DNA from: Solobacterium sp.
GTDB lineage: Bacteria > Bacillota_I > Bacilli_A > Erysipelotrichales > Erysipelotrichaceae
NCBI GenBank assembly: GCA_017469355.1
Contig: JAFUGM010000047.1
Location: 1-62,274, forward strand
DNA length: 62,274 bases
Direction: 5' to 3'
Shown: one piece after another, positions 1 to 62,274 of the stretch
Layout: each line of letters begins with the position of its first letter
Position numbering within the stretch: position 1 is the stretch's first letter
Translations under genes and position numbers: made by a program
Notes under the pieces: model-generated
Database searches by the model: none
Told to the model about the DNA's origin: nothing
Seen by the model: only the letters and a program-made list of their open reading frames with translations

Positions 1-258
1 ACATTCTTCAACGTCCCTTCATTGTTAGGCGTTAACACTGTCGATGTTTTCTTTTTCGGCTTATCAGCTGCTAAGTTTGTAATTTCGCCAGTACCAGTAT
101 GGCTTATTGAGGCGATTTGAGCGGTTCATGCGTAATTACTACTCCGCAAAATCATGATTTATAGGATATGTAAGGGGAACCCATCATGACTGGTGCAGGT
201 GATGGTTCTTTGAGGTGATGTGTATACAAGGACTTCAGATGCTGAAAGTGAATCGCAG

Positions 259-1566
259 TTAGAGGAAGGCAGCCATATACAACGGTAATGTGATAATCCC
301 ATCGGACGATATACCTATATTTCCATCCACAAACTTATATCCGAATGTGATTCCTTCTTTGTTTTTTATGATTGTCTTCATGGAGTTGGCTCGAGTATTT
401 CCGCTTTTTACTTCAATCGGAATAACATTGCCATCACGTTCAATGATAAAGTCCAGTTCTTTCTTTGTGGTTTCGTTCTTATAGAAATAAAGGGAGCATC
501 CATTTTTGTGAAGGGCATCCGCGATGGCACACTCATATAAACCGCCTTTGGTGTTTCCGGTCAGCGTATTTTCAACAATATGTTGTTTTAAAGAGAAGTC
601 CTTCATGGAAATCAGTAATGACATATCGGTGGTATAGATTCTGAAAAAATCATCCCGGGCGTAATCACTCAGGTCATATTTCACATCTGTAACAAGTCTG
701 CACATGTGAACCATATCCGCTCTGAGCAGCCAATCAATACTCGAATAATACTTCTGGGCTCTGGCCCCATGTTCAATCTCTTTGTACTGAAATTTATGAT
801 TTTCCTTATCGAGGAGCTGCTTGGCTAACGTAAGATAACATTTTTCTGCTTTCAGTTTTTCTTCTGCCGCCGCATAGTGGGCGATATCGTATTGATATCC
901 CTGAAGCAGGTTTCTCTGTACGGTATCCACAGCCCTGAAATCGTTTGTGTCGATATATGTCTGAACGGCTTCTGGCATCCCTCCAATTGCGGTGAATAAT
1001 CTGAAATAGTTCATCATCTGATTGTGAATTGAGGAAGGGATTGGTTCTTTGGCTTCAAGATACGTTTTGAGTGAGCGGGTTATATCTTCTGATAGCCCTA
1101 ATCCCCATAAGAATTCTTCAAAGTCCAGCCCATACATTCTAAGATAGTTAACATATCCTACGGGATAAGATGATGCCCTGTTATAGTCAATGCCAAGCAA
1201 TGACCCTGAAGCGATTACATCAAACCGATTATCTAATGCCCAGAACTTCAGTGATGTCAGTGCTTCCGGACATTCCTGTATTTCATCCAGGAAAATCAAT
1301 GTATGTTCTGGAGTGATCTTCTTTTCCGGAAAGCGGAACCTCAGACCCATAACCATATGATCAACTGTGAGATCCCCTGAAAATACTTCTGCAGCAGAAG
1401 GAGTCTCCTTAAAATTGATTTCTACGACTTCCTCATATTGTTCTTCACCAAAACGTTCAATCGCAAATGTCTTTCCGGTTTGTCGTGCGCCCTGAACGAT
1501 TAAACATTTCCTGTTTTTGGTTTCTGCCCAATGATTCAGTTGTTTGAAAATCTTTCGCTTCAGCAT
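259..1566 (-). CDS. AAA+ ATPase with DUF4143 and PD-(D/E)XK-like C-terminus
   Basis: 435 aa. Walker A GARQTGKT lies near residues 26-33 and Walker B LIFLDEIQE near 89-97. The middle carries GGMPEAV, typical of the AAA_14/DUF4143 family. The C-terminus has ELDFII followed by PIEVKSG, the D...ExK layout of the PD-(D/E)XK nuclease fold. The ATG at 1566 follows a GGAG Shine-Dalgarno sequence. Proteins of this family are common solitary genes in gut bacteria and archaea and their role is not settled. The gene stands alone, and its promoter is covered by a four-copy repeat array (1584-1688), so self-regulation is a reasonable inference. Nuclease activity is not shown by the sequence alone. The family call is secure; the function is open. 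Confidence 0.9.
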   Translation of the reverse strand: MLKRKIFKQLNHWAETKNRKCLIVQGARQTGKTFAIERFGEEQYEEVVEINFKETPSAAEVFSGDLTVDHMVMGLRFRFPEKKITPEHTLIFLDEIQECPEALTSLKFWALDNRFDVIASGSLLGIDYNRASSYPVGYVNYLRMYGLDFEEFLWGLGLSEDITRSLKTYLEAKEPIPSSIHNQMMNYFRLFTAIGGMPEAVQTYIDTNDFRAVDTVQRNLLQGYQYDIAHYAAAEEKLKAEKCYLTLAKQLLDKENHKFQYKEIEHGARAQKYYSSIDWLLRADMVHMCRLVTDVKYDLSDYARDDFFRIYTTDMSLLISMKDFSLKQHIVENTLTGNTKGGLYECAIADALHKNGCSLYFYKNETTKKELDFIIERDGNVIPIEVKSGNTRANSMKTIIKNKEGITFGYKFVDGNIGISSDGIITLPLYMAAFL

Positions 1567-1583
1567 AACACTCCATCTTCATT

Positions 1584-1688
1584 AACATTTTATATCCGTC
1601 CCTGAATATCTATCAACATTTTGGAAGCTAAAAATGTAATTTTAATCAACATTTTAGACGCTTAAAATGTGCTGTTAATCAACATTTT
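1584..1688 (-). repeat. Four-copy AACATTTT array over the ATPase promoter
   Basis: AACATTTT occurs at 1584, 1615, 1648 and 1681, all in the same orientation, with 31, 33 and 33 bp steps (about three helical turns). Copies 3 and 4 share the longer TTAATCAACATTTT. Copies 2 and 3 also form inverted repeats: ACATTTT-N8-AAAATGT (1616-1637) and ACATTTTA-N6-TAAAATGT (1649-1670). The region 1567-2022 holds nothing else convincing except the tRNA-Val terminator. Confidence 0.8.
1589..1616 (-). promoter_or_regulatory. Promoter of the DUF4143 ATPase
   Basis: On the minus strand TTGATA (1616-1611) and TATAAA (1594-1589) are separated by 16 nt, 23 nt upstream of the ATG. Both hexamers lie inside copies of the AAAATGTTRAT repeat, so anything that binds the repeat would cover the promoter. 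Confidence 0.65.
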
Positions 1689-1916
1689 GGAACTTTTGCG
1701 ATTCTGGAAGTGATATTGAAGGGGAATCAGTCCCTTAGTGAATACAAATAAAATATATTAACTCGGATATGCAGGTCATCCTTACGGCTTTGTGGAGTTC
1801 GCATAGAATATAAATATAAAGAAATGCTCTGCGGTTAAGATTATTTTTTGCGAGGAAGAAACCGCGGAACAAGTAAGCTAAAAAAGCGACGGTCTGAGAA
1901 TCGCGGAAAAGCGCAT

Positions 1917-1946
1917 AAAAAAATAACGGTTTTCTCAACCGCTATT
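1917..1946 (-). terminator. Terminator downstream of tRNA-Val
   Basis: On the minus strand a 10-bp stem (AATAGCGGTT / AACCGTTATT with one G-U pair) is followed by a run of seven T. It lies about 75 nt beyond the tRNA 3' end. Confidence 0.7.
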
Positions 1947-2022
1947 CTTATCGCCATTCGAAGGTTACCATCGCATAAGATTTAATGATCTTAAATGATG
2001 GGTTCGTATTGGCACTGTTAAG

Positions 2023-2095
2023 TGAGCGCTAAGGGACTCGAACCCATGACCCCTTCCACGTCAAGGAAGTGCTCTCCCAACTGAGCTAAGCACTC
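2023..2095 (-). tRNA. tRNA-Val (anticodon GAC)
   Basis: 73 nt cloverleaf. The acceptor arms GAGTGCT and AGCGCTC pair over 7 bp, the D-arm has TTAGCTCAGTTGGGAGAGC, the anticodon loop TTGACGT gives GAC, and the T-arm contains GGTTCGAGTCC. The CCA end is not encoded. Confidence 0.95.
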
Positions 2096-2193
2096 ATGTG
2101 CTCACTTATGGTAACACAAGCCCCGGATTATGAAAAGAATAAAAATTGATTTCTGATATGTGAAACGGGGAATAACGATGTGTTTGTTTGTGA

Positions 2194-2199
2194 CATAAT
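2194..2199 (+). promoter_or_regulatory. Extended -10 (TGA-CATAAT), leaderless type
   Basis: CATAAT preceded by TGA lies 8 nt before the ATG at 2208, and no Shine-Dalgarno sequence lies in between. A start site 7 nt downstream would place the mRNA 5' end at or next to the ATG. Confidence 0.5.
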
Positions 2200-2207
2200 A
2201 GTACCGC

Positions 2208-2837
2208 ATGAATTTACTGTTTCTTTTTGAACTGATTGGAACGATTGCCTTTGCGTTAAGCGGAGCGATGACAGCGATCAATCGAAAAATGGATATATTT
2301 GGAGTATGTATTCTGGCTATGACAACCGCGATAGGTGGAGGGGTGCTGCGGGATATTGTGCTTGGAGTGGTTCCTCCGACCGCATTTGTTAATCCTGTCT
2401 ATGCATTGACGGCGATTGGAACGGCAGTGATTCTGTTTCTCCATGCGACAAGAGTCATCATTGATCGTACCAGATACATTTATGATCACGTTCTATTAAT
2501 TATGGATTCCATTGGCCTGGGTGTCTTTACCGTCATTGGGGTTCAGACCGCATTGTCTGTTACGAGTGAATCCAATATCTTTCTTACGCTGTTTGTTGGC
2601 GTGCTGACTGGCGTTGGCGGAGGAGTGATTCGTGACATTCTGGCAGGAAGAACTCCGGACATCCTGATTCGGTACGTTTATGCGACTGCTTCTCTTTGTG
2701 GGGCAATAGTATGTCTGATGTTGTGGAATGTTTTGGGAAGTGAAGCAGCCATGAGTATTGGTGCGGTATTCATTACAATTCTCCGTATTCTTGCGGCGAA
2801 ATATAAATGGGATCTTCCCCACGCAGATAACATATAA
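2208..2837 (+). CDS. TRIC/YicG-family membrane channel
   Basis: 209 aa, hydrophobic throughout. Two internally related halves carry GGGVLRDIVLG (about residues 45-55) and GGGVIRDILAGR (about 140-150), the glycine-rich kinked-helix signature of bacterial TRIC (YicG/YadS, UPF0126) proteins. These form trimeric monovalent cation channels in the cytoplasmic membrane. The length is normal for the family. It is a monocistronic gene with a leaderless-type promoter and converges on the MBL gene. The family call is strong; the substrate is taken from family knowledge. Confidence 0.9.
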   Translation: MNLLFLFELIGTIAFALSGAMTAINRKMDIFGVCILAMTTAIGGGVLRDIVLGVVPPTAFVNPVYALTAIGTAVILFLHATRVIIDRTRYIYDHVLLIMDSIGLGVFTVIGVQTALSVTSESNIFLTLFVGVLTGVGGGVIRDILAGRTPDILIRYVYATASLCGAIVCLMLWNVLGSEAAMSIGAVFITILRILAAKYKWDLPHADNI

Positions 2838-2838
2838 A

Positions 2839-2870
2839 AGGCCGTGCATGTGCACAGCCTGATCATCTTT
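2839..2870. terminator. Hairpin between convergent genes
   Basis: AGGC-GTGCA pairs with TGCAC-GCCT with one mismatch and a two-base loop. The T run is on the minus-strand side (GGCCTTTTAT), so it best serves the MBL gene but lies between both stops. Confidence 0.6.
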
Positions 2871-2872
2871 TA

Positions 2873-3592
2873 TCAAAGGGCCGAAAGACATTCTTTCAGC
2901 TGCTTCAGAAGTTCTTCTTTTGCGATGAAAGGAGTGTCATGTCCTTTCATGTAGTCCTTGAATTCAATGGATGTCAGATAGTCGATGAAGGACTGCAGTT
3001 TGTCTTTATCGTATTGACTGTTGTTGTCGTAGTAGTCTTCATATTGGGCATCGCCTCCGATCAGCACCTGCTCTTCGGGGATATAGATGAATACCGCATC
3101 TCTTGTGTGTGGGGAATCACGGTGCTCAAGAATACAGGTGATATCACCAAGATCAATTGTCATGGTTCCATCAAACGCCATATCCGCAAGGCGTACATGA
3201 ATATCGTTAAAGTTGGAGTATTGCTTATGCATGCAGTCATAGGTGAATTGGATATCCTCCCCGGTCCGCAGGCGCTCCTTCATGGAAGCTTCATCCCACT
3301 TCCAGGTTTGTACATGAGACAGGATTTCGTTGGTTTTTCTGGAAGCTATAACTGGGCAGTCTGCCGCGGATAAACCAAAGGTATGGTCCCAATGCCAGTG
3401 GGTGAGAACCAGAAGATCCGGTTGAGGAAGATGCTCTTCGTTCAGTTCATGAAGAAACTTATGATAATTGTCACGCGAGTTTCCGGCATCGACCTGAAGA
3501 TGGAATCGGGACCCTTTAATGTAGAACACAAATGGCTGATCTGTATCTGGATCGGCCTCCATATAGTAAATGTGATCAGAGTATTTTTTCAT
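2873..3592 (-). CDS. MBL-fold metallo-hydrolase
   Basis: 239 aa. THWHWDH (about residues 61-67) is the HxHxDH metal-binding motif of the metallo-beta-lactamase fold. Further metal ligands are suggested by LEHRDSPHTRD, GGDAQYED and the late GHDTPF. Members hydrolyse thioesters, lactones or phosphodiesters, and the substrate here cannot be told. The start ATG has no Shine-Dalgarno sequence; a TACTAT hexamer lies 9 nt upstream, suggesting a leaderless or very short 5' end. No operon partner is seen. Confidence 0.85.
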   Translation of the reverse strand: MKKYSDHIYYMEADPDTDQPFVFYIKGSRFHLQVDAGNSRDNYHKFLHELNEEHLPQPDLLVLTHWHWDHTFGLSAADCPVIASRKTNEILSHVQTWKWDEASMKERLRTGEDIQFTYDCMHKQYSNFNDIHVRLADMAFDGTMTIDLGDITCILEHRDSPHTRDAVFIYIPEEQVLIGGDAQYEDYYDNNSQYDKDKLQSFIDYLTSIEFKDYMKGHDTPFIAKEELLKQLKECLSAL

Positions 3593-3703
3593 AACGCGTT
3601 AATAGTAATCGAAAGATTCTAAATATGGAAGTAACTCTGAGGCGGAATCAGTGCCATGATAAGACATTCTTCTTATAATAAAAGGGCGGGAGAACAGTAA
3701 CGT

Positions 3704-4324
3704 ATGAAGGTACTATTGGTGAATGGAAGTCCCCATCAGAATGGATCTACGAGTCTGGCGCTGGAAGAAGCGGAACAGGTATTGAATCGGAATGGAATTG
3801 AGACCGAACGATTATGGCTCGGGGTAAAAGCAGTCCAGGGCTGTATTGCCTGCGGAAAGTGCAGGAAGCTTGGAAAATGTGTCTTTAACGATGTGGTGAA
3901 CGAAGTCAATGAACGGGCAGATGAGTTTGACGCATTAATTATTGGAAGCCCGGTTTATTACGGCGGGCCATGTTCACAGATTACCGCATTTCTGGATCGC
4001 CTGTTTTACAGCGGCGGAAAAAAGTATCATAAGAAACTTGGTGCGGCTGTCGTTTCCTGCCGCAGAGGCGGCGCAACGGCGAGCTTTGAGCGTTTGAACA
4101 AATACTTTGAGATGAATAATATGCCGGTTGTGACATCCCAGTACTGGAATCAGATTCATGGGAATAACCGGGAAGAGGCAATGCAGGACTTAGAAGGGCG
4201 GCAGACCATGCGAACCATGGCAGAAAATATGTCCTGGCTTTTGAAATGCATTGAAGCTGGCCGGGCTGCCGGGGTAAAGGATCCCGAGTACGAACCGAGG
4301 ATCGGGATGAACTTTATTCGTTAA
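3704..4324 (+). CDS. Flavodoxin-like NAD(P)H-dependent oxidoreductase
   Basis: 206 aa. The N-terminal VNGSPHQNGST is the FMN phosphate-binding loop of the NADPH-dependent FMN reductase family. GCIACGKC near residues 47-54 is a paired-cysteine motif seen in the iron-sulfur flavoprotein-like branch, and SPVYYGGP follows at about 86. It probably acts as a cytosolic FMN quinone or nitro-reductase; the substrate is unknown. TATAAT lies at 3674-3679, and GGGAG stands 11 nt before the ATG. Monocistronic. Confidence 0.85.
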   Translation: MKVLLVNGSPHQNGSTSLALEEAEQVLNRNGIETERLWLGVKAVQGCIACGKCRKLGKCVFNDVVNEVNERADEFDALIIGSPVYYGGPCSQITAFLDRLFYSGGKKYHKKLGAAVVSCRRGGATASFERLNKYFEMNNMPVVTSQYWNQIHGNNREEAMQDLEGRQTMRTMAENMSWLLKCIEAGRAAGVKDPEYEPRIGMNFIR

Positions 4325-4384
4325 ATCTGTGCCGTGTCTTAAACTCGGTGGTAAAATGAGTCAGGTAAAGAGGTGATAGTACGT

Positions 4385-5338
4385 ATGGCAAATCAAGATA
4401 AGAAGCGTCTTGTCACAAGAAGTGATTTTGACGGACTGGTCTGTGCAATGATTTTAAAAGAGCTGGACCTGATCGATGATATTAAATTTGTTCATCCCAA
4501 GGATGTGCAGGATGGCAAGGTGGATATTACATCCAATGACATTACAACAAACCTGCCGTTTGATAATCGGGTAGGCCTCGCATTTGACCATCATGAGTCA
4601 GAACTGAGCCGCCTTGTGGGTGTGGATTACAAAGACCGATACATCATTGACCCGGATGCCAAGAGCGCAGCCAGAGTTGTCTATGACTACTATGGTGGAA
4701 AAGATGCGCTTCCCCGTATCAGTGAAGAACTGATGACAGCAGTGGATAAGGGCGACTCCGCAGACTTTACCAGAGAAGAGATTCTCGATCCCAAGGGATG
4801 GGTTCTGATGAACTTCCTGATGGATGCCAGAACAGGTCTGGGCCGGTTTCATGACTTCCGTATTTCCAACTATGATCTGATGATGGAACTGATCGATCAC
4901 TGCATTAATATGAGTATTGATGAGATTCTGGAACTCCCTGATGTTAAGGAACGCGTCGATCTGTACTTTGAACAGCAGGAGCTGTTTGTTGCGCAGTTAA
5001 AGGAACTTGCGCGGGTAGAGGGAAGAGTCGTAGTGCTTGATCTGCGTGAGTGCGAAACCATTTATGCCGGAAACCGGTTCATGATTTATGCGCTGTATCC
5101 GGAAACACAGATTTCCGTCCATGTCGCATGGGGCTTCAGGAAGCAGAACACTGCAGTCATGATCGGAAAATCGATTCTTGATAAACGCAGTGAAGCAAAT
5201 ATCGGTGATCTTTGCCTGTCTTATGGAGGTGGAGGACATCGCAACGCAGGAACCTGTCAGATTGATAATGACAAGGTCGATGCGGCACTGCCTGATATTA
5301 TCGCAGCCCTGAATCGGGACTGCACACCAATGGAGTAG
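4385..5338 (+). CDS. DHH/DHHA1-family phosphoesterase
   Basis: 317 aa from the ATG at 4385. An in-frame GTG at 4373 is rejected because it overlaps the AGGTGA ribosome-binding site. RSDFDGLVCAM near residue 13 and AFDHHES near 65 are the Asp/His metal ligands of the DHH superfamily. GGGGHRNAGTC near 285 is the DHHA1 substrate loop. Relatives include nanoRNases, pAp phosphatases and exopolyphosphatase-like enzymes; which of these applies cannot be decided by eye. A TGG-TAAAAT extended -10 precedes it. Confidence 0.85.
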   Translation: MANQDKKRLVTRSDFDGLVCAMILKELDLIDDIKFVHPKDVQDGKVDITSNDITTNLPFDNRVGLAFDHHESELSRLVGVDYKDRYIIDPDAKSAARVVYDYYGGKDALPRISEELMTAVDKGDSADFTREEILDPKGWVLMNFLMDARTGLGRFHDFRISNYDLMMELIDHCINMSIDEILELPDVKERVDLYFEQQELFVAQLKELARVEGRVVVLDLRECETIYAGNRFMIYALYPETQISVHVAWGFRKQNTAVMIGKSILDKRSEANIGDLCLSYGGGGHRNAGTCQIDNDKVDAALPDIIAALNRDCTPME

Positions 5339-5340
5339 TG

Positions 5341-5364
5341 AAAAGCCGGGGTTCCGGCTTTTTT
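5341..5364. terminator. Bidirectional terminator
   Basis: AAAAGCCGG pairs with CCGGCTTTT around a GGTT loop, with T runs on both strands. It serves the DHH gene and the MATE gene; the MATE stop codon lies in the T run. Confidence 0.9.
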
Positions 5365-6748
5365 AGAAGTATGCTGGTTCGCCATCGGTTTGAGGAAGTT
5401 TTCGATAAACCGTAAGTACCATGGTGATAAAGGATACCGCTCCGCCAACAAGATTTGAAATCGGCTCTGCCATATAGACACCAGTTACCCCAAACCCCAT
5501 TTGGGGAAGGAGTATGGTTAATGGCACCACGATCAGAACCTTACGGAATAGTGAGAAAAATACTGCCCGCTTTACACAACGCAATGCGGTGAATGTAGAC
5601 TGACCCGCAAACTGAAGTGTCATGAATACAAAACCGAAGAAATAAATGGAAAGGGCACGGGCTCCGGTGGTGATCAGACTTTCATCTGGCGTAAAGATGG
5701 ACATGAGTTGCCTTGGAAACAGGACGACAACGGTCCACGCAAGAAGTGTATATACGCCTGCTAATAATGTGGAGAATTTAATGGATGCCCGGATGCGGGT
5801 ATAGTTTCTTGCGCCGTAATTATAGGAAATGACCGGCTGAGATCCCTGCGTAATGGACTGACATGGCATACTGAGTACTTCCCGTACGGAATTGATAACG
5901 GTCATGACGCCGACATAAAGGTCCCCGCCCCAGGTCCGCAGCGTCACATTACATACAATCTGCACCAGTGAGTTTGTTCCCTGCATGATGAATCCGGTAA
6001 GACCAAGGGTGGAGATTTCCCGGATCAGTTTGCCATCGGGTTTCCAGAGTTCTGCTTTGAAGTGATACAGTGTGATATCTGAATAGAAGAACCACATGAC
6101 CCAGAGGAAGGAAACTGCCTGAGAAATAACAGTCGCAAGGGCTGCCCCGGCAACACCCATGTGAAAGATATAGATGAAGATCGGATCAAGTACCAGGTTG
6201 ATGAAGGCTCCGCTTGCGACGGTAATCATCCCATGGCGAGGATACCCCTGGGCGTTGATGAAACTGTTCATGCCGGTGGAGATCATGGTGAATACCGTTC
6301 CGACAAGATAGATCTTGAGATAGGTGTTGGCATATGGGTAGGAGACATCCGATGCGCCAAACAGATAGAGAATCGGCCGGCGAAACGCATAGCAGAATAT
6401 CGTCATGATAATGGAACTCACCGTCAATAACATCATGACCTGATTCAGTATCAGCTCTGCCTTTGTTTCATTTTTCTCTCCCCGGGCAATCGCAAATAAA
6501 GGAGCGCCGCCGGAAGAAAACAGATTGGTAAAGGCAGCGATGATTGTAGTTAGAGGGAACGCAAGACCGACACCAGTCAGCGCAATCGTTCCTACATCTC
6601 CAGGCATATGCCCAATGAAGATACGGTCAACGATGTTATAGAGAAGATGAATCAGCTGTGCTGCCATTAAGGGGAGAGACTGGTTCAGGATTACCCGTCC
6701 GACGCTGCCTTTGGAAAAATCTGTCTGATCCGCATGTACTCTGCTCAT
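5363..6748 (-). CDS. MATE-family efflux transporter
   Basis: 461 aa with about twelve hydrophobic segments. The opening GSVGRVILNQSLPLMAAQLIHLLYNIVDRIFIGH and GGGAPLFAIARGEKN are typical of the DinF/NorM-like multidrug and toxic-compound extrusion family. These export cationic compounds or flavins by sodium or proton antiport. The start has no Shine-Dalgarno sequence; TATAAT (minus strand, 6762-6757) lies 8 nt before the ATG. The substrate is unknown and there is no adjacent regulator. Confidence 0.9.
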   Translation of the reverse strand: MSRVHADQTDFSKGSVGRVILNQSLPLMAAQLIHLLYNIVDRIFIGHMPGDVGTIALTGVGLAFPLTTIIAAFTNLFSSGGAPLFAIARGEKNETKAELILNQVMMLLTVSSIIMTIFCYAFRRPILYLFGASDVSYPYANTYLKIYLVGTVFTMISTGMNSFINAQGYPRHGMITVASGAFINLVLDPIFIYIFHMGVAGAALATVISQAVSFLWVMWFFYSDITLYHFKAELWKPDGKLIREISTLGLTGFIMQGTNSLVQIVCNVTLRTWGGDLYVGVMTVINSVREVLSMPCQSITQGSQPVISYNYGARNYTRIRASIKFSTLLAGVYTLLAWTVVVLFPRQLMSIFTPDESLITTGARALSIYFFGFVFMTLQFAGQSTFTALRCVKRAVFFSLFRKVLIVVPLTILLPQMGFGVTGVYMAEPISNLVGGAVSFITMVLTVYRKLPQTDGEPAYF

Positions 6749-6756
6749 ACCCGACT

Positions 6757-6762
6757 ATTATA
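6757..6762 (-). promoter_or_regulatory. TATAAT 8 nt before the MATE start
   Basis: Consensus -10 on the minus strand, with only AGTCGGGT between it and the ATG. No ribosome-binding site fits, so the mRNA is probably leaderless or nearly so. Confidence 0.55.
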
Positions 6763-6821
6763 GTCTTTTTATCCGTGTCTAACCGGTTTCTCTATATAAT
6801 GGATTAAGGAGCGTGACAGCT

Positions 6822-7619
6822 ATGAGCAGACGTCTGGGCCTGAATGGCCTGAATAATACAAGAGATCTTGGTGGAATGAAGACAATAGATGGACATGTGA
6901 TTCGGAGTGGGATGCTGTATCGCAGCGGACATCTGTTTTCTGCGGATGAAGCAGACCGTGAACTTCTATCTTCGCTTATTGATTCGGTGGTGGATTTTCG
7001 TACATCAAAAGAGCGGTCAGAAAAACCGGATCCTGAACTGGCCGCGGTCAGCTACTATCATCTTCCTGTCTTTGATGGACCTGCGGCAGGAATTACACGT
7101 GAAGGGGAGTCGGATGAGTTCCTGCTGGAACATATGTTGGAACATCCCGATAAGGCAAGGGAGCGGATGTGCTTAATGTATCGAAACATTGCCACCAGTG
7201 ATACAGCAGCCACAGCTTATACTTCATTTTTGAACCTGCTGGCGGAGCCGCATGAAAAAGGTGTGTTATGGCACTGCACTGCCGGGAAGGACCGGGCAGG
7301 ATTTGGCTCCGTGCTTATAGAACGAATTCTCGGTGTCTCGCAGGAAGATGTCATGCGTGATTATCTTGCGACAAATGAATACCTCAGGGAAGAGATTGCT
7401 CCATTGAAAGCGATGATTCTCAAACAGGCTGGTGTAACAGGAGAGAAGGCCGCTAAAGCAGTAGATTATCTGTTTGGGGCAGAGCCTGACTACCTGAAGG
7501 CACTGTTTGACTCCATTGATGAAACCTATGGAAGCTTTGAGGCCTACCTCCAGGATCGACTTCATTGTTCGACAGAGGCGCAGTCAGAACTGCGATATCG
7601 CTATCTTGAAGAAGCGTAA
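6822..7619 (+). CDS. Tyrosine-specific protein phosphatase (PTP/DSP type)
   Basis: 265 aa from the ATG at 6822, chosen over GTG 6813 because AAGGAG ends at 6812. HCTAGKDRAG near residues 150-159 is the CX5R phosphatase loop. The N-terminal NTRDLGGMKTIDG is the usual opening of the Y_phosphatase3 family (IphP/LipA-like). Members dephosphorylate phosphotyrosine proteins or phosphoinositides. A BY-kinase gene occurs at 50229, but nothing in the sequence links the two. TATAAT is at 6795-6800. Confidence 0.9.
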   Translation: MSRRLGLNGLNNTRDLGGMKTIDGHVIRSGMLYRSGHLFSADEADRELLSSLIDSVVDFRTSKERSEKPDPELAAVSYYHLPVFDGPAAGITREGESDEFLLEHMLEHPDKARERMCLMYRNIATSDTAATAYTSFLNLLAEPHEKGVLWHCTAGKDRAGFGSVLIERILGVSQEDVMRDYLATNEYLREEIAPLKAMILKQAGVTGEKAAKAVDYLFGAEPDYLKALFDSIDETYGSFEAYLQDRLHCSTEAQSELRYRYLEEA

Positions 7620-7627
7620 CACTGGAA

Positions 7628-7663
7628 ATAAAAAACAGCAGACGCGGAGATATGCATCTGCTG
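7628..7663 (-). terminator. Terminator of the HAD gene
   Basis: On the minus strand CAGCAGA pairs with TCTGCTG and is followed by six T. It can also serve the convergent phosphatase gene. Confidence 0.8.
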
Positions 7664-7680
7664 CATAATAAGCGAACCCG

Positions 7681-8508
7681 TTAAATCAGACCGAGTTTTA
7701 TAAACGCGTTATAAAGACCGTCTTTATCTACGTCATCCGTGATGTAATCGGCGGCCTTTTTACATTCCTCGCCCCCAGATCCCATGGCGACGGAATAGCC
7801 GCAGGCTTCAAACATCGGGATATCCACACTTGCGTCGCCAAAGGCGATGGTATCTTCTTTTGTTCGGCCAAGGTAGGAAAGAAGCACATCTACCGCATGT
7901 TTCTTGGATATGTCTTTGATTCCAAGATCACCGAACAATGCGGTTTCACCTGCACCGCCCCAGACCCCAGGCTTCAGATCCGGAAACTCATCGACCGAGT
8001 CCAGATGATCCTGATAGGAGTTGAGAATGAAGCTTACCTTATTGACATCACTGCGATACAGCTCTCCACCATAAATCATTTCCGGAAATATATCTTTGAC
8101 AGAGAGTGGAATGGCGTTTCCCTTGCGGCGGGAATACTCCTGAAGCACGGGGATTCCCCGTGTTTCAAAGTTCTCGCTCGCAAATAGACCATTATTGGAT
8201 TCCAGATAGAATTCCAGTCTGCGGCCATGACACCAGTCGACAATATGAATGCATTGTTCATAGGTAATCATATGGTGCATGACAATGGTTTCTTCATCAC
8301 GGACATAGGCACCATTTCCTCCCAGCATGCCATCAAACCCTATGGCACGGATATTGTCATAAATCTCAGCTTCTGATCTGCCGGTACAAAGGTAGACCCG
8401 ATGACCATTGGCTCTGGCAGTGCGAATTGCGGTAACTGCAGATGATGGAAGATTGGTTTCATAGTCCACAAGTGTTCCATCTACATCGATAAACAGAAGT
8501 TTTCCCAT
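7681..8508 (-). CDS. Cof-type HAD phosphatase
   Basis: 275 aa from the ATG at 8508, which has AAAGGA 8 nt upstream. A longer reading from TTG 8559 would run through the icd terminator hairpin and is less likely. FIDVDGTLVD is HAD motif I with the DxD nucleophile pair, STGR-type motif II appears as CTGRS, and FGDASVDIPMFEACG is motif IV. The large C2 cap places it with the Cof/YwpJ sugar- or nucleotide-phosphate phosphatases. It lies downstream of icd but behind a terminator. The substrate is unknown. Confidence 0.9.
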   Translation of the reverse strand: MGKLLFIDVDGTLVDYETNLPSSAVTAIRTARANGHRVYLCTGRSEAEIYDNIRAIGFDGMLGGNGAYVRDEETIVMHHMITYEQCIHIVDWCHGRRLEFYLESNNGLFASENFETRGIPVLQEYSRRKGNAIPLSVKDIFPEMIYGGELYRSDVNKVSFILNSYQDHLDSVDEFPDLKPGVWGGAGETALFGDLGIKDISKKHAVDVLLSYLGRTKEDTIAFGDASVDIPMFEACGYSVAMGSGGEECKKAADYITDDVDKDGLYNAFIKLGLI

Positions 8509-8525
8509 TGCTGTTGTCCTTTCTG

Positions 8526-8547
8526 AAAAACGGGATTTCTCCCGTTT
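8526..8547 (-). terminator. Terminator of icd
   Basis: AAACGGGA pairs with TCCCGTTT around GAAA, followed by a T run. It starts 9 nt after the icd stop and ends 17 nt before the HAD start, so any read-through into the HAD gene is attenuated. Confidence 0.75.
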
Positions 8548-8555
8548 CATGATGA

Positions 8556-9764
8556 TCAAAGTGAAGCTTCGAGGGTTGCGCGTACCGCCTGAATGAATTC
8601 AAGACTGTTGACTGCTTTGGGATTGGGGAGGGTAGTGATCTGCACCAGATCCTTTGTCATGACCCCGCTCTCAATGGTATCGAGTGTTGCCTTCTCGAGC
8701 TTATCCGCAAATTCCTGAAGTGCGGTATTGCCATCAAGTTCGCCGCGCTTACGTAACGCACCGGTCCAGGCGAAGATCGTCGCGACGGAATTCGTACTGG
8801 TTTCTTCTCCCGCAAGATGTTTGTAGTAATGACGCTGCACGGTTCCATGTGCTGCTTCATATTCGTAGTATCCATCCGGAGAAACAAGAACCGAAGTCAT
8901 CATCGCCAGAGATCCAAACGCGCTGCTTAACATATCGGAGAATACATCTCCGTCATAGTTCTTGCAGGCCCAGACAATTCCTCCCTTTGATTTCATGATG
9001 CGGGCAATTGCATCATCGATCAGAGTGTAGAAATAGGTGATACCGACTTCTTCAAACGCCGCCTTGAATTCATTGTCATAGATGTTCTGGAAGATTTCCT
9101 TAAACTGCCCATCGTAAACTTTTGAAATCGTATCCTTTGAGGCAAACCAGAGATCCTGCTTTACTCCCAGAGCATACTGGAAGCAGCTTCGCGCAAAACT
9201 CTCAATGGAATGATCAAGGTTATACATTCCCTGCAGCACACCCGGACCTTCAAAGGAGAAGATGGTCTGTTCATTAACTGTTCCGTCTTCCGCTTCAAAC
9301 ACCAGCTTTGCGGTTCCTTTGCCCGGGACACGGAATTCCGTGTTCTTATAGACATCTCCATAGGCATGTCTTGCGATGGTAATCGGCTGTTCCCAACGGG
9401 AGACGACCGGTTCAATTCCCTTTACGAGAATCGGAGCCCGGAACACCGTTCCATCAAGAATGGCACGAATGGTGCCGTTTGGACTTTTATAGAGTGCTTT
9501 GAGATTATATTCCTTTCGACGGGCTTCATTTGGTGTGATGGTGGCGCACTTGACACCAACACCATATTTTTTGATCGCATTGGATGCGTCTATGGTTACC
9601 TGGTCATCGGTTTCATCGCGATAAGGAAGACCGAGGTCGTAATATTCCGTGTTCAGATCAATGAACGGAAGCAGCAGTTCATCCTTAATCATTTTCCATA
9701 GGATGCGTGTCATTTCATCGCCGTCGATTTCCACTAACGGTGTTGTCATCTGTATTTTATTCAT
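8556..9764 (-). CDS. icd: NADP-dependent isocitrate dehydrogenase, eukaryotic type
   Basis: 402 aa. The opening [20 protein letters not shown] and the stretch [15 protein letters not shown] match the homodimeric type II (mitochondrial-like) NADP-IDH rather than the E. coli type. It oxidises isocitrate to 2-oxoglutarate in the cytosol. [16 protein letters not shown] is the substrate loop and [13 protein letters not shown] the cofactor region. Start ATG 9764 has AGGAGG 7 nt upstream. gltA, aconitase and gdhA lie within 10 kb, which together points to glutamate synthesis. Confidence 0.96.
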
Positions 9765-9840
9765 TCGAGTGCCTCCTGACAGTTCGTTATTTTATATTAT
9801 CCCTTTCCTGTGCGCAATCTGAAGGGATTTCTCCATGCCA

Positions 9841-9849
9841 TGGTATAAT
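9841..9849 (+). promoter_or_regulatory. Extended -10 promoter of the SPFH gene
   Basis: TGGTATAAT is a perfect extended -10. No clear -35 is visible. The transcript would have about 20 nt before the GGGAGGT ribosome-binding site. Confidence 0.7.
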
Positions 9850-9877
9850 CAGTAGGAACCATTGGGAGGTAGCAGTT

Positions 9878-10798
9878 ATGCCGGTAATTCTGAACGTAAT
9901 TATTATTGTGGTTGTATTGATTCTTGTGCTGTCCGCATGCCTGCGGATTGTGCCGCAGGGAAGTGCGTATGTGATTGAACGGTTTGGCCGTTACAGCAGC
10001 ACCTGGCAGCCGGGTATACATTTCAAATTGCCGATTGCGGACCGGGTAGCCCGCAGAGTTCTTCTGAAGGAACAGGTTGCGGACTTTGCGCCTCAGCCTG
10101 TAATCACCAAGGATAATGTCACAATGATGATTGACTCGGTTGTTTATTTTCTGATCTTTGATCCGAAACTGTATGCCTATGGTGTAGAAAATCCGATCAT
10201 GGCGATGGAAAATCTCACCGCCACTACACTTCGTAACATCATTGGTGATATGGAGCTTGACGCAACACTCACTTCAAGAGAAGCGATCAACTCCAGAATG
10301 TTAGCGACGATTGATGCCGCAACGGATCCCTGGGGAATCAAGGTTACCCGTGTGGAATTAAAGAACATCCAGCCGCCTGCAGCGATCCGTGAGTCCATGG
10401 AGAAGCAGATGAAGGCAGAGCGTGAAAAGCGTGCCGCAATCCTGACCGCGGAAGGTCAGAAACAGGCAATGATTCTTGAGGCAGAAGGCCGGAAAGAATC
10501 CGCAGTTCTGAATGCGGAGGCATCCAAGCAGGCGACGATTCTTGCGGCAGAAGCGGAGAAGGAACGCCGTATCCGGGAAGCCGAAGGTCAGTCGGAAGCG
10601 ATTCGTAAAGTCCAGCAGGCGAATGCGGAAGGTATTCGCATGATTAAGGAAGCTGGAGCGGATGAAGCAGTGCTGAAGATCAAGAGTCTTGAGGCGTTTG
10701 CCCAGGCTGCCAATGGTCAGGCAACCAAGATCATCATTCCTTCTGAAATTCAGGGAATCGCGGGACTGGCAGAAGGGCTGAAGGAAGCCGTAAAGTAA
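9878..10798 (+). CDS. Stomatin/prohibitin-like SPFH membrane protein
   Basis: 306 aa from ATG 9878, which has GGGAGGT 7 nt upstream. A longer in-frame reading is discounted. One N-terminal membrane segment (VILNVIIIVVVLILVLSACL) is followed by an SPFH domain with VPQGSAYVIERFGRYSSTW. A long Ala/Glu-rich coiled coil follows (roughly residues 165-265) and then EGLKEAVK. This matches the QmcA/YbbK-type stomatins that form membrane microdomain rings. The usual NfeD partner is absent; a small 98-aa membrane protein follows 4 nt later instead. Confidence 0.92.
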   Translation: MPVILNVIIIVVVLILVLSACLRIVPQGSAYVIERFGRYSSTWQPGIHFKLPIADRVARRVLLKEQVADFAPQPVITKDNVTMMIDSVVYFLIFDPKLYAYGVENPIMAMENLTATTLRNIIGDMELDATLTSREAINSRMLATIDAATDPWGIKVTRVELKNIQPPAAIRESMEKQMKAEREKRAAILTAEGQKQAMILEAEGRKESAVLNAEASKQATILAAEAEKERRIREAEGQSEAIRKVQQANAEGIRMIKEAGADEAVLKIKSLEAFAQAANGQATKIIIPSEIQGIAGLAEGLKEAVK

Positions 10799-10802
10799 TT
10801 CT

Positions 10803-11099
10803 ATGAGCGGTTTTCTCGGAACATTTCTGTCATTTCTGGTCTGGCTATGCATCATCCTGGCATTCAGTGCCGCATTTTCCAATAAGAACCGGAAACGTTC
10901 AGTTTCTTCGGATGGACACGTGGTCTCAAAGCAGGAAGATCTTACGTGTGAGGGAAAGGAAGGTCATCACCATCCTGCCCCAAGCGCAGAAGATGTCGCC
11001 AACTATGGAGCTCGCTATATCGTTCATAACGATCCGGAAACCGGATATGTCGTGCTGAATGGAGTGAAACGCAGGATCTCAGAATGTAAGGATCTGTAA
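10803..11099 (+). CDS. Small single-pass membrane protein, function unknown
   Basis: 98 aa. One hydrophobic segment (about residues 4-24) is followed by a basic stop-transfer NKNRKR. A polar stretch contains a HHH cluster, and the C-terminal module ends VVLNGVKRRISECKDL. The start lies 4 nt after the SPFH stop without its own Shine-Dalgarno sequence, so translation is probably coupled. A partner role for the stomatin homologue is inferred only from position. Not a recognised family. Confidence 0.7.
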   Translation: MSGFLGTFLSFLVWLCIILAFSAAFSNKNRKRSVSSDGHVVSKQEDLTCEGKEGHHHPAPSAEDVANYGARYIVHNDPETGYVVLNGVKRRISECKDL

Positions 11100-11131
11100 A
11101 TATGCAGAGGCAATGCCTTTGCATATTTTTT
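11098..11131 (+). terminator. Terminator after the SPFH operon
   Basis: AAATATGCA pairs with TGCATATTT, with inner AGGCA/TGCCT pairing, followed by a T run. It lies immediately ahead of the next gene's ribosome-binding site. Confidence 0.8.
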
Positions 11132-11150
11132 GACAGGGAGGGGAAGGAAT

Positions 11151-11951
11151 ATGAGCTATTTATTCTTTGATATCGACAATACACTGCTGTCACATAAAAC
11201 CTTTACGATACCCCAAAGCGCGATGAAAGCGTTATGGGAAGTAAAGAACCATGGGCATCAGCTGTTTATTGCCAGTGGAAGGGGAAGGAATTCCATTCTG
11301 GAATATGAAGATCCTGACCTGTTTGATGGATCGATTACCGGAAGCGGTGCCCATGGTCATTATCATGGAAATGCATTGTTCAATCATACGTTTTCTGAGG
11401 AAGATGTAATAGCGATCTCTGATATCGCAAAGGAAACTGGCGCTGGACTCTTTGTGCAGTCAGACACAAGATCATGGATGAGTGAGGCGGGACTGGAAGT
11501 ATTTAAACGGCGGTCCGGCCGTACCGAACAGCAGATTTATGATATGGGAATCCGTATCTTTCATGGAATACCGGAAGAACCTATCTGTAAGATGGACTTT
11601 TTCCTGCCAGTTGGAATCGATGGCGAAGAAGTCTACCGCAGGTTTCCTGAAACGGTGGAGATCTGCCGCGCATTGAGTGAATATAAGGCATTTCCCGGCG
11701 CCGAGCTTACACCAAAGGGGATCAGTAAGGGAACCGGAATCCGTGAACTGATTGAACTGATTGGCGGATCCATGGAAGATACCTATGCGTTTGGAGATTC
11801 TGATAATGATATTGAGATGTTGAAGGCATGTGCAGTAGGAACTGCCATGGGCAATGCCTCAGATATGGTGAAGCAGGCTGCGGATTATGTCACAGCTGAT
11901 ATTGAAGAGGATGGGATTTATCTTGCGCTAAAACACTTTGGCCTGTTCTGA
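11151..11951 (+). CDS. Cof-type HAD phosphatase
   Basis: 266 aa from ATG 11151, preceded by a purine-rich GGGAGGGGAAGGA. LFFDIDNTLLSHK is HAD motif I, IASGRGR covers motif II, KGISKGTGI carries the motif III lysine, and FGDSDNDIEMLKAC is motif IV. A C2-type cap lies between about residues 80 and 190. It is a paralogue of the 7681 gene and probably acts on a small phosphorylated metabolite; the substrate is unknown. Confidence 0.9.
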   Translation: MSYLFFDIDNTLLSHKTFTIPQSAMKALWEVKNHGHQLFIASGRGRNSILEYEDPDLFDGSITGSGAHGHYHGNALFNHTFSEEDVIAISDIAKETGAGLFVQSDTRSWMSEAGLEVFKRRSGRTEQQIYDMGIRIFHGIPEEPICKMDFFLPVGIDGEEVYRRFPETVEICRALSEYKAFPGAELTPKGISKGTGIRELIELIGGSMEDTYAFGDSDNDIEMLKACAVGTAMGNASDMVKQAADYVTADIEEDGIYLALKHFGLF

Positions 11952-12003
11952 AAACGCAGTTTCCTTTTTCAGGAATGCGTAATAAAATGTGAGTTGGATT
12001 TCT

Positions 12004-12075
12004 TGGGGTGTAGCCAAGCGGTAAGGCAGGGGACTTTGACTCCCTCATGCGTGAGTTCGAATCTCGCCACCCCAG
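12004..12075 (+). tRNA. tRNA-Gln (anticodon TTG)
   Basis: 72 nt cloverleaf. TGGGGTG pairs with CACCCCA in the acceptor stem, the anticodon loop CTTTGAC gives TTG, and the T-arm has GAGTTCGAATCTC. The 3' CCA is not encoded directly. Confidence 0.94.
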
Positions 12076-12087
12076 TACCAGTACCAC

Positions 12088-12113
12088 AAGGTCATGTTCG
12101 CATGGCCTTTTTC
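12088..12113 (+). terminator. Terminator of tRNA-Gln
   Basis: AAGGTCATG and CATGGCCTT pair around a stable TTCG tetraloop, followed by TTTTT. Confidence 0.85.
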
Positions 12114-12137
12114 TAATTCAAGTGACTTGAGGATAGA

Positions 12138-12168
12138 AAAAACGGGAACTCCAATGGAAGCCCCCGTC
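12138..12168 (-). terminator. Terminator of gdhA
   Basis: On the minus strand an 11-bp stem with two G-U pairs (ACGGGGGCTTCC / GGAGTTCCCGT) ends in six T, about 25 nt beyond the gdhA stop. Confidence 0.8.
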
Positions 12169-12190
12169 ATTCAGTAAGATGAATACTTTT

Positions 12191-13537
12191 TTAGATTAAG
12201 CCCTGTGCCAGCATTGCTTCGGCAACCTTCAGGAAACCGGCAATATTCGCACCGGCAACCAGATTGTAACCCAGGCCATATTCTTCCGCAGCCTTTGCGC
12301 TGTTATCATGAATGGACTTCATGATATCCTTCAGCTTCTGGTCAACTTCTTCTGCGCTCCAGCCATAACGCAGGCTGTTCTGAGACATTTCGAGTGCAGA
12401 TACCGCAACACCACCGGCGTTCACTGCCTTTGCGGGACCCACAATCACATTGTTCTCCTGCAGGTAAGCGACTGCTTCGTTGCTGGTAGGCATGTTGGAG
12501 AGCTCGAAGTAGTACTTCGCGCCGCTTGCGACGATCTGCTTGGCTTCTTCAATGCCGACTTCGTTCTGGGTAGCGCATGGAATATAGACATCTCCCTTAA
12601 CGCCCCAAGGCTTTTCACCCTCATGGAATTCCAGACCGAACTTGTCTGCGTACATCTTGACGTTCGCATTCCGGCTCGCACGAATCTCAAGCAGGTAGTT
12701 CAGCTTTTCTTCAGTGTTGATTCCATCCGGATCATAGACATAACCGTTATGACCGGAAATGGTAACGACCTTTCCACCCAGTTCGGTAATCTTGGTGGCA
12801 GCGCCCCAGGTAACATTACCGTATCCAGAAAGAACGAAGGTCTTTCCTTTAATCGTATCGTTTTCATGCGCGAATACCTGTTCCGCATAATAGATACCGC
12901 CGAAACCGGTAGCTTCCGGACGGATCAGGCTTCCGCCGTAAGTAAGGCCCTTACCGGTAAGAACACCGTTGTCATAGGAATCACGGATTCTGCGGTACTG
13001 ACCGAACAGATAACCGATTTCACGTCCGCCGACACCGATGTCACCCGCAGGAACGTCTGTATTGGGGCCGATGTGTCTCTGCAGTTCGGTCATGAAGGCC
13101 TGGCAGAAACGCATAACTTCCGCATCGCTCTTTCCGTGAGGATCGAAATCAGAACCGCCTTTACCGCCGCCAATCGGCAGGGTGGTAAGGCTGTTTTTGA
13201 ATGTCTGTTCAAATCCGAGGAATTTCAGCATACCGAGTGTAACACTCTTGTGGAAGCGAAGACCGCCCTTGTACGGACCAATCGCGCCGTTAAACTGGAC
13301 ACGATATCCGCGGTTGACCTGTGTCTTTCCTTCATCATCAACCCATGTCACACGGAACTCCACAACACGCTCCGGCTCAACCATACGTTCAAGCAGGGCA
13401 GCTGCTTCGTACTCCGGGTGCTGATCGATGACCGGCTTGAGGGAAGTCAGGACTTCCTCAACGGTCTGAAGGAACTCAGGCTCTGACGCATTCTTCTCTT
13501 TTGTGGCCGCAATGACCCGATCTACATAATCACTCAT
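12191..13537 (-). CDS. gdhA: NADP-specific glutamate dehydrogenase
   Basis: 448 aa, the normal length of the hexameric small-subunit enzyme. PIGGGKGGSDFDPHGKSDAEVMRFCQAF carries the substrate-binding lysines, and VPAGDIGVGGREIGYLFGQY and the GYGNVTWGAA dinucleotide fold follow. It fixes ammonia onto 2-oxoglutarate to give glutamate. The start follows AAAGGAGATTAGTACG. TATAAT lies upstream and an inverted repeat TTTCGT-N8-ACGAAA (13577-13596) flanks the promoter. With icd, gltA and aconitase nearby it completes a citrate-to-glutamate route. Confidence 0.97.
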   Translation of the reverse strand: MSDYVDRVIAATKEKNASEPEFLQTVEEVLTSLKPVIDQHPEYEAAALLERMVEPERVVEFRVTWVDDEGKTQVNRGYRVQFNGAIGPYKGGLRFHKSVTLGMLKFLGFEQTFKNSLTTLPIGGGKGGSDFDPHGKSDAEVMRFCQAFMTELQRHIGPNTDVPAGDIGVGGREIGYLFGQYRRIRDSYDNGVLTGKGLTYGGSLIRPEATGFGGIYYAEQVFAHENDTIKGKTFVLSGYGNVTWGAATKITELGGKVVTISGHNGYVYDPDGINTEEKLNYLLEIRASRNANVKMYADKFGLEFHEGEKPWGVKGDVYIPCATQNEVGIEEAKQIVASGAKYYFELSNMPTSNEAVAYLQENNVIVGPAKAVNAGGVAVSALEMSQNSLRYGWSAEEVDQKLKDIMKSIHDNSAKAAEEYGLGYNLVAGANIAGFLKVAEAMLAQGLI

Positions 13538-13634
13538 CGTACTAATCTCCTTTTCACTTGAAAATTATAATCACGGTTTCGTAAAAATGCACGAAATATT
13601 TTCTGAAAATAATTTTCATAAGTTTTTCAAAAGA

Positions 13635-13664
13635 AATGACTGCCCATGGGACAGCCATTCCGCA
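13635..13664 (-). terminator. Terminator of trpS
   Basis: Minus-strand hairpin AATGGCTGTCCC / GGGCAGTCATT, followed by TCTTTTG. It begins at the trpS stop codon. Confidence 0.65.
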
Positions 13665-14660
13665 TTATTTCGTGATGATTTCCATTCCAATTGCTTTCTG
13701 AACCAGCTCGAGTTTAGGAGCGGCGATTGCTGAGGCACGCTGTGCACCTTCCTTCAGAACGGTTTCGAGTGTATCGGAAGCGATGATCTCATTGTACTTA
13801 GCCTGGATGGTTTCCAGTTCACTGCAGACCTTATCAGCGACGGCACGTTTGAAGTCACCGTAGCCCTTCCCCGCAAACTCCGCTTCGATCTCAGCCATCG
13901 GCCGATTATCAGAAAGGGAAGACAGTATCTGCATCAGATTGGAGACACCGGGTTGTGTTTCGGGGTCGAAGTGTACAACACCGATCGAATCAGTGACCGC
14001 ACTCATGACTTTCTTCCGCGCGGTTTTCAGATCATCGAGCAGATAGATGCAGCCCTTATCCGTCGCATCGGATTTGGACATCTTTTTTGAAGGATCACTT
14101 AATGACATGATTCTGGCACCGACCTTGGGAATCAGTGGTTCCGGAATCTTGAACAGATCACCATACCGGTTATTCATACGAATCGCCACATCCCGGGTCA
14201 GTTCTACATGTTGTTTCTGGTCTTCCCCGACTGGCACATAATCCGGATCATAGATCAGGATATCCGCTGCCATTAATGCCGGATAGGTGTAAAGGCCTCC
14301 GGAAAGATTCTTTTCGCCATGTGCCTGCTTATCTTTGAACTGGGTCATCCGGTTCAATTCACCCATATAGGTATGACAGCACATGATATATCCCAGCTGA
14401 GCATGTTCCTTCACATCGGTCTGCAGGAAAATAGTGCTCTTTTTCGGATCAAGACCGCACGCCAGATACAGCGCTACGCAATCCCGCAGGTTCTTCTGAA
14501 GTTCTTCCGGATCCTGAGGAACGGTAATGCAGTGAAGATTGGCGATGAATGCGATCATCTCATATTCATCCTGATAGGAAACAAATTTGCTTAAGGCTCC
14601 GATATAGTTGCCAAGATGGAGCTGGCCTGTAGGCTTAATGCCGCTTAACATGCGTTTCAT
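13665..14660 (-). CDS. trpS: Tryptophanyl-tRNA synthetase
   Basis: 331 aa from the ATG at 14660. KRMLSGIKPTGQLHLGNYIG contains the HIGH-type motif (HLGN), and KMSKSD near residue 195 is the KMSKS loop. It is a class I enzyme charging tRNA-Trp. AGGAGG lies 13 nt before this ATG, somewhat far, but upstream in-frame codons would enter the T-box terminator. A T-box leader controls it, and gltA lies just upstream on the same strand. Confidence 0.97.
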   Translation of the reverse strand: MKRMLSGIKPTGQLHLGNYIGALSKFVSYQDEYEMIAFIANLHCITVPQDPEELQKNLRDCVALYLACGLDPKKSTIFLQTDVKEHAQLGYIMCCHTYMGELNRMTQFKDKQAHGEKNLSGGLYTYPALMAADILIYDPDYVPVGEDQKQHVELTRDVAIRMNNRYGDLFKIPEPLIPKVGARIMSLSDPSKKMSKSDATDKGCIYLLDDLKTARKKVMSAVTDSIGVVHFDPETQPGVSNLMQILSSLSDNRPMAEIEAEFAGKGYGDFKRAVADKVCSELETIQAKYNEIIASDTLETVLKEGAQRASAIAAPKLELVQKAIGMEIITK

Positions 14661-14680
14661 AACTGTTCTTAATCCTCCTG

Positions 14681-14898
14681 AAAAAATAAAAGCGTCCCAG
14701 ATCGGGACGCAGGTTATGCGCGGTACCACCCGGATTATTCAGATCTACTGAATCACCTCAGTGGGATAACGGTGTTCGCCGCTTCCTTGATGGAAGATGC
14801 TCACGAATTCCACCGCACGCATTCACTCTGACAGTTTTCAGCTTCCCTGTCTCTCTTCTGAAAGTGAATCTTCGCATGCGTTCGCATCCGCTCAACGC
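14681..14898 (-). promoter_or_regulatory. T-box leader of trpS (specifier TGG)
   Basis: The T-box sequence GGGTGGTACCGCG is at 14731-14719. A terminator stem GCGTCCC/GGGACGC (14692-14710) ends in TTTTATTTTTT. Upstream lies a long Stem I region with a TGG triplet followed by A at 14812-14810, the right place for a tryptophan specifier. Uncharged tRNA-Trp would favour the antiterminator. A TAGAAT -10 at 14910-14905 could start the transcript. Confidence 0.9.
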
Positions 14899-14921
14899 AG
14901 AACTATTCTAACACAAATTTC

Positions 14922-16298
14922 CTAGCGATCTTCGAGTGGAATGAATTCCTGATCACTTCCAACGTATTTGTAGGCCGGACGGATAATCCGGTTGGCGAAT
15001 TCAATTTCCTCCATGCGGTGTGCACACCAGCCCGGGCAGCGGGCAATCGCAAACAGGGGCGTATACAGGTCTTCCGCAATTCCTAACATGCGATAGATGA
15101 GACCGGAGAACAGGTCTACATTGGCACAGACCTGTTTGGTCTGTCCTTTCACTTCACGGAAGGCAATCGGTGCCAGACGTTCAATTGCGGCTAATACATT
15201 CCATTCCTTGTCAAAACCTTTTTCGTAAGCCATCGTACGTGATTTTTCACGTAGCAGCTTGGCACGGGGATCGGAGATTGTATATACCGCATGCCCAATG
15301 CCATAGATGAGGCCATTCCCATCACCGGCCTCCTTACGGAGAATCTTCTTGAGCAGATCAAGGAGTTCATCCTCATCTTCGGGATGTTCCAGCACAGAAA
15401 GAATATAATCCAGCTGATTCATGACCTGAAGGTTTGCGCCACCGTGCTTTGGGCCTTTCAATGCACCGATCGCAGCAGAGATGGCACTGTAGGTGTCAGT
15501 TCCTGAGGAAGAAAGAACACGGTTGGAGAAGGTGGAGCAGTTTCCTCCGCCGTGGTCCGCATGAACCACAAGGCAAAGATCCAACAACATCGCTTCTTCG
15601 TGGGTGTATTTCTGATCTGGGCGATAGATGGAAAGAATATGTTCAGCGGTACTGGTTCCCGGAACCGGGTAATGAACGATCAGTGATCCACGGTTATACA
15701 CGTGCTGTTTGGCAATATACGCGTAGATCATCATAGTTGGCAGCTCCGCAATCAGGTTGACGGACTGCTTGATGAGGTTTTCAAGCGAGGTATCTTCGGC
15801 GTTGTCGTCATAGCTGTACATCGCAAGTACCGAGCGGGCAATCTTATTCATGATATTAGGACTCGGGGAAGTGAGAATCATTTCCTGAGGAAATCCCTCC
15901 GGAAGTTCCCGCCGCGCTTCAAGAATCTGACGGAATCGTTCCAGATTATCCTGATTCGGAAGGTTTCCGAATAACAGTAACCAGATGACTTCTTCAAACA
16001 TGAACCGATCTTTTTCGATTCCTTCATTGATAATGGTTTCAAGATCAATTCCCCGATAAATCAGGTGACCGGGAATCGGACGGACCGCGCCTGCTTCATC
16101 CCGTTCATAGCCAACGACATCACAGATATTGGTTAATCCGGCAAGCACGCCAGTCCCATCCGGATTTCGTAATCCGCGCTTGACCCCAAGGCGTTCGGAA
16201 ATTTCGACATCAATGGAGTTGTTTCGATGGAAGGTGTCACAGAGCAGTTTCAGATCCTCTGTAGCGAGGGATGCGACTTCAGGATAGATTTCACGCAT
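14922..16298 (-). CDS. gltA: Citrate synthase
   Basis: 458 aa from ATG 16298, with GGAGG 8 nt upstream. LIYRGIDLE, VHADHGGGNCSTFSNRVLSSSGTDTYSAISAAIGALKGPKHGGAN and GIGHAVYTISDPRA contain the expected active-site histidines (HGG, KHGG, GHAVY). It condenses acetyl-CoA with oxaloacetate. It is divergent from aconitase over a 121-bp region with an ATAA-N7-TTAT site. No terminator is visible between gltA and the trpS T-box. Confidence 0.97.
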   Translation of the reverse strand: MREIYPEVASLATEDLKLLCDTFHRNNSIDVEISERLGVKRGLRNPDGTGVLAGLTNICDVVGYERDEAGAVRPIPGHLIYRGIDLETIINEGIEKDRFMFEEVIWLLLFGNLPNQDNLERFRQILEARRELPEGFPQEMILTSPSPNIMNKIARSVLAMYSYDDNAEDTSLENLIKQSVNLIAELPTMMIYAYIAKQHVYNRGSLIVHYPVPGTSTAEHILSIYRPDQKYTHEEAMLLDLCLVVHADHGGGNCSTFSNRVLSSSGTDTYSAISAAIGALKGPKHGGANLQVMNQLDYILSVLEHPEDEDELLDLLKKILRKEAGDGNGLIYGIGHAVYTISDPRAKLLREKSRTMAYEKGFDKEWNVLAAIERLAPIAFREVKGQTKQVCANVDLFSGLIYRMLGIAEDLYTPLFAIARCPGWCAHRMEEIEFANRIIRPAYKYVGSDQEFIPLEDR

Positions 16299-16327
16299 AG
16301 GGCTTGCCTCCGTTCTAATGTGGAAAT

Positions 16328-16342
16328 ATAACTCTGTATTAT
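16328..16342. promoter_or_regulatory. CcpC-like ATAA-N7-TTAT site between gltA and aconitase
   Basis: ATAA CTCTGTA TTAT matches the dyad described for B. subtilis CcpC, which represses citrate synthase and aconitase genes when citrate is low. It overlaps the minus-strand TATAAT (16343-16338) of gltA. The region is AT-rich, so chance is possible. Confidence 0.4.
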
Positions 16343-16419
16343 ACCCAAAAAACAGGAAATGTAATAATTTCACATATTGAATGGATTAACGGTAAAATAA
16401 AGCGCAGGAGAAAGATCGT

Positions 16420-18660
16420 ATGAAATTAACAGATAGCAGTGTATATTACGACGGACATCAGCCGGGCGCAGTTCCGGCAGGGATTTCAATTGAAGAAGGA
16501 CGAAAGCGTACCATGGCATACCAGATTCTGGATGCCCATGACAACCATACCGATCCGAACATTCTTCATATTACGTTTGATTCTTTGACCAGCCATGATA
16601 TTACCTATGTCGGTATTCTGCAGACTGCCCGCTCCTCCGGGCTTGAGGAACTGCCGATGCCGTATGTTCTGACCAATTGCCATAACACACTTTGCGCAGT
16701 TGGTGGAACCATTAATGAAGATGACCACCAGTTTGCCTTATCGGCGGCGCATAAATACGGTGGTATTTATGTTCCTCCATGCATGGCCGTCATTCACAGC
16801 TATAACCGTGAATGCATGAGTGGGGTAGGACGGATGATCCTCGGTTCGGATTCTCATACCCGCTATGGTGCTCTTGGCACAATGGGTGTCGGAGAAGGGG
16901 GAGGCGAATTGGCCAAGCAGCTGGTTCGCAGAACCTATGACATGGAAAAACCGGAAGTGGTGCTGATTTACCTCACCGGGCAGCTTCGCCCGGGTGTTGG
17001 ACCACAGGATGTGGCACTTTCCCTTGTCGGAGCGACATACGCATCTGGATTTGTGAAAAACCGGGTCATGGAATTTGCCGGACCTGGCGTACATACACTG
17101 AGTCAGGATGAGCGCAACGGAATCGATGTCATGACCACAGAGACAACCTGCTGGTCTTCCATCTGGGAAACCGATGATATTACCGAAGGCTATTTCATCG
17201 ATCATCACCGGCCAGAGGCTTATCAGAAACTTGAACCGAAGGATGGGGCGGTCTATGACCGTTGTATTGAACTCAACCTTTCTGAGGTTGAATGCATGAT
17301 CGCGTTACCGATGCATCCAAGCTATGCGTTACCGATTAAGGAACTGAAAAAAGATCCGATTCGCTACCTGAAGGAAGCACAGGATCGTTCCAATGCCCAG
17401 CTGAATGGGGCAGTGGCGATGGATCTTTTATCGAAAGTCGACAGCGAAGGAAATATTCATGTGGATCAGGGTGTTATCGCTGGGTGTTCGGGTGGTATTT
17501 ATGAAAACATCATGTCGGCTACAGAGATTCTCAAAGGAAAAGATACTGGCAATGCGGAGTTCCGCCTCAGTGTTTATCCCGACAGTATGCCGGTCTATCA
17601 GGAACTGGTGAAAAACGGTGCGGTATCCGAACTTCTGAGCAGCGGTGCAGTAATTCGCGAAGCGTTCTGTGGTCCCTGCTTTGGCGCAGGTGATACACCA
17701 GCCAACGGAGAATTCTCCATCCGCCACAGTACTCGTAATTTCCCGAACCGGGAAGGTTCCAAACCAGGTGAAGGACAGATTGCCGCAGTCGCTCTGATGG
17801 ATGCCCGTTCCATCGCCGCAACCGCTGCCAATAAAGGAATTCTGACTGCTGCAGATGAATTGATTTCTGAACCGCTGTCCTTCCCGAAGGCGTCCTTTGA
17901 CCCAGGAATCTATGAGCGCCGTGTCTATAACGGATGGGGCCATCCCGATCCTTCCTATGAACTGCGCTTTGGACCGAATATTAAAGACTGGCCAGAGCAG
18001 CCGGAACTCTCGAAGGATCTTCTGGTCAAAAACATCAGCTATATTACCGATCCGGTAACGACAACCGATGAACTGATTCCCAGCGGAGAAACATCCAGTT
18101 TCCGCTCCAACCCGCTGCGTCTTGCGGAGTTTACGCTTTCCCGTAAGGATCCGTCTTATGTGCCTTCCGCAAAACAGGTAAAACATCAGGAAGATGATCG
18201 CAGAAACGGAAATCTTTCCGAAGAATTGCTTCAGGTACAGAAACAGCTTTCTGCGCATGGAATTGAGATAGATCTATCTTCCACGAATGTCGGTTCTTCC
18301 ATTTATGCCAATAAGCCGGGTGACGGCAGCGCAAGAGAACAGGCAGCCTCTTGTCAGCGCGTACTTGGCGGCAGTGCCAATTTCGCAAGAGAATATGCGA
18401 CCAAGCGTTATCGTTCCAATCTGATCAACTGGGGAATTCTTCCCTTTGTGACATCGGAACCGGAACAGCTGGAGCTCAATGACTGGGTCTATCTGCCTGG
18501 TGTAAGAGAAGCTCTGTTGAATGGAACCGACGTCACCGCATGGATTGTAAAACCGGATGGATCCGTGGTTCCCTTCCAGGTGGCACTTGGTTCCCTGGAA
18601 GAAAGTGAACGGCAGATCCTGGCCGATGGATGCCTCATCAACTTCTACAAACACGAATAA
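16420..18660 (+). CDS. Aconitase-family hydratase
   Basis: 746 aa. [4Fe-4S] cluster ligands are visible as GCSGG (Cys about 355) and CGPCFGAG (Cys about 417 and 420). HITFDSLTSHDITYVGILQ, GSDSHTRYGALGTMGVGEGG and the C-terminal swivel region with ANFAREYATKRYRSNLINWGILPF agree with the aconitase superfamily. The N-terminus is closer to the YbhJ-like hydratase branch than to AcnA or AcnB. Position next to gltA and near icd makes aconitase activity the best inference. ATG follows AGGAGAAAGATCGT. Confidence 0.9.
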   Translation: MKLTDSSVYYDGHQPGAVPAGISIEEGRKRTMAYQILDAHDNHTDPNILHITFDSLTSHDITYVGILQTARSSGLEELPMPYVLTNCHNTLCAVGGTINEDDHQFALSAAHKYGGIYVPPCMAVIHSYNRECMSGVGRMILGSDSHTRYGALGTMGVGEGGGELAKQLVRRTYDMEKPEVVLIYLTGQLRPGVGPQDVALSLVGATYASGFVKNRVMEFAGPGVHTLSQDERNGIDVMTTETTCWSSIWETDDITEGYFIDHHRPEAYQKLEPKDGAVYDRCIELNLSEVECMIALPMHPSYALPIKELKKDPIRYLKEAQDRSNAQLNGAVAMDLLSKVDSEGNIHVDQGVIAGCSGGIYENIMSATEILKGKDTGNAEFRLSVYPDSMPVYQELVKNGAVSELLSSGAVIREAFCGPCFGAGDTPANGEFSIRHSTRNFPNREGSKPGEGQIAAVALMDARSIAATAANKGILTAADELISEPLSFPKASFDPGIYERRVYNGWGHPDPSYELRFGPNIKDWPEQPELSKDLLVKNISYITDPVTTTDELIPSGETSSFRSNPLRLAEFTLSRKDPSYVPSAKQVKHQEDDRRNGNLSEELLQVQKQLSAHGIEIDLSSTNVGSSIYANKPGDGSAREQAASCQRVLGGSANFAREYATKRYRSNLINWGILPFVTSEPEQLELNDWVYLPGVREALLNGTDVTAWIVKPDGSVVPFQVALGSLEESERQILADGCLINFYKHE

Positions 18661-18665
18661 AAACG

Positions 18666-18697
18666 ACAGGGTGTGAATGATGATCACACCCTGTTTT
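18666..18697. terminator. Bidirectional terminator
   Basis: Perfect 11-bp stem ACAGGGTGTGA / TCACACCCTGT with a 7-nt loop, followed by TTTTAT on plus and TCGTTTTT on minus. It separates aconitase from the convergent aminopeptidase. Confidence 0.9.
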
Positions 18698-18705
18698 ATA
18701 TAGAC

Positions 18706-19998
18706 TCAGTAACGAAACCGCATGGCCCCATCTTCTTCCAGAAGATCACTGGAATAGAAGCGCTTCATGGCTTGAATCAATGTGTCGGTATCGCTAGCGC
18801 CGGCAGTTTCCCAGCTTGAATGCATGGCCAGCTGAGGCAGGCCGATATCCACCGAGTGAAGACTGAAATGAGACAGGGACAGCCGCCCAAGCGTAGAACC
18901 GCCGCGAATGTTGGAGTGATTCACAAATTCCTGTACCTTTAATCCAGCCTCATTACAAAGCGAACGGAAGAGCGCTGAGGAAATGGCATCACTGGTATAT
19001 GCCTGGGAAGCAGCGGATTTGATTACAATACCGCCATTGAGCTTCGGGCGGGAAGAACTGTCTGCTTTTTCCGGATAGTTTGGATGAACCGCATGAGCAT
19101 TATCTGCACTGATCAGGAAGGAACGCGCTGCCAGCACTTCGGTTTCCATGTTTACGCTGCGGGCAATCCGACCCAGCACATCGGATAAAAATGTTCCATC
19201 CGCCCCCTGCATGGACATTGAACCAACTTCTTCGTGATCAAATATCGCAAGTACCGGAATGGATTCTGATTCTCTGGCCTGAATAAATCCATTCCAGAGA
19301 CTGTATGCACATTGAAGATCATCAAGGCGGCCAGCGCCGATGAATTCCTGATTTGCCCCAAATACTGTGCCGGGTGTGCGCTGGCAGAGGAAAAGATCAT
19401 AACTGAGAATGTCTTCTTCTGAACATCCTGTTTCTGAGGCTAGAAGGGTGAGGAAGGAGGTAGCACTGTCTGCGGTGCGAAACAGTGGAAGCAGTTCCTT
19501 TTGAAGATCAAACTTATGTCCCTCATTCACTGTGCGGTCCATATGAATCGCAAGGCTTGGAATGACAAGCAGGTCCTGATCAATATAGACCAGGCTCCGT
19601 TTTACTGCCCCCTGATCGAAATAACAGATCCGTCCGCCAATGGTCAATGGACGGTCAAACCAGGTGGATACTAACATTCCTCCATATGGTTCTACGTTCA
19701 GTCGTACCATGCCATCCTGAATTAATTCCGGATTTGGTTTCAATTTGAAGGAAGGGCTGTCACTGTGGGCGGCTCCAATCATGAATCCGCCAGTGAGTCT
19801 GGATGGAAGATGAAAGGAGATCAGGGAGGAGTCATTGCGTATGACATAATAGGAACCCTGTGGAAGCAGGTCCCATTCCTCCTGTTCCTTTAATTCCTGA
19901 TACCCCAGATTTGAAAGAACCTGTTTGATTTCCTTGATCGCATGAAAGGATGTCGGGCAATGTTTTATAAATTCAAGCAATGTGTCTGTCTGACTCAT
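18706..19998 (-). CDS. M18-family aspartyl aminopeptidase
   Basis: 430 aa from ATG 19998, five bases after AGGAGG. IGAAHSDSPSFKLKPNP carries the first metal histidine and DHEEVGSMS the catalytic Glu pair with its metal ligand. ADNAHAVHPNYPEK and the late GGSTLGRLS also match M18 (ApeB-like) zinc aminopeptidases. These release N-terminal acidic residues from peptides in the cytosol. Its promoter has a TGG-TATAAT extended -10 at 20032-20024. Confidence 0.93.
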   Translation of the reverse strand: MSQTDTLLEFIKHCPTSFHAIKEIKQVLSNLGYQELKEQEEWDLLPQGSYYVIRNDSSLISFHLPSRLTGGFMIGAAHSDSPSFKLKPNPELIQDGMVRLNVEPYGGMLVSTWFDRPLTIGGRICYFDQGAVKRSLVYIDQDLLVIPSLAIHMDRTVNEGHKFDLQKELLPLFRTADSATSFLTLLASETGCSEEDILSYDLFLCQRTPGTVFGANQEFIGAGRLDDLQCAYSLWNGFIQARESESIPVLAIFDHEEVGSMSMQGADGTFLSDVLGRIARSVNMETEVLAARSFLISADNAHAVHPNYPEKADSSSRPKLNGGIVIKSAASQAYTSDAISSALFRSLCNEAGLKVQEFVNHSNIRGGSTLGRLSLSHFSLHSVDIGLPQLAMHSSWETAGASDTDTLIQAMKRFYSSDLLEEDGAMRFRY

Positions 19999-20023
19999 AG
20001 CACCTCCTGTTTTCCGCATTGAA

Positions 20024-20032
20024 ATTATACCA
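20024..20032 (-). promoter_or_regulatory. Extended -10 promoter of the aminopeptidase
   Basis: Minus-strand TGGTATAAT lies 25 nt before the ATG at 19998, with a good ribosome-binding site between. A second TATAAT on the plus strand at 20051-20056 serves the divergent LtaS gene. Confidence 0.7.
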
Positions 20033-20073
20033 ACACGAACGAACGGGCGGTATAATACGAACTTGGATTACTT

Positions 20074-22122
20074 ATGGCAGGAAGAAAGAAACGGGAGCGG
20101 GAGCGCTTAAAAAAGATCGAACACAGAAACCGCTGGATCAGTGTATGTTACGCGGGACTTACGTTTGTGTATCTGGAACTGGTGTTCAACCGCTCTACCA
20201 TTCGTACCGCACATGGGTTGTCGCTGCTTTATACTGTCCTGTTTTCTCTTGCCTATGGAATTGGAATGTTCTGGCTCACCTCATTATGTCCAAAGGAATC
20301 GGTGAACCGGTTGTTTCGCAAGACTGTATATATTCTTCTCTCTGTATTATTTACCGTGAATTACTTCGTGTTTCGAACCTTTAAGGTGTTCTATGATGTT
20401 CGAACTGTACTGGCTGGAAGCACTGGAGCGATGGAAGGGTTTCATGATCAGATTCTCCGCATGACTACCAGTCCTTCCGGGCTCTTCCATATTCTCCTGT
20501 TTTTCCTTCCGGCTATTTTCTATAGTTACGTTATTTCACGCCTGGATCAGGGGACGAAGCGTACTCTGCAGGAGCGGTTTCTTTATGCATCATTTGCCAT
20601 TCTGTTTTTTGTAGGGGCAGTGCTTACGCTTTCCTATGATGGGACAATGTATGGGGTATATACCAACGAGTATTCCTTTCAGACTGCGGTCACCGATTTT
20701 GGCTTGATCAGTGCCATTCGCATGGACGTGGAGCGATATCGGCCTCAGGGAAGCGGAACCACTTCCTTTGAGACGGTAACGGTGGAAGAACAGAAACCGG
20801 AAGAAACGGAAGTTATAGAAGAAGCAGTATATGAGCGGTATGGAAGAAATGAACTGGACCTGGACTTTTCTGCACTGATGGAAACTGGAACAGCACTTTC
20901 CCGGCAGTTGGATGAATATGTGCAGAGTCAAACTCCCTCATCACAGAATCGCTATACGGGGTATTTTGCGGGTAAGAATCTGATCTTTATTTCCGCGGAG
21001 GCGTTCTCCGCAGAAGTGATCGATCCGATACGCACACCGACGCTGTATCGTCTTGCGACAAAAGGATTCAACTTTACGGATTATTATCAGCCTGCCTCCG
21101 CGGGAACCACGGGCGGAGAATATGAAAACCTGTTTGGTTTACTCCCTTCCGAAGGTGGTTCCTCTTTCAAACTGACATCCCGGTTTCATAATGTGATGAC
21201 GATGGGATATCAGTTAAATGAACTCGGATATGAAGGATGGGCTTTCCATAACAACGACTATACCTTCTATGATCGCCATATCACGCACAATAATCTTGGT
21301 TACTCCCATGGATTTATGGGAGTGGGGAATGGACTGGAATCATATATCACAGACCAATGGCCTCAGAGTGATCTGGAGTTAATGGAGGCAACGCTTGACT
21401 GGTATATCGAGGAAGAACCGTTCAATGTGTATTACATGAGTGTCAGCGGGCACAATATGTATAACTCCTCCAATGCGATGGGAAGAAAGCACTGGGATCA
21501 GGTGAGTGATCTTCCGGGTTATACCGATGATGTGAAGTATTATCTTGCGGCGAATCTGGAACTGGAAGACGCAATGACTTATCTTGTTGGACGATTAGAA
21601 GAGAAGGGAATCGCGGATGACACTGTGATTGTGATCGCCGCGGATCATTTCCCGTATGGATTGGATTATGGCGAAGCATTAGCGGAAAGTGATAACCTGG
21701 CTAATCTGTATGGATATCAGCCGATGACAAATCTGGAACGGGATCATAATCGTCTCATAATATGGAGCGGTTGCCTGGAAGATGAAGAGCCCGTAATCAT
21801 CGATACCCCAACCTCGAGTCTGGATATTCTTCCGACGTTATTGAACCTCTTTGGGGTGGAGTGGGACAGCCGGCTGTTGCCGGGAAGAGATGTTTTCTCC
21901 GACCGTAAGCCTCTGGTATTTACGCTGAACTATGACTGGAAAACAACGATGGGCACCTATCATGCGGCATCCGGCACCTTTACTCCCAAAGAGGGCGTCA
22001 GTGTCAGTGACTCCTATGTGGAATCCATGCGGGCAGAAGTGCGTAATAAAGTGAATTACTGCAAAGGCGTACTTAGTATGGACTACTTCTGGCATGTGTT
22101 GGGAGAGTCAGAACAGGACTAA
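20074..22122 (+). CDS. LtaS-type polyglycerolphosphate synthase (sulfatase fold)
   Basis: 682 aa. Five N-terminal membrane helices are visible (about residues 24-190). The extracellular sulfatase-fold domain has ISAEAFS (metal Glu), SAGTTGGEYENLFGL with the probable catalytic threonine, VSGHN, and IAADHFPYG with metal Asp-His. This is the architecture of lipoteichoic acid synthase, which polymerises glycerol phosphate from phosphatidylglycerol. No Shine-Dalgarno sequence precedes the ATG; TATAAT lies 17 nt upstream, so the 5' leader would be only about 10 nt. Confidence 0.9.
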   Translation: MAGRKKRERERLKKIEHRNRWISVCYAGLTFVYLELVFNRSTIRTAHGLSLLYTVLFSLAYGIGMFWLTSLCPKESVNRLFRKTVYILLSVLFTVNYFVFRTFKVFYDVRTVLAGSTGAMEGFHDQILRMTTSPSGLFHILLFFLPAIFYSYVISRLDQGTKRTLQERFLYASFAILFFVGAVLTLSYDGTMYGVYTNEYSFQTAVTDFGLISAIRMDVERYRPQGSGTTSFETVTVEEQKPEETEVIEEAVYERYGRNELDLDFSALMETGTALSRQLDEYVQSQTPSSQNRYTGYFAGKNLIFISAEAFSAEVIDPIRTPTLYRLATKGFNFTDYYQPASAGTTGGEYENLFGLLPSEGGSSFKLTSRFHNVMTMGYQLNELGYEGWAFHNNDYTFYDRHITHNNLGYSHGFMGVGNGLESYITDQWPQSDLELMEATLDWYIEEEPFNVYYMSVSGHNMYNSSNAMGRKHWDQVSDLPGYTDDVKYYLAANLELEDAMTYLVGRLEEKGIADDTVIVIAADHFPYGLDYGEALAESDNLANLYGYQPMTNLERDHNRLIIWSGCLEDEEPVIIDTPTSSLDILPTLLNLFGVEWDSRLLPGRDVFSDRKPLVFTLNYDWKTTMGTYHAASGTFTPKEGVSVSDSYVESMRAEVRNKVNYCKGVLSMDYFWHVLGESEQD

Positions 22123-22134
22123 GGCCAGAGAAAC

Positions 22135-22290
22135 AAATAAAAACCGCATGGATATGCGGGACTTAACTGTATATAGACACACTCATGAAGTGAGTGTGAT
22201 TCGCAGATATATATGACCACGTCCGTTTCCAGACGGGACTCGCGATATATCTGTACACATCCGGTTTCCCAGATGAGGCTTGAAGAATGG
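22135..22290 (-). ncRNA. Structured trailer RNA downstream of tRNA-Lys
   Basis: Reading away from tRNA-Lys on the minus strand there are three hairpins. The first is CATCTGG-GAAA-CCGGATG (22275-22258). The second has outer arms CAGATATAT/ATATATCTG (22253-22204) with an inner GTCC/GGAC helix. The third is CACACTCA-CTTCA-TGAGTGTG (22198-22178). A terminator CCGCAT-ATCC-ATGCGG with TTTTTATTT (22159-22135) follows. No open frame fits the region. A tRNA-linked small RNA is my inference. Confidence 0.45.
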
Positions 22291-22363
22291 TGGTTCCTGA
22301 GGGACTCGAACCCTCGACCCACTGATTAAGAGTCAGTTGCTCTACCAACTGAGCTAAGGAACC
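22291..22363 (-). tRNA. tRNA-Lys (anticodon CTT)
   Basis: 73 nt cloverleaf. GGTTCCT pairs with AGGAACC in the acceptor stem, the D-arm is TAGCTCAGTTGGTAGAGC, the anticodon loop CTCTTAA gives CTT, and the T-arm has GGGTTCGAGTCCC. CCA is not encoded. Confidence 0.95.
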
Positions 22364-22375
22364 ACGTGCTTGATT

Positions 22376-22404
22376 ATATTACCTCAATAAATCAGGTATT
22401 TCAA
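22376..22404 (-). promoter_or_regulatory. Promoter of tRNA-Lys
   Basis: TTGAAA (22404-22399) and TAATAT (22381-22376) are spaced 17 nt apart, 13 nt upstream of the mature tRNA 5' end. An overlapping TATAAT at 22378-22373 is an alternative -10. Confidence 0.55.
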
Positions 22405-22529
22405 TCCCTTTTTTTCAAAAAATGAGCCGGCTGATTCAGTGAGGAATGACGGTACTGAAATAAAGCAGAACTCTTATTGAAACGTTGTTTCCTTGATATA
22501 CAGCTATAAGAAAGAACAATAGCTCAGGA

Positions 22530-22561
22530 TGTCAACGCTTCTGTTGACAAACAGGTATAAT
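22530..22561 (+). promoter_or_regulatory. Palindromic operator next to -10 of the CPWC lipoprotein
   Basis: TGTCAAC-N6-GTTGACA (22530-22549) is a perfect 7-bp inverted repeat that sits 6 nt before TATAAT (22556-22561). The right arm spells the -35 consensus TTGACA but is far too close to serve this -10. A regulator-binding site is the better explanation. The rest of 22364-22529 shows nothing beyond the tRNA-Lys promoter. Confidence 0.5.
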
Positions 22562-22587
22562 AAATCATTGTTATGGGAGGTTCTCGC

Positions 22588-23331
22588 ATGAAAAAGTTTG
22601 GAATGATTCTGTTATCCCTGGTCTTGCTTGGTGGCTGTAAGACGGTAGAAGAGCCTCAACCAGAACCCGCTGGGCCAACGGGCGCACAGGGATGTGATGT
22701 GTTTGAATCCTGTGAGGATGACAGCACGAGTGTAACTTCGTTGAATTTCAAAGAGGACTATGAGGCATTAAACGGTACAGAGAACGCTTCCGGGAAGGAA
22801 CACCGTACGATTACCATTGCGGAAGATCATCCGTTTGTTAAGATCAGCGCAGCCCAGGCTGCGGAAGCAGTCGCAAATGGGGAAACCTTCTATTTATATG
22901 TAGGTGATCCCAAATGCCCATGGTGCAGATCGGTGATTGAAACGGCCATCGCCAAGGCGAAGGAATATGGGGTAGAAGAAATCCGCTACGTTGAAATCTG
23001 GGATGAAGATGGCAATGAGATTGTAAGAGATCAATATGTGTTGGAAGAAGGTGCTCCAGTCCTTAAAGTGGAAGGGGCGGAAGGCTATGCGGAACTTCTG
23101 GAAGACTTTGCGGATCTCTTATCAGATTACACACTGACGGATGAGGATGGAACGGTGGTAGAAGTTGGAGAGAAGCGGATCTACGCACCGAATTTCTTCC
23201 GTATTGAAAACGGAACAGCGATTCGTATGACAACCGGAATTCCGGAAGAGCTTGATGATCCTCGAGCAGAACTGACCGAAGCGATGAAGGCAGAAGAGGC
23301 CGGATACTTCGACGATCTGTTTGCGGATTGA
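22588..23331 (+). CDS. Thioredoxin-like lipoprotein with CPWC motif
   Basis: 247 aa from ATG 22588, with GGGAGG 7 nt upstream; an in-frame ATG at 22573 precedes that site and is rejected. A signal peptide ends in the lipobox LLGGC. A Pro/acid-rich linker leads to a domain with FYLYVGDPKCPWCRSVIETAIAKA, a thioredoxin-fold redox motif. It is probably an extracytoplasmic membrane-anchored thiol-disulfide protein. The C-terminal half is very acidic. No Dsb or cytochrome partner is adjacent. Confidence 0.8.
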   Translation: MKKFGMILLSLVLLGGCKTVEEPQPEPAGPTGAQGCDVFESCEDDSTSVTSLNFKEDYEALNGTENASGKEHRTITIAEDHPFVKISAAQAAEAVANGETFYLYVGDPKCPWCRSVIETAIAKAKEYGVEEIRYVEIWDEDGNEIVRDQYVLEEGAPVLKVEGAEGYAELLEDFADLLSDYTLTDEDGTVVEVGEKRIYAPNFFRIENGTAIRMTTGIPEELDDPRAELTEAMKAEEAGYFDDLFAD

Positions 23332-23356
23332 TGGCACATTGTTGAACTTCTATCGA

Positions 23357-23384
23357 ATGGCAGCTGAAATGGCTGTCATTTTTA
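23357..23384 (+). terminator. Terminator of the lipoprotein gene
   Basis: ATGGCAGC pairs with GCTGTCAT (one G-U) around a 7-nt loop, followed by TTTTTA. Confidence 0.75.
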
Positions 23385-23482
23385 TGGATACGCATGTAAA
23401 CATTTTCATAAGCCTGAAAATTATTGCATAAATCTATTGTGGATGATAAAGTCAACCTATAGTTTTAAAGGGGAATAGAATC

Positions 23483-24967
23483 ATGGGATTTCTGGATCTA
23501 GTAGAGCGAATTAACAACGCGGTGAATGGGTTTGTATGGGGCATTCCGATGCTGGTGCTGCTGATTGGCACCGGTATCATGATGACGTTTCGAACCGGCT
23601 TCTTTCAATTGACGCATATAGGAGAATGGTTTCGCAACACCATCGGTGCTATTTTCTCGGACCGCAATGTTACAGCGCATACCGGGAAGGAAGATAAATC
23701 CATTTCCCAGTTTCAGAGTTTATGTACCGCTCTTGCGGCGACGGTAGGTACCGGTAATATTGCCGGGGTATCGGCGGCGATTGTCTCTGGGGGACCGGGT
23801 GCGGTGTTCTGGATGTGGATTGTATCGTTCTTTGGCATGATGACAAACTACTCTGAAAATGTTCTCGGTATCTTCTATCGGAGAAAGAATGAGCGGGGAG
23901 AATGGTGCGGTGGTGCCATGTACTACCTTCGGGATGGCCTTGGTTCAAGAAAAGGATTTGCGACAATCGGTAAGGTTCTCGCGTGGATGTTTGCGTTTTT
24001 CTGTGTCATCGCTTCCTTCGGTATTGGAAACATGAGTCAGGTAAATACCATCGCGGCGAATATTAACAAGACGTTCGGTATTTCCAATGTCATTGTCGGT
24101 ATCCTTCTGGTCATCCTTTCCGCAGTAGTTATTATCGGAGGAATCAAGCGGATCGCTTCGGTAACGGAGCTTCTGGTTCCCTTCATGGCAGTTGCTTATA
24201 TTGTTGGCGCATTGTTTATCATCATCCGTAATATCGGAATGATGCCAGCAGTACTCGCATCGATTTTCAAAGGTGCCTTTGCGATGCGTTCGGTTGGCGG
24301 CGGAATTGTTGGATATGGTGTCATGAATGCTGTGACATGGGGAATGAAGCGCGGTGTCTTCTCCAATGAGGCAGGACTTGGCTCCAGCGTCATGGTTCAT
24401 TCCGCATCCAATGTAAAGGAACCGGTAGCGCAGGGAATGTGGGGAATCTTTGAAGTATTCGCGGATACCATTGTCATCTGCTCCATTACTGCCTTTGTCA
24501 TTCTCAGCACCGGTCTTGTGGATCTGAATACCGGCGTGATGATCAGTAACTCCACCAGTACCGCATTGGTTTCGGAAGCGTTCTCTGTCGTATTTGGCCA
24601 TTATGGGTCAGTGTTTATCGCAATTGCGGTATTCCTGTTTGCCTACAGCACAACACTGGGCTGGAGTGAATACGGAACCCGGGCATTTGAATATCTGTTT
24701 GGAACGGATAAGGTCATCATCTTCCGGGTCATCTTTGTCTGCTTCATTATGGTCGGAGCCACAATGAACCTTCAGCTGGCGTGGGATCTCTCCGATACAT
24801 TTAACGGCCTGATGGCAATCCCGAACCTCATCGGTGTCATCTCCTGCAGTGGAACGGTAATACTGATTACGAAGAACTACATTGACCGAAAGATTCTTCA
24901 TAAAGATGTCAAACCCCTTTACTCCAATTGGGAAGATATCCAGGCAGAGCAGGAAGCAGCTGAGTGA
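23483..24967 (+). CDS. Sodium:alanine/glycine symporter (AGCS family)
   Basis: 494 aa with about eleven hydrophobic segments. TALAATVGTGNIAGVSAAIVSGGPGAVFWMWIVSFFGM and the later KRGVFSNEAGLGSS are signatures of the AGCS (DagA/AlsT) family, which imports alanine or glycine with sodium. The length is typical. ATG 23483 follows AAAGGGGAATAGAATC. No glycine riboswitch is visible in the 23385-23482 leader. Monocistronic, ending at a strong bidirectional terminator shared with tgt. Confidence 0.95.
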   Translation: MGFLDLVERINNAVNGFVWGIPMLVLLIGTGIMMTFRTGFFQLTHIGEWFRNTIGAIFSDRNVTAHTGKEDKSISQFQSLCTALAATVGTGNIAGVSAAIVSGGPGAVFWMWIVSFFGMMTNYSENVLGIFYRRKNERGEWCGGAMYYLRDGLGSRKGFATIGKVLAWMFAFFCVIASFGIGNMSQVNTIAANINKTFGISNVIVGILLVILSAVVIIGGIKRIASVTELLVPFMAVAYIVGALFIIIRNIGMMPAVLASIFKGAFAMRSVGGGIVGYGVMNAVTWGMKRGVFSNEAGLGSSVMVHSASNVKEPVAQGMWGIFEVFADTIVICSITAFVILSTGLVDLNTGVMISNSTSTALVSEAFSVVFGHYGSVFIAIAVFLFAYSTTLGWSEYGTRAFEYLFGTDKVIIFRVIFVCFIMVGATMNLQLAWDLSDTFNGLMAIPNLIGVISCSGTVILITKNYIDRKILHKDVKPLYSNWEDIQAEQEAAE

Positions 24968-24974
24968 ACTAAAT

Positions 24975-25020
24975 AAAAAACAGATTGTCATAGGGTTTGT
25001 TGGGACAATCTGTTTTTTTG
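24975..25020. terminator. Bidirectional terminator
   Basis: AAACAGATTGTC pairs with GACAATCTGTTT over at least 12 bp with a 14-nt loop and T runs on both strands. It separates the symporter and tgt. Confidence 0.9.
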
Positions 25021-25025
25021 AGGAA

Positions 25026-26183
<1,158 letters not shown>

Positions 26184-26263
26184 TTACCATATTCCGAAGA
26201 CTTTTGGGGTGAAAGATCTGAAGTTCACCCATATCCCTATGGCATGAATCCGGGGGAGAAGGC

Positions 26264-26269
26264 TATAAT
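26264..26269 (+). promoter_or_regulatory. TATAAT 7 nt before the start at 26277
   Basis: Consensus -10 followed by TTCTTTCG and then ATG, without a Shine-Dalgarno sequence in the expected window. This is the same arrangement as at several other starts in the window. Confidence 0.5.
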
Positions 26270-26276
26270 TCTTTCG

Positions 26277-26732
26277 ATGAGATCACAGGTAATAAAAGTC
26301 CGCAATCTTCCGGAATGGAAGACCCAGCCGCATTCGGTTCATGTTAAGCCGGTGCTGTTTCTTACATTGATGGGAATCTTTGGATCACTGCTGTTAATCA
26401 CAAGGCAGGGTGGAATGATTGGTATCGGACTGTTTCTGATTATGGTATCGATATTTTCGTTATTGATGCTGCCGGATCGGCTGCTGGTGCAGTTCAACCC
26501 GGATTATATGGTTCTGTATAACCATCGGGACCGAAGTCTTTGTTCCATTGTTTACTGGGATGAGATTGTGACCTGGCAGTATGAATATCATGCGACCCAT
26601 GATCGTCTTGCGTTGTCCTTGCTTGATGGAACGGTTCAGTCTGTGGAACTGTTCAGTAAGCGGAGCGTCGCAAGATATCTGGAACAGTATGCGCCAGGAA
26701 AAGAAGTGAAGAGTTCAAGGAGAAAGGATTGA
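26277..26732 (+). CDS. Two-helix membrane protein with a PH-like tail, unknown role
   Basis: 151 aa from ATG 26277. Two membrane helices (about residues 22-37 and 42-60) are followed by a beta-rich soluble part, QFNPDYMVLYNHRDRSLCSIVYWDEIVTWQYEY, resembling bacterial PH/YcxB-like domains. An upstream ATG at 26244 would add 11 residues but has no ribosome-binding site. It precedes the ArsR gene by 4 nt, so the two are probably co-transcribed with the exonuclease. The function is not recognised. Confidence 0.65.
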   Translation: MRSQVIKVRNLPEWKTQPHSVHVKPVLFLTLMGIFGSLLLITRQGGMIGIGLFLIMVSIFSLLMLPDRLLVQFNPDYMVLYNHRDRSLCSIVYWDEIVTWQYEYHATHDRLALSLLDGTVQSVELFSKRSVARYLEQYAPGKEVKSSRRKD

Positions 26733-26736
26733 TTTT

Positions 26737-27066
26737 ATGAATCTTGTGGATCCTGAAAAGGTGGAAGAATGCCGCGTCAATATGATTGACGAGGATGAAT
26801 ATGATGATCTGTCTATGATCTTTACCATGTTTGGGGACAGCACACGTCTTAAAATCATGAGTGCCTTGTTTACCAATGAACTGTGCGTGGGAGACCTTGC
26901 GGCACTGCTTCAGATGAGCCAGTCTGCGATTTCTCATCAGCTTGCCAGCCTGAAAAAAACAAAGCTTGTGTCTTCCCGCAAGATCGGGAAGCTTGTGTAT
27001 TATTCCATGGCGGATGAACATATTAAGAATATCTACCGCATGGCTCTGGAGCATGTACGGGAATGA
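26737..27066 (+). CDS. ArsR/SmtB-family zinc-type repressor
   Basis: 109 aa. Winged-helix core FGDSTRLKIMSALFTNELCVGDLAALLQMSQSAISHQLASLKKTKLVSSRKIGKLVYYSM. The C-terminal helix has D-x-H-x10-H-x2-E, exactly the alpha-5 zinc site of SmtB/CzrA. The alpha-3 cysteine box is ELCVGD, with the second cysteine of CadC-type ELCVCD replaced. This predicts a zinc sensor. No metal transporter lies nearby; neighbours are a membrane protein and an exonuclease that overlaps it by 4 nt. Confidence 0.9.
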   Translation: MNLVDPEKVEECRVNMIDEDEYDDLSMIFTMFGDSTRLKIMSALFTNELCVGDLAALLQMSQSAISHQLASLKKTKLVSSRKIGKLVYYSMADEHIKNIYRMALEHVRE

Positions 27067-27620
27067 AGATTGCAGCGATAGATTTTGAAACAGCGAATCA
27101 ATCACCTGCTTCGGTATGTTCCGTAGGAATTGCGGTATATGAAGATGGCTGTGTGGAGAATGCGTACTACTCTTTGATTCGCCCGGAAGCGAATGTCAGT
27201 TACTTTTCTCCTCATAACATCATGATTCATGGAATTCACCCGGAAGAAGTGGAAGATGCGCCAGACTTCCCTGCGGTGTTTCAGGAAATGATGGAAGTGA
27301 TGGATGGGGCGTTAGTCTGCGCGCATAATGCGATGTTTGACATGAACTGCCTGAAGGCGTCCTGCCGCAATTGCGGGATACCAGTACCGTCTCTTCGTTA
27401 CTTCGACACCCTGGCATTAAGCCGAAGGCTGTTTCCTGGGTTACCGCATCATCGCTTGAACGATATGTGTGAGTATCTGAACGTGGAACTGGATCATCAT
27501 CATGCCGGATCGGATGCCATGGGATGTCTGATGATTGTGGTGCAGTCCATGAACCTCAGCGGCATCTATGATGTGGAAGAATTTCTGCGTACGACTGGAA
27601 TCAAGATTCACAGCCTGTGA
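27063..27620 (+). CDS. DEDDh 3'-5' exonuclease (DnaQ-like)
   Basis: 185 aa. AAIDFETAN is Exo I (catalytic Asp and Glu), CAHNAMFD near residue 85 is Exo II, and HHHAGSDAMGC is the Exo III-epsilon type H...D. It is a single-domain exonuclease like the epsilon proofreading subunit family, acting on DNA or RNA 3' ends. The start overlaps the ArsR stop (ATGA), indicating translational coupling. It may be a stand-alone repair or RNA-trimming enzyme; it is too short for a polymerase. Confidence 0.9.
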   Translation: MKIAAIDFETANQSPASVCSVGIAVYEDGCVENAYYSLIRPEANVSYFSPHNIMIHGIHPEEVEDAPDFPAVFQEMMEVMDGALVCAHNAMFDMNCLKASCRNCGIPVPSLRYFDTLALSRRLFPGLPHHRLNDMCEYLNVELDHHHAGSDAMGCLMIVVQSMNLSGIYDVEEFLRTTGIKIHSL

Positions 27621-27716
27621 TCGAAAATGAAACATTTTTCGAAAAAATGCAAAGTTTTACATTTATGGGCTAACTGTGTATAATAGGGGACGCACGACAA
27701 AAGAAGAAGGGGACCT

Positions 27717-28106
27717 ATGGCAGCTTACGAAAACAATGCGTATTTCTGGCAGAAACTGGATACACTGTATTTATCGGGATCGGTGAAAATCGCCCGCAGA
27801 AAAGGGGAATCCCATCCGGAGTTTGCGAATCTAATTTATCCGGTGGATTATGCTCATCTTGAAGACACCAATGGGCTTCCTGAAGGCGTATCGGTTTATC
27901 TTGGCTCGAACAGTCACTACTCCATTACCGGACTGGTGATTGCGGCAGATATTCTGAAGAAGACACTGGATGTCAAAATTCTGGCCGGATGCACGGATGC
28001 GGAGGAAAAGGAAGTACTCCATTTCCTGAACCAGACCGATTATCAGAAAACCGTTCTGATTCGCCGGGGAAGTGAAATTCCTTCCTGGGGAGAAACGGAC
28101 AGTTAA
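27717..28106 (+). CDS. Small inorganic pyrophosphatase-like protein, probably inactive
   Basis: 129 aa. GESHPEFANLIYPVDYAHLEDTNGLPEGVSVYLGS aligns by eye with the family I pyrophosphatase core YPVxYGYL...DGxxxDV. The acidic DGxxxD cluster that binds metal is missing (NGLPEGVSV). Short pyrophosphatase-like proteins occur in related Bacillota; this copy seems further degenerate. It has its own promoter region and the terminator at 28107. The role is unknown; a binding or regulatory function is possible. Confidence 0.65.
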   Translation: MAAYENNAYFWQKLDTLYLSGSVKIARRKGESHPEFANLIYPVDYAHLEDTNGLPEGVSVYLGSNSHYSITGLVIAADILKKTLDVKILAGCTDAEEKEVLHFLNQTDYQKTVLIRRGSEIPSWGETDS

Positions 28107-28133
28107 GAGTTCTGAACAAGAGCTCTTTTTTTA
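28107..28133 (+). terminator. Terminator
   Basis: AGAGTTCT pairs with AGAGCTCT (one G-U) around GAACA, followed by seven T. Confidence 0.8.
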
Positions 28134-28167
28134 ACCATACATGAAAAGATTTCCATCAGGTTCCAAG

Positions 28168-28216
28168 TAAAAAACACCAGCACAGCCATATACATCTGAC
28201 TGCACCGGTGTTCTTA
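28168..28216 (-). terminator. Terminator of the aminotransferase
   Basis: On the minus strand AACACCGGTGCAG pairs with CTGTGCTGGTGTT with minor mismatches, followed by TTTTTTAC. Confidence 0.75.
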
Positions 28217-28226
28217 GTTACAGGTT

Positions 28227-29519
28227 TCAGGCATCTGCTTCCGCAAGCAGTTTCTTTATACTGGCAATTCTGACACAGAGGGTGAAGATATCCATCGCTT
28301 TCTGCAGGTCTTCCTTACTCGGATACGTTGGCGCGATACGGATATTGGAATCGTTAGGATCCTTTCCATACGGCCAGGTAGCTCCGGCAGGGGTAATGAC
28401 AACGCCAGCCTTCTTCGCCAGTGCCACAATTTCCTTGGCGCATCCTGGCAAGGAGTCAAACATGACAAAGTATCCGCCCAGCGGGTTCGTCCAGGAACCG
28501 ACTTCCAGAGAACCGAGATCCCGTTCCAAGGTATTGAGAACCACTTCAAACTTTGGACGGATGATATCCGCATGTTTGCGCATGTGGGCAACCATGCCGG
28601 AAATATCCTTGAAGAAGCGGACATGACGAAGTTGGTTGACTTTATCATGGCCGATGGTTTGATTCTTCAGATGCGACAGGAAGTCTTCCATATTATTCGG
28701 ACTTGTCGCAAGTGCCGCAATTCCGCTGCCAGGGAAGGTGATTTTTGAGGTGGAGGAGAACTTATAGACAAGATCCGGATTTCCCGCCCGTTTACATTCA
28801 GCGAGAATTTCGATCAGATGATCCTGATGGTCATCATAGAGATGATGAATGCCATAGGCATTATCCCAGAAAATACGGAAGTCATTGGCAGCCGGTTCCA
28901 GCCGGGCAAACCGACGCACTGTATTATCGGAATAGGAAATTCCCTGCGGGTTGGAGTACTTCGGAACACACCAGATTCCTTTGATTGAGTCATCTTCCGA
29001 TACCAGTGACTCCACAAGATCCATATCCGGTCCGGTTGGAGTCATGGGAACCGGAATCATCTTGATTCCGAAATATTCGGTAATCGCAAAGTGACGATCA
29101 TATCCCGGAACCGGGCAGAGGAATTTCACTTCGGGCAGTTTACACCAGGGTGTATTTCCCATAATACCGTGTGTCCATGCGCGGCTGATGGTATCGAACA
29201 TGACATTGAGGGAAGAGTTTCCGTAAATAATGATATCTTTCGGGTTATTTTCCATCATGTCTCCGAGCAGCTGACGTGCTTCAGTGATACCGGTGAGCTG
29301 CCCATAATTCCGGCAGTCTGTTCCATCTTCGCAGGTCAGATCGGAAGAGGAATCCAGCACATCCATCATGCCCATGGAGAGGTCGAGCTGTTCGTGGCTA
29401 GGCTTTCCACGGCTCATATCCAGATGGATTTCCATGTCCTGCACATTGCGATATTCCGCTTCGAGAAGTTCCAGTTCGCTGCGCAGTTCGGCTGAAGTCA
29501 TTTCCTGATAGGATTTCAT
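28227..29519 (-). CDS. Aspartate aminotransferase of the AspB/MocR-like class
   Basis: 430 aa from ATG 29519, with GGAGG 5 nt upstream. LDMSRGKPSHEQLDLS opens the protein. NYGQLTGITEARQLLGDMM, FLCPVPGYDRHFAITEYFGI and FSSTSKITFPGSGIAALATS (PLP lysine in the STSK loop) follow. This matches the PF12897-type class I aminotransferases shown to be aspartate aminotransferases in several bacteria. It would link glutamate with aspartate/oxaloacetate, which fits the gltA/gdhA content of the window. Confidence 0.88.
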   Translation of the reverse strand: MKSYQEMTSAELRSELELLEAEYRNVQDMEIHLDMSRGKPSHEQLDLSMGMMDVLDSSSDLTCEDGTDCRNYGQLTGITEARQLLGDMMENNPKDIIIYGNSSLNVMFDTISRAWTHGIMGNTPWCKLPEVKFLCPVPGYDRHFAITEYFGIKMIPVPMTPTGPDMDLVESLVSEDDSIKGIWCVPKYSNPQGISYSDNTVRRFARLEPAANDFRIFWDNAYGIHHLYDDHQDHLIEILAECKRAGNPDLVYKFSSTSKITFPGSGIAALATSPNNMEDFLSHLKNQTIGHDKVNQLRHVRFFKDISGMVAHMRKHADIIRPKFEVVLNTLERDLGSLEVGSWTNPLGGYFVMFDSLPGCAKEIVALAKKAGVVITPAGATWPYGKDPNDSNIRIAPTYPSKEDLQKAMDIFTLCVRIASIKKLLAEADA

Positions 29520-29785
29520 ATGCACCTCCGTTTTTATTCCATAACTATAAACCAGACAAAGAGCCCTTGGAAAGAAGAAAACGTGATTTGAAACCGGATC
29601 ACTGAATTCTGTTCAAATTAACTATTTCAAAAACATCTGCTGGGATGGGTAACACATCTGTCTGTTTATTTCCAATGACTCCTATCTCCATCATCTAAGC
29701 TCCCATGGTCGTAGTTTAATTCCTCATAGGGAAGGCGAGAAGCACGGAGGTAGATGGCTGCAGTGATACTGACATCAGGCCTCCT

Positions 29786-31156
29786 TCATTGATACAGGTC
29801 TTTCCCATCGATTAGAGTAAAATCTGTCTTACTCTCAAAATCAAAGCCACCTGCACATACAAAGCCGATTCCGGTCACATTGATTCCTCGTATCGTTTGA
29901 AGTTGATCTTTTTCCTGCTCGCACTCCTGAAGTGTCATTGATCGATCGAAGAATTTGCATTCGTAGAAATCATATCTATCGCCGGTACGCTTAATCACGC
30001 AGTCAAATTCTCCATTCGTTTTATTTACTGGATCATCATACCAATAGGAACCGAAGTCTTCGATATCCGGAATTTTTCCTTGAACTGCCATTCTGTGGAA
30101 ATACTGGAGGGCGATTCCTTCAAATCTCCTGCTGATAAACTGTTCAAGAACCGCTTTTATTTTCTGGTTATAGTATTGTTCTTCGCCTATCCTTGAAATG
30201 GTGCCCGCCATTCCGAAAATAAATGAAAAGTAAAAACGCATTAAATTATCCGTGATTTCGTAAAACTGCTTTTTCTTATCATTTCGGCGATTAATCGGTT
30301 CGGTTTTCTGTATCGTCTCCATGTCCAGAAGAATTTTTAATTGTTTATCCAGTAAGCCAGTCTCACCGATGCCTAATTGATCTCGTATCGTCGTATATCT
30401 CTTTTTCCCATTTCCGAGAGACTTCAGTATCCTGGCGTCAAAGGATTTCTGGATTTCTTTCAACATAACGTTTTCAATGTGAGATCGGATAAGCCCCGTT
30501 TCCGGCAGGAGCAGACGTATGATATTGTCCGTTACGGATTTATCCGTTTCAAGATTCTCAAGGACATATGGACATCCACCAAATACTCCATAAAAGGCAA
30601 CTTTCTCACGTACTGGAAGATCAGGGTAGAATTTCGCAGAATCGTAGTAATCAAAATCATGAATATGTTGGATCAGAGAGAATCTGCCAAACAGAGGATT
30701 ATCTTCCGCCAGTAATTCCTTCATAATCGTAATGTAGGAACCGCAAAGAATGAGTTTTACGTTCTCAGGAAGCTTATCGATAACTGCTTGCATATACGAG
30801 TCAACTTCATTTTTCTTTTTTGTCTGTTTCAGATAGGGATACTCATCAATGATCAACAGAATTTTCTTGTCCAACGTCTTGAGGTAGTCCATCATCGCAA
30901 ACAAGGAATCGAAGCGCATGTTCGGGAGAGACAGGCTCTCTGAGACGCTCTTGTAAATGAGTTCCAGATTTCCTTCAAATGTACTTGTCACACACTGGTG
31001 GTTGATAACAATACCATCAAATACCTTAGCAGCCTCACGGATCAGAGTCGACTTTCCAACTCTGCGTTTCCCATAAATCAGGACAGCAGTCTTTTTTTTC
31101 CATGTGGAAAGTTCTGCCGAAAGCGCGGTTAATTCTTTTTCACGTCCAACAAACAT
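29786..31156 (-). CDS. AAA+ ATPase with DUF234 and PD-(D/E)XK-like C-terminus
   Basis: 456 aa. FVGREKELTAL opens the protein, Walker A is GKRRVGKS near residues 30-37 and Walker B KILLIIDEYPYL near 93-104. A winged-helix-like region with IRDQLGIGETGLLDKQLKILLDMETIQ follows. The C-terminal DUF234-like part has NGEFDCVI and YDFYECKFF, the D...ExK layout of PD-(D/E)XK nucleases. It is a solitary gene with GAGGTG 7 nt before the ATG. It shares architecture, but not close sequence, with the DUF4143 ATPase at 259-1566. The region 29520-29785 holds no other gene I can support. Confidence 0.9.
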   Translation of the reverse strand: MFVGREKELTALSAELSTWKKKTAVLIYGKRRVGKSTLIREAAKVFDGIVINHQCVTSTFEGNLELIYKSVSESLSLPNMRFDSLFAMMDYLKTLDKKILLIIDEYPYLKQTKKKNEVDSYMQAVIDKLPENVKLILCGSYITIMKELLAEDNPLFGRFSLIQHIHDFDYYDSAKFYPDLPVREKVAFYGVFGGCPYVLENLETDKSVTDNIIRLLLPETGLIRSHIENVMLKEIQKSFDARILKSLGNGKKRYTTIRDQLGIGETGLLDKQLKILLDMETIQKTEPINRRNDKKKQFYEITDNLMRFYFSFIFGMAGTISRIGEEQYYNQKIKAVLEQFISRRFEGIALQYFHRMAVQGKIPDIEDFGSYWYDDPVNKTNGEFDCVIKRTGDRYDFYECKFFDRSMTLQECEQEKDQLQTIRGINVTGIGFVCAGGFDFESKTDFTLIDGKDLYQ

Positions 31157-31179
31157 AGGCCTGCACCTCTTTGGCTTTT

Positions 31180-31283
31180 CTGAATAACTTTTCTCTGAAT
31201 TTTTGTTCAGATTAATATCATTCTAATCTGCCTGGGTGCCGTTGCCAAGTCCCTGAATAATTTTTCAGAGAAAAATTATTCAG
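31180..31283 (-). repeat. Two 31-bp palindromic units flanking the DUF234 ATPase promoter
   Basis: Unit A (31283-31253) is a perfect palindrome with 13-bp arms CTGAATAATTTTT / AAAAATTATTCAG and a 5-nt centre. Unit B (31210-31180) has the same 31-bp length and the same ends, CTGAAYAA and AAAARTTATTCAG. Between them CAGATTA-N9-TAATCTG (31230-31208) spans the -10. Unit A lies upstream of the -35 and unit B in the 5' leader. Confidence 0.8.
31220..31248 (-). promoter_or_regulatory. Promoter of the DUF234 ATPase
   Basis: TTGGCA (31248-31243) and TAGAAT (31225-31220) are spaced 17 nt apart, placed between the two palindromic units. Confidence 0.65.
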
Positions 31284-31344
31284 AATTCTCTTCTGGAATT
31301 GAAAGCTACAGAAACATGTCGATATACTACGATCGAGATAAATA

Positions 31345-31380
31345 AAAAAAGCTGAATTTCCGTGAGGGAAGTCCAGCTGT
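31345..31380 (-). terminator. Terminator of the yggS operon
   Basis: Minus-strand AGCTG-TTCC pairs with GGAA-CAGCT with small internal loops, followed by seven T. It lies just beyond the phospholipase-like stop. Confidence 0.75.
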
Positions 31381-31387
31381 GATGGGT

Positions 31388-32266
31388 TCAGCCTCGTGTG
31401 TACAGGATGGTTTCCCCTAGGGGGATTCCATTAAAGGTATAACGGATGAGGGAAGCTTTGGGCTCATCCATGAGTTGAACCGCAAGGGTTTCTGCCTGAT
31501 CCATGCGCTCGGTAAAGGAATCATGGAAGGTTCCGTACCATACCCACTCCTGATGTTCCTGGTTCAATACGGAAGGAACAGAGCCCTCTTTTCCTTCCAA
31601 CATCATGGCGGTAATCAGATGCGGCATATGCACCGTGGTTTCCACTGCCCTGGCAATACCATACTTCGTTTTTCCCGGGCGAAGCTGGCGGGTGATGCGG
31701 GCGCAGTCGAAACAAGCGGAGGTGATGGAAGAAGCGGGAATGTTTAGACCGAACACTTCCTGAAACATGGAATGATAGAGACGGCCAAGATCTTCCGCCT
31801 CCGACTTACTGATCTTTAACAGGTTGTATACAGAATAATCCTTCACCGTACGTCCGCTCTGATTGAGAATCCAGGCATCCAGTTCTCCCTCAATCCGGAA
31901 ATGGGCTTCGGTTTCGTTAATGCCTGTCGTCTCGTGTTCGTTTTTCGCCCACGCATTTATCATCGGATGACAGCTGGAGTCCAGCGCATAATGCGTCAGA
32001 TATCCTAAGACATAACTTCGAAGCGAAGGCGTAGAGGCACGCTCATTCAGGAAGAAGATGACTTCCTGAATCTTTTCGTTATGCATGCGTTTTCCATAGG
32101 GATTCAATGATCCGGGAAGAAACATATACTTACTGAAAAAGAAGAGATCAGGGCCTTGGGAACCCAGATAGTACATTGGTTTACTCGTGATCTCTGCCTG
32201 TTTGTCTTCCGACAATGTTTGATAGACACGGGCTGCGAATTCTGCATGAGTTGTGGCTGCTGGCAT
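31388..32266 (-). CDS. Zinc-dependent phospholipase C-like protein
   Basis: 292 aa. The N-terminal TTHAEFA, GSQGPDLFFF and GYLTHYALDSSCHPMINAW supply the His/Asp set of the zinc-dependent phospholipase C/S1-P1 nuclease superfamily (PF00882-like). There is no signal peptide, so it would act in the cytosol, unlike secreted alpha-toxins. It is the third gene of a minus-strand operon behind yggS and an aminotransferase, starting 3 nt after the latter's stop with AAGGAAGG as ribosome-binding site. The substrate is unknown. Confidence 0.8.
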   Translation of the reverse strand: MPAATTHAEFAARVYQTLSEDKQAEITSKPMYYLGSQGPDLFFFSKYMFLPGSLNPYGKRMHNEKIQEVIFFLNERASTPSLRSYVLGYLTHYALDSSCHPMINAWAKNEHETTGINETEAHFRIEGELDAWILNQSGRTVKDYSVYNLLKISKSEAEDLGRLYHSMFQEVFGLNIPASSITSACFDCARITRQLRPGKTKYGIARAVETTVHMPHLITAMMLEGKEGSVPSVLNQEHQEWVWYGTFHDSFTERMDQAETLAVQLMDEPKASLIRYTFNGIPLGETILYTRG

Positions 32267-32269
32267 GAG

Positions 32270-33514
32270 TTACCTTCCTTCTCTTACGGAAACCGCATCG
32301 ATGGTTTCTTTGATTTTTCCTGCGAGTCCATAGGCCTTTTGAACCGGGAGTGAACATACTGCGACACGGATGCCCTGGTTCACGATGACCGTATAGATAT
32401 GGCGATGAATCAACTCCTGATGAACGGCTTCGATCAGGCTTGGTGGAACGGCGACGGTGATGAAGAATCCTTCTTTATAAGGATAAAGGGGAAGGTTTAC
32501 TTCCTTTGCCTCGGCTAAGAAGATGTCGCTGCGCTGCTTCAGAAGATCAATATATCCCTGCTTCTCCGCAAGGAACGCGTCCTCGTGTTCGGTTGTGACC
32601 CAGGTGAAGTTTGCCATGGCCGCATTGGGGATGTTGGACCAGGTGCCGCGGGCGACCTTTTCAAATACGATCTCAGTTTCCCGCACTGCACTTGTCTCCT
32701 GGGCCAGGATCACTGCAGCCCCACACCGTAATCCATAGGAGGTCAATGCTTTGGAACAGGAGAATGCCAGTACGGAAAGGACCTGATCATTAAATCGGTT
32801 GAACGCATTCAGATACTTCCTTACATTGGCCAGATCATAGGAATAATCAATATAGGCAATATCATTGAGTAATACCACCGGTCCAAGTTCAGATGCCTCA
32901 TTCAAAATGTCCACTAATGCGTTCCATTCTTCCGGTGTTAATGAATAACCGGTCGGATTATGACAGGGGTCATTGACGACGACCAGAGCTTTTCCCTGTG
33001 CCTGCAGTACCTCATGTAATACGTTCTTCAGGGAAGCCAGATTGAAGTGATCGCCCTCAAACATGGAGTAACGGATCGACTTCATATTATTCTGCTGCGC
33101 CATCAGTTCATAGGAACTCCAGGCGATATCTGGAACGATCAAAGTTTCTCCCTGTTCCAGAACGGAAACCATGGTCATATAAACGGCGCCGCTTCCTCCA
33201 GGCGTAGCGATAACGGAGTGGGCAAGCTTCAATTCCGTTCCGGAAGATATCCAGTTGTAGACACTGTCGCGGAACGCAGGGTTGCCAGTGAAGCTGGCGG
33301 CGTAAGCACCTTTGGTACGATGATCGATTTCATCGTAGTGATCAAATACACTGTTCAAGGCGACGAAGTTTCCTTCTTCATCATAGAGGGAACCGATTGT
33401 CGCATCGGTAACGATGTCTCTATTCTGTTCCTTATCCTGTTTCGCCGCGATGGCGACTCCGAAGACTTCGTCCTTGATGGGAGAAAGATCAGCGCTGTTA
33501 CGAACAAATGTCAT
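32270..33514 (-). CDS. Class I/II aminotransferase
   Basis: 414 aa from ATG 33514 (7 nt after AGGAGG); an ATG two codons earlier overlaps the yggS stop. GSGAVYMTMVSVLEQGETLIVPDIAWSSYELMAQ, NDPCHNPTGYSLTPEEW and FSCSKALTSYGLRCGAAV (PLP lysine) define fold type I. The NPTGY motif and the SCSK lysine region resemble aromatic/aspartate aminotransferases such as TyrB. The specificity cannot be assigned. It is co-transcribed with the PLP-homeostasis gene yggS, which makes biological sense for a PLP enzyme. Confidence 0.88.
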   Translation of the reverse strand: MTFVRNSADLSPIKDEVFGVAIAAKQDKEQNRDIVTDATIGSLYDEEGNFVALNSVFDHYDEIDHRTKGAYAASFTGNPAFRDSVYNWISSGTELKLAHSVIATPGGSGAVYMTMVSVLEQGETLIVPDIAWSSYELMAQQNNMKSIRYSMFEGDHFNLASLKNVLHEVLQAQGKALVVVNDPCHNPTGYSLTPEEWNALVDILNEASELGPVVLLNDIAYIDYSYDLANVRKYLNAFNRFNDQVLSVLAFSCSKALTSYGLRCGAAVILAQETSAVRETEIVFEKVARGTWSNIPNAAMANFTWVTTEHEDAFLAEKQGYIDLLKQRSDIFLAEAKEVNLPLYPYKEGFFITVAVPPSLIEAVHQELIHRHIYTVIVNQGIRVAVCSLPVQKAYGLAGKIKETIDAVSVREGR

Positions 33515-33516
33515 CT

Positions 33517-34167
33517 TCATACCTCCTGAAGAAACAGCCGGGATCCGATGCGAATCAGATTGGATCCGGCTTCTAACGCAATCGGATAGTCATCACTCAT
33601 ACCCATGGAAAGGATATGAAGCGAAGGGTCAACCGTACGCAGTGATTCATACAGCTGAAACCCTTCCTCAAAGACAGCACGGATTTCCGCATCGTCTTCG
33701 GTATGTGGTCCCATGGCCATGATTCCCTCCACATGAATGTGGGGAAAGGATGCACAGGCTTCCAACATGGCACGTGCTTCCTCTTTCCTGAGCCCGGTTT
33801 TATTAGTGTCTTCTAATGCCAGATGAAACTCCAGAAGACAGGAAATGGTTTTATTAATTGCGGCGGCTTCCTGCTCGATTACCTGCGCTAAACGAAGCGA
33901 GTCAAGTGATTGAATACAGGAGAGCAGAGGAAGAACCTGACGAACCTTATTACGCTGTAAATGACCGATGAAATGCCACTCGATATCCTTCGGCAGCTGC
34001 GGGGCTTTTTCCAGCAGTTCCTGAACCCGGTTTTCACCGAAGATTCTCTGACCGAGATCATAGGCTTCCTGGATCTCCTGCACGCTGTGTTTTTTGGATA
34101 CGACACACAATGTAGCATGATCCTTACATTCGGCTTGAATCCGCCGATATTCCTCTTTCGCAAACAT
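33517..34167 (-). CDS. YggS-family PLP-binding protein
   Basis: 216 aa from ATG 34167. QRIFGENRVQELLEKAPQLPKDIEWHFIGHLQRNK is the diagnostic YggS/PLPBP segment, followed by SLDSLRLAQVIEQEA and the GMSDDYPIALEAGSNLIRIGSRLF phosphate cup. The protein maintains free PLP levels in the cytosol. The start lies only 6 nt downstream of TATAAT with no Shine-Dalgarno sequence, and 33 bp from the divergent CapA-like start. It leads an operon with an aminotransferase and a phospholipase-like gene. Confidence 0.95.
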   Translation of the reverse strand: MFAKEEYRRIQAECKDHATLCVVSKKHSVQEIQEAYDLGQRIFGENRVQELLEKAPQLPKDIEWHFIGHLQRNKVRQVLPLLSCIQSLDSLRLAQVIEQEAAAINKTISCLLEFHLALEDTNKTGLRKEEARAMLEACASFPHIHVEGIMAMGPHTEDDAEIRAVFEEGFQLYESLRTVDPSLHILSMGMSDDYPIALEAGSNLIRIGSRLFLQEV

Positions 34168-34173
34168 GTGATC

Positions 34174-34179
34174 ATTATA
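34174..34179 (-). promoter_or_regulatory. TATAAT 6 nt before yggS
   Basis: Minus-strand TATAAT, then GATCAC and the ATG. Transcription starting 7 nt after the -10 gives a leaderless message. Confidence 0.65.
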
Positions 34180-34188
34180 ACCCCATGC

Positions 34189-34194
34189 TATAAT
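34189..34194 (+). promoter_or_regulatory. TATAAT 6 nt before the CapA-like gene
   Basis: Plus-strand TATAAT, then GAACAC and the ATG at 34201. It mirrors the divergent yggS promoter only 9 bp away; each -35 would fall in the other's start region. Confidence 0.65.
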
Positions 34195-34200
34195 GAACAC

Positions 34201-35298
34201 ATGGAAAATCATGACATTTTTCCCGGTCGGGGCGCGAAATTCCTGCTGGCGCTGGCACTAGTTCTCGGGATTACCAGCCTGGGTATGAATCTCTTATCGC
34301 ATGCGCTCGAAGTTCAGCCTGAAAAACAGGAAACGGAAGAGGAATCTTCCTTCTGGATCGAACCGGAGACGACCAATGTAATTAATGTTCTGGCTTCCGG
34401 GGTGTTTCCTGCTTCCCCAAGACAGGAGTTTGATGGTGTATTCCAGGGACTTGGGACATTGATTAATACCTATGATGTTTCCACGGTATCCGTTCATGGG
34501 ACCGTCGGGAGTGAAGTGTCACTTAACGCGGCCGATACCCTGATTTCTTCGGGCTTTGGTTTTTTTGGTCTTGCTTATCCAGGCGCGCATTCTGCTGGGA
34601 AACAGGCGATTGAGCAGGCGATGAACTACTGGAATAATCAGAGTGTCCGCACCAGCGGTACGAATACCTCTACCGATGCGCAGAACCTTCTTCGCATGGC
34701 GGAAGTCAATGGGATTTCCGTGATCTATCTTTCCTATACCGATGTATTGACGGAAGATCTGCCGGAAAACGAGCAGTATCTTGTCAATGTCTATAACGAT
34801 GAAAAAACGCCGCAGTTTGTGGCACAGGCGGCGGATCTTGCGGATCTGGTGATTGTGTCGATCGTCTGGGAAGGGGAACAGGGCGCATTTCCGAGTGACC
34901 GGCAGAAACAGATTGCCCAGGCACTTGCCCAGGCCGATGCGTCGATTATCATCGGTTACAGTGAACATGCGGTACAGCCGGTCGCCTGGATTGATGATAC
35001 GTTAGTCTTCTATTCCCTTGGGGACCTGTATTCCGAAGAGGAAGAAGTAACAGATCGAATCGGTGCTCTAGGGGCAGTGACGGTTACGGAGACCGTCAGC
35101 GCAGAACGCAGCCGGGTAGAACTCACCAATCCGAAAGTAGACCTGATTGTCTCACTCAAGGAAGAAAATGCGGAGAACCATGTTGTCTTTCTGAAACAGG
35201 CGGGAGATGCCATTCCATCCTGGCAGGAGCTCTATCAGGGCTACAGTGAAACACTGCATCGTATGGATGACAGTATCCGCATTGGCGGACTGAACTAG
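34201..35298 (+). CDS. Membrane-anchored CapA/PgsA-like protein, degenerate motifs
   Basis: 365 aa from ATG 34201. One N-terminal anchor helix (about residues 13-34) is followed by an extracellular domain that resembles the CapA/PgsA poly-gamma-glutamate synthesis family. The family's HWG and HPHV metal-binding motifs are replaced here by VWEGEQ and SEHAV. The end motif VFYSLGDL is kept. It may be an inactive metallophosphatase-like envelope protein. No other PGA genes are near. The stop overlaps the folT stop by 4 nt. Confidence 0.7.
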   Translation: MENHDIFPGRGAKFLLALALVLGITSLGMNLLSHALEVQPEKQETEEESSFWIEPETTNVINVLASGVFPASPRQEFDGVFQGLGTLINTYDVSTVSVHGTVGSEVSLNAADTLISSGFGFFGLAYPGAHSAGKQAIEQAMNYWNNQSVRTSGTNTSTDAQNLLRMAEVNGISVIYLSYTDVLTEDLPENEQYLVNVYNDEKTPQFVAQAADLADLVIVSIVWEGEQGAFPSDRQKQIAQALAQADASIIIGYSEHAVQPVAWIDDTLVFYSLGDLYSEEEEVTDRIGALGAVTVTETVSAERSRVELTNPKVDLIVSLKEENAENHVVFLKQAGDAIPSWQELYQGYSETLHRMDDSIRIGGLN

Positions 35299-35858
35299 CG
35301 AATCGATGTATCCTTGATCATTCCTCTGCGGGATAACACAGGAATGATAGATTTCAATAATGCCCAGAGAATCAGAACCTCGATCGGTAACAGGATCGAG
35401 TTTTTGATTACCGAAGTTGCGGCGTAAACAAGGAATGCCTTGCCAAAGAGGATGGAATTCCACAGGGAGCCAAGCCCTACATTGACCACATAGTTTACAA
35501 GTGCTTTCGCCGCAAGCACATCAAGGAAACGGATCTTCCGGCGATAGAAGAACAGCCCAAACAAAAGACTGCTCATCATTTTAGAAAGCATATATCCTGG
35601 AAAGAACGGCCCATACCCGGACAGCACCCCGGTCAGTAAATCCGTGATGACAGCGGAAACCATCGCTGCCCCTGGCCCTACCACCAATGCCTCAAGGGCG
35701 GTAGGAATATAGGAAAACATGATATTCAGATTTTCTCCGACGGGAATGCGGAAATTATTCAGAATATACTTGAGAGCGATAAAGAATGCGATCAGTGTCA
35801 GATAGCGAAGATCCTTGAGCTTGGCGAAGGATGAACGCCAGTATTCACGAGAAAACAT
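35295..35858 (-). CDS. folT: Folate ECF transporter S component
   Basis: 187 aa from ATG 35858, with GGAG upstream; the longer frame reads through the riboswitch. About six hydrophobic segments are visible, with the typical S-component stretch LTLIAFFIALKYILNNFRIPVGENLNIMFSYIPTALEALVVGPGAAMVSAVITDLL. A tetrahydrofolate riboswitch directly upstream makes folate the likely substrate. It would work with a shared EcfA/EcfT module encoded elsewhere. It converges on and overlaps the CapA-like gene by 4 nt. Confidence 0.9.
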   Translation of the reverse strand: MFSREYWRSSFAKLKDLRYLTLIAFFIALKYILNNFRIPVGENLNIMFSYIPTALEALVVGPGAAMVSAVITDLLTGVLSGYGPFFPGYMLSKMMSSLLFGLFFYRRKIRFLDVLAAKALVNYVVNVGLGSLWNSILFGKAFLVYAATSVIKNSILLPIEVLILWALLKSIIPVLSRRGMIKDTSIR

Positions 35859-35929
35859 AAAAATCTCCTTTCCTCTTTTCACCCTGGGGTGAGAAAGCGA
35901 AACGAGACCTTTCTCAGTTTCAGGGGAAT

Positions 35930-36004
35930 CCGCAGCCACCGCAAGCCCTTCGGCTTTTCGTCCGAAGATTTCCCATATCTCCGGCACTTAACGCGACTGT
36001 CTCA
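35930..36004 (-). promoter_or_regulatory. Tetrahydrofolate (folT-type) riboswitch aptamer
   Basis: Conserved blocks of the THF aptamer occur in order on the minus strand: CGCGTTAAGTG, ATGGGAA, ACGAAAAGC and TTGCGGTGG. P2-like pairing is CAGTC/GGCTG. Downstream, hairpins GAGAAAG/CTTTCTC and CACCC/GGGTG lead up to the ribosome-binding site of folT, so control may act on translation initiation or an early hairpin. Confidence 0.88.
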
Positions 36005-36070
36005 TTTGTGATGATTGAAGCCTATCAGGCTTTTCTGCCACCGTCAATACAAATACTCCCCCATTTGGGA

Positions 36071-36076
36071 TACAAT
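36071..36076 (+). promoter_or_regulatory. TACAAT 6 nt before the U32 gene
   Basis: TACAAT, then TCCTTC and the ATG at 36083. There is no Shine-Dalgarno sequence. It begins the RNA-modification operon and lies back to back with the folT riboswitch. Confidence 0.55.
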
Positions 36077-36082
36077 TCCTTC

Positions 36083-36922
36083 ATGAGACCTTTTCATGTC
36101 GGAATATCTGATCTTTCCTTCGCCGATGAGGTGCGTTCCCTGCAGGCAATCCCGGTGCTTGCCCTTAAGGAATTCAGCTGGAGCGGGCTGGGTGAATTGC
36201 CCATAGAGACTTACCTTGAAACGAAGGAACCCTATGGGCTTTTGATGAATCGATTGTTTCATGAAGGAGAACTGGCAGAAGTAAAGCGGGTGCTGGATCT
36301 GCTTTTAACGCATCTTCCTGAGCGGTTATATTTTTCAGATTTTTCCGTCGCTGAATTATGTGAAGAACCGCTGCGTCAGCGGTTATGTTATAAACCGGAA
36401 ACCGTGATGACTAATGCGGCAGATGCCACAGTGCTGTATGAAGCTGGCATTCCTTCCGTCAGTGTGTCACCGCTGTTAAGTATTCATGAGCTGGAGGCGT
36501 TCTGCGCTGGCTTTCCCCATGCGGAGCTGACCATCCATGGCCATCTTCTGATGTCGGTTTCGGATCGGCATCTGCTCAGTGCCTGGGCAGCGCGTTATGG
36601 AATCGCACTCCCTGAGGGAGAACTCAGCCTGAAAGAGACAACCCGGGACGAATTCTTCCCGGTCAGGGAGACTTCCTCTGGCTTTCTTATATTTACCGAC
36701 TATGTGCAGGAAAGCTTTCGCTGGCTCCGCCGGTTGGAAACCGCGGGGGCAGAATCGTTTTATATCGATTCGTCGTTCCTGTTAAAGGAAGAGGTTCTGG
36801 AGGCATTACGAATCTATCGGTCGTTGTTGGAGGGGACTGAGGAAGCTGAAGCAATTGCGACTTACCGAGCAGCTTATCCAAAGGTACAGGAGGGTTACTA
36901 TGAACAGGAAACCATTCTCTAA
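36083..36922 (+). CDS. U32-family tRNA hydroxylation protein, TrhP1/YrrN-like
   Basis: 279 aa from ATG 36083. It is a diverged U32-type barrel: ERLYFSDFSVAELC, TNAADATVLYEAGIPSVSVSPLLSIHEL and ELTIHGHLLMSVSDRHLL correspond to the strand ends of the U32 domain. It lacks a clear cysteine cluster. It is followed, overlapping by 23 nt, by the full-length cysteine-rich U32 protein, an arrangement like yrrN-yrrO (trhP1-trhP2) of B. subtilis. Those act in 5-hydroxyuridine formation at tRNA position 34. The assignment rests largely on that pairing. Confidence 0.75.
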   Translation: MRPFHVGISDLSFADEVRSLQAIPVLALKEFSWSGLGELPIETYLETKEPYGLLMNRLFHEGELAEVKRVLDLLLTHLPERLYFSDFSVAELCEEPLRQRLCYKPETVMTNAADATVLYEAGIPSVSVSPLLSIHELEAFCAGFPHAELTIHGHLLMSVSDRHLLSAWAARYGIALPEGELSLKETTRDEFFPVRETSSGFLIFTDYVQESFRWLRRLETAGAESFYIDSSFLLKEEVLEALRIYRSLLEGTEEAEAIATYRAAYPKVQEGYYEQETIL

Positions 36923-38123
36923 ACCGGAACTGCTGGCACCGGCTGGTGATCTTGCGCGGTTAAAGACGGCGGTGGACTTTGGGGCGGATGCGGTATATAT
37001 CGGCGGGAAGGAATACAGCCTGCGCAGTCGGGCTTCCAACTTCTCAAGAGAAGATATTCTGGAAGGATGCGCATATGCCAGAGCCCATGGGAGTCATGTT
37101 CATGTGACGGTGAATGAGATCCCACATGACCGTGATCTTCCTGGACTGGAGTCTTATCTTCGCTTTCTTGAAGAAGCCGGTGTCCATGCGGTGATCGTCG
37201 CCAGTCCGTATATTATGAAGCTTGCGAATAGAGTTTCTCCGAATCTTGAAGTGCATATCAGCACGCAGTGTTCGTTATGGAATGGGGCCGCCATCAATTA
37301 TCTTGTAAAAACCACCGGTGCGGCTCGGGCTGTGCTTGGCAGGGAATGTACGCTGGATGAAGTGCGGCGAATCAAAGCAGCTACCGATACGGATCTTGAA
37401 GTATTCATCCATGGCGGAATGTGTGTGAACTGCAGCGGAAGATGTACCTTATCCAACCGGATGACCCTGCGGGATGCCAATCGAGGTGGCTGCGCGCAGT
37501 CCTGCCGATGGAATTATGATGTCTATGCGGGGGAGCGCCGGATCAGCCGGGAAGATACCCTATTTACGATGGGCTCAAAGGACTTATGCGCGGTGGAGTG
37601 GATTGCGTCTTTGATGGAATTGGGAGTTGCGTCAATGAAGATTGAAGGACGCATGAAGACGGAGTACTATGTCGCTTCCATCGTCAGTGCCTATCGTCAT
37701 CTGATCGATGAATTATATGAATATGGCTCATTATCCGATGAGCGCATGACATATCACCGCAGGGAAGTCTTAGCGGCCCAGAACCGTGAGGTATGGGGCG
37801 GAAATTACAATGGAAGAGGCGGTGCGGAGTCAATCATCTACCACGCAAATTCCGATGCGGATGTCAGTCATTCCTTCCTGGGGACGGTGATCTCCTATGA
37901 TGGAGAAGCGATTGTTGTGGAAACACGGAATCCCTTTGCGATCGGTGATATGGTGGAAGTGATGGAGCCGGGAAAAGAGAACCGCATGTTTCAGATTGAG
38001 GAACTGCGGGATGAATATGGATTGTCTATGGATCGAAGTAAGGTGCCGATGCGGATGGTACAGATGAAGGTGCCGTTTGCGATTGGCTCTGGGGCATTGT
38101 TGCGAAAGGGGATGGAACGATGA
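36900..38123 (+). CDS. U32-family tRNA hydroxylation protein, TrhP2/YrrO-like
   Basis: 407 aa from ATG 36900, just after AGGAGGG. ELLAPAGDLARLKTAVDFGADAVYIGGKEYSLRSRASNF opens the U32 domain. The cysteine-rich GGMCVNCSGRCTLSNRMTLRDANRGGCAQSCRW region is the family iron-sulfur/metal site. SMKIEGRMKTEYYVASIV is the U32 signature, and a C-terminal beta domain follows. Members make ho5U in tRNA with a prephenate-derived group. It overlaps the next gene by 4 nt. Confidence 0.92.
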   Translation: MNRKPFSKPELLAPAGDLARLKTAVDFGADAVYIGGKEYSLRSRASNFSREDILEGCAYARAHGSHVHVTVNEIPHDRDLPGLESYLRFLEEAGVHAVIVASPYIMKLANRVSPNLEVHISTQCSLWNGAAINYLVKTTGAARAVLGRECTLDEVRRIKAATDTDLEVFIHGGMCVNCSGRCTLSNRMTLRDANRGGCAQSCRWNYDVYAGERRISREDTLFTMGSKDLCAVEWIASLMELGVASMKIEGRMKTEYYVASIVSAYRHLIDELYEYGSLSDERMTYHRREVLAAQNREVWGGNYNGRGGAESIIYHANSDADVSHSFLGTVISYDGEAIVVETRNPFAIGDMVEVMEPGKENRMFQIEELRDEYGLSMDRSKVPMRMVQMKVPFAIGSGALLRKGMER

Positions 38124-38845
38124 TTCTTGAAGGAAGTATTTCGGTAAAGGCAGCGCTTCTTGGAAATCACCGCTCGGTTGAGACCCTCTATCTTGATGAA
38201 CTTCGTCATGATAAGGAAGCCTCCTTCCTCTTAAAAACTGCAGATCACGCGGGCGTGAAGGTGATTCGCTGTTCCCGTGCCGAGATTGATATATTGGCTC
38301 AGGGACGTACCCATGGAGGCGTGTTATGTGAAGCAGGACCACGAAGGTATGATGCGGAGGAAGAGCTCTGTCAGTCGAAGAACCCGTTTATCGCTGTACT
38401 GGAAGGGGCGGAAGATCCGTATAATCTTGGCTATGTGATCCGCGCCTTATATTCGGGAGGCTGTACAGGGCTTGTGCTTCGGAAGCGGGACTGGAGCCAC
38501 GCAGAGCCGGTCATTCTGAAGGCGAGTGCCGGCGCATTTGATTATCTTCCGATTGTGGAAAGTGAAGCGATTCCTTCCCTGATTCTTCGAACAAAGGAAG
38601 CGGGAGTTCGGGCCTATGCGGCGATGCGCAGAGATGCCCGCCCCTGTTATGAAGCGGATTTTAAAGGGTCGGTATTAATCGCGATCGGCGGGGAGATGCG
38701 GGGATTATCCGCAGGTGTTCTTTCCGCCTGCGATGAAAATATCTATATTCCTTATGCGAATGACTTCCGCAACGCGCTGAATGCGGCAGGGGCTGCGGCA
38801 GTGCTTGGCTTTGAAGTGAACCGGCAGAGAAATTATGGAAACTGA
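38120..38845 (+). CDS. SpoU/TrmH-family RNA methyltransferase, diverged
   Basis: 241 aa. An N-terminal substrate-binding domain is followed by the SpoU knot: LEGAEDPYNLGYVIRALYSGG (motif 1), IAIGGEMRGLS (motif 2) and IPYANDFRNALNAAGAAAVLGFE (motif 3, where the usual SLNVS is ALNAA). It would use S-adenosylmethionine for ribose 2'-O methylation of rRNA or tRNA. It overlaps the U32 gene by 4 nt and is followed by a second SpoU gene. Confidence 0.88.
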   Translation: MILEGSISVKAALLGNHRSVETLYLDELRHDKEASFLLKTADHAGVKVIRCSRAEIDILAQGRTHGGVLCEAGPRRYDAEEELCQSKNPFIAVLEGAEDPYNLGYVIRALYSGGCTGLVLRKRDWSHAEPVILKASAGAFDYLPIVESEAIPSLILRTKEAGVRAYAAMRRDARPCYEADFKGSVLIAIGGEMRGLSAGVLSACDENIYIPYANDFRNALNAAGAAAVLGFEVNRQRNYGN

Positions 38846-38860
38846 ATCCTGGGAGATGTC

Positions 38861-39592
38861 ATGAAACAAATCGATTCATTATCTAATCAATATATTAAAG
38901 ACTGGACCCGTCTTCATCAGAAGAAGGAACGGGACCGCACCGGACGGTTTCTGGCAGAAGGAGAACACCTCGTACAGGAAGCGTTAAAGGCGGGAATTGT
39001 CGAGGTTCTGATTACCGACCGTCCAGAAGGATATGGGTTTTTTGAAGAGATCCTGGTGCCGAAAAAGATTCTGGATAAACTCAGCCAGAATGTGTCGGGT
39101 GCGCATGTGATCGCGGTATGTCGGATAAAGGAACCACAGGCATCCAAAACCGACCGTATTCTGATTCTGGATGGCGTTCAGGATCCCGGCAACCTTGGGA
39201 CATTGATTCGAACTGCCGTGAGTTTTGGCTATGACCGCATTGTCTGCTCGAAGGAGACCTGTGATCTGTATAACGATAAGGTTATCCGTTCTACACAGGG
39301 TGCGTTGTTTCAGATTCCAATCGAACGAAGAGAGCTTTCTTCCTATGTTGAACAATTGAAACAGGAGGGTATCACAATGATCGCAACCTCTTTATACAAT
39401 GCAGTTCCCTTACAGGAAGTGGAGAAGCCAGAGCGCTTTGCGATCATTCTTGGCAATGAAGGTAATGGGGTCAGAGACCAGTTGATTCAATTGGCAGATG
39501 TCTCGGTACGGATTGAAATGAATGGGTTTGAATCCCTGAATGTGGCAGTTGCGGGTGGAATCATGATGTATGAGATGGAGAAACACGCATGA
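38861..39592 (+). CDS. SpoU/TrmH-family RNA 2'-O-methyltransferase
   Basis: 243 aa. ILDGVQDPGNLGTLIRTAVSFG, FAIILGNEGNGVRDQL and IEMNGFESLNVAVAGGIMMYEM are canonical motifs 1-3 of the trefoil-knot family. The N-terminal EGEHLVQEALKAGIVEVL matches the RlmB-like L30e-type domain. It is probably an active rRNA or tRNA methyltransferase. GGGAGATGTC precedes ATG 38861. It overlaps the secreted protein gene by 4 nt. Confidence 0.93.
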   Translation: MKQIDSLSNQYIKDWTRLHQKKERDRTGRFLAEGEHLVQEALKAGIVEVLITDRPEGYGFFEEILVPKKILDKLSQNVSGAHVIAVCRIKEPQASKTDRILILDGVQDPGNLGTLIRTAVSFGYDRIVCSKETCDLYNDKVIRSTQGALFQIPIERRELSSYVEQLKQEGITMIATSLYNAVPLQEVEKPERFAIILGNEGNGVRDQLIQLADVSVRIEMNGFESLNVAVAGGIMMYEMEKHA

Positions 39593-41358
39593 AACGGCGA
39601 TACATTATCCTGATGGTACTATGCGCTTTGTTCGGTGGGATTCTTCCGGTTTCTGCAGAAGAAACGACGATCGAAGCGGGATTTGTGGATCCCTGCGCAA
39701 TTGAAGAGGTGATGGAAGAACATTTGGAACTGACCGCCTGGAAACATGAACTTGTGGAATGGAAAATCCAGGTGAATGTAATGACACCAATGGAGGTTCG
39801 GGTAGAAGCGGATCCGCTAGTGAACCCGCTCACCGGAGAGACCTTGGACTGCACGGTTTCCTTTCTGGAGCCCGTCCAGGCAAACCTGGGGATGGGCGCA
39901 GAGTCCTATGCGCCATCCAATGTGGTTTATGACCGCATCGGGACGCAGGACAGGTATTCGCTCAGCGCAGGCGAAACCGCATGGGTCTGGATCAGGATTC
40001 CCGTGGAGGAAGCAGGGAGCGGTGCTTACTATGGTGATATTCGCGTCATTGGTGATACGACAGTTACACTGCAGGAAACCATTCGGGTGCTGCCATTCGA
40101 TCTCAATGGACAGGACCTGTCGTTCAGCCTCTGGCAATATCCGTTTTCTTCCCTTTACTACTATGAGGTATTACAGGGAGAAGAACCGTTCAGTGACCGT
40201 CATCTTGATGTGCTGAAGGAAGAGATGGAATGGGCGAAGCGGGTCGGTGTCAATCGGATTACATGCACGATTACAGAGGAACCCTGGGCGCATCAGACAT
40301 ATTATGACAGCCCCTCCATGGTGAAATGGAATGTGGATGGAAGCGGACACCTCTGGTTTGACTATGAACGACTCGATCGATGGATTCGCTGTTGTGAATC
40401 GATTGGAATGAATGGACCGATCGACTGCTTTTCCATTCTTCCCTTTGATGAAGATATTACCGTCTATGATGATATGAATGAGCCATTCCGGGTTGTACTG
40501 GAGCCAGGAAGTGAAGAGTGGAACTGGTATTGGGAAGGCTTTCTGTATTCCTTTTTAAATCATATGGAAGAAAACGGCTGGCTGGACCGTACGGTATTCA
40601 TGGTAGATGAGCGGGGAATCCCGTATTTTGAGACAGCGATTCAACTCGTAAGATCTGTGCCTGGAGGAGATCGGGTCCACTTTGGGGCGGCGGTCAATGT
40701 CATTCCCAGAAATAAAGAACTTTATGATCAGATCGATGATCTTTCCGTCTCCATCGATTCCCTTCCCGAAGGGGATGAAGAACTTGAGACATTTCTGGCA
40801 GAGCGGGCAGCGTCTGGTCTTACGACGACGATGTACAACTGTTCCACCAATTATCCCAACGCCTTTCTCAACAGTGATCCGTGTGAATCTGTCTGGTCCA
40901 TGCAGTATATGACAATGCGGGGACTGGATGGGTATCTTCGATGGGCATTGAATGCATGGCCAATGGATCCCCGAAATTCCGGGGATGCGCCGCACTTTGA
41001 ATCGGGCGATACCTTTCTGATTTACCCTGATGAAGCCGATGCGCAGAATCCTGTACCGGAAGGATCGGTGCGTCTTTCCATGATTGTCCGGGGACTCAAT
41101 GACAGTAAGAAATACTGGGTACTGGAGCGACTGGTAAGTGAGGAAGAAAGAACACGGCTCGAAGAAACCTGGTCCTCCATGCGCAGATATTATGGAACGA
41201 TGAAGGAATATGGGACAATCGGGGCTCCTTCCATGGAGGCCAGATTGTCTTTGTATGAAGATGTATCTGCCAATGAAGCAATTCTCAGTGAAATCAGCAG
41301 CGATCTGATAAAAAAACGAACCACAGATGCGATTCGCTTGTTTCTTACGAAGGATTAA
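39589..41358 (+). CDS. Secreted GH123/DUF4091-like protein
   Basis: 589 aa. A signal peptide (about residues 1-23, ending VSAEE) is followed by a beta-sandwich-like N-terminal region with PMEVRVEADPLVNPLTGETLDCTVSFLEPV. A TIM-barrel-type domain follows with WAKRVGVNRITCTITEEPW, and GYLRWALNAWPMDPRNSGD at the end. This is the layout of DUF4091 proteins related to family GH123 glycosidases. It is presumably extracytoplasmic. Its place at the end of an RNA-modification operon, overlapping the methyltransferase by 4 nt, is odd. The substrate is unknown. Confidence 0.8.
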   Translation: MKRRYIILMVLCALFGGILPVSAEETTIEAGFVDPCAIEEVMEEHLELTAWKHELVEWKIQVNVMTPMEVRVEADPLVNPLTGETLDCTVSFLEPVQANLGMGAESYAPSNVVYDRIGTQDRYSLSAGETAWVWIRIPVEEAGSGAYYGDIRVIGDTTVTLQETIRVLPFDLNGQDLSFSLWQYPFSSLYYYEVLQGEEPFSDRHLDVLKEEMEWAKRVGVNRITCTITEEPWAHQTYYDSPSMVKWNVDGSGHLWFDYERLDRWIRCCESIGMNGPIDCFSILPFDEDITVYDDMNEPFRVVLEPGSEEWNWYWEGFLYSFLNHMEENGWLDRTVFMVDERGIPYFETAIQLVRSVPGGDRVHFGAAVNVIPRNKELYDQIDDLSVSIDSLPEGDEELETFLAERAASGLTTTMYNCSTNYPNAFLNSDPCESVWSMQYMTMRGLDGYLRWALNAWPMDPRNSGDAPHFESGDTFLIYPDEADAQNPVPEGSVRLSMIVRGLNDSKKYWVLERLVSEEERTRLEETWSSMRRYYGTMKEYGTIGAPSMEARLSLYEDVSANEAILSEISSDLIKKRTTDAIRLFLTKD

Positions 41359-41642
41359 TACCATCCGGAGGAATAGTCATAGCGGAATTTCTTCTCTTTG
41401 GGGTCCACGGCAGTTTCCTTAATCGTGATGTCATCTACCCGGATGAAACGATCTCCGGCCCGGATATCGGCGATCAGGCGATTCAGATCGGCTTCTTCCC
41501 CCTGGGCATACAGTTCAACCATGCCATTGTCCATATTGCGCACGGAACCGGTGATCCCATACCGCAGCGCATGACTCATACAGAAGCCGCGGAATCCGAC
41601 TCCCTGCACTCTTCCTTCTATAATCATGTGATATCGTTTCAT
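41355..41642 (-). CDS. acyP: Acylphosphatase
   Basis: 95 aa. GRVQGVGFRGF contains the catalytic arginine, and GSVRNMDNGMVELYAQGEE the catalytic asparagine, of the acylphosphatase family. It hydrolyses acyl phosphates such as carbamoyl and 1,3-bisphosphoglycerate in the cytosol. AAAGGA lies about 10 nt before the ATG. Its stop overlaps the convergent DUF4091 gene by 4 nt. Confidence 0.95.
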   Translation of the reverse strand: MKRYHMIIEGRVQGVGFRGFCMSHALRYGITGSVRNMDNGMVELYAQGEEADLNRLIADIRAGDRFIRVDDITIKETAVDPKEKKFRYDYSSGWY

Positions 41643-41700
41643 ATAATGTTGTTCCTTTTCTTAAGCATATACTAAAAGTTCTAATCTCAGGAGGCAAATA

Positions 41701-42384
41701 GTGAGACAGACGTTGATTGTAAATAAGACAAATTATGATAAGCCCTGGGCTGCGGAATTCCTGTCTGGAATTCTGCGCAGTGATATGAAGGTATGTGTGA
41801 TTTCCGATGCGGCGGATGAAGGATGGACGATGGATCGGGAAGGCTGGGATACCCGCTTTGGGGAAGATAGTGATTTCCGCTATGACATCGAACGTCCGCT
41901 GCGTTCCTATGGCATTCGTTACTTCTTCTGGTATGACCCATATCGGGATGAAGCGGAGCCTCTGGCGTCAAAGATCAGAGAATCAGACATTACCGTGCTG
42001 TTTGGGACAAATCCGGTTTCCTGTATGGATACGATAATGGATCTCGGGATTGAAGAACTGCTGATTCATGGGAATGGACTGTTGATTACGATCTCCGAAG
42101 TGTCTTCCTTACTCTGTGGTTCTTATGAGGTGGAAGAGGCTGGCATACGCAGTGTCCGGGAAGGACTTGGCATTCTGTCTGCTGCTTCACTCTGTATGCA
42201 TTATGAAGAACACGAGGAACAGCTGGCTCGGATGATCCGGCTTCTTGAAGTGCTTGGGGGGAGTCTTCTTGTCTTATCGGAAAACAGCGGAGTCTATCTG
42301 GATGGAACGCATATTGAGCTTCTCGGAGATGCGTTTATTGCGGATGAAAGTGACCTGGAAGAGCTGTACGCATTGATCGGTTAA
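41701..42384 (+). CDS. Unassigned protein with weak similarity to the peptidase S51 fold
   Basis: 227 aa starting at GTG 41701, 6 nt after AGGAGG. SDITVLFGTNPVSCMDTIMDLGIEELLIHGNGLLITISEVSSLLCGS recalls the S51 (dipeptidase E/cyanophycinase) or class I glutamine amidotransferase-like layout. The nucleophile motif SxG is absent (SEVSS). It has no signal peptide or membrane helix and is rich in Glu/Asp. Neighbours (acyP, pheST) give no clear context. I do not recognise the function. Confidence 0.6.
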   Translation: MRQTLIVNKTNYDKPWAAEFLSGILRSDMKVCVISDAADEGWTMDREGWDTRFGEDSDFRYDIERPLRSYGIRYFFWYDPYRDEAEPLASKIRESDITVLFGTNPVSCMDTIMDLGIEELLIHGNGLLITISEVSSLLCGSYEVEEAGIRSVREGLGILSAASLCMHYEEHEEQLARMIRLLEVLGGSLLVLSENSGVYLDGTHIELLGDAFIADESDLEELYALIG

Positions 42385-42388
42385 GTGG

Positions 42389-42416
42389 TTGCGTTTTCAT
42401 CGGTTTTCGCTATAAT
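42389..42416 (+). promoter_or_regulatory. Promoter of the pheS T-box leader
   Basis: TTGCGT (42389-42394) and TATAAT (42411-42416) are spaced 16 nt apart, just after the stop of the previous gene. Confidence 0.7.
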
Positions 42417-42422
42417 TTGCTT

Positions 42423-42662
42423 TGTTAAAGCGATAGAACGAAAAGACCAGTACCCATAACCGGGATGTCATTCAGAGAGGGAATTCGGCGGCTGAAAGAT
42501 TCCTGACAGACCATGTGGCGAATTCACTTTTCCAGTGAGACTAATCCTCTCCGGACGTCCCCGTTACGGACAGAATTAAGGTGTATATGTCCATGGACAT
42601 ATAAATCAGGATGGTACCGCGTGAATGAGCGTTCCTGGATCGAACAGGAACGTGTTTTTTTT
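42423..42662 (+). promoter_or_regulatory. T-box leader of pheST (specifier TTC)
   Basis: The T-box sequence AGGATGGTACCGCG is at 42608-42621. A terminator with stem CGTTCCTG/CAGGAACG (42630-42652) and eight T follows. A TTC triplet followed by A at 42523-42525 sits in the expected specifier loop and fits phenylalanine. It is an antitermination switch responding to uncharged tRNA-Phe and fills the 290-bp gap before pheS. Confidence 0.93.
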
Positions 42663-42674
42663 GGAGGTTCTAAG

Positions 42675-43712
42675 ATGAGCGAACAAATGGATCAGGTATT
42701 GGCAGAGGCGCTGGAAGCGATTCAGTCTGCCGAAACCCCCGAGGCACTGGGTGATGTAAGAATCCGTTTCCTCGGAAAGAAAGGCAGTATTCAGGCACTG
42801 ATGTCGGCGATGAAGGATCTGCCGAAAGAAGAAAAGCCTGCCTTTGGACAGCAGGTAAATGCGCTGAAGGCGGAGGTGAGTGAAAAACTCGAAGCCCGCA
42901 GAAAAGAACTCGAGGCAGGGGCACTTCAGGAAAAGATGAAGCAGGATGCGCTGGATATTACACTGCCTGGTGAGAAACTGGAAACTGGAACGATTCACCC
43001 GCTGATTCTGATTCAGCAGGAACTGGAAGACCTGTTTCTGGGAATGGGATATACCGTAGCGGAAGGGCCGGAAGTCGAACAGGATTATTACAACTTCGAA
43101 CTGGCAAATATTCCTAAGGACCATCCCGCAAGAGATATGCAGGATACCTTCTATATTGACCCCAATACCTTACTGCGCACTCATACCACGGCGATGCAGA
43201 TGAGGGAACTGGAAAAAGCAAACGGCCAGCTGCCGATCAAGCTGATCTGCCCTGGTAAGGTATACCGTCGCGATGACGATGATGCGACACACAGCCATCA
43301 GTTCATGCAGTGTGAAGGACTGGTCGTTGGAGAACATATTACGCTGGCGGATCTCAAGGGAACCCTGGAGTATATGGCGAATACGATGTTCGGCGCCGGC
43401 AGAAGCGTCCGCTTCCGTCCGAGTTACTTCCCGTTCACCGAGCCTTCTGTCGAAGTTGATGTCTCCTGCCCGTTCTGTAACGGAAAGGGATGCAGTGTAT
43501 GCAAGGGCTCTGGCTGGATTGAGATTCTCGGGGCCGGAATGGTTCATCCGCATGTGCTGGAGATGAATGGCTTCGATCCGGAGAAATGCAGTGGATTTGC
43601 GTTTGGTGTCGGACTGGAGCGGGTTGCGATGCTGAAATACGGAATTGATGATATCCGGAACTTCTATACGAATGATCTTCGCTTCCTGAAGATGTTCGAC
43701 CGGTTTGACTGA
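42675..43712 (+). CDS. pheS: Phenylalanyl-tRNA synthetase alpha subunit
   Basis: 345 aa from ATG 42675 (GGAGG 10 nt upstream); longer frames read into the T-box. An N-terminal coiled coil covers about residues 1-90. Class II motif 2 is [24 protein letters not shown], and motif 3 is [35 protein letters not shown] is a four-cysteine knuckle found in some bacterial PheS. It pairs with PheT, 11 nt downstream, as an alpha2beta2 enzyme. Confidence 0.97.
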
Positions 43713-43723
43713 GGAGGGTAACC

Positions 43724-46120
43724 ATGCGTTTAAGTTATAAATGGCTGAGTGAATATGTGGATCTTTCCGGAATCACACCGGAAGTGCTGGCAGAGAAGAT
43801 GACAACTGCCGGTTTGGAAGTAGAAGGCATTGAACCGGCCGCTTCCGGAACGAATCTTGTGATTGGTGAAGTTGTGTCCTGTGAGGATATTCCTGATACC
43901 CACCTTCATGCGACGGTTGTACGCACTGGGGATGGTGAGGAAAATCTTCATAAGATCGTCTGTGGCGCGCCCAATGTTCGCACTGGTCTGAAGGTAATTA
44001 CTGCCCTTCCTGGCGCGAAACTTCCCGGCGGTACGATTCAGGCCCGCCCGGTACGCGGCTATGACAGTAATGGTATGATCTGTGCCCTGTTCGAGCTTGG
44101 CGTAGACCGCAAGTTCCTGAGTGAAGCGCAGATTGCGGGAGTCGAAGAACTGCCGGAAGATGCGCCGATTGGCGAAACAGATGTCTTTGGATATCTTGGC
44201 CTTGACGATACGATTCTGGACGTTTCTTTAACTCCGAATCGCGCGGATTGTTCTGCGATGTGGAATATGGCCAAGGAAGTTGGGGCCATTCTCAACCGCA
44301 AAGTGACCTGGCCTGATTATGCGGGGAAAAGTGATCAGGGCGAAAAGGGAACGTTCAAGATTGCGTCCACGACAGAAAAATGTCCGCTGTACTTCGGCAA
44401 GGTGGTCAATCATGTAAAGGTTGGACCGAGTCCGAAGTGGATGGTGAACTATCTTCATGCGGCAGGGATGAACTCCATTAATAATGTCGTTGATATCAGT
44501 AACTTCGTCATGTTGGAAACGGGTCAGCCGCTTCACTACTATGACCTTGCGAAACTTCCTCATCATGAAATCACCGTTGTGGATGATGTGGAGACAAAGA
44601 TTACCGCACTGGATGGTGTGGAGTTTGACATTCAAAAGGGCGATATTCTGATCACTACCGGTGGGGAGCCGACCGGTGTAGCAGGAATCATGGGTGGAGA
44701 AGAGTCCATGATTGATGAATCTACCCAGGGAATTTTGATTGAGGCTGCCCATTTTGATCAGGCCAGCATCCGCCGGACATCCATCCGTCTGAATCTGATT
44801 ACCGAAGCTGCGCAGCGTTTTACCAAGGGGGTCGAGCCGCTTTCCTGCAGAAAAGGTGTGGACCGCTCCATTCAGCTGCTGGAACAGTACGCGGATGCGT
44901 CTGGATTTGAAGCGACTGAAATTGCCGGAGAAGAGGTCTATGAGCCGGTTACTGTCACTGAAACACTCTCTCACTGCAATGCCCTGTTAGGAACTTCCTT
45001 CACTATGGATCAAGTGAAGGATGTACTTACCAGACTGAACTTTGCGCCGGAAGTAGAGGGAGAAACCATCACCTGCCATATTCCTTCCTATCGTACGGAT
45101 ATGGAGCGGGATGCGGATGTGGATGAAGAGATCATCCGTCTGATCGGATTTGATAACCTTGCCTCTACACTTCCTGTGATGGAGACAACCGTAGGAACTT
45201 TGACGCGGCCACAGAGCTTACGTCGGACGATTCGTACGGTTCTTACCGGTATGAATCTTCATGAAATCGTTAGCTATACACTTGTTGGTGAACCTGAGAT
45301 TCAGGGTGCGTTTGAACCGGCTGGAGAAGCCGTGGCGCTGTCCATGCCGATGAGTGAAGCGAGAAAGTATGTGCGTACTTCCCTGATTGGATCGGTGTTG
45401 GACGTGGTCCGATACAATGAAGCGCATTCCAACACGGATGCCGGATACTTCGAGATTTCCAAAGTCTATTCCAGGGAAACGGAACAGGAACGCCTGGCAG
45501 TTGTGCTGGATGGTTCACTGATGAAGGATGTTCTTCATAAGACATCGATTCCCGGTGATTTCTATGCCATGAAGGGAATTCTAATCGCACTGCTTAAAAA
45601 GCTTGGATATACCGCTTCACGGGTTCAGGTGAAACCAAATAAGACGGATATTGAACATTTCCATCCTTACCGCAGTGCGGAGCTCTGGATTGATAAGAAT
45701 AAACTCGGTGTGTTCGGTGATCTTCATCCGGATCTGTCCGCCGCCTATGATCTTAAGAATGTGGTTTATGCGGAACTGACGCTGGATCCTCTCTTTGCGG
45801 GACGTACGTCGAGAGTGAAGTTTGAAGCTCTGGACCGTTATCCTTCCGTGAGCCGGGATATCGCGATTGTCGTGCCTGCTTCCACGACTGCCCAGCAGAT
45901 TCTTGATAGTATCCGCAAGGCGGGAAGAAAGCTGGTTCGCTCCTCCGAAGTATTTGATGTTTATGAAGGAGAGCACGTTGAGAAAGGAATGAAGTCCGTT
46001 GCGTTGCGTATCATTTACCAGGCATCTGACCATACCCTGAAAGAGGAAGAGGTCGCAGAAGCGCATAATGCGATTCTTGAAAGCCTCAGGACACATTTGA
46101 ATGCGCAGTTACGTGCTTAA
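43724..46120 (+). CDS. pheT: Phenylalanyl-tRNA synthetase beta subunit
   Basis: 798 aa. A tRNA-binding OB domain lies at about residues 40-150 (HKIVCGAPNVRTGLKVITALPGA). The B3/B4 editing region follows (HAAGMNSINNVVDISNFVMLETGQPLHYYD), then B5 (about 400-480) and a catalytic-like domain. The C-terminal anticodon-binding FDX-ACB domain has YPSVSRDIAIVVP. All domains are present at normal length. It starts after GGAGGGTAACC, coupled to pheS. Confidence 0.98.
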   Translation: MRLSYKWLSEYVDLSGITPEVLAEKMTTAGLEVEGIEPAASGTNLVIGEVVSCEDIPDTHLHATVVRTGDGEENLHKIVCGAPNVRTGLKVITALPGAKLPGGTIQARPVRGYDSNGMICALFELGVDRKFLSEAQIAGVEELPEDAPIGETDVFGYLGLDDTILDVSLTPNRADCSAMWNMAKEVGAILNRKVTWPDYAGKSDQGEKGTFKIASTTEKCPLYFGKVVNHVKVGPSPKWMVNYLHAAGMNSINNVVDISNFVMLETGQPLHYYDLAKLPHHEITVVDDVETKITALDGVEFDIQKGDILITTGGEPTGVAGIMGGEESMIDESTQGILIEAAHFDQASIRRTSIRLNLITEAAQRFTKGVEPLSCRKGVDRSIQLLEQYADASGFEATEIAGEEVYEPVTVTETLSHCNALLGTSFTMDQVKDVLTRLNFAPEVEGETITCHIPSYRTDMERDADVDEEIIRLIGFDNLASTLPVMETTVGTLTRPQSLRRTIRTVLTGMNLHEIVSYTLVGEPEIQGAFEPAGEAVALSMPMSEARKYVRTSLIGSVLDVVRYNEAHSNTDAGYFEISKVYSRETEQERLAVVLDGSLMKDVLHKTSIPGDFYAMKGILIALLKKLGYTASRVQVKPNKTDIEHFHPYRSAELWIDKNKLGVFGDLHPDLSAAYDLKNVVYAELTLDPLFAGRTSRVKFEALDRYPSVSRDIAIVVPASTTAQQILDSIRKAGRKLVRSSEVFDVYEGEHVEKGMKSVALRIIYQASDHTLKEEEVAEAHNAILESLRTHLNAQLRA

Positions 46121-46134
46121 TTACAAACGAAACA

Positions 46135-46166
46135 GAACGGAATCTAATCAAAGGTTCCGTTTTCTG
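46135..46166 (+). terminator. Terminator of pheST
   Basis: AACGGAA pairs with TTCCGTT across a 13-nt loop, ending TTTTC. Confidence 0.65.
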
Positions 46167-46210
46167 TGTTACGGGCACATAATGGAGAAAACAGGAAAGG
46201 ATAAAAACCT

Positions 46211-47230
46211 ATGAGTGATGCAGTGAAAGTGATTCTGGATTGTGATACTGGCGATGATGATGCAGTAGCGATTATGACCGCGGTGCTGAGCGAGAAAATT
46301 GATCTGCTTGGCGTATGTACGGTACAGGGAAACAAGGGAATTGAGTATACGACGGAGAACACCCTCCGCGTGATTGAGGCCCTGAATGCGGATGTCCCGG
46401 TATTTCAGGGATGCCCGGGGCCGATTGCCTCACGGTTACTGTATTCCCGTCATGGAAGTTTTTCCGGCATGACCGGGGTGAAGGAAGATGTGAAGAATGA
46501 GAAAGGGGAAGTGATCAGCTATCATACCGATTATCTTCCGCTTCCCAAAGCAACCATCAAAAAGCAGGAGAAACATGCGGTATTCTGGTTAGTTGAAACA
46601 TTACTGGCTTCCGAAGGTGATATCTGTGTTGTGCCAACTGGCCCCATGACCAATCTTGCGATGGCATTGCGCTTAGAACCAGCGATTGCCAAAAAGATCA
46701 AGGAAGTGGTCTTTATGGGCGGTGGCGTCAATGTCTTCAATTCCACCGGCGCATCCGAGTTCAATATCTGGAATGATCCTGAGGCAGCTGAAATTGTTCT
46801 GCAGGCTGGGATTCCCATTACCATGGTTCCACTGGATGCGACGCATCAGGCAAACTTCGATCTTGAAGATTGCCGGAGACTGAGAGAAATCGGAACTGTT
46901 GCCGCAAATGCGGTGGCGGATATCATGGATACCCGAATTGAAGCCTATGATCTGTATCAACCGCAGGCAACCCTGCATACCGCACCGCTTCATGATGCGC
47001 TTGCGCTTTCCTATCTGATTGATCGGGAAGTATTGCAGGATCTGCACTTCTGGCGGGTAGATGTGGATATCAGCGGTGGCTTCGCGGATGGGGCAACCCT
47101 GTGCGATACACGTGCGTTTACTGATCTTCCAAGAAACTGCACCGTCGCCCTTGGCGCGAATAATGAGCGCTTCCATTCGATTATCTTCGGCTTACTGGAG
47201 CGCCAGAAACGGGAACTGGAAGCCGCCTGA
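46211..47230 (+). CDS. Inosine-uridine preferring nucleoside hydrolase
   Basis: 339 aa. VILDCDTGDDDAVAI is the calcium-binding DTDxxxD signature of nucleoside hydrolases. GPMTNLAMAL, GGGVNVFNSTGASEFNIWNDPEAA and the late LHDALALSYL are also family motifs. It splits the N-glycosidic bond of ribonucleosides in salvage. Whether it prefers pyrimidine or purine nucleosides cannot be told. The start follows AGGAAAGGATAAAAACCT. Monocistronic. Confidence 0.94.
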   Translation: MSDAVKVILDCDTGDDDAVAIMTAVLSEKIDLLGVCTVQGNKGIEYTTENTLRVIEALNADVPVFQGCPGPIASRLLYSRHGSFSGMTGVKEDVKNEKGEVISYHTDYLPLPKATIKKQEKHAVFWLVETLLASEGDICVVPTGPMTNLAMALRLEPAIAKKIKEVVFMGGGVNVFNSTGASEFNIWNDPEAAEIVLQAGIPITMVPLDATHQANFDLEDCRRLREIGTVAANAVADIMDTRIEAYDLYQPQATLHTAPLHDALALSYLIDREVLQDLHFWRVDVDISGGFADGATLCDTRAFTDLPRNCTVALGANNERFHSIIFGLLERQKRELEAA

Positions 47231-47249
47231 AACGTACAGGAATAGAAAA

Positions 47250-47286
47250 ACAGCTCGAGCAGAATCGCCCGAGCTTTATTTTTCCG
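47250..47286 (+). terminator. Terminator of the nucleoside hydrolase
   Basis: AGCTCG pairs with CGAGCT around a 12-nt loop, followed by TTATTTTT. Confidence 0.7.
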
Positions 47287-47302
47287 TTCTGTGATATCAA
47301 AG

Positions 47303-49171
47303 TTATCCAAAATACCAGGAGGAGATTAGTTCCAGCAGATGAACGTAGTCCCGGGTTGTGCCAAATCCGGTGAGAACCGGCAGATAGATGAAGAATACCG
47401 CCGTCGCAAGAAACCCGATGAAGAATGCGATATGTTTTGCGGCGGGACGGTTGTTGTACTGTTCATACAGAAAGGCGATCGACGCAATCATGAAGAAACT
47501 GGTCGGATAGAAGTGATACGCAAATAAACAGCGGTCGATAAAACACCATGGCAATAATGCGGAAAGATAACCGACGCTGATTAGGATGGAAGAAAATGAG
47601 CGATGAATTAACGCATGATAGAACACAACGCCAATCGAGACCAGCCCTGCATACGATAAGACAGGATTGGTAAAACAGGCGATCGTATGGTAGGTGCCAT
47701 AACTGTCTTCGCGGCCATAGTACCAGACTGGCCTCAGATCGAGCAGCCATTGTTTCCAGGTGCTTTGATATGGATGGGCTGCGGTGAGATTTACATGATA
47801 ACGATACATATGAACTAATTCCTGCAGCACATTGGAGATGGAATAGCCATCCCTTGTGATGTGAGCGGGCAGGTAACTGAGAACAGTAATCAGAATCGGA
47901 AGAAAGAGAAAGAAGACAAAGGACCATAAGATGGTGATCATCACAGCACGATAGAACTGTGGCCGCTCGTTCTTTGAGCGGGTCAGAAAGAACGCTCGTC
48001 CTCGCTGAACTAGCGAACCGACGTACAGCACCGCAAGACCGACTGCACTGTAACAGGCGGTCCATTTCACCGCGATCCCAAGTCCTGTACATAGACCACA
48101 GAAGAATAACTCCCGCAGGGAATGGGATAGGGGAACCTCCGTAATTGAAGTCTTCATCCAGCGAACCATGAATAGAAACATCAGCAGAATGAAGAACACA
48201 CTCATCGGTTCCAGTGTAGCGATGCGGGAGGTGGTGATATGCATGAAGTCAACGGAAAAAAGAATCGTGCCGAATAGTGCGGCACCCGGGTTTGAAAACA
48301 GATGTTTTAACAGAACCCAGAACAGTGGGATTAACAATACGCCGATCAATGCGCCCGCAAATCGCCAGCCAAATGGATGATATCCAAGCAGTCTGATGGA
48401 AAGCGCAATCAATTCCGTCCCAAGCAGGGGATGAACCGCCGGATACATGTATTGTCCGTTTGCGATTTCCCAGGCGTTTCTTGGATGATAAACCTCATCG
48501 AAGTAGCTTTCATCATAGTAACTCGCATGAATCGGGATACGATCCTGCTCATCGATCAGATGTTCTGGCGGATAACGATAGGAAGAAGCGTCGGATTCAA
48601 TCGATACTGGAAGCAGCACATCATCATAGAAGAAGGCGATCTCGTAGATACAGTCGGATGGGTCATTACTGGTAAGACGGATATAAGGGTAGGTGAGATC
48701 AGTAAACAGAAGATCAATGTATTGGCAGAACCGATCCTGTTCTAATGGCGTAATCAGCTCCCAGGAGGTTCCATCTGCGGAACCTTCCAGCAGGCCATTA
48801 TGAATTCCGATCTGATAGGCAGATGGATTACTGTTGTTATCTCCTTCCCCAAAAAACAGAACCACACGATTGAACGTGGACTCTTCAGGCAGCTTCAGAA
48901 TGATTTCCTGAGGCGTATGTTCCGGCTGCCACCAGGTCGTAGGCATGGAAGAAGAACCGAGTTGATGGAAACTGATAATCGCATAACAGCAGGTAAGAAT
49001 AGTCAGTGCCATCCATTCCCGTTTTGAAGCGAAATGGAAGGTGCGATGGCCTGGAAGGACTGACATCACAAGAATGATCAGCACCGCAGAGAACAGACAC
49101 ACGCAAAGCAGGAACAGCAGCTCAGTATTACTGAAGAATCGGAGCGAGAATTTCGCAAGTGTAGATGACAT
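47303..49171 (-). CDS. PMT-family membrane glycosyltransferase with an inserted beta domain
   Basis: 622 aa from ATG 49171. It is a polytopic membrane protein of the dolichyl-phosphate-mannose protein mannosyltransferase type. DESYFDEVYHPRNAWEIANGQYMYPAVHPLLG provides the acidic loop motif. Between the first two helices and the catalytic core, residues about 75-190 form a soluble stretch (PQEIILKLPEESTFNRVVLFFGEG...WELITPL...YIRLTSND) reminiscent of an F5/8-type discoidin domain. It probably transfers a polyprenyl-linked sugar to a protein or glycan outside the cell. TATAAT lies 6 nt before the ATG. Confidence 0.85.
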   Translation of the reverse strand: MSSTLAKFSLRFFSNTELLFLLCVCLFSAVLIILVMSVLPGHRTFHFASKREWMALTILTCCYAIISFHQLGSSSMPTTWWQPEHTPQEIILKLPEESTFNRVVLFFGEGDNNSNPSAYQIGIHNGLLEGSADGTSWELITPLEQDRFCQYIDLLFTDLTYPYIRLTSNDPSDCIYEIAFFYDDVLLPVSIESDASSYRYPPEHLIDEQDRIPIHASYYDESYFDEVYHPRNAWEIANGQYMYPAVHPLLGTELIALSIRLLGYHPFGWRFAGALIGVLLIPLFWVLLKHLFSNPGAALFGTILFSVDFMHITTSRIATLEPMSVFFILLMFLFMVRWMKTSITEVPLSHSLRELFFCGLCTGLGIAVKWTACYSAVGLAVLYVGSLVQRGRAFFLTRSKNERPQFYRAVMITILWSFVFFLFLPILITVLSYLPAHITRDGYSISNVLQELVHMYRYHVNLTAAHPYQSTWKQWLLDLRPVWYYGREDSYGTYHTIACFTNPVLSYAGLVSIGVVFYHALIHRSFSSILISVGYLSALLPWCFIDRCLFAYHFYPTSFFMIASIAFLYEQYNNRPAAKHIAFFIGFLATAVFFIYLPVLTGFGTTRDYVHLLELISSWYFG

Positions 49172-49177
49172 GAAGAA

Positions 49178-49183
49178 ATTATA
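49178..49183 (-). promoter_or_regulatory. TATAAT 6 nt before the PMT gene
   Basis: Minus-strand TATAAT, then TTCTTC and the ATG. There is no Shine-Dalgarno sequence; this is the leaderless arrangement. Confidence 0.6.
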
Positions 49184-49308
49184 ATTCGGAAGGGTTCGAG
49201 TAGGAACCTTCATTTCCTTAAGAGATCGGCATCTCAATGTGGTATTCTTTGTGCAAAGACATGAAAGCCATGTAAAAAGCCAAAGAGGCGAAGAACTGGC
49301 AAACCATG

Positions 49309-49385
49309 TATAATAGGAACGGCGTCTTTCCGTCAGAATCCTTTTCTGTCGGCTGAGACAGGAAAATAGTAGAGGAAGAGATCTT
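49309..49385 (+). promoter_or_regulatory. Promoter and hairpin leader of the YveK/BY-kinase pair
   Basis: TATAAT at 49309-49314 is followed by a leader of about 65 nt. The leader contains a bulged hairpin TTTTCTGTC / GACAGGAAAA, with GAGGAAGAG just ahead of the ATG. The hairpin has no T run, so it is not a simple terminator. Confidence 0.5.
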
Positions 49386-50228
49386 ATGTCAAATCCGGTA
49401 AATGAAACTCCGACTGCACTGGTTCCATCAACCCCGGCCCAGCCAGCGGTAAATAATATCAGCAGTTCATCTTCAGATGAGGTGGAAATTGACCTGGTGG
49501 AGGTTTTCTATCTTCTCTGGAGTAAACTGTTCTTCATCATTCTGTTCTTTGTTCTTGGGGCTGTGGTAGCGTTTGCGGCGACCTTTTTCCTGGTGACACC
49601 GATGTATTCTGCCACATCGAGAATGTATATCCTCTCGTCTTCCAGCAATTCTGTAGTTAATCTGTCGGACCTGCAGATCTCCAGTAATCTGAAAGCAGAC
49701 TATAAGGAACTGCTGACCAGCCGGGAACTGCTTGAAGAAGTCGTGGAAGATCTGAATCTGGATTATACTTACGATCAATTGGCGAAGCTGATTACGATTT
49801 CCAATCCGACGGATACGCGAATTCTTAATGTGACGGCGACAACCCCGTCTCCGCAATTATCTGCGGACATTGCGAATGAACTGGCAAATCAGGCAAAGAT
49901 CTATCTCCCGGGAATCATGAAATCCGAGGAGCCAAGCGTATTTGAGGCTGCGGTTGTGCCAACGAAAAAGAGCAGTCCAAGCTATATGAAGAATACATTG
50001 ATTGGCGGATTACTGCTGTCATTGCTGTATTGTGCGATTGTGATTGTTCGTTATCTGATGAACGACACGCTTGTGACACCGGATGATGTCTATGATGCCT
50101 TTGGCATCCAGCCGTTAGCGACGATTCCGGAAGGTGATCTCAGCGGCGCAAAGCCTGTGAAAAAGAGCAGTTCAAAGAAAAAGAAGAAAAAGAAATCATC
50201 TGGCACAAAGGCGAAGGAGGAGAAGTAA
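49386..50228 (+). CDS. YveK/Wzz-type polysaccharide co-polymerase
   Basis: 280 aa. After a polar N-terminus, EIDLVEVFYLLWSKLFFIILFFVLGAVVAFAATFFLVTPMYSA is the first membrane helix of the chain-length-determinant (Wzz) domain. The second helix lies near residues 200-220. The C-terminus is a lysine/serine-rich tail. This is the transmembrane activator usually paired with a BY-kinase to set capsule or exopolysaccharide chain length. The kinase follows immediately. No glycosyltransferase, flippase or polymerase genes follow. Confidence 0.9.
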   Translation: MSNPVNETPTALVPSTPAQPAVNNISSSSSDEVEIDLVEVFYLLWSKLFFIILFFVLGAVVAFAATFFLVTPMYSATSRMYILSSSSNSVVNLSDLQISSNLKADYKELLTSRELLEEVVEDLNLDYTYDQLAKLITISNPTDTRILNVTATTPSPQLSADIANELANQAKIYLPGIMKSEEPSVFEAAVVPTKKSSPSYMKNTLIGGLLLSLLYCAIVIVRYLMNDTLVTPDDVYDAFGIQPLATIPEGDLSGAKPVKKSSSKKKKKKKSSGTKAKEEK

Positions 50229-50945
50229 ATGAAACAATTGTATCTGGAAAATCTTCCTGAACTCCCCTTCAATGTGACAGAAGCGCTGAACCAGCTGCGT
50301 ATTTCTCTTGGATTCTCCGGAGAAAACATTCAGACTGTCATGGTTACTTCCAGCACACCGAATGAAGGAAAGAGCTTCGTGACGATGGAACTCTGGAAGA
50401 TGATGGCGGAAATCGGATCCCGTACTGCGTTAATTGACTGTGATATGCGTAACTCGGTCATGGGAGATACCGTTGGATTTCGAACCAATGATGATTTAGT
50501 AGGAATTGTGCATTACCTTGCGGGGAAGGCGGATCTTAAAGACATCGTCTATGCGACGAATATCCCTAACGCTTACCTGATTCCCGTTTCTACCAACGTT
50601 CCTAACCCGACGGTACTTCTGGAAGGCAAACGTTTCCAGGAAATCATCGATGTATGTAAGGAAGAGTTTGATTTTGTCTTGATTGATACTCCGCCGTTAG
50701 GAAGTGTCGCGGATGCGCTCAATATCGCTCCGAAAACAGACGGCTCCCTGCTGGTAATCCGCAGTGGTGAAACACCAAAAAAGGTTGTGGAGAACTCCAT
50801 CAACCTGCTTCGCAGAACCGGTGCTCCGCTCCTTGGAGTTGTGCTGAACCGTGCAGATACTTCCAAAAACGGAAATCAGTATTATTACAACCGGTATTAT
50901 CAATACGGATATTACAACAACGAAAGTTATTACGGCAAGAAGTAA
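50229..50945 (+). CDS. Bacterial tyrosine kinase (CpsD/CapB type)
   Basis: 238 aa. VTSSTPNEGKSFVTMEL is the Walker A, ALIDCDMRNS the Walker A' and FDFVLIDTPPLG the Walker B of BY-kinases. The C-terminus is a tyrosine cluster with at least nine Tyr in the last 22 residues, the autophosphorylation tail. It acts with the YveK protein, whose stop directly precedes this ATG. A PTP-type phosphatase at 6822 and the PMT gene nearby are possible partners but unproven. Its stop abuts the convergent queH stop. Confidence 0.93.
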   Translation: MKQLYLENLPELPFNVTEALNQLRISLGFSGENIQTVMVTSSTPNEGKSFVTMELWKMMAEIGSRTALIDCDMRNSVMGDTVGFRTNDDLVGIVHYLAGKADLKDIVYATNIPNAYLIPVSTNVPNPTVLLEGKRFQEIIDVCKEEFDFVLIDTPPLGSVADALNIAPKTDGSLLVIRSGETPKKVVENSINLLRRTGAPLLGVVLNRADTSKNGNQYYYNRYYQYGYYNNESYYGKK

Positions 50946-51617
50946 TCAGCCTTCCGGATGGGTTGCGGTGTAGGAATAAATACAGCCGCAGTAGTCCTGG
51001 CGGTATAACTGATGTTCATCAACCAGTTCTTTCTGGCGGAGTTGACCTCCGCCTTTTTTAAAGTCGCTGTAGAAATAGGATACCGATGGATACAAGCGGG
51101 AAAGGGAACGACCGATCTCATTGATTTTCTGGCTGTCTTTCTGACGTGAGATGGACATGACGGTGGTAACGAAGTCAAACTCATGTTCTTCCGCATACGC
51201 AAAGGCTTCCCTTAATCGCACCGCATAGCAGTAAAAACATCTTCCAAAGCCTTCTGGATCATCCTTCATCGGCTCTAACGGCTTCATATATTCTTCATTG
51301 TTATATGGCGTTACGACAACCGGAATGGAAGGGTTGGCTTCCTGAAGGTAGCGATACAGTTCGCTGAGCCTGCGGTCATATTCTGCCTGGGGCCAGATGT
51401 TGGAGTTGTTGAAAAAGACGGTCAGTTCAAAGTGCTGGGAAAGCAGCTCAAGGGGGAAGGAAGCACACACCGCACAACATGCATGCAGTAACAGACTGGG
51501 TTTATGATCATACTTCTGATGAATCTCTTCCAGTTCCTTTAATGAAACGAGATAGTAATTGGTTTTATGCGAACTCTTCCGCTGTTTCAGGTAGGCCGCA
51601 TAGGCTTCCTTATTCAT
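50946..51617 (-). CDS. queH: Epoxyqueuosine reductase QueH
   Basis: 223 aa. LLHACCAVCASFPLELL, NNSNIWPQAEYDRR, CFYCYAVRLREAFAYA and DYCGCIYS supply the cysteine clusters of the QueH (DUF208) family. It performs the last step of queuosine synthesis, reducing epoxyqueuosine in tRNA, as a non-homologous alternative to QueG. It overlaps queA by 8 nt, so the two form an operon. Confidence 0.94.
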   Translation of the reverse strand: MNKEAYAAYLKQRKSSHKTNYYLVSLKELEEIHQKYDHKPSLLLHACCAVCASFPLELLSQHFELTVFFNNSNIWPQAEYDRRLSELYRYLQEANPSIPVVVTPYNNEEYMKPLEPMKDDPEGFGRCFYCYAVRLREAFAYAEEHEFDFVTTVMSISRQKDSQKINEIGRSLSRLYPSVSYFYSDFKKGGGQLRQKELVDEHQLYRQDYCGCIYSYTATHPEG

Positions 51618-52641
51618 TCGTGATCAACATACAGTCGCCAAAGGAGAAGAAGCGATAACGCTCCTGGACTGCCCTTTCATATGCTTTCATAATCAGTTCT
51701 TTATCCGCAAAGGAACAGATCATCATTAACAGTGTGGATTTTGGCAGATGGAAGTTGGTTAACATTGCATCAATGGTATGCCAGACATAGCCTGGATAGA
51801 TGAAGAGGGTGGTTTCTCCCTGGCATGCCTCAAAGCGCCCAAACCGATTCCATACACTCTCCAATGTCCGTACACTGGTCGTTCCTATGGCGATGATGCG
51901 CCGATGATCACGTTTGGCCGCATTGAGAATATCTGCGGTTTCCTGTGACATGAAATACACTTCTTCATGCATGACATGTTCCTCAATCGTATCGGTATCC
52001 ATCGGACGGAAGGTCCCAAGTCCCACATGTAAGGTGACTTCGGTGATGATCACACCTTTTTCCTTCAGCTGTTCAAAGATCTCATCCGTAAAATGAAGCC
52101 CAGCTGTCGGGGCAGCAGCACTGCCTTCCACTTTTGCGTAGACAGTCTGATAGCGTTCCGGGTCATTCAGTTTCTCCCGAATATAGGGAGGAAGCGGCAC
52201 ATTTCCCAGGCGGTCTAAAAGTTCATTGAAGATGCCCTGATAATGCATTTTCATGCGGCGAAGGCCTTTTTCACCAACGCTTATACATTCGGCCCGCAGT
52301 TCTCCATCATGAAAGGAGACAAACGTTCCGGGTTTTACCACATGGGCATTCCCCACAAGACATTCCCAGATATCAGCTTCCTCTTGACGCAGTAAGAGTA
52401 ATTCCACATGAGCGCCCGTTACTTCCTTTGTCCCAAATAAACGAGCCGGAATCACTCGGGTGTTATTTCTTACCAACACATCTCCGGGGTGGAAATAATC
52501 TGCGATTCTGGAAAAGAAGGTATCTTCAATTCTTCCATCTTCCTTATGGACCACCATCATCCGGCTTCCCGTGCGATCTGCTAAGGGAGTCTGGGCAATC
52601 AATTCTTCCGGAAGTTCATAATCAAATTCACTTGTTTTCAT
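51610..52641 (-). CDS. queA: S-adenosylmethionine:tRNA ribosyltransferase-isomerase
   Basis: 343 aa. FDYELPEELIAQTPLADRTGSRMMV and GSAAAPTAGLHFT, AIGTTSVRTLES and LPKSTLLMMICSFA are the standard QueA blocks. It transfers the ribosyl group of SAM to preQ1-tRNA to give epoxyqueuosine. GGAG lies 6 nt before the ATG, and TATAAT 17 nt before it leaves a leader of only about 10 nt. It works with tgt (25026) and queH. Confidence 0.97.
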   Translation of the reverse strand: MKTSEFDYELPEELIAQTPLADRTGSRMMVVHKEDGRIEDTFFSRIADYFHPGDVLVRNNTRVIPARLFGTKEVTGAHVELLLLRQEEADIWECLVGNAHVVKPGTFVSFHDGELRAECISVGEKGLRRMKMHYQGIFNELLDRLGNVPLPPYIREKLNDPERYQTVYAKVEGSAAAPTAGLHFTDEIFEQLKEKGVIITEVTLHVGLGTFRPMDTDTIEEHVMHEEVYFMSQETADILNAAKRDHRRIIAIGTTSVRTLESVWNRFGRFEACQGETTLFIYPGYVWHTIDAMLTNFHLPKSTLLMMICSFADKELIMKAYERAVQERYRFFSFGDCMLITNE

Positions 52642-52741
52642 AGAGTTCTCCGCGACTCATTATATCCTGTTCTGCTTCGATCCATCCATCCTTCCTGTCG
52701 AAGGGAGGAGCCATTTGGTATAATCGTGCCCGGGAGAACAT

Positions 52742-53548
52742 ATGAAACGTATAGTAAGACTGGATTGTTCTGCGGGGCTTTCCATCGATATGGCTGCTGG
52801 TGCTTTGATCGATCTTCTTGAAGATTCAGAAGGTATTCTTGAAGAGCTTCGGTTTCTAACGAACTATGGCATAAAAGCAGAGATTACAGAAATCGAAAAA
52901 TATGGTCAGCGCTGTATTGATTTCTGTATCAGCCCCAGAGAACAGGGTCATATTCATCGACAACTCAAAGATGTGAAGGCGATCCTTTCACAATGTGAAC
53001 TGAGCCAATCTGCAGGGAATCTTGCGTGCCAGCTGTATCAGCGGATTGCGGAAGCGGAGGCAACCGTACATCATACGACAGTGGATCAGGTTCACTTTCA
53101 TGAAGTGGGATCGTTATCGACGATTGCGTCGATCATCGCATTTTCTTCCGCCTATACAAGACTTCATATTGAGGAATTACAGATCACTTCACTTACCGAA
53201 GGTACTGGAATCGTGCATTGTTCGCATGGAGAACTGGAAGTCCCGGTGCCGGCGGTAAGAGAATTGTTGGCGAACTATCCATTGCCCTTATTGCGGGCAG
53301 AAGGGACAGGGGAGTTGATTACTCCAAGCGCCGCTGCAGTTATTTCACTGCTAGGAATACCATCACATGGTACATTGCATGTGCTGAAAAAAGGCTATGG
53401 GGCAGGGAAACGGAATACCGGACTACGGGGATATGTGATTGGAGAACTTGGTGACCTGGAAGAAAGCATAAGTGATGTGAATCAACTGCGAATTCAGGAT
53501 AATAAATGGGCAGAAGAAGGAAAGGAGTCGGAATATGATGTGGAATAA
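52742..53548 (+). CDS. LarC-like protein, N-terminal domain only
   Basis: 268 aa. LDCSAGLSIDMAAGALIDLLED, VHFHEVGSLSTIASIIAFSSAY, GTGIVHCSHGELEVPVPAV and GTGELITPSAAAVISLL follow the LarC1 pattern of the nickel-pincer cofactor cyclometallase. Full LarC has a C-terminal LarC2 domain, reached in some species by a programmed frameshift. Here the frame ends in acidic residues and overlaps the next gene by 14 nt. No LarB, LarE or lactate racemase gene is in the window. The conserved GxSGDM appears altered to AGLSIDM, so activity is uncertain. Confidence 0.75.
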   Translation: MKRIVRLDCSAGLSIDMAAGALIDLLEDSEGILEELRFLTNYGIKAEITEIEKYGQRCIDFCISPREQGHIHRQLKDVKAILSQCELSQSAGNLACQLYQRIAEAEATVHHTTVDQVHFHEVGSLSTIASIIAFSSAYTRLHIEELQITSLTEGTGIVHCSHGELEVPVPAVRELLANYPLPLLRAEGTGELITPSAAAVISLLGIPSHGTLHVLKKGYGAGKRNTGLRGYVIGELGDLEESISDVNQLRIQDNKWAEEGKESEYDVE

Positions 53549-54161
53549 TGAAGAATCGGTTCCTTATTATGTGGCGTTTATGGAACAGAAGGCTTCGGAG
53601 ATTGCCTTTCTTGCGAATGAGATCGGTGGGTCGCCATGTATTGTGGCATTGGATGGACGATGTGCTGCAGGAAAAACCACTTTGGCAGAGTTCCTTAAAA
53701 CCGCATATGGGTTTCCGGTGATTCATGCGGATGACTTCTTCCTTCGGGTTGAACAGCGCACGGAAGAGCGATATCGGGAACCGGGCGGAAACCTTGACCG
53801 GGAGCGTCTGAAAGCGGAGGTACTGTTGCCGTTAAAGGAAGGCAAGGCAGTCACGTTTCGAAGATTTGACTGCACGCGTATGGAACTGGGAGAAGAGCTT
53901 TCCATTCCTGAATCAAACGTCGTGGTAGTAGAGGGTTCTTACAGCACTCATCCTGAGCTGCGTGACCTCTATGATCTGAAGGTCTTTCTGGATATTAATG
54001 AAGAAGACCAGAAGGAACGCATCCGGCAGCGGAATGGCGAAGCAAAGCTGCAGGTATTTATTGATCGATGGATCCCATTGGAAGAGCTGTATTTTTCTAA
54101 CTGTGGAGTGAAGGAAAGTGCGGATCTTTACATAAATACTTCAATGGCAGATGGAATTTGA
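53535..54161 (+). CDS. Uridine kinase-like P-loop kinase
   Basis: 208 aa. VALDGRCAAGKTTLAEFL is the Walker A, FPVIHADDFFLR the acceptor/lid start (DDF typical of the uridine kinase family), and VVVVEGSYSTHPELRDLYDLKVFLD the Walker B. The terminal lid has RIRQRNGE. It probably phosphorylates a small nucleoside or sugar-like substrate; the exact one is unknown. The start overlaps the LarC-like gene, with AAGGAG 7 nt upstream. Confidence 0.85.
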   Translation: MMWNNEESVPYYVAFMEQKASEIAFLANEIGGSPCIVALDGRCAAGKTTLAEFLKTAYGFPVIHADDFFLRVEQRTEERYREPGGNLDRERLKAEVLLPLKEGKAVTFRRFDCTRMELGEELSIPESNVVVVEGSYSTHPELRDLYDLKVFLDINEEDQKERIRQRNGEAKLQVFIDRWIPLEELYFSNCGVKESADLYINTSMADGI

Positions 54162-54166
54162 GCTAT

Positions 54167-54195
54167 ACTGAGAGTAACAATTCTCTCAGTTTTTT
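54167..54195 (+). terminator. Terminator
   Basis: ACTGAGAG pairs with CTCTCAGT around an 8-nt loop, followed by TTTTTA. Confidence 0.88.
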
Positions 54196-54229
54196 ATTCG
54201 ATCATTGAAGCATAAGGAGATTTAATTTT

Positions 54230-55069
54230 ATGAGTAAGCAGAAGGAGAAACTTTCAAAGGAGCTCCGGAAAAAAGAGAAGAAGGTTGGAAAGCCTGCGGT
54301 TATTTTCAGCTTTGATGGGACCATCATGAACACCGAACCGGCAATTTTCGCGGCCTACCGCCATGTATTTGCGAAGTTCGGAGGAAACCGCAGATTTACG
54401 GCAGAAGAGGAACAGAAGGTTATCGGGGTGTCATCCGGAATCATGTTGAAGGAGTTCTTCCCGGATCTTGATCAGGAGGAGCTGCTTAAGGAATACCGTA
54501 CCTATCAGTACTATCATCTGAGTGATCTGATTCAGCCCATGCCGGGGGTGAAGGACTTCCTGAAATGGCTGAAGGCGGAAGGCTATCCGGTGGGTATTAT
54601 TTCCAGCCGTGCCCGCTCCACCATCACGTCCATGTTGGAACATACCGGCCTCATGCAGTATATTGATGTGATTATTGCCGGGAGCACAAAGGAAAAGGAA
54701 TTCTCTGGAAGTGAAGCTCTTCGTATCGCAGGAAACCTTCTGAAGCGTCAGTGTGTAATCTATATCGGTCATACAGCGGCACATGTGCTGAATGGACATC
54801 TTGTCGGGGCATTTACGATTGCCTATAACCCCAGTGGACGTATTCTCTATGATATCATCGATGCCGGTCCGGATTTCATTACTGCCGATTACAAGATGGT
54901 TAAGCGGCTTCTGGAAGGAGAACCGCTCTGGCTGGCCTATGAACTGGCAGAACCGCTGGCACCTGCAGAGGAAGCTCCTGTAGCTGCTGTGAAAGAGCAG
55001 CCATCAGAGGAAGTTTCGCAGGAAGCACCGGCACGTAAGAAACGCCGTACCCCAAAGAAAGCGAAGTAG
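54230..55069 (+). CDS. HAD-fold pseudoenzyme with basic ends
   Basis: 279 aa. The overall layout is a PpaX/Gph-like HAD with a helical cap: VIFSFDGTIMNTEPAIFAAYRHVFAKFGG, QPMPGVKDFLKWLKAEGYPVGIISSRARS. The nucleophile position of motif I is Ser (FSFDGT instead of FDFDGT), and motif IV is GHTAAHVLNG instead of GD...D. Both catalytic and metal-binding aspartates are therefore lost. The N-terminus is strongly basic (KQKEKLSKELRKKEKKV) and a Pro/Ala/Glu linker leads to a KKRRTPKKAK tail. A nucleic-acid-binding or scaffold role is speculation. Confidence 0.8.
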   Translation: MSKQKEKLSKELRKKEKKVGKPAVIFSFDGTIMNTEPAIFAAYRHVFAKFGGNRRFTAEEEQKVIGVSSGIMLKEFFPDLDQEELLKEYRTYQYYHLSDLIQPMPGVKDFLKWLKAEGYPVGIISSRARSTITSMLEHTGLMQYIDVIIAGSTKEKEFSGSEALRIAGNLLKRQCVIYIGHTAAHVLNGHLVGAFTIAYNPSGRILYDIIDAGPDFITADYKMVKRLLEGEPLWLAYELAEPLAPAEEAPVAAVKEQPSEEVSQEAPARKKRRTPKKAK

Positions 55070-55096
55070 AGAACCGGAATTACCGGTTTTCTTTCT
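55070..55096 (+). terminator. Terminator
   Basis: GAACCGG and CCGGTTTTC pair around AATTA, ending in TTTTCTTTC. Confidence 0.7.
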
Positions 55097-55129
55097 GACT
55101 GATTGGGCCGACACAGGTGTTGAGAATCC

Positions 55130-55138
55130 TGCTATAAT
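55130..55138 (+). promoter_or_regulatory. Extended -10 promoter of glmM
   Basis: TGCTATAAT is an extended -10 placed 27 nt before the ATG at 55166, with a GAGAGAGG ribosome-binding site between. Confidence 0.7.
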
Positions 55139-55165
55139 TCTGCACTAGAGAGAGGTACCTACATT

Positions 55166-56512
55166 ATGGGGAAGTATTTTGGAACAGACGGATTTCGTGG
55201 TGAAGCAAATGTCAATCTGACCTATGAACACGCAATTAAGATCGGCCGGTTTCTCGGCTGGTATTACGGGGCGCGGCTGGATAAAAAAGCCAAGGTAGTA
55301 ATCGGAAAGGATACCCGGCGCTCTTCCTATATGTTTGAGTATGCGTTATGTACGGGGTTAACCGCTTCCGGTGCAGACGCGTATATCATGCATGTCACAA
55401 CCACTCCTTCGGTATCTTATATCGCAAGAGTAGATGATTTTGACTGCGGCATTATGATTTCCGCTTCTCATAATCCGTTCTATGACAATGGGATTAAGAT
55501 CGTAAACAATAATGGCGAGAAGATGGATGAAGAAACACTTCTTAAAATTGAGAAATTCCTGGATGGCGAACTGGAGATTCCCATGGCTGTTCGGGAAGAC
55601 ATCGGATGCACGGTCGATTACGCCAGTGGCCGTAACCGCTATATTGGCTATCTTATCTCCATGTCTAAATACAGCTTCAAGGATGTGAAGGTTGGCCTTG
55701 ATGTCGCAAATGGTGCCGCATGGTCGATTGCTAAAGGAGTATTTGATGCCCTTGGCGCAAAGACTTATGTGATTAATGACAGGCCAGATGGACTCAATAT
55801 CAATACCGACTGCGGAAGTACGCATATTGAACATCTGCAGAAGTACGTCGTAGATAATGGCCTCGATGTTGGCTTTGCGTATGACGGAGATGCGGACAGA
55901 TGTCTGGTTGTGGATGAAAAGGGAAATGTCATTACCGGTGATCATATTCTCTACATCTATGGCCTTTATATGAAGGAGCGCGGAAAGCTTCTGAATAACA
56001 AGGTTGTAACAACGGTGATGTCCAATTTCGGTTTATACAAGGCACTGGATGCGGTTGATATCAGATATGAAAAGACCAAGGTCGGAGATAAGTATGTCTA
56101 CGAAAACATGGTAGAAAATGGACACCGTATTGGCGGTGAGCAGTCCGGACATATCATTTTCACCAAGTATGCGACAACCGGAGATGGTATTCTTACTTCG
56201 CTTAAGATGATGGAAGTCATGTTGGCGAAACATAAGCCGATGTCGGTGCTGGCAGAACCAGTGAAGTTTTATCCGCAGGTATTAAAGAATGTGCGGGTAA
56301 CAAGTAAACCGGAAGCGCAGAATGATCCAGATGTACAGAAGGCGGTACAGGCGGTTGCGGATGCGTTAGGAGACAATGGCCGTATTCTGGTACGGGAATC
56401 CGGTACAGAGCCGGTCATTCGTGTCATGGTGGAAGCAGGAACGGATGAGATCTGCGAGAAGTATGTGGATCAGGTGATCGATGTCATTCGTGAAAAAGGT
56501 CATCTCGCTTAA
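55166..56512 (+). CDS. glmM: Phosphoglucosamine mutase
   Basis: 448 aa. YFGTDGFRGEANVNLT opens the protein. SASHNPFYDNGIKIV has the phosphoserine (about residue 99), DGDADRCLVVDEKG is the metal loop and RESGTEPVIRVMVE the phosphate-binding C-terminal loop. It converts glucosamine-6-phosphate to glucosamine-1-phosphate for UDP-GlcNAc and peptidoglycan. Length and motifs are normal. It stands alone, without the usual cdaA/ybbR neighbours of Bacilli. Confidence 0.97.
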   Translation: MGKYFGTDGFRGEANVNLTYEHAIKIGRFLGWYYGARLDKKAKVVIGKDTRRSSYMFEYALCTGLTASGADAYIMHVTTTPSVSYIARVDDFDCGIMISASHNPFYDNGIKIVNNNGEKMDEETLLKIEKFLDGELEIPMAVREDIGCTVDYASGRNRYIGYLISMSKYSFKDVKVGLDVANGAAWSIAKGVFDALGAKTYVINDRPDGLNINTDCGSTHIEHLQKYVVDNGLDVGFAYDGDADRCLVVDEKGNVITGDHILYIYGLYMKERGKLLNNKVVTTVMSNFGLYKALDAVDIRYEKTKVGDKYVYENMVENGHRIGGEQSGHIIFTKYATTGDGILTSLKMMEVMLAKHKPMSVLAEPVKFYPQVLKNVRVTSKPEAQNDPDVQKAVQAVADALGDNGRILVRESGTEPVIRVMVEAGTDEICEKYVDQVIDVIREKGHLA

Positions 56513-56524
56513 AGAATAACGACA

Positions 56525-56558
56525 ATGGGTTTCTCTATGTGGGGAAACCTTTTATTAA
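56525..56558 (+). terminator. Terminator of glmM
   Basis: GGTTTC pairs with GAAACC around an 8- to 10-nt loop, followed by TTTTATT. Confidence 0.75.
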
Positions 56559-56637
56559 GGGCAGTAGGGTAATTCTGGAAGCATTCACGCAAATACGATA
56601 CAATCAATGTTAGTTTTTAGACAGGGGAAGAAATGCC

Positions 56638-57678
56638 ATGGAAATGCAGATGGAATTTATACGGAAACTTCCGACTCCGGAAGAGTTGAAACAGGAGTTT
56701 CCGCTGGATGAGTCAATTCGTAAGCTGAAGGAACAGCGCGACAGGGAGATTAAGGATATTTTTGAAGGTAAGGATCATCGCCTTCTTCTGATTATCGGAC
56801 CCTGCTCCGCCGACCGTGAAGATGCGGTGCTGGATTATATGAATCGACTTGCGAAACTTCAGGAGAAAGTCATCGACCGTATTTTCATGATTCCGCGTGT
56901 TTATACCAATAAGCCTCGTACTAAAGGTACTGGCTATAAAGGAATGCTGCATCAGCCAAATCCGCATAAGGAAGAAGATATGCTGGCGGGCATTATTGCC
57001 ATTCGTGAAATGCATACTCGTGTCGCAAGAGAAACCGGATTCACCTGTGCAGAAGAAATGCTGTATCCCGAAAACCACCGTTATCTGAGTGATCTGCTCA
57101 GTTATGTGGCGGTTGGTGCCCGTTCGGTTGAGGATCAGCTGCACCGTATTGTCGCAAGCGGTGTCGGTATCCCTGCCGGAATGAAAAATCCGACGGGCGG
57201 AGACATCTCCGTTATGATGAATTCCATCATCGCTGCCCAGAGCCCGCAGAAATTTGTCTACCGTGGCTGGGAAGTGCGCACTTCCGGTAACCCATTAGCT
57301 CATGCGATTCTGCGTGGTTATGTGGATAAGTTCAATCATTCTATGCCGAATTATCACTATGAGGATCTTCGTTCCCTCTTAGATGCCTATGAGGAGGAAG
57401 GTCTGGCAAACCCTTCCGTGATTGTTGACTGTAATCATTCCAACTCTGGCAAGCAGTATTTGGAACAGATTCGTATCGCAAAGGATGTCATGCACAGCTG
57501 TCATGTGAATCATGATATTAAAGGTCTTGTGAAGGGACTGATGATTGAAAGCTATCTTCTGGATGGCTGTCAGAAACCGGAAGACAGTGAATATGGTCTT
57601 TCCATCACTGATCCATGCCTTGGCTGGGAAAAGAGCGAACAGCTGGTACTTGAACTGGCAGAGCTTGTTGAGGTGTGA
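56638..57678 (+). CDS. 3-deoxy-7-phosphoheptulonate synthase, class I
   Basis: 346 aa. LLIIGPCSADREDAVLDYMNRLAKL, PRVYTNKPRTKGTGYKGMLHQPNP, GARSVEDQLHR and VDCNHSNSGK are the AroFGH-type (class I alpha) motifs. It condenses phosphoenolpyruvate and erythrose-4-phosphate as the first step of the shikimate pathway. No chorismate mutase or ACT fusion is seen; feedback control would have to come from the catalytic chain. GGGGAAG precedes ATG 56638. No other aro gene is in the window. Confidence 0.95.
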   Translation: MEMQMEFIRKLPTPEELKQEFPLDESIRKLKEQRDREIKDIFEGKDHRLLLIIGPCSADREDAVLDYMNRLAKLQEKVIDRIFMIPRVYTNKPRTKGTGYKGMLHQPNPHKEEDMLAGIIAIREMHTRVARETGFTCAEEMLYPENHRYLSDLLSYVAVGARSVEDQLHRIVASGVGIPAGMKNPTGGDISVMMNSIIAAQSPQKFVYRGWEVRTSGNPLAHAILRGYVDKFNHSMPNYHYEDLRSLLDAYEEEGLANPSVIVDCNHSNSGKQYLEQIRIAKDVMHSCHVNHDIKGLVKGLMIESYLLDGCQKPEDSEYGLSITDPCLGWEKSEQLVLELAELVEV

Positions 57679-57700
57679 GGCTTTTATGATAAACAGAAAC

Positions 57701-57745
57701 AGGAACCTCTGTGACTGCATATGTCAGAATGGGGTTCCTGTTTTG
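57701..57745 (+). terminator. Terminator of DAHP synthase
   Basis: AACAGGAACC pairs with GGTTCCTGTT over 10 bp around a long loop, followed by TTGATAAT. Confidence 0.7.
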
Positions 57746-57888
57746 ATAATAATATCTGATCATGCATGTTGCGATTTGAACATTTGTGCATTTTGAGAAT
57801 AGTCTGTGCTTGGAATTGCCTGAAACAAACATTCGGGTTGAACAATCAATGATATGATAGTTGCATCTGTTTATTTGAGGTTTGATAT

Positions 57889-58905
57889 ATGGCTAAGAGA
57901 AGAAAACGCGTTCTTCGTAAGAAGGATGCTCAGAAAGCGTTAATTGCGATATCGATCCTGTTTTTTCTGATCGCAGTTGGTGGGTATTTCATCTCAAGAT
58001 GGGAGAATCGAAAGTATACCATCGAAGGTGGTGAAAGTACGGTAGAAGTTGAAACCTTTGACGCAAGGCCAAAGGAGTTCACATGGAATGGTGTCGACTA
58101 TGTCGATAATAAGAAAGTTCATTCTTACCTGATGATGGGCTCTGATACCTATGATGATAACGAGTCTCCGGATACGTCCGGGAGCCGTGCAGATGCGCAG
58201 TTCCTTCTGGTTGTGGATGACTTGAATCAGACATGGCGGATTCTGCTTCTTGATCGAGACTCCTTTGTGTCGGTAGATGCATATTCCGAAGATGGAAAGA
58301 AATATATTGAAACGACAAACATGCATCTGACACTTGCGCATATCTTTGGTGACTGGAACTTTGGCGCCAGAAATACCGTGAAAGCTGTATCACGCATGTT
58401 ATGGAATCAGCCGATTGACGGGTTCTTCGATATGAATATGTCAGCGATCTCTATTCTGAATGATATGGTTGGTGGAGTTCCGGTAACTATTACTACCGAT
58501 TTCACCAGTGTGGATGATTCACTTCCTCTTGGTGAAGAAGTTGTGCTGATGGGCGACCAGGCAGAGCACTTCGTCCGTGCCCGCATGACGGTAGATGATG
58601 GAACCAACGAAGCCAGAATGGCTCGCCAGGAAGCGTATCTGAAATCTCTGATTAACAAAATGGCAGGGCTCAGTCAGGATGAGATACTGGATATTTATGA
58701 CAGTCTGATGTCCAACAGTATCACAAATATGGGAAGTAAGACATTCCTGGATCTTGCGGATATCATGAATAACTATACGCAGTTGGATGACATTCGGATT
58801 CAGGGAACGCATGTCGTTGAAGATGAAGGATATATGTTCTTCTATCTGGATGAAGACAGTCTGACCGAGGTGATTCTGGAATTATTCTATGTAGAAAAGA
58901 ACTGA
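57889..58905 (+). CDS. LytR-CpsA-Psr family protein
   Basis: 338 aa. A basic cytoplasmic N-terminus and one membrane helix (about residues 19-37) are followed by an LCP domain. SYLMMGSDTYDDN, SRADAQFLLVVDDLNQTWRILLLDRDSFVSV and NEARMARQEAYLKSLINKM are its conserved Asp/Arg blocks. LCP enzymes attach teichoic acids or capsule to peptidoglycan outside the membrane. It agrees with ltaS, glmM and the YveK/BYK pair in the window. GAGGT precedes ATG 57889. Confidence 0.9.
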   Translation: MAKRRKRVLRKKDAQKALIAISILFFLIAVGGYFISRWENRKYTIEGGESTVEVETFDARPKEFTWNGVDYVDNKKVHSYLMMGSDTYDDNESPDTSGSRADAQFLLVVDDLNQTWRILLLDRDSFVSVDAYSEDGKKYIETTNMHLTLAHIFGDWNFGARNTVKAVSRMLWNQPIDGFFDMNMSAISILNDMVGGVPVTITTDFTSVDDSLPLGEEVVLMGDQAEHFVRARMTVDDGTNEARMARQEAYLKSLINKMAGLSQDEILDIYDSLMSNSITNMGSKTFLDLADIMNNYTQLDDIRIQGTHVVEDEGYMFFYLDEDSLTEVILELFYVEKN

Positions 58906-59015
58906 TTATAGAAAAAACCTATGAAAATATAGATTTATTGTGCAAAATAACTTATTAATTTGTTAGTAGTGTGTTACAGTAATTGAGAATTAACCGAACA
59001 GGAGGGGAAAGTTCT

Positions 59016-59552
59016 ATGAAAAAGTTTCTTGCAGCAGTAGCTGCCGCAGTGGTTGCTCTTGTCACACCGCTGTCTGTTGTAGCTGATTCACCTAGTGGAC
59101 AGATCGTTATTGACAAGAAGGAAGAAATCTTAAGTGTAAGACCTGGCATGTCCATTTCCGAAGTCGATGAGACTTGGGGAACAGATTTCGCTAATTCCTA
59201 TGGAAAAGATTTCTCCGTTATCTGGGTTGGCGATGCTCATGTTACACCGTCTGACGCTACAAAGGTTCCGGCTCGTGTTGTCAACGCTGCTGACTTCGGC
59301 GGAAACCTCGTAATCCACAACGGTAAGTCCGTTCAGGGTGGTGCTTCCATTACATTACATGCTGGTGATCTCTCACCGGTTATCATCCTTGCAAGCCCCA
59401 GCTATGTTGCTTCCGTGAATCCGGCTCCGGCTGCTCCGGCTGCCGCTGCAACTGTTCCGAACACCGGTGATACAAACAACGGTATCTGGGCAGGAGCTCT
59501 GGTTGTATCTGTAGTTGCTGCAGGTGCTGCACTCTATCTGAACAGAAAGTAA
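59016..59552 (+). CDS. Sortase-type cell-wall-anchored surface protein
   Basis: 178 aa from ATG 59016 (AGGAGGGG 9 nt upstream). A cleavable signal peptide (MKKFLAAVAAAVVALVTPLSVVA) is followed by a small domain of about 110 residues that I do not recognise. A Pro/Ala linker and the cell-wall sorting signal VPNTGD + hydrophobic helix + NRK complete it. VPNTG departs from canonical LPxTG at position 1. The codons are C/T-ending and uniform, suggesting high expression. No sortase gene lies in the window. Confidence 0.85.
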   Translation: MKKFLAAVAAAVVALVTPLSVVADSPSGQIVIDKKEEILSVRPGMSISEVDETWGTDFANSYGKDFSVIWVGDAHVTPSDATKVPARVVNAADFGGNLVIHNGKSVQGGASITLHAGDLSPVIILASPSYVASVNPAPAAPAAAATVPNTGDTNNGIWAGALVVSVVAAGAALYLNRK

Positions 59553-59571
59553 TCGGACGATTATAAACGAA

Positions 59572-59606
59572 ATGAACCGTGTCCTTAGGGATGCGGTTTT
59601 TTTGTT
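59572..59606 (+). terminator. Terminator of the surface protein gene
   Basis: AACCGTGTCC pairs with GGATGCGGTT (mismatched in the middle) around TTAG, followed by seven T. Confidence 0.8.
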
Positions 59607-59757
59607 GTCTGATCGAAGATCCGCTCACAGTATGCATTATTGAATGTCAGGTACCAGGAAATTGGAATGCCGCAGGAACACAGTTTAGCTAAGAAGATAT
59701 TCATGAAATTTTCATAAATTCAATTCATTTTACACGTGCATAATGTGCATTCTATGG

Positions 59758-59902
59758 CATAATAACCATTGGAAATCCTCTCTGTAGAAAACGATAGTTC
59801 TTGATACAGAATGGATTACCCAGCACATGTTCATATTCGCTGCTCTCACCCCTAATGGGGCGGCGTTTATGATAGAGGAGGCTAGTCATAGTCTCCTTTT
59901 TT
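59758..59902 (+). ncRNA. Candidate stand-alone structured RNA
   Basis: The 496-bp gap 59553-60048 holds no good open frame. It has an extended -10, TGG-CATAAT (59755-59763), and a terminator of 8 bp plus six T (59877-59902). Between lie hairpin CTGTA/TACAG, a CGCTGC...CCCC-TAAT-GGGG...GCGGCG hairpin, and a 5' TCCTCT that can pair with AGAGGA overlapping the terminator's left arm. The RNA would be about 135 nt. It matches no family I can name. Confidence 0.5.
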
Positions 59903-59974
59903 AACATGCTCATTGAGAGGGCGTAAGGCTGTGTTACCGCGATAGAAATGATCGCTGCGGCTCTTTATGCATTG

Positions 59975-60012
59975 GAATGAAAATGAGGTCACAGATTGAT
60001 ACTGTGACCTCA
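59975..60012 (-). terminator. Terminator of htrA
   Basis: Perfect 11-bp stem TGAGGTCACAG / CTGTGACCTCA with a 7-nt loop, followed on the minus strand by TTTTCATT. Confidence 0.85.
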
Positions 60013-60048
60013 GTAAGTTTTGAGAAAGGATGATTGATTTCATCCGTA

Positions 60049-61461
60049 TCAGCGCATGGAATCGAGCGGTCCGGTAAGTACGACATCTGCAGTTATTCGG
60101 TTGCCGTCACGTTCCAGTTCAAGTACGAGCGTATCTCCAACCTGTTTTTTGGCGAGAACCTTGGATAACTCGGTATAGGAATTCACTTCCGTACCGTCTG
60201 CAGATACAATACGATCATATTCCATCAGACCAGCAGCTTCTGCACCACTGCCTTCATAGATCTCCGCAACATATAATCCCGCTTTATATTCGCCGTAATC
60301 GGATTCTAATGTGCTTAATGCGATACCGATGGTTGGACGTGTGGTGACATAGCCATGTTCAATCAGATCCTGTGCGACTGCGTAAGCAGTATTGATCGGA
60401 ATGGCGAAGCCAAGACCTTCAATGACGGTTCCGCTGCTGGTCATTCCGCTGTCCTTCGCATTAACGATACCGACAAGAGATCCATTTGCGTCAAACAATC
60501 CTCCGCCGGAGTTACCGGAATTGATAGCGGCGTTGGTCTGAATCAGATTCATGGACTGGTTGTTGATGACCATTTCACGGTCTGTCGCAGAGATGATGCC
60601 ATCCGTGACGGTTCCGCCGAGTGTTCCTAATGGATTACCGATGACGATTGCCGTATCGCCAACCCGCAGGGAATCGGAATCACCGATGACAGCGGCGTTA
60701 AGGCCAGAGGCGTCAATCTTGATGACACCGATATCGGACTTTTCGTCAGTGCCGATCAGCTGTGCTTCATATACCGTCCCATCATAGGTTGTAACGGTAA
60801 TCTTCTGTGATCCTTCTACCACATGGTTATTTGTGATGATATAACCATCTTCACTGATGATGACACCGGATCCTGCTGCGGTGGAAGTGTAGGATCCACC
60901 GAAGATTCCGTAGGTAGTCGTGGTGTTTTCTGTCTGAATCTCCACAACGGCTTTACTTGCGGATTCCGCGACTTCCTGAATCGTCTTTCCAGAAACGGAT
61001 ACCTGAGTAACTGTGGCTGTTTCAGAAGTATCGGAGTCCGATGTTTCTGATGCGGCAGGAAGTACGATGGTTTCTGTCTGTACCGGCGCATTCTTCGCCG
61101 CAAGAAGACCTCCGCCATATCCTGCCCCAAGGCCAACGACACCAGCCAGTAATATGGTAAGGAATGGATTGGACTTCTTTTCCTTGATTACAGTGGGTTC
61201 CTGCTTTGGAACGGGTGGTGTGTTTGTGTTGGAAGCTGGGCGAACCGGCTCTTCTTTGGGTGGAGTAATCGGTTCTGGTTCCTTGACCTCTACCGCTTGA
61301 ACTGGTTCTTCAATCTCCGGTGTTTCCGCCTCGAGATATTCTTCACGTACAACTTCTTCTTTTGTTTCGGGTTTTGCGGCACCGCAATTGGTGCAGAAGG
61401 CACCTTCATTCATCGTTCCACAGGACGGGCAGTGCCAGTAGAGTTTGTTGGTTTCACTCAT
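60049..61461 (-). CDS. HtrA-like serine protease with N-terminal zinc ribbon
   Basis: 470 aa. The cytosolic N-terminus carries CPSC...CTNC (residues about 11-27), a zinc ribbon. A long acidic/proline linker, a membrane helix (about 135-155) and an extracellular trypsin-like domain follow. The triad is visible as His in ITNNHVV, Asp in SDIGVIKID and Ser in NSGNSGGGLF. A C-terminal PDZ domain ends the chain. It is probably an envelope stress protease. AGGAGG lies 9 nt before the ATG. A rhomboid gene lies upstream on the same strand. Confidence 0.95.
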   Translation of the reverse strand: MSETNKLYWHCPSCGTMNEGAFCTNCGAAKPETKEEVVREEYLEAETPEIEEPVQAVEVKEPEPITPPKEEPVRPASNTNTPPVPKQEPTVIKEKKSNPFLTILLAGVVGLGAGYGGGLLAAKNAPVQTETIVLPAASETSDSDTSETATVTQVSVSGKTIQEVAESASKAVVEIQTENTTTTYGIFGGSYTSTAAGSGVIISEDGYIITNNHVVEGSQKITVTTYDGTVYEAQLIGTDEKSDIGVIKIDASGLNAAVIGDSDSLRVGDTAIVIGNPLGTLGGTVTDGIISATDREMVINNQSMNLIQTNAAINSGNSGGGLFDANGSLVGIVNAKDSGMTSSGTVIEGLGFAIPINTAYAVAQDLIEHGYVTTRPTIGIALSTLESDYGEYKAGLYVAEIYEGSGAEAAGLMEYDRIVSADGTEVNSYTELSKVLAKKQVGDTLVLELERDGNRITADVVLTGPLDSMR

Positions 61462-61564
61462 TGAACGTTACCTCCTTTGTTACAGAAACAGCCTAGTACG
61501 AAATTGTGAACAACAGGTGAATTAAAGTTTAAAAAACGGAGAACAGATGCTGTTCCCCGTAAAC

Positions 61565-62131
61565 TTATTTCCTGGATGGCCGTACCGACATTCCGTAGAC
61601 GGCGCCAATACTTCCGCCGATGATATGTGTCAGCTGGCTGACATTATCGGAAAGCACAAAGCCGTTATACAGTTCCTGACCGATATAGATGACTGCCACG
61701 ATTAACATGGTGAGAGGAATCTCGTTGCTGTTGCGGGTTCCCGTAACGCTGACCAGAAGGATAAAGGCGAATACGACACCGCTTGCCCCAAGGAGCGCAA
61801 CATTAGGAAACAACAATACATGAATCACTCCTGTCACAAATGCCACAATCAGAATGATTTCAATCAGGCGTTTACTGCCATATTTCTCTTCCAGAATCGG
61901 ACCGATCAAAAGAAACATCATCATATTGGAAGTGTAGTGAGTCAGGTTCTGATGCCCTAATACATGCGTAAATAAGCGCAGGTAGAACAGTGGATCCGAA
62001 AGAGAAGATCGGTAGCACATGAAGAAATGATCGCGGATATAGCCGCCGGAAATATAACTCAAAAGCAGTACTACAGCTGACAGGATCGCAAACCATAACA
62101 CGACCGGAGAATTAAAGCGTATACGTTTCAT
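61565..62131 (-). CDS. Rhomboid-family intramembrane serine protease
   Basis: 188 aa from ATG 62131 (GGAGG 5 nt upstream). Six hydrophobic segments are visible. FTHVLGHQNLTHYTSNMMMFLLIGPILEEKYG holds the conserved His/Asn region. LLGASGVVFAFI is the GxSG nucleophile motif and LTHIIGGSIGAVYG carries the catalytic histidine. It cleaves membrane proteins within the bilayer. It lies upstream of htrA with about 100 nt between, possibly in one transcript. The remaining 62132-62274 shows no supportable gene. Confidence 0.92.
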   Translation of the reverse strand: MKRIRFNSPVVLWFAILSAVVLLLSYISGGYIRDHFFMCYRSSLSDPLFYLRLFTHVLGHQNLTHYTSNMMMFLLIGPILEEKYGSKRLIEIILIVAFVTGVIHVLLFPNVALLGASGVVFAFILLVSVTGTRNSNEIPLTMLIVAVIYIGQELYNGFVLSDNVSQLTHIIGGSIGAVYGMSVRPSRK

Positions 62132-62274
62132 AATTTCCTCCATTACGGCGCGCTGCGCCGTCACAAATAAGTTATGAATAAAATGACTTCACCCACTCGC
62201 GATCTATCTGCTACCCTTTAAATAGAGGAGGGCTTTGTCTAGAGCACGTGGAGGTGAGTGGCTAATTTGATGCC

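Follow-up and report, generated by a model that had tools for sequence, protein, structure and literature searches.

MalT, a STAND/AAA regulator, binds repeated boxes at promoters. In RepA iterons, ParR-parC and TubR-tubC, direct repeats of fixed period lie at the promoter of the gene for the protein that binds them, and the operators of prophage repressors combine one layout with many lineage-specific words, by which co-resident relatives are kept separate (heteroimmunity). In IniR, an SSO1545-like ATPase domain is combined with binding to promoters (PMC5760070), and Rx1 provides an example of an NLR NB-ARC domain in a protein that acts on DNA (PMC4599002). The candidate defence system PDC-S01 (AAA_14-DUF4143, COG1373) is described in PMC12988326 as an ATPase fused to a PD-(D/E)XK domain that ranks fourth in frequency among prokaryotic defence systems; validation is given there as still pending for most such candidates, and its passages on PDC-S01 do not mention an upstream repeat array. 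In the open-access papers searched on DUF4143, COG1373 and PDC-S01, no earlier description of the arrays reported below was found, and papers naming DUF4143 or COG1373 were few and on other topics.

The window, that is, the whole 62,274-nucleotide stretch of DNA that was analysed, contains a gene for an ATPase of the PDC-S01 type, preceded by an array of direct repeats. We infer binding and repression, and consider it probable that the array is an autoregulatory operator bound cooperatively by the ATPase encoded next to it. The features of the locus are:

259..1566, minus strand: ATPase gene with AAA_14 (PF13173) and DUF4143 (PF13635), 435 aa, PADLOC PDC-S01 (from ORF, Pfam and PADLOC).
1571..1574, minus strand: GGAG resembling a ribosome-binding site, with 4 bases between it and the ATG at 1566-1564 (from sequence).
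1581..1591, minus strand: array copy 4, degenerate, AAAATGTTAAT, overlapping the predicted -10 (from sequence and promoter scan).
1589..1616, minus strand: predicted promoter, TTGATA-16-TATAAA, or TTGATA-18-TAAAAT ending at 1587, inside copies 3 and 4 (consensus match only).
1612..1622, minus strand: array copy 3, core AAAATGTTGAT, overlapping the -35-like TTGATA at 1616-1611 (from sequence and promoter scan).
1631..1637, plus strand: inverted partner AAAATGT, lying between copies 3 and 2 and forming the half of the unit that is less well conserved (from sequence).
1645..1655, minus strand: array copy 2, core AAAATGTTGAT (from sequence).
1664..1670, plus strand: inverted partner AAAATGT between copies 2 and 1 (from sequence).
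1678..1688, minus strand: array copy 1, gene-distal, core AAAATGTTGAT (from sequence; core conserved in 83 homologues).

An earlier note on this DNA had described a four-copy repeat with inverted partners between the copies and both promoter hexamers within copies, and each of these observations was reproduced. On the plus strand the 8-mer AACATTTT starts at 1584, 1615, 1648 and 1681, in steps of 31, 33 and 33 bp. A longer plus-strand core, ATCAACATTTT, is common to three copies (1612-1622, 1645-1655 and 1678-1688), and the fourth (1581-1591), ATTAACATTTT, differs from it by one mismatch; read on the gene strand, AAAATGTTGAT is thus exact in three copies and has one mismatch in the fourth. Such an array is not expected by chance, since none of 40,000 locally matched 300-bp random sequences contained an 8-mer with four copies at 30-34-bp steps. 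The inverted partners, AAAATGT, lie at 1631-1637 and 1664-1670. The predicted -35 (TTGATA, 1616-1611) falls in copy 3, and the predicted -10, either TATAAA at 1594-1589 as read from the sequence or TAAAAT at 1592-1587 as called by the scan, falls in copy 4. The note had also held that the repeats are not seen elsewhere in the window. This is right for the array, which is the sole three-copy array with 30-34-bp steps in the 62 kb, but not for the 8-mer, which occurs five more times, once within the ATPase gene itself at 837; it is therefore the array that is unique and not the word. Beyond the array, window positions 1917-2024, adjoining a tRNA-Val gene, have a 90% identical copy in the host genome (G000:C4:170-276).

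A genome scan for close homologues gave 80 loci, about 66-79% identical. Their hosts were mostly Lachnospiraceae, with Erysipelotrichaceae, spirochaetes and metagenome-assembled genomes labelled Riflebacteria, Bacteroides and Succinivibrio; the taxon labels of such assemblies are fallible, and Bullifex porci is a cultured spirochaete isolate. Upstream regions of 83 close homologues were analysed, four contigs being seen twice, so that 79 or fewer are distinct. The earlier note had proposed looking upstream of homologues for similarly spaced repeats, and these were present in 83/83 (79 or fewer distinct), as two to five copies of the 11-bp core AAAATGTTGAT. Three copies were found in 46, two in 24, four in 12 and five in one, and 144 of the 156 steps between adjacent copies were 32 or 33 bp. 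The core is near-invariant, the TTCC preceding it is well kept and the inverted partner (ACATTTT) is kept at ~60-77% per base, whereas the rest of the unit is near random; because copies were picked by their core, the degree of its conservation is overestimated, but the abrupt boundary of conservation is not. Of 190 host-family genomes searched for the exact array pattern, five contained it, always directly upstream of an orthologue of 69% identity or more, and the 185 without a close orthologue lacked it. No second array was found elsewhere in these genomes, and the 2.7-Mb host genome contains the core word at seven places, three of them within the array. In one orthologue (L097) three copies have switched in concert from AAAATGTTGAT to ATTATGTTGAT. 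Reading a contact residue from this switch was given up, K363R being the only unusual residue in the L097 protein. DNA comparison for an empty insertion site returned mainly tRNA matches.

The same spacing recurs in far more distant relatives, with other words. Among 58 family representatives (below 65% identity), 28 had repeated 14-mers at a distance of 32 bp and 26 at 33 bp, where shuffling expects 0.12-0.14, and no other spacing stood out except multiples (64-66, 96-99). The three-copy score exceeded the 99th percentile of shuffles (31) in 36 of the 58. As a control, the same level was exceeded in 4/222 neighbouring promoters and in 0/55 other promoters of the window; one of the four positive neighbours precedes another DUF4143 reading frame and one another AAA-type ATPase. 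When 186 AAA_14-DUF4143 homologues were tested, 170 had a two- or three-copy array and 16 had none. The 170 include nine further PDC-S01-like paralogues from the host genome itself, about 27-38% identical to the window protein, each of which has two to four direct repeats of its own, spaced by about 29-34 bp, in a different word, for example TGGCTCTAATTTTG, AAAGTCGCTTGGAA, CCTCATAAAATGTG and TGGCAGAACGGATA. Named plasmid and phage records carried an array in 13 of 15 cases (p of 0.02 or less against shuffles; L323 is without an array and L324 was not scored as positive), covering six phyla: Segatella and Prevotella (Bacteroidota), Collinsella (Actinomycetota), Vibrio, Acinetobacter and Glaesserella (Pseudomonadota), Criblamydia (Chlamydiota), Fusobacterium animalis (Fusobacteriota), and three Bacillota plasmids, together with one unverified faecal phage contig. 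Thus, the suggestion that the repeats are private to this gene applies to the words, which are private to each ATPase lineage, but not to the layout, whose 32-33-bp period is widespread. In one lineage after another the period slightly exceeds three helical turns.

Where the arrays lie relative to the promoter bears on whether they act as DNA or as RNA. Promoters in the window, the orthologues and the divergent members are all consensus calls, and on these the best predicted -10 precedes the first copy by 0-30 bp in 50 orthologues, falls within the array in 14 and closely follows it in 11, while in divergent members it is inside the array or at most 35 bp after it in 41/49 representatives. The commonest single position, 10-11 bp before the first copy (45 orthologues, the largest group), would place the array in the transcript, as expected if the repeats acted as a tandem-hairpin RNA leader, either a type III toxin-antitoxin RNA or an attenuator, with its promoter upstream. 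The unit can also form an AAAATGT/ACATTTT stem, with all 7 bases paired in 83/218 units. However, the window gene, 25 orthologues and most divergent members have their predicted promoter within or downstream of the array, and if the window prediction is right, copies 1-3 are upstream of the start site and outside the mRNA. The left arm of the stem is nearly constant but the right arm drifts, and only 7/28 left-arm variants are still fully paired; in divergent lineages the stems are barely longer than those of shuffled units (5.15 versus 4.37 bp). An Rfam search matched only a tRNA, and no terminator-like site was found between the window array and the gene. We therefore regard an RNA leader as very unlikely. 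The type III toxin-antitoxin version was rejected on the predicted promoter within the window array, the lack of compensatory pairing and of a terminator-like site, and an AAA ATPase where a ToxN-type toxin would be expected. With the predicted promoter before, inside or after the array according to lineage, the arrays appear to cover it in differing registers, which suits a DNA operator and not a single RNA leader. What recurs is a repeated site over the gene's own predicted promoter, conserved together with the gene, as autoregulation would have it.

If the array is an operator, its reader could be the ATPase or a transcription factor of the host, and comparison of words with proteins helps to separate the two. 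The word was shared by 96-97% of protein pairs at 65% identity or more, by 42% at 55-65%, and by about 3%, which is background, below 45%. Over 114 members the Mantel rank correlation between word and protein was 0.24, a value reached in 0/500 permutations. Among representatives below 65% identity it was about 0; the signal is saturated there, as expected of a fast-evolving site, and covariation of word and protein is accordingly claimed only within lineages. Paralogues in the same genome differ in word and orthologues across phyla share it, the one in Bullifex porci included. Orthogonality between the host-genome paralogues is incomplete, 6/45 pairs of words being above the shuffled 95% level (e.g. 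L006/L008). A column comparison of orthologues with paralogues singled out no one specificity region. Because the word goes with the protein rather than with the host genome, the encoded ATPase is favoured as the reader of the array. Binding by the ATPase is itself deduced, which leaves room for a host factor, but such a factor would have to account for ten homologues in one genome with different words and one shared period, for a word kept across different phyla, and for the absence of the array from the 185 family genomes that have no close orthologue. Each lineage would require a conserved factor of its own, transferred along with the ATPase though not adjacent to it. We judge this highly improbable.

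The protein carries both domains of the AAA_14-DUF4143 family, PF13173 (E = 6e-22, 78.4 bits, cut-off 27) and PF13635 (E = 7e-29, 101.1 bits, cut-off 28.1), and matches the PADLOC PDC-S01 profile over its full length (E = 1.4e-142, residues 1-434 of 435), so that its assignment to PDC-S01 rests on two domains in one protein and a full-length match. A sequence search of solved structures gave no match. In the AlphaFold2 model (pLDDT 81, pTM 0.84) the AAA core gives way to a region at 234-292 with the order helix-strand-helix-strand (helix 234-253, strand 261-264, helix 268-282, strand 286-292). For residues 1-323 of the model the best solved match was the archaeal ATPase 2qen (Z 15.5, 256 aligned, 4.2 A), followed by the archaeal ATPase 2fna/SSO1545 (Z 14.8, 261 aligned, 4.5 A), CED-4 and plant NLRs; in Foldseek, the maltose-system structure 8bob ranked fourth. 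From the secondary structure and these partial fold matches, a winged-helix-like DNA reader after the AAA core is plausible, in a region that includes a stretch with pLDDT near 42-62. A separate model of residues 205-435 had a pLDDT of 58 and was left out of the fold reading.

The C-terminal part contains a PD-(D/E)XK-like signature, ELDFII...IPIEVKSG. Together with the ATPase and PD-(D/E)XK fusion given for PDC-S01 in PMC12988326, this raises the alternative that the array serves mainly as a cis-acting site at which an ATPase-nuclease is targeted or assembled, in a partition-, immunity- or sensing-like role, with promoter control secondary or absent. Copies of fixed period do resemble iteron and partition sites, their number varies from 2 to 5, and they often reach beyond what is needed to block a promoter. 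Yet in nearly all lineages the copies lie close against the predicted promoter, the search of the family genomes gave no second array, and the array-like matches in viral contigs do not lie near DUF4143 genes. We consider this alternative quite unlikely. Scanning viral contigs for the unit and for paired cores gave no clear 32/33-bp peak and no match near a DUF4143 relative, so the array-like matches were taken as chance; the viral contigs also gave no protein relative.

The host genome contains 23 DUF4143 genes, ten of them PDC-S01-like. The ATPase, called solitary in the earlier note, is thus solitary locally but not genome-wide, and 23 DUF4143 proteins are unusually many for a single candidate defence family. 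Among the thirteen genes outside the PDC-S01-like group, six (L286, L287, L289, L301, L303 and L305) have strong inverted repeats in the upstream 130 bp examined, such as the long repeat TTAGGCAAATCTAAAG...CTTTAGATTTGCCTAA; these could be operators, or some could be terminators of the preceding gene. Two others (L298 and L299) have direct repeats spaced by 23 bp, about two helical turns (CTGAAAAGTGCTCA and CTTCCGAT). This suggests that self-operators may be common in the wider DUF4143 family, the PDC-S01-like branch being marked by direct arrays of 32/33-bp period. Upstream of an AAA-ATPase_like (PF09820) gene (L309), whose product has an apparent helix-turn-helix at its N-terminus, TTATTTCCGATAA words are repeated, and self-operators may extend to that family too. 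Two neighbours of window orthologues have repeats of their own: an nSTAND/AAA_14-like ATPase gene (L107:5771) has three upstream AAGATATAAAAGGA-like repeats at 29-30-bp steps, and a second, short DUF4143 reading frame with NERD similarity (L088:857-1450) has upstream repeats at 33 and 33 bp.

In the autoregulatory operator that we propose, the winged-helix-like region after the AAA domain would read the array word and several ATPase protomers would lie side by side on copies every 32-33 bp. Positioned over their own promoter, they would repress their own gene, and the repression may be switched by ATP state. The recognition word would evolve in each lineage and the spacing would stay fixed, because it is, we suggest, set by the geometry of the protein. 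Lineage-specific words would then allow paralogues in one genome to be regulated largely separately. A role of ATP and a role of the ATPase in defence are both putative. A more elaborate version, in which the ATPase-nuclease is parked silent on its private 32/33-bp array until a disturbance, such as infection, derepresses the gene and releases active protein, seems to us unlikely; if true, the many private words would keep paralogues of one genome as independent sensors.

A predicted binding site with a fixed 32/33-bp geometry and a word particular to each lineage gives a biochemical handle on a very common defence candidate. Dozens of natural protein-site pairs, ten of them in one genome, are available for work on DNA binding, specificity and regulation, and form a natural data set on how a winged-helix-like ATPase may change its DNA word at constant spacing. 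As a nucleotide signature, the array may also aid the recognition of functional members and of true start codons.

Compared with the described systems, the window ATPase would be like MalT and IniR in acting at a promoter, and 8bob, the fourth-ranked Foldseek match, is a maltose-system structure. MalT and IniR, however, regulate other genes through a separate C-terminal DNA-binding domain, whereas the window array lies on the gene of the ATPase itself, the protein ends in a nuclease-like part and the search gave no further target array. Iteron and partition arrays mark replication or segregation loci, while the ATPase arrays precede stand-alone genes; the contig that carries the window array is chromosome-like and gave no partner gene, and the word changes between lineages. 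The prophage repressor operators likewise have lineage-specific words, but those are palindromes for small helix-turn-helix dimers, whereas the present sites are 32/33-bp direct repeats and the putative reader is an AAA ATPase.
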